IMG/VR virus record: IMGVR_UViG_3300010391_000108
Location: 1-30,826 of that record
Source of the DNA: a virus
DNA length: 30,826 nt
Strand: one strand, 5' to 3'
Made by a program: the position numbers and the translations under genes. This document shows, one piece after another, positions 1 through 30,826 of this stretch. The notes below the pieces were generated by a model. It was given only the letters and a program-made list of their open reading frames with translations. It searched no databases and was not told the DNA's origin. Position 1 is the first letter of the stretch. Every line of letters starts with the position of its first letter.

Positions 1-293
1 CCCATACTGTGATGGGAGTGGATTATCCCCACACACTTGTCTGGAATATGGAACGGTTCTGCCTCAGCACTAGCTCCATTAGCCTCCTTGTGGGGGGGAA
101 CACTGATGTCCTCAACAAACACATTCTCCTTCTTGGAGATTTTACCTACCATATAGGCTAACCATTCCTGATGGGTATATTCAGCCATAAGCAACTGTAT
201 CTTCTGACTTGCGATGGACTCCAGGAACACAGTAGGACTCTTGGTTAGGGAGCACTGGATTGTTTCCTGGACTGCCTTGGATTTACCCCACAT
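1..293 (-). CDS. JAB/JAMM (MPN-type) metallopeptidase, 3' end cut by window edge
   Basis: The frame is open from the ATG at 293 to the window edge, giving 97 residues with no stop. It shows the JAMM signature: a Glu in the hydrophobic stretch HQEWLAYMVG (E43) and, at residues 88-97, VGIIHSHHSM, whose HxH (H92, H94) would bind zinc. The downstream Ser/Asp (x(7)S x(2)D) lies outside the window. JAB proteins remove ubiquitin or ubiquitin-like modifiers by isopeptide cleavage; in bacteria they pair with E1 and Ubl genes. The start overlaps the end of the preceding gene by 11 nt, and it is the last visible gene of the Ubl/E2/E1 operon. The frame depends on a run of seven G (positions 92-98, C on the coding strand); with seven the frame stays open through HSHH. 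Identity as JAB is strong; a deconjugase role is inferred. Confidence 0.85.
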   Translation of the reverse strand, partial: MWGKSKAVQETIQCSLTKSPTVFLESIASQKIQLLMAEYTHQEWLAYMVGKISKKENVFVEDISVPPHKEANGASAEAEPFHIPDKCVGIIHSHHSM

Positions 294-576
294 AGTAATC
301 AGAATCTCCTTTCCTTATTATGGAGATGTCATTACCACCATACTCTCCATTCTCTGCTACAAGCTGTGTCCCATTTGATAGGACTAATCTGTAGAGTCTG
401 TCACTCCTATCATCAATAATAACCTCTGTGATAGTTGCTCCTTTGAGGGACAAGAACTCATTCTCTTCTTCCTCATCAGCCAAGCAAGCAGAGCAAATAT
501 TAGTGTTGGGGTCTCTTGTTTTCCAGAACTTGTTACCACAGAGTAAGCAGTTCTTCCCACCTTTAACTTCCCACAT
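283..576 (-). CDS. Small zinc-ribbon protein, unknown function
   Basis: 97 residues. CLLC (residues 10-13) and CSAC (about 28-31) form a four-cysteine zinc ribbon, followed by an acidic linker (EEEEN) and a beta-rich C-terminal half. An AGGAG lies 8-9 nt before the ATG at 576. It overlaps the upstream 61-residue gene by 14 nt and the downstream JAB gene by 11 nt, so all three are probably translationally coupled. The function is not recognised. Its position between the E1 and JAB genes makes an accessory role in the Ubl system possible, but nothing in the sequence shows it. Confidence 0.7.
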   Translation of the reverse strand: MWEVKGGKNCLLCGNKFWKTRDPNTNICSACLADEEEENEFLSLKGATITEVIIDDRSDRLYRLVLSNGTQLVAENGEYGGNDISIIRKGDSDYYVG

Positions 577-748
577 TTGAATCTCCTTCTATCTTACCAA
601 TTACCCTCTGTGGGTAGGACATAAAGACAGAATCAGCCTTTATAATTCCTGCCTTATCCAGTTCACGAATGATATATTTGAGTGCATCAAGCAACTCATA
701 CTTGTTCTCATCCAGCCTCTTCTCCAGTTCCTGACCCATCTTACTCAT
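563..748 (-). CDS. Small protein, unknown function
   Basis: 61 residues, mostly helical and charged in the first half (MSKMGQELEKRLDENKYELL), without cysteines or membrane segments. It starts one base after the stop of the 124-residue gene, with GGGAG just upstream, and overlaps the following zinc-ribbon gene by 14 nt. This compact spacing supports a real gene. No family recognised. Confidence 0.6.
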   Translation of the reverse strand: MSKMGQELEKRLDENKYELLDALKYIIRELDKAGIIKADSVFMSYPQRVIGKIEGDSNVGS

Positions 749-749
749 A

Positions 750-1124
750 TTACTTCTCCCTGACAGGTATAATCCTTCTTTGCTTGGCTACTATAACCTT
801 AACTTCTAGGTTATAGTCCTGATAACCACAGGCTACTGCTCTCTTGAACTGAACCTTCCTGATTACATTAGGAAGAAAAATATCCCTCTTAGCGTATTTC
901 TTAGCCCCACTCTTGGTAAGCATAATGTGGAAACCACTCTGATAACTCTCACCCCTTACATATAAATACTCAGGATGCTTCCCAGCCTCAGTCCATACTC
1001 CTATTGGGCAAGGAGTCCTCCTTCGAAAGAGGGAGTGGAGATGATGCCATTTGTCCACCCTGAATACCTGAAATCCTACGCCTTCCTTAACAGGAACATT
1101 ACTGAGTACACTTTCCAGACACAT
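750..1124 (-). CDS. Conserved-type phage protein, unknown function
   Basis: 124 residues. AAAGGAGG sits a few bases before the ATG at 1124, overlapping the end of the E1 gene's stop region. The pattern (a GFHIM segment about residue 70, then a short beta stretch VIRKVQFKRAVACGYQDYNLEVKVIVAKQRRI) resembles small phage proteins I know only as hypothetical; the ending looks like a compact beta domain. It lies directly downstream of E1 in the operon. Function unknown. Confidence 0.7.
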   Translation of the reverse strand: MCLESVLSNVPVKEGVGFQVFRVDKWHHLHSLFRRRTPCPIGVWTEAGKHPEYLYVRGESYQSGFHIMLTKSGAKKYAKRDIFLPNVIRKVQFKRAVACGYQDYNLEVKVIVAKQRRIIPVREK

Positions 1125-1135
1125 AGTCTCCTCCT

Positions 1136-1834
1136 TTAGTATCTCCTTCTTGCTCTAGTTGCTACCACTGTTGGGGTCTCCTGATTACATCTCGCAGTTA
1201 GCCTTCTTTGTCTCTGTACCTGTGGTATACCAATCTCTGATATATCCAGTCCCACTTCCTGGTCTGTATACTTCTCCATCTTACCTACTGCCAGGGCAGC
1301 CACAGTTACAGCTGGCACAACCCAGCTGGGGTTGACAGTGTAGGCTTCCTCCTCCACATCAGTCTTAATCCAGCCTGACACATTGGAGGTAACCATAATC
1401 CTCGTCCCATCATAACCTGCCCTGATATAGTTTACACCCTTCTTCTTACAGGCATTGTAGATGGTAAACTGAGCCTTCGGAGAGTCTGTACAATCCACTA
1501 TCCAGTTACTGATTGATAACTGTATCTCCAGCAATATCCCTTCCAGCTTCTCCTTGACTGCCACAATGATAGCATCTGGTCGGATAGCCTTGATGTACTC
1601 AGCTACCACATCTACCTTAGCCCTGTTGAGTGAGCCTTGGCAGAAGGGGAGTCTGTTCCGATTGGTTTCTTCCATCACATCCCCATCGAAGAGAAAAATA
1701 TTCTCAACACCTGACATAGCAGATAATATAGCAACCCAACTCCCAATTCCTCCACAACCAACAACTGTAATTGAGGAAGGGATAGTTAAGCCAATTTCTC
1801 GTTGCCTGTCATATAGCAAACCATTATCAGGCAT
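1136..1834 (-). CDS. E1-like (ThiF/MoeB/HesA family) adenylating enzyme
   Basis: 232 residues. The nucleotide-binding core is complete: GCGGIG (residues 26-31), the acidic strand end LFDGD (48-52), the ETNRNR segment with the conserved Asn/Arg (56-61), Lys73 in NRAKVDVV, and the DCTDS motif (114-118). Members of this family adenylate the C-terminal glycine of beta-grasp proteins (ThiS, MoaD, ubiquitin). The protein is close to the minimal ThiF length and lacks the paired CxxC zinc motifs of MoeB. Candidate thioester cysteines are C65, C129 and C216; none can be chosen from sequence alone. Its ATG shares one base with the stop of the E2-like gene (TAATG), implying coupled translation. The Ubl, E2-like and JAB neighbours favour a conjugation system over thiamine or molybdopterin synthesis. 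Family call is firm; partner is inferred. Confidence 0.9.
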   Translation of the reverse strand: MPDNGLLYDRQREIGLTIPSSITVVGCGGIGSWVAILSAMSGVENIFLFDGDVMEETNRNRLPFCQGSLNRAKVDVVAEYIKAIRPDAIIVAVKEKLEGILLEIQLSISNWIVDCTDSPKAQFTIYNACKKKGVNYIRAGYDGTRIMVTSNVSGWIKTDVEEEAYTVNPSWVVPAVTVAALAVGKMEKYTDQEVGLDISEIGIPQVQRQRRLTARCNQETPTVVATRARRRY

Positions 1835-2847
1835 TATGTTCTCCTTCCACCCCAGTTTCTAGCTGGGACAGGGTCAACTGGAACAGTAGCAGCTTGTGCA
1901 GCTGTCAGGTCTTGCCATGTTCCTGCAGGTCTTTCCCTCTCCTCTACCACACCTTCCTCACCCATCCTGGTAGCCCTCTCCAGCATAATATCCACGTGGG
2001 GCATACCAGGAGGTTCTCTCATTATAAGGCTGTCCTTGTTAATGGTGGTCAAGGCTCCCATCAGTGTTACTGACAGGTTATACAGGGTCATAACATTCCC
2101 ATCCCATCTTTCAGGCAGCCTGTTCATCCCCCAGCAATCAGCATTATTCCGCCCTCCGTGATAATGCTCAAGCTTCCCACCATACTCATCAAGGAGGACA
2201 GCCTTTATCATCTTCCTAGACCTGCTCCCCACAGTAAAAACCAGGACTACATCTCTTCTTATCTTCTTCTTGTCAGCATCGGATAGCTCATACCTGATAC
2301 CATCATGGTGCATTGTCTGGGGCATATATACCTTGGAGAACAGGTACAGGTAGTTCTCCCCATCTGATGTCACCATACAGTGTGTCTTAGCCAGTACATC
2401 CAGCCCTATCTGGACTTGGGGTAAGGTCTTAGTCTCTCTGAGCTTATAAATCTCTGTTATATAGGAGTTATAGAGACTTCTACCAAGTTCCTTCAGCTTA
2501 TAATTGGAAACCTTTACTTCCTCCATCTTCTTAGCAAACCGATAAGAGATTTCATCTTTTAGTAATCCTGTTAAATCTATTGGGATAAGAGTAGTTCCAA
2601 TACTGACTGTAACCTTCCCATCTATTTCAGGGATAGTGAGATTAACAGGGTCAGGGACTTCCTCTTGTGAAGCAGCAAACCCTGCCAGTATTTGCTCCAG
2701 TGTTACCCCCGAAGAGGTAATGATTCTCCGCAGGTCTACCGCTACAGGACAGTTGGAGTCTATATTGCAGTTCTCGTGGACTCCTATATCCAAAGCCACT
2801 GTAACGCTACTCTTCTCCAGAGCTTTAATGGTGTCTCTGAGGTTCAT
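1834..2847 (-). CDS. E2-like (ubiquitin-conjugating fold) protein, putative
   Basis: 337 residues. The middle and C-terminal part follows the E2/RWD order: a beta meander (VVLVFTVG, MIKAVLLDEYGG), then H-Y-H at 228-230, eight residues, and a Cys-Trp-Gly at 238-240, then a Trp-containing turn and a long helix (MTLYNLSVTLMGALTTINKD). Bacterial E2-like proteins of Ubl operons, and PRTRC-B, show a similar pair of His or HP residues before the catalytic Cys. C238 is therefore the proposed thioester cysteine. The first 150 residues are an additional domain that I do not recognise, and the tail after 290 is Pro/Ala-rich and low in structure. The position directly before E1 and downstream of the Ubl supports the call. 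E2 is an inference from pattern and context; a structural protein of another fold remains possible. Confidence 0.55.
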   Translation of the reverse strand: MNLRDTIKALEKSSVTVALDIGVHENCNIDSNCPVAVDLRRIITSSGVTLEQILAGFAASQEEVPDPVNLTIPEIDGKVTVSIGTTLIPIDLTGLLKDEISYRFAKKMEEVKVSNYKLKELGRSLYNSYITEIYKLRETKTLPQVQIGLDVLAKTHCMVTSDGENYLYLFSKVYMPQTMHHDGIRYELSDADKKKIRRDVVLVFTVGSRSRKMIKAVLLDEYGGKLEHYHGGRNNADCWGMNRLPERWDGNVMTLYNLSVTLMGALTTINKDSLIMREPPGMPHVDIMLERATRMGEEGVVEERERPAGTWQDLTAAQAATVPVDPVPARNWGGRRT

Positions 2848-2982
2848 TTACCTGCCTCCATACAGAAAAGCCCAAGTCGAGGCAATAAAGTAACCTAATG
2901 CTGTATCTACCTTATGCCTGATAATACAGTAGACACCAGTGGCAAAGCACAGTATTCCTACCGTAAGAGCAATATACTTCAT
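2848..2982 (-). CDS. 44-residue membrane protein
   Basis: The short frame starts at the ATG at 2982, which overlaps the stop of the HNH gene as ATGA, and ends with TAA immediately before the ATG of the E2-like gene. Two hydrophobic segments are visible (IALTVGILCFATGVYCII, residues 4-21, and ALGYFIASTWAFLY, 28-41) separated by RHKVD, so a two-pass hairpin membrane protein is likely. The exact fit between its two neighbours, with ATGA coupling, is the main evidence that it is real. Function unknown; it could anchor operon products at the membrane. Confidence 0.65.
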   Translation of the reverse strand: MKYIALTVGILCFATGVYCIIRHKVDTALGYFIASTWAFLYGGR

Positions 2983-3413
2983 TCTAATCTCCTAGCCTCA
3001 TCAGTATGGGTATTTCTAGTCTTATGGGGACAGACACCCTTATTAAGAAACTTTCCTTTATTACAGTTACAGCAAAGTAACTGATAAATAGGGGGGAAGT
3101 TATTTCTTATAATCTGTAAGTAGAATGTCCTCTCTTGAACCTTCCTGTCCTTTGCTCCATCATTATTAACATGGTCAATCTCAAGGAACAGGACTTCTGT
3201 TTCTCCGCAACAGGCACACTTACTACCATAAGCAGTTATTATTTCCTTCCTTAATTTGGCTGTATATCTTTTAAGCCATTCTGCAACATACTTCTTTCTG
3301 TTATTACCAACCTCAGTCCCTTTTATTCTTTCAGAATACTCCTTAGTCGCTTTCCTATACATCTCCCTATTATCTTCTCTATGTTTCTTAACATACTCTT
3401 TGTGATTATACAT
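2979..3413 (-). CDS. HNH endonuclease, free-standing homing type
   Basis: 144 residues. The basic, helical N-terminal 55 residues probably bind DNA. The HNH core follows: zinc-type cysteines KCACCG (65-70), the EIDHVNNDG strand-turn with H81, then LLCCNCNKGK (112-121) and a final GVCPHK. This layout is common in phage homing endonucleases. It lies between the Ubl gene and the E2-like gene, preceded by 270 bp of structured intergenic DNA, and looks more A+T-rich than its neighbours, consistent with insertion as a selfish gene. A weak AGAGG sits upstream. It could also be a host-DNA-degrading or packaging-associated HNH, but the location argues for a homing element. Confidence 0.8.
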   Translation of the reverse strand: MYNHKEYVKKHREDNREMYRKATKEYSERIKGTEVGNNRKKYVAEWLKRYTAKLRKEIITAYGSKCACCGETEVLFLEIDHVNNDGAKDRKVQERTFYLQIIRNNFPPIYQLLCCNCNKGKFLNKGVCPHKTRNTHTDEARRLE

Positions 3414-3458
3414 AAAGGAACTTACCTCTTTCAGCTAACAAGTTGTTATCTTGTCAAT

Positions 3459-3664
3459 ACAGGGGGGGAAGATATTAGTAGTGTGGAACACCCCCCTGTT
3501 TCGGCTTCCCTGCCTAGAGTTTTATCAATCCAGGGTTGGTCTTCGCTCCTGCTCGGTCAATCTCGCTGGTTCCCCCCCTGGTTTGATATTACTTCCAGGC
3601 AGGGTTGCCTGTTTCCTAACCTAAATACCATCCTATAACTGGGAAAGACCGATAGTTTACCCAG
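3459..3664 (-). other. Structured intergenic RNA region with alternative stems
   Basis: Between the Ubl stop and the HNH start there is no convincing gene. Reading leftwards, the transcript would first form a stem from 3664-3656 with 3646-3639 (CTGGG/CCCAG plus an A/T pair run, one bulge), then a 6-bp stem CAGGCA/TGCCTG (3596-3611). A seven-base tract at 3462-3468 can pair either with 3491-3499 (9 bp) or with 3570-3580 (11 bp), which exclude each other. No U-run follows the first stem, so a simple terminator is unlikely. The region could set the Ubl to E2/E1 ratio, process the mRNA, or be the relic of the HNH insertion. Confidence 0.4.
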
Positions 3665-3683
3665 ACGCAGGAGTCGGGATTGT

Positions 3684-4073
3684 CTAACCCACCTTGTCGT
3701 AGCTAGTTATGGCAATCCGCATACCAGACTCGATGGTAGCAGGTGCATCCTCTGGGTTAATCACTTCAGACCCATTGAGGAAGACCCTGTAGTAGCCACC
3801 GTAGTGAGCCTCATCTGCGAGCCGCTCAATAGTGGTGGCAAAGGGAGACCCTGACGGAACTTCCGAGGTTGCCCCTCTGCCCACATCAACGAAGATGGGT
3901 TGACCAGTTGGCTGAGTCCAGCCTGCTGAGGGTACTTCGGTAGGCTCTGCATCTGGCTCGTTCCCTTCACCAGGTTCAGCCTCTTCCTCACCACCATTAC
4001 CAGCTGGGATTAGCCCTCTCCGTCTTGCCTCCTCCTCCGAGATAAAGTGTCCATTCTCATCACGATACGCCAT
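3684..4073 (-). CDS. Ubiquitin-like beta-grasp protein with C-terminal glycine
   Basis: 129 residues. The N-terminus (MAYRDENGHFISEEEARRR) is charged, followed by an acidic Glu/Pro/Gly linker (about 24-50). Residues 58-129 fit a beta-grasp fold of the ThiS/MoaD/ubiquitin type: strand PIFVDVGRG, strand ATSEV, helix PFATTIERLADEAH, strand YYRVFLNGSEV, the INPEDAPATIESG turn that resembles the loop before the last strand in ThiS, then the strand MRIAITSYDKVG. The protein ends exactly at Gly129, so the C-terminus would need no processing before adenylation by E1. It has one terminal glycine rather than GG. GAAAGGAGG precedes the ATG. It is the first gene behind the promoter at 4120-4148 and leads an operon carrying E2-like, E1 and JAB genes. 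The Ubl identity is inferred from length, strand pattern, terminal Gly and context. Confidence 0.65.
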   Translation of the reverse strand: MAYRDENGHFISEEEARRRGLIPAGNGGEEEAEPGEGNEPDAEPTEVPSAGWTQPTGQPIFVDVGRGATSEVPSGSPFATTIERLADEAHYGGYYRVFLNGSEVINPEDAPATIESGMRIAITSYDKVG

Positions 4074-4098
4074 TGACTGTAACCTCCTTTCAGCTATT

Positions 4099-4148
4099 TA
4101 GCCTTGTGGCTATGATTCCAAGTTACCATGTCTGAATACCCTTGTCAA
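4099..4148 (-). promoter_or_regulatory. Promoter of the Ubl operon with 5' stem-loop
   Basis: On the minus strand a perfect TTGACA (4143-4148) is followed after 17 bp by TAACTT (4120-4125), preceded by TGG (extended -10). The predicted start, about 4112, coincides with a perfect hairpin TAGCC-ACAA-GGCTA (4099-4112), so the mRNA would begin with a stem-loop. The -10 hexamer is weak (3 of 6), compensated by the perfect -35 and TGn. Confidence 0.5.
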
Positions 4149-4204
4149 TAGGAAAACACTATCTATTTGAATTAGCCTGTAATTGTGCTTATATCAGACC
4201 TCCT

Positions 4205-4399
4205 TTAGTTCCTTGCCAGATACAGTGGGATAGACCAGACTGCAGGGAGCTTACCATACACTGAGTCTGGGCTTGCATCAATCAGGTCATAGGCAGGAGA
4301 GGGCTTACCTGTAACAATAACACGGTACTTCCCTACTTTATCAAGCTCTACCTGTTCAAGCAGTAGCCTTGTTATTTCCTGCTTGGTTGACTCATCCAT
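4205..4399 (-). CDS. Small protein, unknown function
   Basis: 64 residues (MDESTKQEITRLLLEQVELDKVGK...), amphipathic helix then a short beta region. It starts one base after the stop of the gene at 4401-4646 and has AAGGAG upstream. It is the last gene of the leftward block that begins with the deformylase group, before the Ubl promoter. No family recognised. Confidence 0.65.
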   Translation of the reverse strand: MDESTKQEITRLLLEQVELDKVGKYRVIVTGKPSPAYDLIDASPDSVYGKLPAVWSIPLYLARN

Positions 4400-4400
4400 G

Positions 4401-4646
4401 TTAATTCTCCTTCACTGGTTCAATGATTATTGGTTTAGGGTCTCCAGGAACTGAACCCCTATCCTCAACACAGTTGTTCCTCTCATAGCGTATTGAGGTA
4501 TCAACAACACATCTGCAATTATGTTCGTTAGCCCACTTCTGGGCTTGTTCTAGAGCCTCTTTCTCTGTATCAATCTGGATGTTGACTGTCTCCCATTCCC
4601 CTTGTTGGGTTTCCTGTGCAAACTCCCAATCTTGAATCTGCTTCAT
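4401..4646 (-). CDS. Small protein, unknown function
   Basis: 81 residues from the ATG at 4646, chosen because GGAGG lies just upstream and because the longer frame to 4706 would run into the 100-residue gene. The sequence (MKQIQDWEFAQE...EALEQAQKWANEHNCRCVVDTSIRYER) suggests one alpha/beta domain with a central helix. It starts one base after the stop of the preceding gene. Function unknown. Confidence 0.65.
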   Translation of the reverse strand: MKQIQDWEFAQETQQGEWETVNIQIDTEKEALEQAQKWANEHNCRCVVDTSIRYERNNCVEDRGSVPGDPKPIIIEPVKEN

Positions 4647-4647
4647 C

Positions 4648-4950
4648 TTAGACCTCCTTGTACTTCTGCCATATCTCCTCTGCCTTCTTCCATCTAAGAA
4701 GCTCATCCAGAACCATTGTTATCTGGTATTGGACTTCTGATATAATAGCCATCATATCCTTGAAGTCCAGGTCTCCTACTTCCCTGCTCAAGACCTGCTC
4801 CTTCCTGTCCCAAGTCCAGCCATTAATCTTGTTCTCCTCCAGGAGAGCATACATTAACTGCCAGTTATATACCCCCTTTGAGTCCTTAGCATCTGGGCTG
4901 AATTCCAGGACAGCAGGTTTCCCTTCCTCATACCTTATCTGATAGTCCAT
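4648..4950 (-). CDS. Small helical protein, unknown function
   Basis: 100 residues, starting at 4950 with an AAGGAGG a few bases upstream inside the end of the deformylase gene region. It is rich in charged helices (residues 55-100: DFKDMMAIISEVQYQITMVLDELLRWKKAEEIWQKYKEV). There are no metal motifs or membrane segments. Two bases separate it from the deformylase stop. Function unknown. Confidence 0.65.
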   Translation of the reverse strand: MDYQIRYEEGKPAVLEFSPDAKDSKGVYNWQLMYALLEENKINGWTWDRKEQVLSREVGDLDFKDMMAIISEVQYQITMVLDELLRWKKAEEIWQKYKEV

Positions 4951-4952
4951 GT

Positions 4953-5426
4953 TTAATCCTCCTTACTCTTCATTACAGCTTTGGATATTTCCCTTTCCAC
5001 CTTTGCTGCTACAGTGTCACTTATCAGTATCCCATCCAGATGGTCTATCTCGTGCTGGAGCACAATAGCAGTCAGGTCATGTGCCTTGAGGGTGAAGGGT
5101 GTCCAGTCAGGATAGAACCCCCTGACCTTGACTATCTTGTGCCTGCGAGTAACACACCTTACCTGCCCATTACCTACACTGAGGCATCTCTCCACATAGG
5201 AGACCATCTTCTCCGACCTCTTGATAACTTCAGGATTGAGGATTACTTGTATCTCCTCTCCGAACTTGAAGGCAATAATCCGCTTGGGCAGTCCAATCTG
5301 GGGAGCAGCTAGACCTACCCCCGCATACTCCCTCAGCAGTTCATTGACCATAGCCAGCACATCATCCTCCTGTGTTACTGGCAGAGCTACTTCGTGTAGT
5401 CTCTTATCTGGGCTCTGTATAATCAT
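4953..5426 (-). CDS. def: Peptide deformylase
   Basis: 157 residues, the usual length of phage deformylases. All three motifs are visible: motif 1 GVGLAAPQIG (36-45), motif 2 ERCLS (79-83, normally EGCLS), and motif 3 HEIDH (125-129). C81, H125 and H129 would bind the metal and E126 is catalytic. The enzyme removes the N-formyl group from nascent proteins; phage copies are thought to speed maturation of phage proteins made in bulk. The Gly to Arg change in motif 2 is unusual but leaves the metal ligand intact. The start overlaps the upstream zinc-ribbon gene by four bases (ATGA type). Confidence 0.93.
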   Translation of the reverse strand: MIIQSPDKRLHEVALPVTQEDDVLAMVNELLREYAGVGLAAPQIGLPKRIIAFKFGEEIQVILNPEVIKRSEKMVSYVERCLSVGNGQVRCVTRRHKIVKVRGFYPDWTPFTLKAHDLTAIVLQHEIDHLDGILISDTVAAKVEREISKAVMKSKED

Positions 5427-5635
5427 TCTATAATCTCCATATCAATATGGCAATCAGGACACTCTACCTTATCCTCTTCCTCTGCAGGATAGTAGAACCA
5501 GCCACCAAGCTCGTAGAACATTCCTATCTCCCTCTTGAAGCCACACTCAGGACACTTATGCCATACCTTATCAGTGTAGCTGTGTCCACAGGTAATGTAG
5601 TGGTCGAGGGATTGCCTCATGTGTGCATCCATCAT
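5423..5635 (-). CDS. Zinc-ribbon protein, unknown function
   Basis: 70 residues with CPECG (28-32) and CPDCH (59-63) forming a zinc ribbon around a Tyr/Trp/Phe-rich central part (MFYELGGWFYYPAEEE). It overlaps the genes on both sides by ATGA-type junctions, so it is co-translated with the deformylase. Such mini-proteins often bind nucleic acid or host polymerase, but nothing specific can be said here. Confidence 0.7.
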   Translation of the reverse strand: MMDAHMRQSLDHYITCGHSYTDKVWHKCPECGFKREIGMFYELGGWFYYPAEEEDKVECPDCHIDMEIIE

Positions 5636-5739
5636 ACTGGTAATCTCCTTACTCTTTCCTTATTCCAGACTCTCCATCTTCGGAGAGCCATCTGGTACTG
5701 ATTCCTTGACTTGTACTGATACCTTCTTGGATACTCCAT
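5632..5739 (-). CDS. 35-residue basic peptide
   Basis: A short frame from the ATG at 5739 (AAGGTGG upstream), very rich in Arg/Lys/Tyr (MEYPRRYQYKSRNQYQMALRR, then WRVWNKERVRRLPV in the tail). Its stop overlaps the next start as ATGA. The coupling and composition suggest a real nucleic-acid-binding peptide, but at this length confidence is limited. Confidence 0.45.
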   Translation of the reverse strand: MEYPRRYQYKSRNQYQMALRRWRVWNKERVRRLPV

Positions 5740-5795
5740 ACTAACCACCTTACTCCTGCCCACCAAGCAGTCCTGATGGGCAGTAGGTAAGCAGG

Positions 5796-7196
5796 TTAGC
5801 TTATCATCTCAATCTTGAAGCAGCCACAGGGATAAGCCTCTCTTGTTGGGGTAAGTCTGTAAGAACCAGTCTTCGTTCCATAGGGAACAAATCCCTTCAT
5901 ACCAGACAGGAATATCTCCGAGCCATTGTGGAGAATGGAAATCCAGTTCGAGCCATCACTTCCTCTGGATACCCTGATGGTGCAGTCTCCTGTTATATCC
6001 CTCCAGACCTTGGCAGAAGGTTCAGGTTCGGCATCCACCACCCTCTTGCCCACCACGAGTGCTCTGCAGGTATCAGCCTGGTTGCTACCCAAGGGGAGAA
6101 TTTCACCCCTCTTGATGTCCCCTATGACAGTAACCTCGTGAACAACATTAGTCCATCTACGAGGAGCTACTCCTCCACGATTGGACTGAGCAAACATCTC
6201 AGCACTGTTCAGACTCGTGAACACAGCCAGACCACACTGCCCAGCTGGAGCAGTCGCCACTTCCCCCACCTTGTACTCAATAGTGGGGATTGAGGCAGCC
6301 ATATCCGTCAGCTTGCTCCCTGCATAGATAGACACTATCTTGTCCCCATCCAGTCTGAATACCTTGAAGGCTGGGGTGAGCTCGACACCAGTATCAGGCT
6401 TGGGCTCCTTAACAAGGTCAAGCTCATCTGGATGGTAGTAGTTCTCCTCCCCTGGACAGTACTGAACATAAACCTTGTCTTGCCTGTCGGGGGTTGTATC
6501 CTCCTCTCTCTCTATTCTGCTAACCTTGCCTCCAGCTGGAGTGACAGCCGAGAACCTGTTCCCCTTTCTATTCCAGCGAACATAGTCACCTACCTTGAAC
6601 TTGCTGGCTGGGGGAGCAAGCTCCAGATGCTCTGGGACAGTTGACCAGCAACTTTGGGCAGGGAATTTAACAAGGACAAGATTTCCCCTTACCTCTGTCA
6701 CTGTACCCACATCCCCCCGCTTGACCTCACCCCAACCACCAGAAGGCTTTGTGATGTGGGCAGGAACTTTCACCTTGTCTCCCACCTTGAACTTACTGGC
6801 TGGATTAACAAGTTCCAGTTCAGACTCGTAGAGGTCTTGCTGCCTCTTGCTTGAGTCAATGCGGACTGATATAGAGTACCCATTGACTCTCTCAACAGTG
6901 GCAATATCCTCCATCTCCATACTTGCTCCCCACCTGTTTGCTCCACCAGCCACCCTCTTTACCCTGTCCCCGACCTTGAACCTTGCTTCCATCTTTGTAT
7001 CTCCTTCTCCTTTCCCCTTCTCCTTTACAGAAGTAAGAGGGCTAATTCCTTTGGTAAGTTTACCATTCTTCAGCTTTATGTGGCAAGCAAGGCAGTGAAG
7101 ATTATCAGTATCCACTCTGCTTGTCCTTGAGCAGCCCTCATCCTTGTTGACTCCTCCCTCCGTAATACCACAGTAGAAACACTTCTTAGCTTCCAT
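5796..7196 (-). CDS. Multidomain protein with three FKVGD SH3/KOW-like repeats
   Basis: 466 residues from the ATG at 7196, chosen because GAGGAGG precedes it; the frame extends to 7340 but that part overlaps the gene at 7222. The N-terminal 45 residues have a CFYCG...CHCLACH-like zinc motif reminiscent of HNH fingers (no clear catalytic His). Then come three tandem repeats of about 65 residues beginning FKVGDRV, FKVGDKV and FKVGDYV, each a small beta barrel of the SH3/KOW or Mib-Herc2 kind. The C-terminal 200 residues are beta-rich and unrecognised. A second ATG with AAGGAG lies in frame before the first repeat (MEARFKVGD), so a shorter product lacking the zinc part may also be made. Function unknown. 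Confidence 0.7.
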   Translation of the reverse strand: MEAKKCFYCGITEGGVNKDEGCSRTSRVDTDNLHCLACHIKLKNGKLTKGISPLTSVKEKGKGEGDTKMEARFKVGDRVKRVAGGANRWGASMEMEDIATVERVNGYSISVRIDSSKRQQDLYESELELVNPASKFKVGDKVKVPAHITKPSGGWGEVKRGDVGTVTEVRGNLVLVKFPAQSCWSTVPEHLELAPPASKFKVGDYVRWNRKGNRFSAVTPAGGKVSRIEREEDTTPDRQDKVYVQYCPGEENYYHPDELDLVKEPKPDTGVELTPAFKVFRLDGDKIVSIYAGSKLTDMAASIPTIEYKVGEVATAPAGQCGLAVFTSLNSAEMFAQSNRGGVAPRRWTNVVHEVTVIGDIKRGEILPLGSNQADTCRALVVGKRVVDAEPEPSAKVWRDITGDCTIRVSRGSDGSNWISILHNGSEIFLSGMKGFVPYGTKTGSYRLTPTREAYPCGCFKIEMIS

Positions 7197-7221
7197 ATTC
7201 CTCCTCTTGATAACTCCAGTT

Positions 7222-7677
7222 TCACCAGCTCGAATGATACTCAAAAGAGCCATCATCCTTACAGGCAAGAACTCTCTCAAGCTCTTTCTTGGTATATTCC
7301 AGGTCTTGGTAGTACCACCCCTCATAATCTGTTGTACCAAAGAAGAACCCCTCCTGAGTGGGGAGCAGTTCAGGAGCTTTGGAGTGGTCTTGCAGAACTT
7401 CAGTTACCAACCTAAGTAACTCTTGAAGTTGCTCTTCTGAAACGTAGTAGCTCCCACAGTCATCCTCCCCCTCTTGAACATTGTCAACAAACCACTGATG
7501 AATTGCATTTGTTTTTCTCCAGTACATTTCTTCAGTCTGGATAGACACAATCTTATCAGTTGGGATAGAGCTAGATTTCCCTCCCTTTAGGACTGTGATG
7601 GCGTGCTTCTCATCATCAGTCATGTGAGTCCAGTTCTTGACGTAGTAGTTTTTCCTCAAGTACATATCCAGTCCCAT
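7222..7677 (-). CDS. Conserved phage/bacterial protein of the MGLDMYL type
   Basis: 151 residues with a recognisable conserved layout: MGLDMYL start, then YWRKTNAIHQWFVDNVQEGEDDCG (52-75), a helix, and GFFFGTTDYEGWYYQDLEYTKKELERVL near the end. Proteins of this pattern are frequent in phages and some bacteria and remain without known function. GGAGG lies 6 nt before the ATG. Not part of an overlapping pair on the upstream side, so it may start a translational unit. Confidence 0.8.
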   Translation of the reverse strand: MGLDMYLRKNYYVKNWTHMTDDEKHAITVLKGGKSSSIPTDKIVSIQTEEMYWRKTNAIHQWFVDNVQEGEDDCGSYYVSEEQLQELLRLVTEVLQDHSKAPELLPTQEGFFFGTTDYEGWYYQDLEYTKKELERVLACKDDGSFEYHSSW

Positions 7678-7710
7678 ATTAAACCTCCTTATTTATTCTG
7701 CCTTATTCAC

Positions 7711-7878
7711 TTATACTCTAGGAGCATTGTCTGTCAGTGGCTTGACTGTAACCAGGATATGCTTAGGATTACCCAGTGCCTCTGCCTCTTCCTTCCGCAG
7801 GTACAGGTTATGGTTATCCATATCCGAGTACCTGACTGCACCCTTGGTTACCTTGTCCTGGCTCATTGGTATTTCCAT
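7711..7878 (-). CDS. Small protein, unknown function
   Basis: 55 residues (MEIPMSQDKVTKGAVRYSDM...ILVTVKPLTDNAPRV) from the ATG at 7878 with GAAGGAGG just upstream. Composition suggests an alpha/beta mini-domain. The start lies immediately next to the stop of the preceding gene at 7879. No recognisable family. Confidence 0.6.
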   Translation of the reverse strand: MEIPMSQDKVTKGAVRYSDMDNHNLYLRKEEAEALGNPKHILVTVKPLTDNAPRV

Positions 7879-8043
7879 TTAGACCTCCTTCTGTTTCTTC
7901 ATTGGCACAACCTGAACTTCTGTGTGCTTTGAGAGGAAACGGGGGGACAGTGCACTCAATATGGTCAACTCAAGGAACTTCCCCATCTCCTTCTCTTCAA
8001 AGTCCAGTGATGTGTCCAGTGTAACCTGATACGTCTTTCTCAC
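7879..8043 (-). CDS. Small protein, GTG start, unknown function
   Basis: 54 residues if translation begins at the GTG at 8043, which has AAAGGAG six bases upstream; the ATG at 8061 in the same frame lies inside the preceding gene and has a poorer site. The sequence (VRKTYQVTLDTSLDFEEKEMG...VQVVPMKKQKEV) looks like a small beta-alpha-beta unit. The stop is adjacent to the next start. Function unknown. Confidence 0.55.
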   Translation of the reverse strand: MRKTYQVTLDTSLDFEEKEMGKFLELTILSALSPRFLSKHTEVQVVPMKKQKEV

Positions 8044-8044
8044 T

Positions 8045-8233
8045 TTATTCTCCTTTCGCATAAGCCAGGAGTATTGCCTTCTCCTGGACTTGCTTACCAG
8101 TGGTAGGTATGCTCCGCCAGCACTCTGGATTATGGCAAGCCTTGTTCTTCCTCCTCTTACCACAGGGCAGGTCTGGCTCACCACAAATCAGGGCTGGCAA
8201 TTCCATATTCAGTTGCCTTCTCCGCTGTCCCAT
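8045..8233 (-). CDS. Small Cys-containing protein, unknown function
   Basis: 62 residues. Cysteines at LICGEPDLPCGKRRKNKACHNPEC could bind one zinc. GGGAG precedes the ATG at 8233; an inner ATG (residue 10) is possible. The final codons GCGAAAGGAGAATAA double as the ribosome binding site of the next gene. Function unknown. Confidence 0.6.
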   Translation of the reverse strand: MGQRRRQLNMELPALICGEPDLPCGKRRKNKACHNPECWRSIPTTGKQVQEKAILLAYAKGE

Positions 8234-8258
8234 TGGACTCCCTCTATTTCTGCTTTAG

Positions 8259-8435
8259 TTAGTCAGGATACCCTGCTGCATAAGCATACTTGGATTCATA
8301 GTCCCGACTGTCTGGGTCTTGGATTGGTTCTGGTTGCATCATAGCTTCTCTGTGGCAAGAGCCATGATACTTACAACTATTCTTCTGGCACAATTCCCAA
8401 TCCTGAACTATACAATGTTCGGTGTAGTCTTCCAT
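8259..8435 (-). CDS. Small Cys/His protein, unknown function
   Basis: 58 residues from the ATG at 8435 with GAGGAG nine bases upstream. The central part CQKNSCKYHGSCH (16-28) looks like a compact metal site. The C-terminal half is acidic and Tyr-rich. Spaced by 13 bases from the upstream stop. Function unknown. Confidence 0.55.
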   Translation of the reverse strand: MEDYTEHCIVQDWELCQKNSCKYHGSCHREAMMQPEPIQDPDSRDYESKYAYAAGYPD

Positions 8436-8448
8436 TTTAATTCTCCTC

Positions 8449-8625
8449 TTACTTTCCCTTCAGTAGCTCTTTGGTACAGGAGTGACAATACCTGCCGTGT
8501 CCAGCACGAACATAGGTATTGCCTCGCTCAATCAGAGTCCCACATTCCGAACAGTGGAACGCTCTGGGAGCTCGCTTGGTCTGGAGATTGGGATAGGACA
8601 TCCTCACCCCAAAGGGATAGCTCAT
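8449..8625 (-). CDS. Zinc-ribbon protein, unknown function
   Basis: 58 residues. CSECG (25-29) and CHSC (47-50) make a four-cysteine ribbon with RGNTYVRAGHGRY between, typical of small phage zinc fingers that recognise nucleic acid or protein. GGAGG lies upstream, inside the end of the preceding gene; TGATG joins the two genes, so translation is probably coupled. Confidence 0.65.
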   Translation of the reverse strand: MSYPFGVRMSYPNLQTKRAPRAFHCSECGTLIERGNTYVRAGHGRYCHSCTKELLKGK

Positions 8626-8765
8626 CACTGCACCTCCTTTCTTTGCGTAATCTGAATAAGAACATCGCTTTCTGGTAAGTAGAAGCCTGAACTATCCAGT
8701 TCCCACTTAATACCCAGTTTGTTAAGCAGTCTGGCTACTTCATCAACTAACTGAACTTTATTCAT
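8625..8765 (-). CDS. 46-residue protein, unknown function
   Basis: A short frame from the ATG at 8765 (MNKVQLVDEVARLLNKLGIKWELD...), an N-terminal amphipathic helix followed by a beta hairpin. It overlaps the upstream gene by eight bases and the downstream start by one (TGATG). No clear ribosome binding site, but the tight packing supports it. Confidence 0.5.
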   Translation of the reverse strand: MNKVQLVDEVARLLNKLGIKWELDSSGFYLPESDVLIQITQRKEVQ

Positions 8766-8961
8766 TATGCCTAAGCTCCTTTCTTTTATACTCAGTAATC
8801 TTGGCTATCCTGTTAGCTAAAGCTGTCTTACCGTGTTCCTGACAGTAGAAAGGGAGAATCCAAGTTTCATCCTTGAACTTGTGAGGAGTGTCAGGAGAGT
8901 CTGGAACTCGTGGCTTATTACAGCCCCTCCAGTGGCATATACCTCTGTCATACTTACTCAC
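8758..8961 (-). CDS. Small zinc-finger protein, unknown function
   Basis: 67 residues. C9, C14, then YCQEH near residue 40 could make a C-C-C-H zinc site; the C-terminal helix is basic (ANRIAKITEYKRKELRHNE). AAAGGAG precedes the ATG at 8961. The layout (GICHWRGCNKPRV...FYCQEHG) resembles zinc-beta-ribbon proteins seen in phages. Function unknown. Confidence 0.65.
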   Translation of the reverse strand: MSKYDRGICHWRGCNKPRVPDSPDTPHKFKDETWILPFYCQEHGKTALANRIAKITEYKRKELRHNE

Positions 8962-8982
8962 TGTTCTGTCTCCTTTCTTTAC

Positions 8983-9198
8983 CTATTTACTCAACATAAT
9001 ATCCAGACATTTTATAAGACCAGTAATCTTGAATTGTCCTTTGCATTGCTCATAAGAAGAACAGGGTTGACAGGTGTCAGGACTCCAGTCCGAACCGCAG
9101 TCGTTGTGATTAGACCAGTAAGCTCTTTGTGCTCCGCTATCTACTTCTTTAATCAGCATAAGTAGCCCATTCAAGGTTGACTGCACATCCTTCTCCAT
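8983..9198 (-). CDS. Small Cys-rich protein, unknown function
   Basis: 71 residues from the ATG at 9198, preferred over 9219 because AAAGGAG sits eight bases before it. Cysteines at NDCGSDW, TCQPCSSYEQC and KCLD suggest a metal or disulfide site, and the N-terminus is a helix. It follows the SLOG protein gene by about 20 bases. Function unknown. Confidence 0.6.
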   Translation of the reverse strand: MEKDVQSTLNGLLMLIKEVDSGAQRAYWSNHNDCGSDWSPDTCQPCSSYEQCKGQFKITGLIKCLDIMLSK

Positions 9199-9219
9199 AG
9201 TCATATCTCCTTTCTTCAA

Positions 9220-9582
9220 TCAGTCCTCTACTAATATAACCCCGATGCCAGCTTTCTTGGCTAGTTCAATCATCAACTTCGTACCTTTGCTGTGCTCTAT
9301 GTCTGAATGAAAGGCAAGGACTAAGTCAGGTTTACCCTCGACCAGCATTTGTTTGTTTCTTATTGCTCCTGCAGCCTTGTGAAATCTTTGCCAATTAGCA
9401 GGAAACTTAAGAACTGTTAACCCAAGTAATTCTGCTTCTTCCCTTGCTAAGGTATCTGCTCCTCTAGCTTCACCCTCGATAAGAGTATCATAGCCTAAGT
9501 CCTGGAGCTTACATAGCCAAGAGCGGATAGCTACTCTACCCGTCCAGTTCCTGTCTCCACATATCAATACTCTATTGTTCAT
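9220..9582 (-). CDS. SLOG-superfamily (YspA/DprA-related) nucleotide-binding protein
   Basis: 120 residues. The Rossmann-like SLOG pattern is clear: an opening strand VLICGDRNWT (5-14), IEGEARGADTLA (35-46, nucleotide or ligand loop), the FPANWQRFHKAAGAIRN segment (60-76), PDLVLAFH (85-92) and a SKGTKLMIELAKKAGI end. This is the YspA-like SLOG family common in phages, related to DprA and YpsA. SLOG proteins bind nucleotide-type ligands; the phage role is unknown. It is the first gene of the long leftward block. There is no good ribosome binding site: the predicted leader is essentially one perfect hairpin (9591-9612) plus eight bases. Confidence 0.8.
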   Translation of the reverse strand: MNNRVLICGDRNWTGRVAIRSWLCKLQDLGYDTLIEGEARGADTLAREEAELLGLTVLKFPANWQRFHKAAGAIRNKQMLVEGKPDLVLAFHSDIEHSKGTKLMIELAKKAGIGVILVED

Positions 9583-9590
9583 ATCAGTCC

Positions 9591-9612
9591 AGCATAGGTG
9601 GAAACCTATGCT
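9591..9612 (-). promoter_or_regulatory. Perfect 9-bp inverted repeat in the leader
   Basis: AGCATAGGT and ACCTATGCT flank a 4-base centre. The hairpin starts where transcription from the promoter at 9618-9644 should begin and ends eight bases before the ATG at 9582. The same ten bases AGCATAGGTG recur at 9930-9939, at the predicted start of the divergent transcript. It may act as an operator or as a 5' RNA stem. Confidence 0.55.
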
Positions 9613-9617
9613 TCCAC

Positions 9618-9644
9618 TCTATACCACCTCATCCATCTGGTCAA
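9618..9644 (-). promoter_or_regulatory. Extended -10 promoter, leftward
   Basis: On the minus strand TTGACC (9639-9644), a 15-bp spacer ending in TGG, and TATAGA (9618-9623). The short spacer is suboptimal; the TGG fits the extended -10 of the other promoters here. It would drive the long leftward block beginning with the SLOG gene. Confidence 0.4.
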
Positions 9645-9897
9645 GTGTTTATCAGCACTAAATGACCCCCAAAAGCAGCACTACATTAGACCCATACTCT
9701 ACACGCTACCGTGTAAGAAACCAGTGTGTACTGTCCCCCTACACTCCCCCAAATACGCCCATAATCCCTCCTCTTGATAACCCAGATTAACCCGCATCTT
9801 ACTCTGAAGCTAGACCAGCTTCGGGCATCAGTGCTTGGTTCAGTGAGTCAATAGAGTGCTCATCATCTTTTATAATCAGGGTAATAGTGAGCAGTGC
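9645..9897. repeat. Non-coding region with short palindromes
   Basis: No gene is visible. It contains TACACG-CTAC-CGTGTA (9700-9715) and GAAGCT-AGACC-AGCTTC (9806-9822), both perfect inverted repeats, and AGACC also at 9688. Relatives of these motifs recur in 10698-11017. They could be operators, an origin, or structured RNA. Confidence 0.45.
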
Positions 9898-9939
9898 TTG
9901 ACTTTGAGCTTCAGGTATGTTAGTGTTAAAGCATAGGTG
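9898..9939 (+). promoter_or_regulatory. Rightward promoter and AGCATAGGTG leader
   Basis: TTGACT (9898-9903), 17 bp, TAGTGT (9921-9926) preceded by TGT. The -10 is weak. The predicted start falls at AGCATAGGTG (9930-9939), shared with the divergent promoter. AGGTG (9935-9939) can pair with CACCT (9952-9956) just before the ATG at 9963, which lacks its own ribosome binding site. Confidence 0.4.
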
Positions 9940-9962
9940 ATTCCTAGTCAGCACCTTAATAA

Positions 9963-10631
9963 ATGAATATCAGATACCACAAAGCTGAAATACAGCTACG
10001 TGGCAAATTTACGCTGATATTCCAAAAGGAGATTCAAGTGGAAGAGTTAATCAGAGCAATGTCTATTACCGAGCTTCAGGTATTCAAGAAAACGTACATC
10101 GCCAATCCAGCAATCGTGAAAATCATAGATGGATACATCGAGGTGAAAACCAAAGAGGAAGCACAGGCTAAGGCTAAGGCAGAATTCGGAAAGGCAATCG
10201 AGAAGCTGATTGCCAAACTGCCCCACCCGGAAGATGTCACGAATGTCTACCTCGCTTGGCGTGAGGTTGAGGAAGTGGATACCACCAAGCCTGCCGTTGA
10301 GGTAGAAGTGGTAAAGGTAGTAGGACAGCCAGCAGTCAAGGAGATGAGACAGCCTACCATCAAGAGCATCAAATGGGTAGTCGAGGTAAACAAGGGCTTT
10401 CAGGTCAGCAAGTCTGGCACGAGCACCACGCCTGCCACTAGCAAGCGTGCCATTACCGTTTTCAAGAGAGATGGTACACAGCTGACCCTTGTCGGGCACT
10501 TCCCATCAGGAAGCAAGGCTTGTAGCTACCTGAAACTGGACGAGGGAGTCTCGTCAGCACCACTTACCCTGCGGAATAATGGGTATGTAGTGGAAGCAAT
10601 GGAGACTGGCACTACCTACACAGCCAGCTAA
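9963..10631 (+). CDS. Protein of unknown function with a NUMOD-like C-terminal domain
   Basis: 222 residues, the only rightward gene between two leftward blocks. The first 120 residues are mixed alpha/beta with a Lys/Glu/Ala-rich helix (VKTKEEAQAKAKAEFGKAIEKLIAKL). A Lys/Val-rich middle follows. The C-terminal 55 residues read KRAITVFKRDG..LVGHFPSGSKACSYLKL....PLTLRNNGYVVEA, whose order (F-S..A..YL...N-G-Y) resembles the small DNA-binding repeats (NUMOD1-like) next to homing endonucleases and in phage regulators. I therefore suspect DNA binding. It has its own promoter and a terminator directly after it, so it is expressed as a single-gene unit. Function unproven. Confidence 0.75.
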   Translation: MNIRYHKAEIQLRGKFTLIFQKEIQVEELIRAMSITELQVFKKTYIANPAIVKIIDGYIEVKTKEEAQAKAKAEFGKAIEKLIAKLPHPEDVTNVYLAWREVEEVDTTKPAVEVEVVKVVGQPAVKEMRQPTIKSIKWVVEVNKGFQVSKSGTSTTPATSKRAITVFKRDGTQLTLVGHFPSGSKACSYLKLDEGVSSAPLTLRNNGYVVEAMETGTTYTAS

Positions 10632-10655
10632 CCACAAGCAAGGCTATCACAAACT

Positions 10656-10697
10656 AAGGGGACTAACGAGACTAGGCGTTAAGTCCCCTTTAATTTT
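10656..10697 (+). terminator. Rho-independent terminator
   Basis: Arms AAGGGGACTAACG (10656-10668) and CGTTAAGTCCCCTT (10677-10690) form a stem of about 13 bp with one bulged T and an 8-base loop, followed by TAATTTT. It ends the transcript of the lone rightward gene, 25 bases after its stop, and protects the opposing leftward block. Confidence 0.8.
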
Positions 10698-11017
10698 GCC
10701 TGTTACCCTACACTGAAACGTGTAGAGCCAGACCACCTACCGCAAATCTAAGCCTATGCAATCTAGGCAATCCGTGCCTAACTTTGCCTCAAGGTAAAAT
10801 CATACCAGCCTGATATTCTAGCTTCAGATTGTCTGCTCCCTATGCCACTAGAATTAGACCATACGGGCACAGCCTACACTGTACCATGTATATTTAGGCA
10901 TACCTAAACTAGCCCATCAGACCCCCTACCGTATCCCCCCAGGCTCCTGTCTCACCCACCCGCCTAGGGCGAAGTTGGCTACTGGTAGAAATCCCAGTCA
11001 GACCGACTTTCCAGGAA
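10698..11017. repeat. Non-coding region with iterated and inverted repeats
   Basis: No gene is visible. It holds TACAC-N6-GTGTA at 10709-10724 and a variant at 10875-10890 (both related to 9700-9715), TAGGCA/TGCCTA (10764-10780), the perfect TTTAGG-CATA-CCTAAA (10893-10908), and the near-identical 14-mers CAGACC(A/C)CCTACCG at 10729 and 10918. AGACC also occurs at 10856 and 11000. This density suggests protein-binding sites: an origin, partition-like site or operator array. Confidence 0.5.
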
Positions 11018-11197
11018 CTATATCTGACCTGCTTTATACAGGCAACTGATAGAGAACTGAACCTCTTCCAAAGCATCACTGATGTAATCTTGCCTGTTCT
11101 TAGGAGTGATAGAGATTGTGGGGGGTGTAGAAGCTAACAAGTGTTTCAGTTCTTTCTCAGCCTTTTCTAACAGGTCTATAACCTCTAGTATGTTCAT
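11018..11197 (-). CDS. Small helical protein, unknown function
   Basis: 59 residues from the ATG at 11197 with AAGGAGGAAAT directly upstream. The N-terminus is a charged amphipathic helix (ILEVIDLLEKAEKELKHLLA), followed by a Pro/Thr linker and a second helix ending SCLYKAGQI. It is the last gene of the leftward block that starts at 12475. Not recognised. Confidence 0.6.
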   Translation of the reverse strand: MNILEVIDLLEKAEKELKHLLASTPPTISITPKNRQDYISDALEEVQFSISCLYKAGQI

Positions 11198-11230
11198 ATT
11201 TCCTCCTTCTTACTTCTGTAGAAAGTTCAG

Positions 11231-11431
11231 TTACCCCAACTTTCTAGGATTAGGATTAGCAGTACTGGAGTGGATAGGGCAGACCTCACTAATCCAGAAC
11301 AGCCCCCCTCTTATCCCACTCAAGTACCCCTTACCATGACTGTTATCCAGTACTGGACAAGTACACCCTTTATTCAGTGCCTTGTTACTTCCAGGAGGAA
11401 ACTCCTTTAAGACTCTAGCTCTGTTTGTCAT
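11231..11431 (-). CDS. Conserved phage protein with CTCPVLDNSHGKG motif
   Basis: 66 residues from the ATG at 11431, which has AAAGGAG seven bases upstream; the GTG at 11467 gives a longer but less likely product. The core GCTCPVLDNSHGKGY...FWISEVCPIH is a pattern I know from many phage genomes, with Cys and His that could bind zinc (CTC, H, C-P-I-H). The function of the family is unknown. Confidence 0.75.
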   Translation of the reverse strand: MTNRARVLKEFPPGSNKALNKGCTCPVLDNSHGKGYLSGIRGGLFWISEVCPIHSSTANPNPRKLG

Positions 11432-11490
11432 CTGTACTCCTTTCACTGCTGCCATCTGCCCTCCCACCTAACCCCTATAATCCCCCTTCC

Positions 11491-11643
11491 CTAAAATAGA
11501 TTTCCCTGTGAATCTATCAGTCCTTTATACCCACACCATTTGCAGGAGGCTTCCTCACTACAACCATCAAAGCCAAGGACTTCAAACCTAACAGGGAATG
11601 AGTGCCATCCTATCTTGCAGAATACTTTCTTAATCCAATTCAT
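11491..11643 (-). CDS. Small zinc-ribbon protein, unknown function
   Basis: 50 residues from the ATG at 11643 (AAAGGAGGGG upstream), preferred over 11691, which would overlap the neighbour. The sequence MNWIKKVFCKIGWHSF...GCSEEASCKWCGYKG has C-x2-C plus upstream Cys and His that could make one zinc site. Small phage proteins beginning with a Cys-x3-H-W/H pattern are common. Function unknown. Confidence 0.6.
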   Translation of the reverse strand: MNWIKKVFCKIGWHSFPVRFEVLGFDGCSEEASCKWCGYKGLIDSQGNLF

Positions 11644-11653
11644 ATCCCCTCCT

Positions 11654-11839
11654 TTAATAATTCCCCAATTTATCTGGATACTCTTCCTCAAAGGTGGAGT
11701 CTGGGACAGTATCCTTATATTTCAGGAACAACTCATAGAAGGAGGAGTTTCCAGAGAGTACTGAAAAGGAAAGCAGTGGAACCCTTTCATCCTTCTTCCC
11801 CTTTAATAAGAGTAGCTTCTGATATTCTAAAAGTTCCAT
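11654..11839 (-). CDS. Small protein, unknown function
   Basis: 61 residues starting one base after the FmdB-like gene's stop. The N-terminal helix is Leu/Lys-rich (MELLEYQKLLLLKGKKDERV), followed by a Ser/Phe-rich part and an acidic end. GGAAGG lies upstream within the preceding gene. No family recognised. Confidence 0.55.
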   Translation of the reverse strand: MELLEYQKLLLLKGKKDERVPLLSFSVLSGNSSFYELFLKYKDTVPDSTFEEEYPDKLGNY

Positions 11840-11840
11840 C

Positions 11841-12035
11841 TTAGTAATCCACCATCTTCCCTTCCCTGAGCTCCTTCAGGTATGGGCTGAACTGGAAGGG
11901 AGTGGACTGATACTTCCTCTTTGCAGAATCAGGTCTTTGACACCTGGGGCAGAGCTGCTTATCCCTTTCAGATATTGGGGCAACCCTCTCGAAGGTGAGC
12001 TCACATCGGTGGCAATAATATTCATAAGTAGGCAT
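11841..12035 (-). CDS. FmdB-like zinc-ribbon protein
   Basis: 64 residues. The start MPTYEYYCHRCELTFERVAPISERDK is the hallmark of the FmdB/CxxC_CxxC_SSSS putative regulatory family: C8, C11, then C29 and C32 (LCPRCQ) bind zinc. The tail (QSTPFQFSPYLKELREGK) is longer than the ribbon and basic. AAAGGAGGAAT precedes the ATG. In bacteria the family is suggested to be regulatory; in phages the role is not known. Confidence 0.8.
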   Translation of the reverse strand: MPTYEYYCHRCELTFERVAPISERDKQLCPRCQRPDSAKRKYQSTPFQFSPYLKELREGKMVDY

Positions 12036-12106
12036 TAGAATTATTCCTCCTTTCCAAATGTCCCAATTAGAAGTACGTTCCTATATCACTAAAGTAATAT
12101 AGAGGA

Positions 12107-12475
12107 CTACTTACCAAGAACTTTCCCTATCTTACCTTCAATGATTTTAACCTTGTTATCGTGGTTATGTTTCTTGTGATAGCAGAGATTAGCCCTAAGC
12201 CTATTAAGGAGTATATCCCTAGAAGCATTCTGATGGATTATAGGTCTCCCCATCTTAGGGGGCTTTGGATTGTTCCCCGCTCCTTTTTTCCAGTCATTCC
12301 ACTTATTACTGAACATTTGAGTATACCAAGGGATATAGCATAATACATGGTAGCACAGGACTTTTTTAAATCCTGGTTTATTGACAAAGTTCAGTATCAT
12401 TTCATCCCCACGCTCAATAAACCCAGGGCACCCATTACACTTGGTTCCATCCTTCTTTGCAATTAAGAACTTCAT
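12107..12475 (-). CDS. Zinc-finger protein, unknown function
   Basis: 122 residues. CNGCPGFIERGDEMI (13-27) and LCYHVLC (40-46) look like a PARP- or LIM-like C-C-H-C finger, followed by a basic helical C-terminus (MGRPIIHQNASRDILLNRLRANLCYHKKHNHDNKVKIIEGKIGK). No strong ribosome binding site is visible before the ATG at 12475 (GGGGGCAGGT only). It is the first gene after the strong leftward promoter and so would be expressed early. Not an HNH: there is no D-H pair. Function unknown. Confidence 0.65.
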   Translation of the reverse strand: MKFLIAKKDGTKCNGCPGFIERGDEMILNFVNKPGFKKVLCYHVLCYIPWYTQMFSNKWNDWKKGAGNNPKPPKMGRPIIHQNASRDILLNRLRANLCYHKKHNHDNKVKIIEGKIGKVLGK

Positions 12476-12555
12476 ACCTGCCCCCTTTTTTCCATCCTAG
12501 TATGTATATATTTATTTATAATGATAGTGGCTAAACATTTAACCTTTACGTGTAC

Positions 12556-12584
12556 ATTTTACCATACTTTTAATAGCTTGTCAA
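12556..12584 (-). promoter_or_regulatory. Strong leftward sigma70-type promoter
   Basis: On the minus strand TTGACA (12579-12584), a 17-bp spacer ending in TGG, and TAAAAT (12556-12561): perfect -35, 5 of 6 at -10, TGn extension. About 75 bp of A+T-rich leader, with a possible stem at 12529-12544, separates it from the ATG at 12475. Confidence 0.8.
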
Positions 12585-12622
12585 GTCCTCTGGAAACCTA
12601 CCCCCAAATAACCTGCAAGGTA

Positions 12623-12651
12623 TTGACTGACTGTGCTCTTTGTGGTATAAT
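12623..12651 (+). promoter_or_regulatory. Strong rightward sigma70-type promoter
   Basis: TTGACT (12623-12628), a 17-bp spacer ending in GTGG, and a perfect TATAAT (12646-12651). It faces away from the leftward promoter 38 bp to the left and precedes the packaging and virion genes. The predicted start, near 12658, is only about 13 bases before the first gene's ATG. Confidence 0.85.
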
Positions 12652-12670
12652 GTCTGGTTAATGGAAAAGT

Positions 12671-12850
12671 ATGACCAGAAGACTCTATCAGATGAGATGT
12701 CCCTCCTGTGGGTATGTCTACTGGTATGAGGGGGAATGTTACGAGTGGGAGCATTGTCCAATATGCCCACACAGTTCCCTTTTTGGCTGTTTTGTGGTAG
12801 GAGTGAAGGATGAGTCTCCGAGACGTAATAAAGCCGTTATCAGGTCGTAA
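12671..12850 (+). CDS. Small zinc-ribbon protein at head of the late operon
   Basis: 59 residues. CPSCGYVYWYEGECYEWEHC carries CPSC (10-13), then CPIC (29-32), the two halves of a zinc ribbon; C23 and C40 are extra. It starts about 13 bases after the predicted transcription start with only GGAAAAG upstream, so it may be translated from a nearly leaderless mRNA. Its last 41 bases overlap the small terminase gene in another frame. Small zinc ribbons in this position could regulate late transcription or help packaging, but the function is unknown. Confidence 0.6.
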   Translation: MTRRLYQMRCPSCGYVYWYEGECYEWEHCPICPHSSLFGCFVVGVKDESPRRNKAVIRS

Positions 12851-13406
12851 GAGGCACTTTTTTTTGCTTCGTGTCGCCGATATGGATACCTCTACCGCTC
12901 TGAAACTAACTGGTGTCAAGCAAGGCACATACAATAGCTGGCTTCAAAGCCAGGAGTTTGTTGCCATCTACAGGCAGCGAGATGCCCTGAACAGCGAGTA
13001 CAAACAGGAGGCTATCCAGATACTGAGGCGGGATAACCAGTTGGAGGCTGTCCTCCTTGAAGGCAAAATCATAGCCGAGATGAAGAGGGAGATTGATGAG
13101 AAGGACTATAACCTCATCCGTTCCCGCCTTGCCTGTGATGTGTATGCCAAGTTGATAACCGACCTGGATGTTATCCCTCATACACAACTCCTTACCTGGG
13201 AGCAACGAATAGGTCAGATAACGAATATTGTTAATCCCCCTCCAGTCCAGATTAGTCCTGTTATTGAGGGAGAGTTCAAACCCATCGAGGAGGAAGATGA
13301 CAAGCCTGAAACAGATAACAAGCAGGAGACAGAACATACGGAGAGCGAACTTCTCACGGACAGTGAACAAGCCACTGAACAAACTGAAGAGAAGACTGAA
13401 GAGTAA
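12810..13406 (+). CDS. Terminase small subunit, putative
   Basis: 198 residues, immediately before the large terminase gene with a 9-bp gap. Residues about 15-60 form a helix-turn-helix (RVADMDTSTALKLTGVKQGTYNSWLQSQEFVAIYRQR), the usual DNA-recognition part of small terminases. A helical oligomerisation region follows (60-140), and the last 55 residues are extremely acidic and repetitive (EEEDDKPETDNKQETEHTE). Small subunits recognise the packaging site and load the large subunit. GGAGTGAAGG precedes the ATG. The call depends on HTH plus position; sequence families of small terminases are too diverse for more. Confidence 0.7.
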   Translation: MSLRDVIKPLSGRKRHFFLLRVADMDTSTALKLTGVKQGTYNSWLQSQEFVAIYRQRDALNSEYKQEAIQILRRDNQLEAVLLEGKIIAEMKREIDEKDYNLIRSRLACDVYAKLITDLDVIPHTQLLTWEQRIGQITNIVNPPPVQISPVIEGEFKPIEEEDDKPETDNKQETEHTESELLTDSEQATEQTEEKTEE

Positions 13407-13415
13407 AGGATTATA

Positions 13416-14918
13416 GTGCATAGACTTACTGTAATTGAGCAGCTCCTTCATATTGACAATAAAAATGGAGTTGTTGTCCCCTTCAAGTTCAATAAGGTAC
13501 AGAGGTACTTTAACCAGAACAAAGGATACAGGAATATAATCCTTAAAGCCAGACAACTTGGAGCATCAAGCTCTATCTTGGCTGATATGTACTTGGACTG
13601 TATTACTATCCCACACACTTCCTGTGCGGTGGTTTCCCACGAGACCAGGGCTACCCAAAGACTTCTGGATAGAGTCCACTTCTACCATGATAGTATGGAA
13701 GAACCTAAACCCTCTGTTGGGGCTGAGAGCAGGTCTGAACTCTCTTTCCCAGAGCTTCATAGTTCTATCTATCTAGGAACTGCAGGGGCTAGAGCCTTTG
13801 GTCGGGGTGATACCATCCGCAAAGCCCTCTTGTCCGAAATTGCTTTTTATGAAGACGGGAGAAAACTTCTATCTGGTGTAGAGGATGCAGTACCATTGAC
13901 TGGGGAGCTTACCCTGGAAAGCACAGCTAATGGAGAGGTTGATGCCAATGGCGAGAACAATATCTTCCATGAGAAGTGGGTACAAGCCAGGGAGGGTAAA
14001 TCCCCCTACAAGCCCTTCTTCTTCCCCTGGTGGTTTGGGGAGGACTATGCAATCCCAAGGAATCCAGCAGACCCCAAGATACTGGAACTCTTGCCAGAGA
14101 GTGATTGGGGTGAGCTCACCTTCACTGATGAGGAGAAGGAGCTTATTGGGAGAGTTCACCTTACCGAAGACCAAATCCGATGGCGGAGATTCAAGATAAA
14201 TGAGAAGAAGGGTCTGTTCTGGATTGAGTATCCTGAGAATGAAATTGACTGTTTTATCATTACAGGAGACCCTGTCTTCGATACCGCTATCCTGACAGAC
14301 TTTGCTAACAGGTGTTATGAAGGGAAGAAGTCCCCAAAAGGGTGGAATGTGTGGTTGTCCCCAGAACCTAAGTTACGGTATGTGATAGGGGTAGATACAT
14401 CTTCTGGAGCTCCAGAGGGAAGCTACAGTGCTGCCTGTGTAGTGAATGATAGGTGGGAAGTCTGCGCTACCTTCCAGGGAAGGTTAGAGCCCCATATCCT
14501 TGCTATACTACTAAAGGAGCTTGGTATGTGGTATAATACGGCAGAATTGGTCGTTGAGAGGAACTTTACTGGGTATGCTGTGTTAGAGCAACTCCAGAGT
14601 TACCCCAACATCTCACACCAGAGAGACTTTACCACTGGGAAGATTACAACCCAGAAAGGCTGGTGGAGCAATGACCAGACGAGAAGCCTGATAATGGCAG
14701 TAACAAGGGAGCACCTTGGCAAGCTCAAGATGTGGGATGCTAACCTGGTCAGGCAGTTAAGGAGCTACCGCTATATGAAGTTGAAGACCAAGTATCGGGA
14801 GCAAGCCCAGACCTTTGATGACCTTGCCATAGCGTTAATGCTGGCTGTAACCGAGCGTAAAGTGGCTGGTACTGCCAGAGGCTACGTAGGAAATATTCCT
14901 GGCTGGACAAGCTGGTAG
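13416..14918 (+). CDS. Terminase large subunit
   Basis: 500 residues, GTG start with AAAGGA upstream. ATPase part: an adenine-type N-terminus (FKFNKVQRYF), a deviant Walker A KARQLGASS (44-52, with no Lys before the S/T, as in the KARQLGFS-type terminases), the Walker B-like LLSEIAFYED (about 136-145) and the coupling LTLESTANGE. Nuclease part (RNase H-like): GVDTSSG (about 324-330), VVERNFTG (about 377-384) and FDDLAIALMLA (about 466-476), giving the acidic triad. It packages DNA into procapsids with ATP and cuts the concatemer. Followed by the portal gene after 8 bp. Confidence 0.92.
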   Translation: MHRLTVIEQLLHIDNKNGVVVPFKFNKVQRYFNQNKGYRNIILKARQLGASSSILADMYLDCITIPHTSCAVVSHETRATQRLLDRVHFYHDSMEEPKPSVGAESRSELSFPELHSSIYLGTAGARAFGRGDTIRKALLSEIAFYEDGRKLLSGVEDAVPLTGELTLESTANGEVDANGENNIFHEKWVQAREGKSPYKPFFFPWWFGEDYAIPRNPADPKILELLPESDWGELTFTDEEKELIGRVHLTEDQIRWRRFKINEKKGLFWIEYPENEIDCFIITGDPVFDTAILTDFANRCYEGKKSPKGWNVWLSPEPKLRYVIGVDTSSGAPEGSYSAACVVNDRWEVCATFQGRLEPHILAILLKELGMWYNTAELVVERNFTGYAVLEQLQSYPNISHQRDFTTGKITTQKGWWSNDQTRSLIMAVTREHLGKLKMWDANLVRQLRSYRYMKLKTKYREQAQTFDDLAIALMLAVTERKVAGTARGYVGNIPGWTSW

Positions 14919-14926
14919 GAGGCTCT

Positions 14927-16684
14927 ATGAATGATACTGAACTAGCCAATCTGAAGACAGAGATAGCCAATGCCAAGCTCTTCTGGGGTCAGCGTAATCT
15001 GAAGTTCCAGGACTGGTATCAGATACTCATATTGGTAGATGTCTTGAAGAGCAAGGGTATGGAGACCTACGTTAGTAATGAGCCTATGACCTTCTACAAT
15101 ATGGCTCACTACCTGTTGACTAAAGGTACGCTATCCCATACTACTCCTATTGCCAATGAGTCAGCCATAGAGCTGGACAGGATGGCTAAAATCCATAGAG
15201 GCTGTGAGTATATGTGGAAGGTGATAGACAGGGAGAGGCAGCTTGCTGGGGGTCAGACCTACATAGATGACCTGTCCTTCTATATGCTGGTACTTGGCTG
15301 GTATGCTGCAGTAAACCAGTACAGCAAGGATACAGGACTGCTGAAGACTCAGATATGGAATCCCTATGAGGTCTATCCTACCTATGCGAATAACAGGCTG
15401 GTATCTTGTACCCATTCCTATCCTATCACGGAACAGGAGGCTGGGCTCAAGGCTGTTGAGAATGGCTGGGACTACACTGTAAGAGGGACACCTACAGCTT
15501 CCGTTATCCTTGATGATTACTTCCGCTATGTTCCAGGCAGCGGTCTGTACAACATTATCTTCCTGGATGGCAAGGATGTTACTGGTTGGGTAGCTAGACC
15601 AGATATGCAGGTACTGGTATCCCCCATTGGTGGCTTCCCAGACAAGGGTGCTCTTATCAAGAGTGGGAAGACTGACTGGCGGAGACTGGTAGGTCGTAGT
15701 ATCTTTGTTACCAACGAGAGTGTGACTGCCCATTTCAACAAGTGGAAGAGCATGATTTCCCAGATACTGAGGGACACTGCACAGCCTGTAACACAGGAGT
15801 TCAGTGCTTCTCCACAGGCTACACCAGAGCAACTGAGGGAGCGGGGTGCTCTGTTCCATTATGCTCCTGGTGAAGCAGGTCTCCAGCGTGTGCCTCCCCC
15901 AGCTATCCCCCTTGAAGTCCAAGCCCACATGATAGAGCAGCGGAGGGAGATACAGAAGGGCAGCTTCAATGATGCTACCTATGGGATGGTGGAGGGTCAG
16001 GCAGGTTATTCCCTGAGTCTCCTGGCTTCCTCATCCGCCAACCAGATACTGTACCCCTATATGGATGCCAAGCACTTTGTAGTGTCAGAGTCTGATAAGT
16101 TCTGGTTATCCCATACCAAGTTATCTGGTAAGGTCTTCCAGATTAAGGGTAAGTTCATTGAGAAGCTAGAGCCAAAGGAGATACCAGAGGATGTGTACAT
16201 TGAGGTAGATAGCACAGTGGCTACTCCGAAGGACTGGATGGAGAGAGGCACGATAGCCAATATGCTGGACAAGCACCTTGATGAGTCCACTATCATCACG
16301 GAAATCTATGGGATGACTGACCCCCAGGCTATCAAGAGGCGGAGAGACCTTGACTTGATGCTTAACCATCCGATGTCCCAGCTGGTAAAGCTCATAGCTG
16401 GCTACCAAGCCCACGCAGACTACCTTGATAACCGAGGGGATAGCAGACAAGCTACCCTCTTCCGTAAGGCTGCCCAGATGATGGAGTTACAGCTTGGTGC
16501 TCCAGCCCCTGGTCAGGGACAGCCAGCTGATATGTCCAGGATACAAGCCCAGAGAACTGCTGGAGCTCCAGAGGCAGTTAACAGGGTTAATCCAGCGGTA
16601 TCCCCCCCAGAAGCACAGACTGGCTTTTCTCCCCAGCAATTAAGACGCTCTATTGGTAGAGGAAGTCTCCGAGGGATAGGGTAA
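14927..16684 (+). CDS. Portal protein
   Basis: 585 residues, directly after the large terminase with AGGAGG a few bases before the ATG. Typical portal features are visible: an N-terminal helical part, a long mixed core with repeated Trp/Tyr and charged loops (MAKIHRGCEYMWKVIDRERQLAG; NPYEVYPTYANNRLV), a long helix near 430-500, and a disordered Pro/Gln/Ala-rich C-terminus (APAPGQGQPADMSRIQAQR). Portals form the dodecamer through which DNA enters and leaves. The call rests mainly on size and position between terminase and the head genes. Confidence 0.8.
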   Translation: MNDTELANLKTEIANAKLFWGQRNLKFQDWYQILILVDVLKSKGMETYVSNEPMTFYNMAHYLLTKGTLSHTTPIANESAIELDRMAKIHRGCEYMWKVIDRERQLAGGQTYIDDLSFYMLVLGWYAAVNQYSKDTGLLKTQIWNPYEVYPTYANNRLVSCTHSYPITEQEAGLKAVENGWDYTVRGTPTASVILDDYFRYVPGSGLYNIIFLDGKDVTGWVARPDMQVLVSPIGGFPDKGALIKSGKTDWRRLVGRSIFVTNESVTAHFNKWKSMISQILRDTAQPVTQEFSASPQATPEQLRERGALFHYAPGEAGLQRVPPPAIPLEVQAHMIEQRREIQKGSFNDATYGMVEGQAGYSLSLLASSSANQILYPYMDAKHFVVSESDKFWLSHTKLSGKVFQIKGKFIEKLEPKEIPEDVYIEVDSTVATPKDWMERGTIANMLDKHLDESTIITEIYGMTDPQAIKRRRDLDLMLNHPMSQLVKLIAGYQAHADYLDNRGDSRQATLFRKAAQMMELQLGAPAPGQGQPADMSRIQAQRTAGAPEAVNRVNPAVSPPEAQTGFSPQQLRRSIGRGSLRGIG

Positions 16685-16688
16685 TGTT

Positions 16689-16967
16689 ATGGATTGGAAG
16701 AAATGGCTTACCTTCAACCCATATAAGAAACTTTGGAGTATAGTTGGTGGGCGTCCCTGGACATATATCTACAGGGACATCTACCGTGAGTATGAGTACT
16801 TTATCCAGTTACAGTGGTTCTGGACTGGTATAGCTGTCTACTGGTATATGGGTTTCCCTGTACCTCTTAAAGCTATACTGATATTCTGGCTTGTTTACAC
16901 CTTTGGATACATCAATGGACACTTCTTTTGGGGTGGTAATATAAAGAAAGGTCAAAAGGGGGGATAA
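16689..16967 (+). CDS. Small membrane protein
   Basis: 92 residues. At least two hydrophobic segments are visible: WFWTGIAVYWYMGFPVPL (about 44-61) and AILIFWLVYTFGYINGHFFWG (about 63-83), very rich in Trp/Tyr/Phe, with a basic tail. It starts four bases after the portal stop and ends three bases before the giant gene. A membrane protein here may be a virion component acting in DNA ejection, or a holin-like protein; neither is shown by the sequence. Confidence 0.65.
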   Translation: MDWKKWLTFNPYKKLWSIVGGRPWTYIYRDIYREYEYFIQLQWFWTGIAVYWYMGFPVPLKAILIFWLVYTFGYINGHFFWGGNIKKGQKGG

Positions 16968-16970
16968 GAG

Positions 16971-19900
16971 ATGCCTGACCCAATTTTCCCAAAGTTCCCG
17001 ACTTCGTTCTCACCAGAGGATGAAGACAGGATTAAGCAGCTTGAAGACCAGAGGAAGTCTCTCTCCCAAGCCTACAATGTCAAGTTCTCCCCAGAGGCTT
17101 GGGCTAAGACTTCTGCTCCTGAGAAGTTTGCAAGGGGAATAGCCCCATCCTGGCTTATTGCTCCTGCCAGAATCCTTACTCCTGGGGTGGAAGAGACCAC
17201 TGAGTTTGGCTTTACCCCTGAACAGTTCCAGGAGAAATCCCTAGCCATTGAGCAGGAATATAGGGAACTATCCAGAAAGCAGAAGGTTACAGAGCTTCTT
17301 CCTGGTATCCAAGCTGATGTCCTTGTAGCAGCCTTAGCTGGTAAGCCTATAACAACTCTTGAAGACTTGAAGCACACCTTCCCTGAACTCCAGACAGACT
17401 TCAATGAACAGGAAATAAACTACCTGTCAAGAATGACCCAGGCATTGCTCCAGGCTACTCCTGAACAGATAGCCAGTGGGGAAGTCTTTGCCTATGAGCC
17501 TAACCAGCTTCCTGTAACCGAGGAGGATATTGATGCTCTGGCAAAGGCTGGTATCAAAGACCCTAGATTTATCCACGCCTCTGTGGAGTTCTCCAAAGAC
17601 CTTGAAGGTGTAACACAGGCATTGAAGGATGCCTACCCGTCACAGACTCCAGATGAGGAAGTCAAGAAAGCCCTCAGTGCCAAGCTCAAGGCTTACTTCC
17701 AGCAGAGGAATGTGGAGCTTGGGATTACTACAGGGGGAGATACCAAGCAAGCTATCATAGACCAGCACACCAAGATAGCAGAGAAGGCTGGGACAGCTAT
17801 GACCCTTGTAGGTGAAGACGGTCAGCTGGTATCAGCCAGAAAGAGGTCTGATGGCACAGTCTATGTAGGGGATGAGCTTGTTGGCTATGCTGATGCTAAG
17901 GGTAATGTTGTTGGCTTCAATCTGCAAGGTCAACCTGTAACTACTCCAGAAGAACAAGAACTTCTGGTCAAGGATTACCTGGATGCCTTGTATGTGGCTA
18001 ACCAGCAAGCAGGTCTTGGTCTAAGGAACTTCTTCACCACTATCCTCCCAGACACACTCCTTAATATTGCTGAGAAAGCTGCTCCTGTCATCTACATTGC
18101 TGATGAGAAAGCTAAGGAAGCTCGCCTTAGACAGATACAGGATGTGCGGGAAGACCTTAAAGCAAGATATGAGAAGAGCCAGCTGGAATATAATACCTGG
18201 ATTAAGGAGAACCCAGACCTTGCCCCCAGACCAGAGTGGGTATCTGACCCAGAGAAGAATCCTAAGAGCTTTATCAATCCAGGCAGAATAGGGTATGTCA
18301 TCTTCAGTAATGCCCCCTTGATGGTTGCAGCCTTAGCCACTACCCTTGCAACTACAGTGGTTTCAGGAGGTAATATAGTCCTGGGTTCTTATGCTGGGGC
18401 TGCAGTAATGACCCCTTCTATGACAGCCAGCATTGTTGATGATGCTGTGGAGTCTGGTGCTAACTTTGAGGATGCCACTACCCTTGGCACAGTCGTTGGT
18501 CTAGCTTCTGGAATGGTGGAGATATTCCCCGCAACAGTGGCTATGAGTATCATAAGTCCTACTGTAATGAGACTCTTCAAGCAGGAGTTCAGGAAGGAAG
18601 CTGTTACCCAGGTGGTCAAGGGTCTTATGGCTAGGGGTATTATTGGGGTTGGCATAAAGGCAGCTACCAATATGCTCAAGATTAGTGCTACCGAAATCTT
18701 GGAAGAGAATATCCAGCAGATAATGCAGAACGCCTATGTGAAGGTCTACAATGACAATAGGGGGGTCTTTGATGGTTTACTACAGACAACCATTGATACC
18801 TTCTGGGCAGTAGCCCCCTTATCGTTCATGGGGGGTGTCACATCCTATATGGATATGAAGCGTAACCTACCCCCCAAGGTGCAAGCCCAAATAGAAGCTA
18901 TCGCTACCCCCTTGAAGGGTACAGGTCTTACGGAGGAACACGCTGAGGCTGTGGCTCTGGCACAGGTTATGGAGACTGAGACTGGTCAGGCACAAGTCCA
19001 GCAAGCAGTGGAGAAGGCTGTTGATACTTCTCCCCCTTCAGAAGCTATTACCAGACTGACTAAGGAATCAGACTCTCTCAATCGAGACCTAGAAGAGATG
19101 CGGACTAGACTTGTAAAGAGAGAGAAAGACCTTCCTCTTGCAAGGAACAGGGAAGAAACGGATATAATCCAGTCCGATATTGATACTATGCGGGAGAGTG
19201 TAAGCGATATTAAGGCAGAACTTAGGTCAACTAATGCCAGACTGAGGAAGGTCAAGAAGGCTGTTACTCCCATACCCAAAGTGGGTAAGATAATACCCGA
19301 AGTGGGTATACCCGCTGAGGTTGCACCTGTCCCAGAGGTTACAAAAACAGCTTGGGAAATGACAGTAAAGGAAAGATTTGACAAGGCTGACATCATCCGA
19401 CAAAAGGCGATAGAAGCCCAGAAAAGGGTGGATGACCTACTCAATAAAACTGAGGAACTGCGGAAGAATAAACCAGTTGGTTGGCAAGAGGCAAGAGAAA
19501 AAGCCAATAAAGAAATATTTAAAATCCAAGATGAAATGAAGGCTATGGCAGACGAGATAACGGAGTTACAGACTCCTACTGCCCCCAAAGCAGATACACC
19601 TGAAGTTTCTCCAGTAGAACCTTCCCCCATATTGCAGATTTTAGCCAGGAATGTTGGGATAGCTGCTGGTGAAGCACTGGTTGATAAGACTCCTTTCGCA
19701 GAGGGTGGTAGAGCTGAAATACCCCTTATTACAGTTCAATCAGTATCTGCCAAGATAATAGCCAATGAGCGTCTATCCGTAGAGGAGACCCAGTTCTACA
19801 ATAACAATGTGGATGCTGTGGAGACCCTCTTGGAGGAGGAGTTCAAGAGACTCCAGACACCTGACTCCTTAGTTCCTTCCATTATTGATAAGATACTTAC

Positions 19901-22900
19901 CAGCAAGAGGCTTACTGAGGAAGAGACTCAGTTCTATAATGACCATTCAGAAATCATAGAGAATATCCTGAAGATAGATGAGTTTAAGGGGGAGGCTACC
20001 CTTAGACGTCTTATTCCAGACCTTACCTATGACCCTTCAGTAGCTAGACCCAAGCTCCCTGACCTGGATGAGGAACTAGCAAGGTTTGACACTGCCTTGA
20101 CCAACAATCCAGACATCAAAGCTCTTATTCGCCCTAACAAGGAACTGAAGTCCTTGCGGGATGCAGCCAGGGATACAATCACAAGTCTTCGTACTGATAT
20201 AGAGATAGCCTTGGAAGAGAAAGCTATCCCTAAGAAGAAGCTATCCAAGGAAGAGAAGAAGGATAGGAGGGAGTTCATAGCTGACAAGGAGAAGCAGCTA
20301 AGGGAGATTGGTAAGAAGGCGGGTCTAAGGTCTCGTGACCTCCTTGCTAAAGGTTGGGGAGATTTGACTATAAGGGAGCAATCCCAAGTTACCCTCTCCT
20401 TTGTCCCTGACCATTCCATTTCTTCAGGTGTTGTTGATGATTTGAGGGATACAGCCCTTGTCTTCTCCTCAATGGAGAAAGAGACTGGTCTTCCCTTTCT
20501 CCATCACCTTGAGAGAATGGAGACTATCAGAACCTACTGCCTTCGCTTGCAGGATGAGTACTTTAAGAGAATAGTGAATGTCCCAAGGTGGAGGAAGATA
20601 GTCAGGGATAACAAGAAGATGGCTCAGGTAGCCCTTATCATAGACTCCAGGAGACCTGGCTCTAAGACAGTGGTTAAGCCTCCTGTTACCGAGGAAGAGC
20701 TTCTTATGGTTGAAGTAGCCAATGGTATAGAGACTGTCTTCAAGGAGTGGCAGCCTATTGTCAGATTCCAGAGGTTCATAGAAGCCTATGAGGAGAGTTC
20801 CAATGTAGAGGCTATCCATGCTAAGATACCTGATGCTCCTATTGCAGATATTGAGGCAGCCAGGAACTTGATGGAGACCCAGGGGGAAGATGCTCTTTGG
20901 AGATTCCTCAGTGATAAGGAGTGGGGCGTCTACAAGAGTGGTTATAGCCCCTGGAGAATCAGTCAGCCTAACCTGGAACTGGATGAGCCCAGTTGGTCTA
21001 TGGTGAGAGGGGCTAACTACCTTATGTCCAGAGATTCTACTCAGATGCCCTGGGAAGCCCAGAAGGGTCTTCTTAGAACTTATGACTCCTATAACTTCGC
21101 TATGGCTATGAGGTACTTTCTTCGGAGAGAAGTTCAAGACTTGGCTGATACCTTCAAGGTGTCCTGGGATAAGTGGACTGACCCTAACCACGTTCAGGGA
21201 TATATCAGGAAGTATCTTAGGGCAGCCCAAGGCTTCCCTGATGAGGATGCTCATGTCATGCTCAGGATAATGAGGAAACTGCAGAGCTGGTCTCACCCGA
21301 ACATATTCTGGCATCCTTTTGTTGGGACTAGAAATGTTATTCAGGGTGCGTGGAGTCATCCTTACAGGTCAGAGCTAATTAAGTCTTTATGGAAGTACAA
21401 TAAACTTCCTGCTGACTTCAGGTATCAAGCCGAAGAAAGACGTGCTACTGTGCTTGACCAGTCTGGTAGACCCCTCAGAAACTGGATGTTCCAGGATGAG
21501 GAAATAAACATACTTGGGGAAGTGCCTGATTGGGTTGAGAAAGCCTTCCTCCCCTTCAAGTTTGTTTCCAAGGGCTTTGACTTCCTTGCTGCCCAGACAG
21601 CCAAGATACCTACGATTGCCATTACTGATAAAATATCCAGGTCAGCTTCCTATCATGCTTCACTTGTTAAGGCTTGGGATGCTACAGAGCAATACAGGAT
21701 AGACCAGAACGCCCAGAAGTGGTTTGATAACTCAGGCATAAATAGTGGCTATATCTCAAGGGAACAGCAAGAGCATATATTGGGTTTGTTTGCTCTTAAA
21801 GAAGATAAGGTGTCTTGGGCTATTTCTGGTCTTCAGGACATTACTGGTTACAGGGCAGCTGTCATCAGGATTGCGGAGGAGACCACCAACAGGACTCTGT
21901 ATCTGTATGATAAAGCAGCTGCAGCTGGTGTTCATCGTGGTGGTGGGAGAACTTTCTCCAGCCTCTTCACCTTCTCAAGAAGTACAATCCAGATGTATGG
22001 GATGCAGTTTGCCAGAGCCCTCAGCAAGGACTCCACAGTAAGTGAAAGACTTGCTGCTACCAAGAATATTGTCTTACTTTGGCTTACTGGAGAGATACTC
22101 AGTTCCCTCCTTTCCTTTGCTTCAGGAAGAAGGAGCAAGGAGTACACAGTAGTCAATACCCTTACCTGGTCTTTCGGTGGTCTTGGGATTGGTATAGCTC
22201 GTGATACCTTTGACTTCTTGGCGGATATTGCCCTGGCTTCCTTCGGGGATGATGAGGATAAGGAGCGTGTTACATCTCGTATCCCTGCAGAGGCATCCAG
22301 ACTTGGGAATGTCCTACTTGGCTTCTACAGCTTCACTATGGATGCCATAGAAGCTGCTACCGATGAACAGAAGGGTCTTGACATAAGGTGGTTCAGACAG
22401 GTAAGGGCTCTCTTTGATGAGAACTATACTCCTGAACAGAAGGAGAAAGCTGAGAGGGATACTCTCCAGATAGTCCAGAAAATCCTTATGGGGGCAGATG
22501 CCCCTGACCCAGACATCTTTGAGAGGACAATGGAGACTCTTACCAAGGAAGAAGACAGGCTAGGGGAGGTTGGTGTTAAAGGGGACTTCTATACCCTTGG
22601 GGACTTTGGCAGCAAGGTAGAAGCCTCAACAAAGATTATCCCTGAATATCTTCTTACTGAAGAAGCAGGGTTCTCAGACCTGGCACTCTTCTATTTACAG
22701 TCCAGAGATAGATGGGCAGAACTCTATACCCTCCCATCAGAGGAAAGACCTGAGTGGAGGAAGAACCACGTTGAGGAGGAAGCTATGCTCCTCTTCTGGG
22801 AGAAGAATGATAAGTCTGTCTTCAGGATTGGAAGCAGAGAATGGCAGGAGTCAAGGGCTCTAATCAAGATGTGGCTGGACAGGTACAAGATAGACAGGTC

Positions 22901-22961
22901 TATGTATGGCAAGTGGGCTAACTGGTACTTGCCTATACAGATACCCAGTCCTACCCCTTGA
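16971..22961 (+). CDS. Giant virion-associated protein (1996 residues)
   Basis: A single frame of 1996 residues between the portal and capsid genes. The N-terminal 420 residues are alpha-rich. Residues about 440-580 hold a series of hydrophobic, Gly/Ala-rich helices (MVAALATTLATTVVSGG; IVLGSYAGAAVM; VVGLASGMVEIFPATVA). A long coiled coil follows (about 700-770 and 800-860). Around 930-1000 a 26-residue element ending EETQFYN is repeated twice. The C-terminal third is Trp/Arg-rich, with more hydrophobic stretches near 1700-1760. This resembles the large phage polyvalent/internal virion proteins that are injected with DNA in short-tailed phages, or a fusion of several such parts. No protease or transglycosylase motif was recognised. 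Its position next to the portal supports ejection or internal-core function. Confidence 0.65.
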   Translation: MPDPIFPKFPTSFSPEDEDRIKQLEDQRKSLSQAYNVKFSPEAWAKTSAPEKFARGIAPSWLIAPARILTPGVEETTEFGFTPEQFQEKSLAIEQEYRELSRKQKVTELLPGIQADVLVAALAGKPITTLEDLKHTFPELQTDFNEQEINYLSRMTQALLQATPEQIASGEVFAYEPNQLPVTEEDIDALAKAGIKDPRFIHASVEFSKDLEGVTQALKDAYPSQTPDEEVKKALSAKLKAYFQQRNVELGITTGGDTKQAIIDQHTKIAEKAGTAMTLVGEDGQLVSARKRSDGTVYVGDELVGYADAKGNVVGFNLQGQPVTTPEEQELLVKDYLDALYVANQQAGLGLRNFFTTILPDTLLNIAEKAAPVIYIADEKAKEARLRQIQDVREDLKARYEKSQLEYNTWIKENPDLAPRPEWVSDPEKNPKSFINPGRIGYVIFSNAPLMVAALATTLATTVVSGGNIVLGSYAGAAVMTPSMTASIVDDAVESGANFEDATTLGTVVGLASGMVEIFPATVAMSIISPTVMRLFKQEFRKEAVTQVVKGLMARGIIGVGIKAATNMLKISATEILEENIQQIMQNAYVKVYNDNRGVFDGLLQTTIDTFWAVAPLSFMGGVTSYMDMKRNLPPKVQAQIEAIATPLKGTGLTEEHAEAVALAQVMETETGQAQVQQAVEKAVDTSPPSEAITRLTKESDSLNRDLEEMRTRLVKREKDLPLARNREETDIIQSDIDTMRESVSDIKAELRSTNARLRKVKKAVTPIPKVGKIIPEVGIPAEVAPVPEVTKTAWEMTVKERFDKADIIRQKAIEAQKRVDDLLNKTEELRKNKPVGWQEAREKANKEIFKIQDEMKAMADEITELQTPTAPKADTPEVSPVEPSPILQILARNVGIAAGEALVDKTPFAEGGRAEIPLITVQSVSAKIIANERLSVEETQFYNNNVDAVETLLEEEFKRLQTPDSLVPSIIDKILTSKRLTEEETQFYNDHSEIIENILKIDEFKGEATLRRLIPDLTYDPSVARPKLPDLDEELARFDTALTNNPDIKALIRPNKELKSLRDAARDTITSLRTDIEIALEEKAIPKKKLSKEEKKDRREFIADKEKQLREIGKKAGLRSRDLLAKGWGDLTIREQSQVTLSFVPDHSISSGVVDDLRDTALVFSSMEKETGLPFLHHLERMETIRTYCLRLQDEYFKRIVNVPRWRKIVRDNKKMAQVALIIDSRRPGSKTVVKPPVTEEELLMVEVANGIETVFKEWQPIVRFQRFIEAYEESSNVEAIHAKIPDAPIADIEAARNLMETQGEDALWRFLSDKEWGVYKSGYSPWRISQPNLELDEPSWSMVRGANYLMSRDSTQMPWEAQKGLLRTYDSYNFAMAMRYFLRREVQDLADTFKVSWDKWTDPNHVQGYIRKYLRAAQGFPDEDAHVMLRIMRKLQSWSHPNIFWHPFVGTRNVIQGAWSHPYRSELIKSLWKYNKLPADFRYQAEERRATVLDQSGRPLRNWMFQDEEINILGEVPDWVEKAFLPFKFVSKGFDFLAAQTAKIPTIAITDKISRSASYHASLVKAWDATEQYRIDQNAQKWFDNSGINSGYISREQQEHILGLFALKEDKVSWAISGLQDITGYRAAVIRIAEETTNRTLYLYDKAAAAGVHRGGGRTFSSLFTFSRSTIQMYGMQFARALSKDSTVSERLAATKNIVLLWLTGEILSSLLSFASGRRSKEYTVVNTLTWSFGGLGIGIARDTFDFLADIALASFGDDEDKERVTSRIPAEASRLGNVLLGFYSFTMDAIEAATDEQKGLDIRWFRQVRALFDENYTPEQKEKAERDTLQIVQKILMGADAPDPDIFERTMETLTKEEDRLGEVGVKGDFYTLGDFGSKVEASTKIIPEYLLTEEAGFSDLALFYLQSRDRWAELYTLPSEERPEWRKNHVEEEAMLLFWEKNDKSVFRIGSREWQESRALIKMWLDRYKIDRSMYGKWANWYLPIQIPSPTP

Positions 22962-22986
22962 CAAACAGAGTAATCTGTGGTAAAAT
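22958..22986 (+). promoter_or_regulatory. Strong promoter for scaffold and capsid genes
   Basis: TTGACA (22958-22963, overlapping the giant gene's stop), a 17-bp spacer ending in GTGG, and TAAAAT (22981-22986). TGTGGTAAAATGT nearly matches the promoter at 12623-12651. Just downstream TTCTGT (22988-22993) and ACAGAA flank the ribosome binding site GAGGAGG. An own promoter fits the need for many more capsid and scaffold copies than portal. Confidence 0.8.
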
Positions 22987-23024
22987 GTTCTGTAATATGG
23001 ATAGAGGAGGATAGAAAACAGAAT

Positions 23025-23519
23025 ATGTGTCCTGGTGAAGGCGATAAGACGGTTGTGGATACTGCCGAGGAAATCAAACCAGATGCAGGTGGTAAGTATC
23101 CAGAAGTGGTTCCCTGGAGCAAGTATGTTGGTATCAAGGAAAGTCTTGGTAACAAACTGACTGCTGAGAGAACCAAGGTTGCAAGCCTTGAAGAGAGACT
23201 AAAGACAGTTCCAAGTACCGATGAGTTCACCAAGGTCAAAGCGGATTTGGCTGAAGCTAAGACCAAACTCCAGACGACCACTGATGAACTGAACACAACC
23301 AAGAACAAGACCCTGTCAGAGAAGAGGGGTACACTGACTAAGGGTGGTATCCCTGAAGCTCAGACAAAGGATATGACTGACAAGGAGCTTGATGCAGCCC
23401 TCCTGGTACTTGGCAGTAGGAAGCCCCCTAGCCCCGACCTTGGAGGCGGAGGTGGACAATCCCCTATCCCGAAAGGTACATCCCCGATGGAGCTCGCTAG
23501 ACGAGCTTACACGAAGTAA
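23025..23519 (+). CDS. Scaffold-like protein, putative
   Basis: 164 residues from the ATG at 23025. The frame extends to a GTG at 22977, but that lies within the promoter spacer; GAGGAGG is 14 bases before the ATG. Residues about 40-100 are a Lys/Glu/Thr-rich coiled coil (AERTKVASLEERLKTV...KVKADLAEAKTKLQTTTDEL). A Gly/Pro-rich linker (PSPDLGGGGGQSP) and a short basic C-terminal helix (MELARRAYTK) follow. This is the typical plan of phage scaffold proteins, whose basic end binds capsid. It precedes the major capsid gene, from which it is separated by a homing endonuclease gene. Confidence 0.65.
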   Translation: MCPGEGDKTVVDTAEEIKPDAGGKYPEVVPWSKYVGIKESLGNKLTAERTKVASLEERLKTVPSTDEFTKVKADLAEAKTKLQTTTDELNTTKNKTLSEKRGTLTKGGIPEAQTKDMTDKELDAALLVLGSRKPPSPDLGGGGGQSPIPKGTSPMELARRAYTK

Positions 23520-23540
23520 CAAGTAGAAGGAGGAAAGTAA

Positions 23541-23981
23541 TTGCCCTCTGATTTAGAGGTAGCTTATCTAGCTGGTCTGATTGATGGTGAAGGGTGTCTG
23601 AGAATTGAGAAGAGTGGTGGTAAATATAGATATACTCCTCATACCCCAACAGTCTGTATTACCAACTGTAATCCTTCCCTGATTTTGTGGGTTTACAGGA
23701 AGTTTGGTGGACACCTTTACCAGAAAAAGAATAGGGGTACTTTTCAAGTAACTTGGGATATTTACTGGTTAGGGAGAAAAGCCACTGAACTCCTTGAGGA
23801 TGTTTACCCTTACCTGACAGCTAAGAAGGAGCAAGCTGAATTGATGCTTTCCTACAGAGAGCTTATTGGAAAACCAGGAAAGAAGCTCTCAGAGGATAAT
23901 ATCTCAAAAAGATGGGCAATAATAGAAGCTATGAAAACATTAAAAAGAAACAACCAAGTTTTGGTAAAGGAGGTGGACTAA
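23541..23981 (+). CDS. LAGLIDADG homing endonuclease, single motif
   Basis: 146 residues, TTG start with AAGGAGG upstream. The motif YLAGLIDGEGCLRI (9-22) is the catalytic helix with the acidic residue at the end (D15/E17 region). The family cuts a specific DNA site and copies its own gene into it. One motif means that it acts as a dimer. It sits between the scaffold and major capsid genes, without intron signals, and is A+T-richer than its flanks; its last codons provide the capsid gene's ribosome binding site (AAAGGAGG). Confidence 0.85.
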   Translation: MPSDLEVAYLAGLIDGEGCLRIEKSGGKYRYTPHTPTVCITNCNPSLILWVYRKFGGHLYQKKNRGTFQVTWDIYWLGRKATELLEDVYPYLTAKKEQAELMLSYRELIGKPGKKLSEDNISKRWAIIEAMKTLKRNNQVLVKEVD

Positions 23982-23982
23982 A

Positions 23983-24954
23983 TTGGCCTGGACTTTAGCT
24001 GAGTTGTCCCAGATTGAAACTGACACTCTCCGTAAGTCTGTTATAGACATCTTCATAATGGAATCTAACTTGATGGAAGTCCTTCCCTGGGAGACCATTG
24101 GGCAACTGGCTACCACCGTAGTCAAGATTAAGGACTTGCCGAGTGTTGGCTTCCGTAAGGTGAATGAGGCTTATTCCGAGGGTATCGGACACTTCTCCCA
24201 GAAAGTGGAGAACATTTCCCTGTTTGGTCATGACATTGACACTGATATTGCTATCGCCAGAGCGAAGAATACTATTGCCGATGCCAGGGCTATCCAGCAA
24301 GTTCTCACTATGAAGGCTGTCGCCTTTGCCTTCAATGACAAGTTTATCAACGGTAATCCTATCACTGACCCTGAAGAGTTCAAGGGTCTCAGTAAGCGGG
24401 TAGATGATGTCTACACCGATGGCTATACTGCCCAGTATGTAGACCTTGCAGACACTACCGACAAAGGTATCCTGCGGGACTCAGCTGCCCGATTCGCCTT
24501 CCTTGACAAGCTGAACACCCTCATCTATGCCATCAAGGGGCATAATCCCGACTTCCTGCTTATGAACCAGAAGATGCTCCTGGCAGCCCGTTCCCTGCTT
24601 CTGCGTGAGAAGCTGCTTGATACCACTACCGATATGTTCAACCGCAAGATAGACACCTACCTGGGTGCTAGAATGATTGACATTGGGGTCAAGTCAGACC
24701 AGTCCACTGAAATTATCCTCAACACTGAGACTCTTGGTGGTGGGACTGTTGAGACCTCTATCTATGCAGTCAAGTTCGGTATTGGTGATATGACCTGGGG
24801 TATCCAGCAATACCCGCTGGAGGTCAGAGACCTTGGCGAGATTGATTCTAAACCAGTCTTCCGAACCCGCTTCGACTGGAACTTGGGTCTTGCCACTGTT
24901 GACCCCAGAAGCATTGGTCGGCTCTATGGTATCCGAGCCGATGCTACCGCCTAG
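23983..24954 (+). CDS. Major capsid protein (HK97 fold)
   Basis: 323 residues, TTG start one base after the endonuclease stop, with AAAGGAGG ten bases upstream. The pattern fits capsid proteins of the HK97 fold without a delta domain: an N-terminal helix (LAELSQIETDTLRKSVIDIFIMESNLMEVLPWETI), an E-loop part (KDLPSVGFRKVNEAYSEGIGHFSQKVENISLFGHDIDTDI), a long spine helix (ADARAIQQVLTMKAVAFAFNDKFINGN) and a P/A-domain core. It follows the scaffold-like gene and precedes cement-like genes, as expected. The shortness of the N-terminus suggests a separate scaffold rather than a cleaved delta domain. Capsid identity inferred from layout and pattern. Confidence 0.8.
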   Translation: MAWTLAELSQIETDTLRKSVIDIFIMESNLMEVLPWETIGQLATTVVKIKDLPSVGFRKVNEAYSEGIGHFSQKVENISLFGHDIDTDIAIARAKNTIADARAIQQVLTMKAVAFAFNDKFINGNPITDPEEFKGLSKRVDDVYTDGYTAQYVDLADTTDKGILRDSAARFAFLDKLNTLIYAIKGHNPDFLLMNQKMLLAARSLLLREKLLDTTTDMFNRKIDTYLGARMIDIGVKSDQSTEIILNTETLGGGTVETSIYAVKFGIGDMTWGIQQYPLEVRDLGEIDSKPVFRTRFDWNLGLATVDPRSIGRLYGIRADATA

Positions 24955-24975
24955 TAAGGAATAAGGAGGAAAAAC

Positions 24976-25431
24976 ATGGCTTTTGACTATAACCTGATGT
25001 TCGCAGATGATACTGCAGACTGGACTTTTGCCAATGTTGTTACCAGCAACTATGGCACTCCGACCAGTACCACCCGAAATGCTGGTGGCTTTGCAGTCCT
25101 TGACCTGGGTTCAGCTGGTATTGGTTCTCCAGTAAGAGGCTGGGCTGTTGTCCTGTGCTTGACTGAAGCAGCTGCTGCAGCGGATGATGCCCTGACCGTG
25201 ATTGTGGAAGAGTCCACTACCGTAGTCTTCACAGTCCCCCACGAGCTTGCCAAGTTTGACATCCTGGCAGCTACTAAGGGTGTTATCATTGGCAGTGAGC
25301 AACCTTGTACTGTTATCAGACGCATCTCTCCTACCCTCCGCTATCTGAGGATAGATGCTAGTAACGTAGCTGATGACGACCAGAAGACTGTGTGGTGTCT
25401 ACTGAGCCCCTATCCCTATAAAGTACTGTAG
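24976..25431 (+). CDS. Capsid cement-like (Bbp16-type) protein, putative
   Basis: 151 residues right after the capsid gene; AAGGAGG precedes the ATG. It is beta-rich and Ala/Thr/Val-rich, ending RYLRIDASNVADDDQKTVWCLLSPYPYK, a pattern that resembles the C-terminal part of Bbp16-family cement proteins (RYLR...L). Cement proteins bind the outside of the capsid and stabilise it. The position supports this, but I cannot confirm the family without a profile search. Confidence 0.5.
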   Translation: MAFDYNLMFADDTADWTFANVVTSNYGTPTSTTRNAGGFAVLDLGSAGIGSPVRGWAVVLCLTEAAAAADDALTVIVEESTTVVFTVPHELAKFDILAATKGVIIGSEQPCTVIRRISPTLRYLRIDASNVADDDQKTVWCLLSPYPYKVL

Positions 25432-25440
25432 AGGTGAACC

Positions 25441-25743
25441 GTGATAGCTAGAATAGACCTGATACCAGGCTTCATCCAGATAACCGAGGATGGTGGTCAG
25501 AAATACCTGATAGCGATTGCTGATGTGTTGAGGGCTGGGGACATCCCAGCTCTCACCTATTCACAGGTGTCTTCCATCAGTACTCTGGCTAATCTTGTGG
25601 TAGTCCTTATCAGGACACTCATCACCAAGGAAGTGCTTAATGAGTCTTTCCTGGAAGCGGATGAGTATGACCTGGATGCCCTTATCCAGTCCATAGAATC
25701 TATGGGTGGGGATTTCTCTGAACCAGACATATCCGTAACTTGA
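25441..25743 (+). CDS. Small head-completion-like protein, unknown function
   Basis: 100 residues, GTG start nine bases after the cement-like gene, with AGAGGTGA upstream. It begins with a beta part (ARIDLIPGFIQITEDGGQKYLIAIADVL) followed by a hydrophobic helix (VSSISTLANLVVVLIRTLITKEVL) and an acidic end. In this position phages often have head-tail connectors, but nothing specific is seen. Confidence 0.55.
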   Translation: MIARIDLIPGFIQITEDGGQKYLIAIADVLRAGDIPALTYSQVSSISTLANLVVVLIRTLITKEVLNESFLEADEYDLDALIQSIESMGGDFSEPDISVT

Positions 25744-25851
25744 TAATAGGAAGATTTGGTGGAGGTAAATGCTATAAGAAATAATTGATTGGGATTAAGT
25801 TCTGAGTCAATTCCCTGGTAGTCCAAAATAAGTTAATTAGAGGAGTGAAAG

Positions 25852-26493
25852 ATGCAAACTTTAATGAGAGCAATCCAAAGAGTACTGGGTACTGAAAAGA
25901 GCGTGGAGTGCAACGAGGCTGGTTCATTATTCATGGCACAGGGAGCTGCACTCTATGAGGAATTAACCAGAACTGGTTATTCCTTCAGTGTCATTACCAC
26001 CACAGCAACAGTCAGTGCCACCGCCTTACCTACCACCACAGCAGGTATTGGCTTGTTCAACACTGCTGCCGATGGTGGGAAGTCAATGATTATTGACGCT
26101 ATCTTCGCCAACCAAATCACCTGCCAGAACATCTTGAGCCAGTACGGACTCATCTACGTCCTTGGTCAGACCAGAGTGGCTGCCCTTGGTGGTGCTCTGG
26201 TTGTGAGAAAGATGAATGGTCTTGGTCCAAATTCAGATACAGTTGCTGACTGCAAAGCAGGTGGAGCTATCCTTGACGCCGTGACTGGTGTTGCAATCGG
26301 CTGGACGCCTATCGGGCCTGCTGTAAACACAACTGTTATCTCCCTCCCAGGCTGTGTCCTGTGGGCTCCTGTTGATGGTCGCATCATAGTTCCCCCTGGT
26401 CATCAGTTTGGTGTCAACGTGATGGGTGGCGATGCAACTGGTACTTGGAACTGTGGTGTCATGTGGCACGAGAGACTGATAACCCTCTCCTAG
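25852..26493 (+). CDS. Virion-type protein, paralogue A
   Basis: 213 residues from the ATG at 25852 with GAGGAGTGAAAG upstream. Ala/Gly/Thr/Val-rich and beta-dominated, typical of virion surface proteins. It is closely related over its full length to the next gene: shared segments include IQRVLGTEKS, RKMNGLGP, GVAIGW, PVDGRIIV and the end WHER. No known family recognised. Its position after the capsid genes suggests a decoration, stopper or fibre-like role. A 108-bp gap before it holds no gene and no clear promoter. Confidence 0.65.
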   Translation: MQTLMRAIQRVLGTEKSVECNEAGSLFMAQGAALYEELTRTGYSFSVITTTATVSATALPTTTAGIGLFNTAADGGKSMIIDAIFANQITCQNILSQYGLIYVLGQTRVAALGGALVVRKMNGLGPNSDTVADCKAGGAILDAVTGVAIGWTPIGPAVNTTVISLPGCVLWAPVDGRIIVPPGHQFGVNVMGGDATGTWNCGVMWHERLITLS

Positions 26494-26520
26494 GTGGGAG
26501 ATAGGGTAGAGGAGTATAAG

Positions 26521-27162
26521 ATGCAAAGTTTAATAAAAGTTATCCAAAGAGTCCTGGGCACTGAAAAGAGTCTGGAGTGCTCAGAGTCAGGGGCATTGTT
26601 TACCGCTCAAGGTGCTGCACCCTCCGAGGAGTTGGGAAGAAACGGCACCCTTTTTACAGCGAGAAGTATCACAGCAGCTGCTGGTGTTATTTCTCTGCCA
26701 ACAACTGCTGCCATAGTTAGCCTGTTCAATACGGCAGCTAGTGGGGGCAAGAGTGCTGTCATAGATGCTATCTTTGCCGTAGCCATAGCAGCCCATACTA
26801 CCCTGGGGCAAAGCGGGATGATTTTTGTCCTGGGTCAGACTTCTGTAGCGTCTAACGCTGGAGCACTGGTAATCAGGAAGATGAATGGGTTAGGGCCAAC
26901 CAGTGATTCGGTTTGTCTGGCTGCGGACAGTGCTACTGCTCTCGATGCAGAAACTGGTGTGGCGATTGGATGGGTGCCTATTGGCCCTACCGTGAATGCT
27001 GGTGTTGTCTCCCTGCCTGGAGTTGTACTCTACGTACCTGTAGATGGGAGGATAATTGTATCTCCTGGTCATCTATTCGGAGTGAACGTGATGACCAGCA
27101 ACGTGCAGAATACTTTCCAGTGTGGTATCCTGTGGCATGAGAGGCAACTAACGCTGGGCTAG
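26521..27162 (+). CDS. Virion-type protein, paralogue B
   Basis: 213 residues from the ATG at 26521, chosen over the GTG at 26494 because GAGGAG precedes it and because it then has exactly the same length as paralogue A and starts with the same MQxLxxxIQRVLGTEKS. I judge identity to paralogue A to be above half by eye. Differences concentrate in the segment about 48-65 and at 145-155, suggesting surface loops. Tandem duplication followed by divergence is the simplest origin. The two may form hetero-oligomers or alternate surface sites. Confidence 0.65.
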   Translation: MQSLIKVIQRVLGTEKSLECSESGALFTAQGAAPSEELGRNGTLFTARSITAAAGVISLPTTAAIVSLFNTAASGGKSAVIDAIFAVAIAAHTTLGQSGMIFVLGQTSVASNAGALVIRKMNGLGPTSDSVCLAADSATALDAETGVAIGWVPIGPTVNAGVVSLPGVVLYVPVDGRIIVSPGHLFGVNVMTSNVQNTFQCGILWHERQLTLG

Positions 27163-27198
27163 AACTGAAACACAAATCAGTTCGCTGACCTGATAGAG

Positions 27199-27230
27199 GG
27201 GGAGCGGAGGAAAAACCTTCCTCCCTCCCC
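27199..27230 (+). terminator. G+C-rich hairpin after the paralogue pair
   Basis: GGGGAGCGGAGGAA (27199-27212) and TTCCTCCCTCCCC (27218-27230) form a stem of about 13 bp with one bulge and a 5-base loop. It is followed by TTCCTGGTTT, a poor U-tract, so it is more likely a partial terminator or mRNA stabiliser than a full stop. Confidence 0.5.
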
Positions 27231-27255
27231 TTCCTGGTTTAAGGAGGATTGACAA

Positions 27256-27435
27256 ATGCCTACAGCAGTTGATAGACTGGAAAAGGGCAGTAATGATGCA
27301 CAAACTAAGGCAGCCATAAGTGACTGTATAGCCACTGAGATGCACAATGGTAAGCCCCAAGAACAGGCTATCGCTATGTGCCACGAGATGGCTAGGAACA
27401 AGACTGGCAAAGAACTGGCAAAAGGGGGTAAATAA
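27256..27435 (+). CDS. Small helical protein with EQAIAMCHEMAR motif
   Basis: 59 residues, AAGGAGG nine bases before the ATG. The sequence VSDCI-like SDCIATEMHNGKPQEQAIAMCHEMAR is a helix-turn-helix-like unit that I know as a short repeat at the ends of various phage head proteins (pattern C..kv...Gks.eqAiaiC). Here it is a stand-alone gene. Its stop overlaps the next ATG (TAATG). Function unknown. Confidence 0.6.
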   Translation: MPTAVDRLEKGSNDAQTKAAISDCIATEMHNGKPQEQAIAMCHEMARNKTGKELAKGGK

Positions 27436-27572
27436 TGGCTGATTATGGTAGAGACATGGATATTGGCAGACCTGATGACTCCTTGGACATAAAAAGGATT
27501 GCCATAGCAGTCCAGGCTCTGGCAGACATTACAGTGGATAATGAGGACATAGCAGCCCCAGAAGAAGGTTAG
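27435..27572 (+). CDS. 45-residue protein, unknown function
   Basis: A short acidic frame (MADYGRDMDIGRPDDSLDIK, then one helix RIAIAVQALADI) beginning at an ATG that overlaps the previous stop by one base. It ends one base before the next ATG. This tight fit supports a real gene. Function unknown. Confidence 0.5.
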   Translation: MADYGRDMDIGRPDDSLDIKRIAIAVQALADITVDNEDIAAPEEG

Positions 27573-27573
27573 T

Positions 27574-27819
27574 ATGGATGACAATGAGCGTGATACCTTA
27601 CTCCTGAAGATGGATGCCAGTATAGATGAGATGAAGCAAACTGACTCCAAGATAGTAGCAGTCCTCTTTGATACCAATGGACACAAGGGTATCTGTTCCC
27701 AGGTGGCTGCCAATACCCATCAGATTTCCAGACTGTGGGTTGCTGTGATAGTTGTAGCAGGTTCTGCTGGTGGTGGGATAGCCATAGCTGAGGTTGTTAA
27801 GGCTCTGTCAGGGACGTAG
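27574..27819 (+). CDS. Small one-pass membrane protein, holin/XhlA-like
   Basis: 81 residues. The N-terminal 50 residues are amphipathic and charged; the C-terminus has one membrane helix (LWVAVIVVAGSAGGGIAIAEVV, about 54-75) and a short tail. The plan (soluble helix, NTHQISRLW, one membrane helix) is like haemolysin XhlA-type and some holin-like phage proteins. No lysis enzyme is seen next to it, so the role is uncertain; it could also be a virion membrane-interacting protein. Confidence 0.6.
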   Translation: MDDNERDTLLLKMDASIDEMKQTDSKIVAVLFDTNGHKGICSQVAANTHQISRLWVAVIVVAGSAGGGIAIAEVVKALSGT

Positions 27820-28896
27820 ATGCGGAGTATACACGCCGATTTGATAACTGCTCAACAGTCTGGGGCAGCTGACCCCTTCATCTACCTCTCTATTAACTCC
27901 ACTAACTACAGTTCCAGACTAATCTCCCTAGAGCATATAGAAGAACCTTATAGAGGGGCTGCTGTTATTGTCCTGGCTAACTCGGACAGGCACTTCTATA
28001 CCACTAACCTGAAGGGCAAGGCTTTCACGATAGGCTATGGATATGTAACTACCTCTGGAAACCGCTACTGTGGCGATGGTAGTGGCTCTGGGGCTATGCC
28101 TACACTGTGGGTGAAGACACAATCAATGGTATCAATGGAAGGGGAGCTAGTCTGTATCCTTGAGTGTGAAGATGGGTGGGCAAAGCTGAGGGAGACTACC
28201 TTCATAAGTACGGCTACAAGCGAGGGAGCTCCTTACTTCAATATAGCGTTTAACACAAAGTTTACTTCCCTTGAGACTGTCTATCAGGTTATCCAGAAGG
28301 CACTGGTAGAGGTTGGTTTTACCCTATCCGTTGAGTCTATTGATAATATTATACAGGCTTTCTATCCAATTTTTACTGCTAACCCTCTCCAGTATGAGAG
28401 TCCCGCTGCTGTTATCTACCAACTTCTCCAGACGACTAAGTGCTATCTAAGGGAGGTAGAGTCTCTTGGGTTTGAGACGGTCTTCCCCCAGAGTTCTGAT
28501 GCTGTGCAAGAGACCTACTACAGCTACCAAGCTCCCTACTTCAAGGAGTATGTGGAGAAGACTAACCTCCTTATCCCTAACTGTATAGCAATCTTCTGTA
28601 ACAGAGACCCTAGTGGGGAGTGGGATACACCAGAGTATCCGCTTATTACTGGAACAGCTAAAGATACTGTAGCTGTGGCTGCTAACCTGGCTGCTGGATA
28701 TACCGCTACTGGGGAAGTCTGGCACTATGATATTGCCCCTTACATCTCTTTAAAGCTGGATGCTGACAAGAGGGCTGATGCTATACTGACCAGGCTAAAG
28801 AATGAGACACTGGCGGGAAGGCTGGTTCTGCCCTTCCACGATTGCAGGGTAGAGTTGCACGATAAGTCTAGGGTTATTGACCGTAGGGGAATATAG
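27820..28896 (+). CDS. Virion protein, tail-hub-like, putative
   Basis: 358 residues, ATG adjacent to the preceding stop. It starts with beta-rich segments (PFIYLSINSTNYSSRLISLEHIEEPYRGAAVIVL), has a central helical part, and ends with RADAILTRLKNETLAGRLVLPFHDCRVELHDKSRVIDRRG. Tail hub and baseplate proteins often end with a similar stretch (a helix, then P....ELhD.V.V.D.R). I therefore suggest a hub or tail-tip component, but no family is certain. The stop overlaps the next GTG (TAGTG). Confidence 0.5.
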   Translation: MRSIHADLITAQQSGAADPFIYLSINSTNYSSRLISLEHIEEPYRGAAVIVLANSDRHFYTTNLKGKAFTIGYGYVTTSGNRYCGDGSGSGAMPTLWVKTQSMVSMEGELVCILECEDGWAKLRETTFISTATSEGAPYFNIAFNTKFTSLETVYQVIQKALVEVGFTLSVESIDNIIQAFYPIFTANPLQYESPAAVIYQLLQTTKCYLREVESLGFETVFPQSSDAVQETYYSYQAPYFKEYVEKTNLLIPNCIAIFCNRDPSGEWDTPEYPLITGTAKDTVAVAANLAAGYTATGEVWHYDIAPYISLKLDADKRADAILTRLKNETLAGRLVLPFHDCRVELHDKSRVIDRRGI

Positions 28897-29966
28897 TGGC
28901 AACTATTGGTTCAGCGGCGATAAATAGGGTAGGTTCGTTAGGGAATGTTGCTGGAGTCAACAGGTTCTTAATTGAGCTTGCTAACCCTGTGACAGCCGAT
29001 GGATATGTTACCCAAGTTGATGCGTATTTTGGTGTTGTTATCCCAGGTGGGACAGGTTATCTAGTTACCTTTACACAGGTTTCGGCTGGTATATTTAGTT
29101 CCAGGGAATATGTGGCAGTAACCTTCCCTAGTGTAGTTGGACTTAAGACTTGGACGGGGTTTGCTCTGATAGTTAAGATTGGGGATTTCATTGGTATTGG
29201 CTTACCTGCTGGTTCAGGCAATCTAGGTATAGATGTTGCTGGTAGTGGTGGCTCTGGTGTAAGGCATAATCAGGCAGGGTTAACATTACCAATAACCAGT
29301 AAAGCCTTTGACCTTTTTACGAATAGCATAATGTCCTTACAGGGAACTACTGGGACTGGGGATATATTTCCCACCGACCCCGTTACCAGAGTAACCAGTA
29401 TAATTCATAGATACAACAGGGGGGTATACAATATGGAGCTAGGTTTTGGGGATGTAGTTGCAGACTTCAATATCCCAGAAGTAAGTGGGACATCCCAGAA
29501 GTCCTATGTGCCTGAAGAAAAGAAAGCTCCTGTTATACTTCCTTCTGGTATTGCAGAACAACCAGTGGGTCAACCTGCACCTTTATCTATTACCCAATAT
29601 GACTATGCTTATGAGACAGTCGTACCAAGAGCACCTCTTCCACCTACAACTCTACCCCCAGCTGCTCCGACTGTTCAGGTTGAACAGCCAATACAGCTTA
29701 CCCAATATGCCAAGGACATCCTAGCCTCCCCAGCAGGTCAGGCAGGACTAGCAAGGCAAGCTGGCATCCAGCAAGGGGTAGAAGCTGTAGTTACTCCTTA
29801 TGCTATCAATGTCTTGAGGAACAATGAGAGGGCAGCTACACTGCAAACAGAACTCCAGAAGGTTATGACTGCAGCCAGTGCTTCAGGAATAACCAGCTAT
29901 GCCAGGACTGTTCTCATAAAGAGGGCAATAGCTATAAGGGCAGAGCTGACTAAGCTCTATGGATAA
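28896..29966 (+). CDS. Virion protein, unknown function
   Basis: 356 residues, GTG start overlapping the preceding stop. The first 170 residues are Gly/Val/Thr-rich beta structure, like jelly-roll domains of virion surface proteins. Residues 195-265 are Pro/Gln-rich and disordered (PLSITQYDYAYETV...PLPPTTLPPAAPTVQVEQP); the motif (I/L)TQYxxD/Y occurs twice. The last 90 residues are helical (AKDILASPAGQAGLARQAGIQ). The plan suggests a modular structural protein linking two virion parts. Not recognised. Confidence 0.55.
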   Translation: MATIGSAAINRVGSLGNVAGVNRFLIELANPVTADGYVTQVDAYFGVVIPGGTGYLVTFTQVSAGIFSSREYVAVTFPSVVGLKTWTGFALIVKIGDFIGIGLPAGSGNLGIDVAGSGGSGVRHNQAGLTLPITSKAFDLFTNSIMSLQGTTGTGDIFPTDPVTRVTSIIHRYNRGVYNMELGFGDVVADFNIPEVSGTSQKSYVPEEKKAPVILPSGIAEQPVGQPAPLSITQYDYAYETVVPRAPLPPTTLPPAAPTVQVEQPIQLTQYAKDILASPAGQAGLARQAGIQQGVEAVVTPYAINVLRNNERAATLQTELQKVMTAASASGITSYARTVLIKRAIAIRAELTKLYG

Positions 29967-29969
29967 ATA

Positions 29970-30826
29970 ATGAAGAATATTCTTGAGCTTTACCCAAAGA
30001 GACAAGGAAGACCTTATATACCATACACGGTTGACCAGGGTGTCTTTATAACGAAGTCGGGTATAGCTGATACTCCTACCCTCGATAGTAATACTCCTAT
30101 CAGCTCTAGTTGGGCTAAGGCTCACGAGGATGCACAGGAAGAATCAGACTACCTGTACAACCTGAGACTCAGGGCTATCTTCAGTGCTGTAGTTGAGGAC
30201 ATTGACTGGGATGAGATTGACTGGGAAGAGCTCAGTACCAGTGATGTTACGGAGCTGGTGTCTGATGCTCTTGATAGATACCTACTGAAAGCAGGTGGGA
30301 CTCTTACAGGACAGCTACTTCTGGCTGGTAATGGTATCACTTGGGATGATATAAGAACTCCTATAAACTCCCTGAAGTTATCTGGGACTAAGCCACCTAC
30401 CTGGACTGCATATAAGGGTGGTGAGGTTCTAGGTTTCACTGACCAAGCCATAGCGGGGAATGAGGAACACGTATTCTTCCAGTTACAGATGCCTCATAAC
30501 TACAAAGAGGGTACGGATATTTCACTCCATATCCACTTTGTACCAGAGGATAATACTGGCGGGAATGTCTACTGGCTACTTACACACTCTTGGGCTAATA
30601 AAGCTGCTGTCTTCCCCACAGCTACGACAATCTATGTTGCCTCTGCCTGTGGGACTACGACTGACGCCCATAAGGTCGCCTACTTTGCAGATATAGATGG
30701 TAATCCTGGTGGTGTTAATAAAACCATCTCCTCTATGCTTATCTGCAAGCTACAAAGGAACTCAAGTGATGCCCTTGATACTTATGATGGAAAGAGTGTA
30801 TACTTGTTAGAAGTGGATATTCATTA
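29970..30826 (+). CDS. Fibre- or adhesion-like virion protein, 3' end cut by window edge
   Basis: Open from the ATG at 29970 to the end of the window (285 residues, no stop). The region about 107-120 has the LLKAGGTLTGQLLLAG motif typical of phage fibre and tail-spike repeats. After it comes a beta-rich domain with WTAYKGGEVLGF, HVFFQLQMPHNYKEGTDISLHIHFVPEDNTGGNVYWLL, like receptor-binding or fibre-head domains. The N-terminal 60 residues probably attach to the virion. It is the last gene of the block in view. Confidence 0.65.
   Translation, partial: MKNILELYPKRQGRPYIPYTVDQGVFITKSGIADTPTLDSNTPISSSWAKAHEDAQEESDYLYNLRLRAIFSAVVEDIDWDEIDWEELSTSDVTELVSDALDRYLLKAGGTLTGQLLLAGNGITWDDIRTPINSLKLSGTKPPTWTAYKGGEVLGFTDQAIAGNEEHVFFQLQMPHNYKEGTDISLHIHFVPEDNTGGNVYWLLTHSWANKAAVFPTATTIYVASACGTTTDAHKVAYFADIDGNPGGVNKTISSMLICKLQRNSSDALDTYDGKSVYLLEVDIH

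Follow-up and report, generated by a model that had tools for sequence, protein, structure and literature searches.

The first 4,073 nucleotides of the window (the 30,826-nucleotide stretch analyzed here, IMG/VR virus record IMGVR_UViG_3300010391_000108) encode, on the minus strand, three proteins, one ubiquitin-like (Ubl), one E2-like, and one an E1, together with the N-terminal part of a JAMM protease (Table 1). An earlier, sequence-only reading had called these genes an operon, and the four open reading frames lie where it placed them, in an order that is kept in relatives. The window's terminase and capsid genes are on the other strand.

Table 1. Genes and other features of the module region.
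Feature	Position	Strand	Evidence
Ubl, 129-aa modifier, C terminus ...YDKVG	3684..4073	(-)	AF2, VIA-align, family conservation
Noncoding gap between Ubl and next gene, predicted strongly structured RNA	3414..3683	(-)	Fold z -4.4
HNH endonuclease inserted within module, noncore	2979..3413	(-)	PHROG HNH endonuclease, 5e-9
Putative membrane mini-protein, 44 aa, noncore	2848..2982	(-)	ORF; hydrophobic by eye
E2-like protein, 337 aa, HYH-x7-CWG	1834..2847	(-)	AF2, VIA-align, invariant residues
E1, 232-aa ThiF/MoeB-type adenylation domain	1136..1834	(-)	Pfam ThiF, 4e-25; PDB profile matches
124-aa ORF between E1 and JAB, noncore	750..1124	(-)	No match in family databases or relatives
61-aa ORF, noncore	563..748	(-)	No match in relatives
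97-aa ORF, CxxC...CxxC zinc-ribbon-like N terminus, noncore	283..576	(-)	Weak zinc-ribbon matches
JAB/JAMM protease, N-terminal 97 aa only, gene cut by contig end	1..293	(-)	63% identity to L002 JAB

The overlapping starts and stops previously noted for these genes are present at positions 1834, 2979-2982, 563-576, and 283-293 but do not extend to the Ubl gene: about 270 bp of noncoding, structured sequence lie between it and its neighbor. A gap of similar length occurs in the related loci L002 (fold z -2.4) and L003 (fold z -6.4); comparison of the structured gap with Rfam gave no match, and DNA alignment of the gaps from relatives revealed no convincing common element. Five further open reading frames are interspersed with the four genes. 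One, which had been described as a zinc-ribbon or unknown partner, encodes an HNH endonuclease, and its gene is not found within the module in relatives. The 44-aa membrane, 124-aa, 61-aa, and 97-aa open reading frames, like the HNH gene, were not matched by tblastn in any of the family loci compared and are therefore not considered core; the HNH, membrane, and zinc-ribbon genes were rejected as parts of the system, which the earlier reading had taken to include them.

The Ubl comprises a conserved N-terminal segment of ~24 aa, a disordered linker, and a domain at about residues 58 to 128 that is predicted with high confidence to fold as a beta-grasp, as had been suspected. The pLDDT of the AF2 model is about 90 or more at residues 60 to 120 and 82 in the last block, and VIA-align comparison with Ub-fold proteins gave Z scores of 6.6 to 7.8, with matches that include SUMO, ISG15, ubiquitin, and archaeal ubiquitin. 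The terminus carries a single Gly (Gly129, codon 3689-3687), not GG. This Gly is kept in 38 of 42 family Ubl clusters and is the last residue in 22, as it is in the window, and in a minority of phages the protein runs 1 to 6 residues beyond it, for example to ...PGM in L003 and ...AGAIILCQ in G010. The predicted fold and the exposed C-terminal Gly are together those of a beta-grasp modifier.

The assignment of the 337-residue protein as an E2 was also borne out, with modest structural similarity. In the model of its UBC-like domain (about residues 142 to 292), UBC-fold E2s head the VIA-align matches with Z scores of 5.7 to 4.3 over about 120 residues (best Z 5.7, 122 aligned). The predicted UBC fold is accompanied by a candidate catalytic Cys (Cys238, codon 2136-2134) that is preceded by an HPN-type His motif, HYH, at residues 228 to 230 (HYH-x7-CWG, codons 2166-2134); the His-to-Cys spacing in the window is the same as that from HPN to Cys85 in UbcH5b. 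Residues H228, Y229, H230, C238, G240, N270, and S273 are invariant in all 13 of the E2s that were not chosen by the HYH..C motif. With Foldseek alone, no E2 match in PDB or BFVD reached significance, and the assignment is accordingly based on VIA-align, motif position, and context. No sequence profile connects the protein to a known E2, and neither the E2 nor the Ubl obtained an identity from Pfam, PHROGs, NCBIfam, or PADLOC.

The E1 profile has matches in PDB to ThiF, MoeB, UBA5, Uba1, BubCD, and Cap2. Its GxGGxG motif (residues 26 to 31) and the MoeB-type catalytic Arg, Lys, and Asp (R61, K73 at codon 1618-1616, and D117), whose roles are taken from PMC12355090, are invariant across the family and place the protein in the E1-like (ThiF/MoeB/UBA) superfamily. 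The separate catalytic Cys of a canonical ubiquitin-type E1 is absent from the phage E1. No catalytic Cys is conserved across the family E1s; the sole family-wide Cys is that of a DCTD motif in the adenylation core, and all other Cys columns reach at most about 60%. The protein resembles the activators of sulfur carriers.

The HSHH motif recognized earlier in the JAB gene is real (residues 92 to 95, with Glu43), but the gene itself is cut short: the fragment reads ...GIIHSHHSM and ends with the contig. In L002 the JAB continues as HSHHSMGAFHSATD, a complete JAMM signature, and the Ser and Asp ligands of the truncated window protein are thus inferred from relatives. Across the clusters that cover the respective regions, the signature Glu...HxH-x7-S-x2-D is conserved throughout (Glu in 36/36, HxH in 35/35, and Ser and Asp in 34/34). 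Pfam Prok-JAB was matched in 12 of 14 JAB members, and the family profile is closest to the deubiquitinase AMSH/Sst2 (AMSH-like Sst2 match, 7e-6).

A ThiF/MoeB-like E1 with no conserved catalytic Cys domain would also suit a sulfur-carrier pathway, in which JAB-Ubl pairs are known (Iyer 2006, PMC1779556). The E1 would then make a Ubl thiocarboxylate as the source of sulfur in, for example, the modification of nucleotides or tRNA, whereas the Cys-bearing protein would be a sulfurtransferase and the JAB would trim the carrier. We consider this unlikely: the Cys-bearing protein is modeled as a UBC fold with its HxH..C at the E2 active-site position, the JAB is AMSH-like, and no genes for rhodanese, cysteine desulfurase, or sulfur assimilation were noticed in the neighborhoods read.

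The family was opened using handmade motif patterns, and a scan of IMG/VR with the Ubl gave L002; single-protein IMG/VR scans with the window E2 and E1 gave no match, since the family members do not share these exact peptides. It now comprises 56 loci on contigs of uncultured bacterial viruses, or 49 clusters at 95% E2 identity. Searches baited with the E2, the Ubl, and the JAB each independently recover an identical block, and the related phages thereby show the co-occurrence expected of the operon: the four genes are found together, in the order Ubl-E2-E1-JAB wherever the flanks are covered, with one exception (L072, 0.6 kb of sequence), and E1 and E2 are separate genes at every locus. The repetition of this order in dozens of divergent viral contigs is not attributable to chance. 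The four proteins co-evolve, with Mantel correlations of pairwise distances of 0.66 to 0.84 among them and 0.51 to 0.67 with the sliding clamp discussed below, and are under purifying selection (dN/dS of 0.07 to 0.26 for the module genes); of the three residues that the earlier reading had proposed to mutate, E2 C238 and E1 K73 are invariant across the family, and Ubl Gly129 is nearly so.

The E2 was found neither in 50,697 GenBank phage records nor in plasmids, and its absence from the former suggests that the family has apparently remained outside cultured-phage work. The only occurrence in the 393 class and 400 phylum genomes searched was in a Chloroflexota metagenome-assembled genome (L030), where the E2 is confined to a 4.4-kb contig, so that nothing there points to a version on a host chromosome. 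Among the open-access papers searched, none was found to describe a Ubl-E2-E1-JAB module encoded by a phage.

Two lineages can be distinguished, with unrelated genome backbones. In lineage A, which includes the window and other smaller phages, the module adjoins genes for a primase/helicase-type ATPase and exonuclease-like proteins. Lineage B, with contigs of up to about 235 kb, contains a fixed block of clamp loader, sliding clamp, Ubl, E2, E1, and JAB (gp44-gp62-gp45-Ubl-E2-E1-JAB) in 32 clusters. The clamp was identified from matches to PHROG 223 in 5 of the 14 members scanned and from the adjacent clamp-loader genes gp44 and gp62; the clamp profile had no clamp match among PDB sequences.

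Bacterial Bil and Bub systems contain the same gene classes as the phage module (Ubl, E1, E2, and protease). The E1 profile matches BubCD structures, and the structural matches of the phage E2 include the E2 of 8tyz, a bacterial E1-E2-Ubl complex. Unlike Bil and Bub, however, the module is phage borne, its E1 and E2 are separate, and it is linked to the sliding clamp rather than to defense islands; apart from the E1 domain, PADLOC matched nothing of Bil or of any other Ubl system. Tail proteins of phages are targets of Bil modification, and by analogy the module might tag virion or host proteins, for example, by modifying capsid or tail proteins during assembly. The lambda TAPI/TAPK pair, with Ub-like and JAB domains that act in tail assembly (PMC1779556), offers a second analogy. 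Such a role is very unlikely given that the module is found on the replication side, adjoining replication genes instead of occupying a tail-assembly location, is encoded in the window on the strand opposite to terminase and capsid, and has no linkage to structural genes in the neighborhoods read. The suggestion in the sequence-only reading that host or virion proteins are tagged is unsupported, and the neighborhoods point to replication proteins.

CBASS Cap2/Cap3 and 6A-MBL systems have a similar E1 domain and a JAMM partner, but Cap2 is an E2-E1 fusion that ligates CD-NTase and not a Ubl (PMC12355090), whereas the phage E1 and E2 are unfused and a beta-grasp Ubl is present. Known bacterial Ubl systems act largely in anti-phage immunity (Cap2, PMC12355090), and the phage Ubl could by the same token be conjugated to host proteins such as immune sensors or effectors, inactivating them; replication-side genes are typically early genes, and the replication neighbors would then reflect early expression. 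This counter-defense role is doubtful: no defense or counter-defense gene was recognizable beside the module in the neighborhoods read, and such genes, which usually turn over fast, would not be expected to keep an invariant place immediately after the sliding clamp in divergent phages.

Another relative is operon type 6d of Iyer et al., 2006, which we take to be PRTRC. Type 6d likewise has a small Ubl with a conserved C-terminal Gly and E2-like, E1-like, and JAB proteins encoded by separate genes (PMC1779556). Its E2s, however, lack the His upstream of the Cys and carry one downstream, in contrast to the invariant upstream HYH of the phage E2. Type 6d also includes an extra alpha-helical protein; no fifth conserved gene was noticed in the phage neighborhoods read. 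Membership in PRTRC was rejected, as matches to PRTRC_A (E value of 0.01 to 0.05) and PRTRC_ThiF (8e-7) were far below the NCBIfam cutoffs and no match to the NCBIfam PRTRC_B and PRTRC_C models was found in the module. In Crassvirales (e.g., uncultured phage cr111_1, MT774387), phage genes for a JAB and a ThiF have DNA primase, UDG, and exonuclease genes as neighbors, and the protein encoded ahead of the JAB and ThiF has an H-S-H...C-x-G motif. Their order is (candidate E2)-JAB-E1, in contrast to Ubl-E2-E1-JAB, and no link to this candidate E2 was found (hhalign probability of 0.35%, no profile similarity).

The position of the module next to the clamp gene in most of the viruses suggests that the phages tag their own replication proteins. 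The clamp linkage may be inherited synteny: it is limited to lineage B, and in the E1 tree all clamp-linked modules group in a single supported clade, as would be the case if the clamp-Ubl neighborhood were a frozen ancestral arrangement and the target were unrelated to replication. We give this explanation appreciable weight, at less than even odds. Against it, the order is kept despite a median clamp identity of 38% and insertions of 35 to 1166 bp between clamp and Ubl, and lineage A, with its unrelated backbone, likewise adjoins replication genes. A more specific proposal, which we offer tentatively, is that the phage Ubl is reversibly attached to the sliding clamp itself, or to the clamp loader or polymerase, as a prokaryotic-virus counterpart of the ubiquitylation and SUMOylation of eukaryotic PCNA that could, for example, switch between replication, recombination/repair, and late transcription. 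The likeness to PCNA is conceptual only, consisting of Ubl modification near a sliding clamp, with the phage clamp as a putative substrate.

Taken with the protein assignments, these observations favor, with a probability of roughly 0.7, a compact phage system for reversible Ubl conjugation, with phage replication proteins as its likeliest substrates. Conjugation of the Ubl by the module is predicted, with good support from sequence; replication proteins are probably the substrates, judging from gene order, because lineage B modules directly follow the clamp gene and lineage A modules adjoin the ATPase and exonuclease-like genes. We infer the following catalytic steps and their substrates. Where residues follow the Gly, the JAB would trim the Ubl tail, and the ThiF/MoeB-type E1 would then adenylate the C-terminal Gly. 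The Ubl would pass to the invariant E2 Cys, probably straight from the adenylate, given the lack of a catalytic Cys conserved among the family E1s. The E2, with HYH replacing the eukaryotic HPN, would move the Ubl onto an amine of the substrate with no need of a dedicated E3, none having been found for the phage module, and the JAB would additionally take the Ubl off substrates.

Bacterial Ubl conjugation has so far been studied chiefly as anti-phage defense. If the proposed function is correct, phages themselves use ubiquitin-type signaling, probably on replication, by means of a module that is widespread and vertically conserved in phage genomes and that, in one of its lineages, is tied to the operon of the sliding clamp. 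Such a minimal four-protein cascade, with an E1 apparently lacking a catalytic Cys and with no E3, would be of use for studying the evolution of ubiquitin signaling.

The window is a linear virus fragment of 30,826 bases (an IMG/VR record), and its first 10 kb carry a series of small minus-strand genes, the last of which, running into the contig edge, form the operon. A check of its open reading frames confirmed the four genes that the sequence-only reading had called Ubl, E2-like, E1, and JAB (see the table). By its sequence match, the E1 assignment is certain (Pfam ThiF, 4e-25). The JAMM gene held up through its relatives, which extend into the complete ligand set, whereas the window copy itself ends at the contig edge after GIIHSHHSM; the JAB family profile matches the deubiquitinase AMSH/Sst2 (7e-6), and 12 of 14 family members match Pfam Prok-JAB. 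Ubl and E2 obtained no identity from any library scanned (Pfam, PHROGs, NCBIfam, and PADLOC). The HNH endonuclease is probably mobile, because relatives sit elsewhere in two related contigs (G002 and G005). The noncoding stretch that separates Ubl from E2 (or from the inserted HNH gene) folds better than shuffles in three lineage-A phages (the window and the phages carrying module loci L002 and L003), although the three sequences are not alignable; it is possibly a regulatory RNA or attenuator.

Features of the window and of related loci (L numbers denote module loci on related viral contigs)
Feature	Sequence	Positions	Strand	Basis or remark
JAB	window	1-293	-	
E1	window	1136-1834	-	
E2	window	1834-2847	-	
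HNH endonuclease	window	2979-3413	-	lodged within module
Noncoding gap	window	3414-3683	-	folding z -4.4
Ubl	window	3684-4073	-	
Peptide deformylase-like protein	window	4953-5426	-	motif, by eye; just upstream of operon
Terminase	window		+	Terminase_6C, 0.00085, slightly short of Pfam cutoff
Portal-like gene	window	14927-16684		directly follows terminase; by position only
1,996-aa protein, very large	window	16971-22961	+	function not assigned; common to lineage-A phages (26-40% identity)
LAGLIDADG-like homing endonuclease	window	23541-23981	+	by eye; immediately before major capsid gene
GP7-type major capsid protein	window		+	1.7e-12
Corresponding gap	L002	8367-8658		folding z -2.4
Corresponding gap	L003	8382-8771		folding z -6.4
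Deformylase-like relative	L015 (contig G009)	4219-4692		upstream of Ubl
Tandem duplicated E2 genes	L085	303-2045		
Tandem duplicated E2 genes	L102	1-1746		
E2 with long extra region	L008	1544-3211		
E2 with long extra region	L013	1-1572		
JAB, then E1	L005	2200-5660		candidate E2 (HPHI..CLG) and small Ubl-like ORF
E1, then JAB	L010	3147-6452		only candidates upstream
Ro/TROVE-like protein	L061 (lineage B)	127-1737	-	by eye, with vWA-type segment; immediately downstream of module
Clamp-loader large subunit	lineage B			PHROG 168, 1e-58
Clamp-loader small subunit	lineage B			PHROG 225, 7e-18
Sliding clamp	lineage B			PHROG 223, down to 3.6e-9

Scanning with the Ubl yielded a single contig (L002) with Ubl, E2 (32%), E1 (63%), and JAB (63%) in the window's order and without its HNH, membrane, and zinc-ribbon genes. 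An alignment-based scan recovered L003, degenerate JAB-motif and Ubl-motif patterns about a dozen more contigs, and a pattern for the E2 motif, serving as an independent bait, another 41 loci that contain an E2-family ORF. In these E2-baited loci, wherever flanks were available, Ubl precedes the E2 gene, and E1 and JAB follow it in that order; the sole exception is L072, with no E1 in the 0.6 kb available downstream. The total of 56 loci forms 49 clusters at 95% E2 identity, including the doubtful L113, a fragment of merely 48 aa. tblastn did not find the E2 in GenBank phages (queries, the window, L062, and L059 E2s) or in plasmids. The E2 of L098 is split into two ORFs, and a Pfam scan matched DUF4314 in one E2-family member and an SH3-like repeat in another. 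The module is a real, widespread phage family, and we put the probability that it is a ubiquitin-like conjugation system at about 0.7 to 0.75.

In alignments built prior to the E2 bait, invariant residues were Gly129 of Ubl (11/11); H228, Y229, H230, C238, G240, N270, S273, Y174, and P176 of E2 (13/13); R10, GxGGxG, D50, N58, R61, K73, and D117 of E1 (14/14); and E43 and HxH of JAB. The E2 HYH and DCWG motifs are partly bait in the larger set, where the unbaited alignment columns N515, S518, and P524 of E2 are nearly invariant, as are the E1 residues, JAB Glu/HxH/Ser/Asp, and the Ubl C terminus in the E2-baited loci. Among 42 Ubl C termini, Gly is last in 22, is followed by 1 to 6 residues in 16, and is replaced by Ala in 4. 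E1 family positions correspond to MoeB Arg73, Lys86, and Asp130, the catalytic roles of which have been described (PMC12355090). Since the only family-wide E1 Cys is that of DCTD, we infer that this MoeB-like E1 would pass the Ubl adenylate straight to E2. Among the four proteins, pairwise distances are correlated (r, 0.66 to 0.84; permutation p, 0.001), and dN/dS is 0.07 to 0.26 in closely related pairs; the module genes are constrained and are not decaying cargo.

AlphaFold2 models were computed from family alignments for Ubl and E2. The Ubl C-terminal domain (pLDDT about 90 or more over residues 60 to 120) has the element order beta-beta-alpha-beta-beta, and its VIA-align matches to SUMO, ISG15, ubiquitin, the RAF RBD, and Caldiarchaeum ubiquitin (Z, 6.6 to 7.8) fit a ubiquitin fold, with no one family singled out. 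For E2 (mean pLDDT, 77; around 80 to 96 for most of 160 to 290), the top VIA-align rows were UBC E2s (Z, 5.7; 122 residues spanning 142 to 292), with the E2 from 8tyz, a bacterial E1-E2-Ubl complex, lower. The modeled HYH..C segment lies between the final meander strand and the next helix, the E2 active-site position. A UBC fold is likely rather than proven, because Foldseek alone gave no significant match (PDB and BFVD).

The closest known layout is type 6d of Iyer and co-workers, with Ubl, E2, E1, and JAB as separate genes (PMC1779556); however, two of its defining features, the E2 histidine arrangement and the PRTRC protein models, fail in the phage module. A Cap2-type fusion was rejected, as E1 and E2 are separate. 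Crass-like phages have an analogous gene set in a different order, and their candidate E2 has no detectable similarity to that of the module. In L067 (MT774387, crAss-like phage cr111_1) and L007, an HSH..C-x-G protein precedes a JAB metalloprotease and ThiF. The Crassvirales JAB/ThiF set, located between DNA primase and UDG/exonuclease genes, is apparently a second, separate phage Ubl-type module; the L005 and L010 loci are different modules or branches. No description of a phage Ubl-E2-E1-JAB module was found in the open-access literature covered.

The E1 tree has two supported clades (100/98 each). Lineage A includes the window, L002, L003, L006, L012, L015, L017, and L090, plus L008 and L013, which are divergent; E2 and Ubl sequences suggest that L030 and L122 also belong. 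Five lineage-A contigs (those of L002, L003, L006, L015, and L017) share the window's phage backbone, which is absent or barely present in the stretches read of the L012, L008, and L013 contigs (G007, G005, and G008). Downstream of JAB, lineage A carries a primase/helicase-type ATPase (AAA_25, 1.6e-20; PHROG DNA primase matches) and an exonuclease-like gene. L030 (Ubl and E2, 4.4 kb) was found in a Dehalococcoidia MAG, with no module elsewhere in 393 (class) and 400 (phylum) sampled genomes; this is a weak indication that lineage A has Dehalococcoidia-like hosts, weak because the contig may be misbinned.

Lineage-B contigs reach about 235 kb and conserve the order clamp-loader large subunit, clamp-loader small subunit, sliding clamp, Ubl, E2, E1, and JAB. 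A clamp-family gene lies 35 to 1,166 bp upstream of Ubl in 32 clusters and is missing from none of the lineage-B loci for which over 0.7 kb upstream of Ubl is available; the median identity of these clamps is 38%. The adjacency could be frozen synteny, in keeping with its confinement to one clade. Because the clamp block is conserved upstream of Ubl across lineage B, we read the Ubl system as functionally linked to replication. Replication proteins are tentative candidates for the substrates of the module, and the sliding clamp itself is a somewhat unlikely one.
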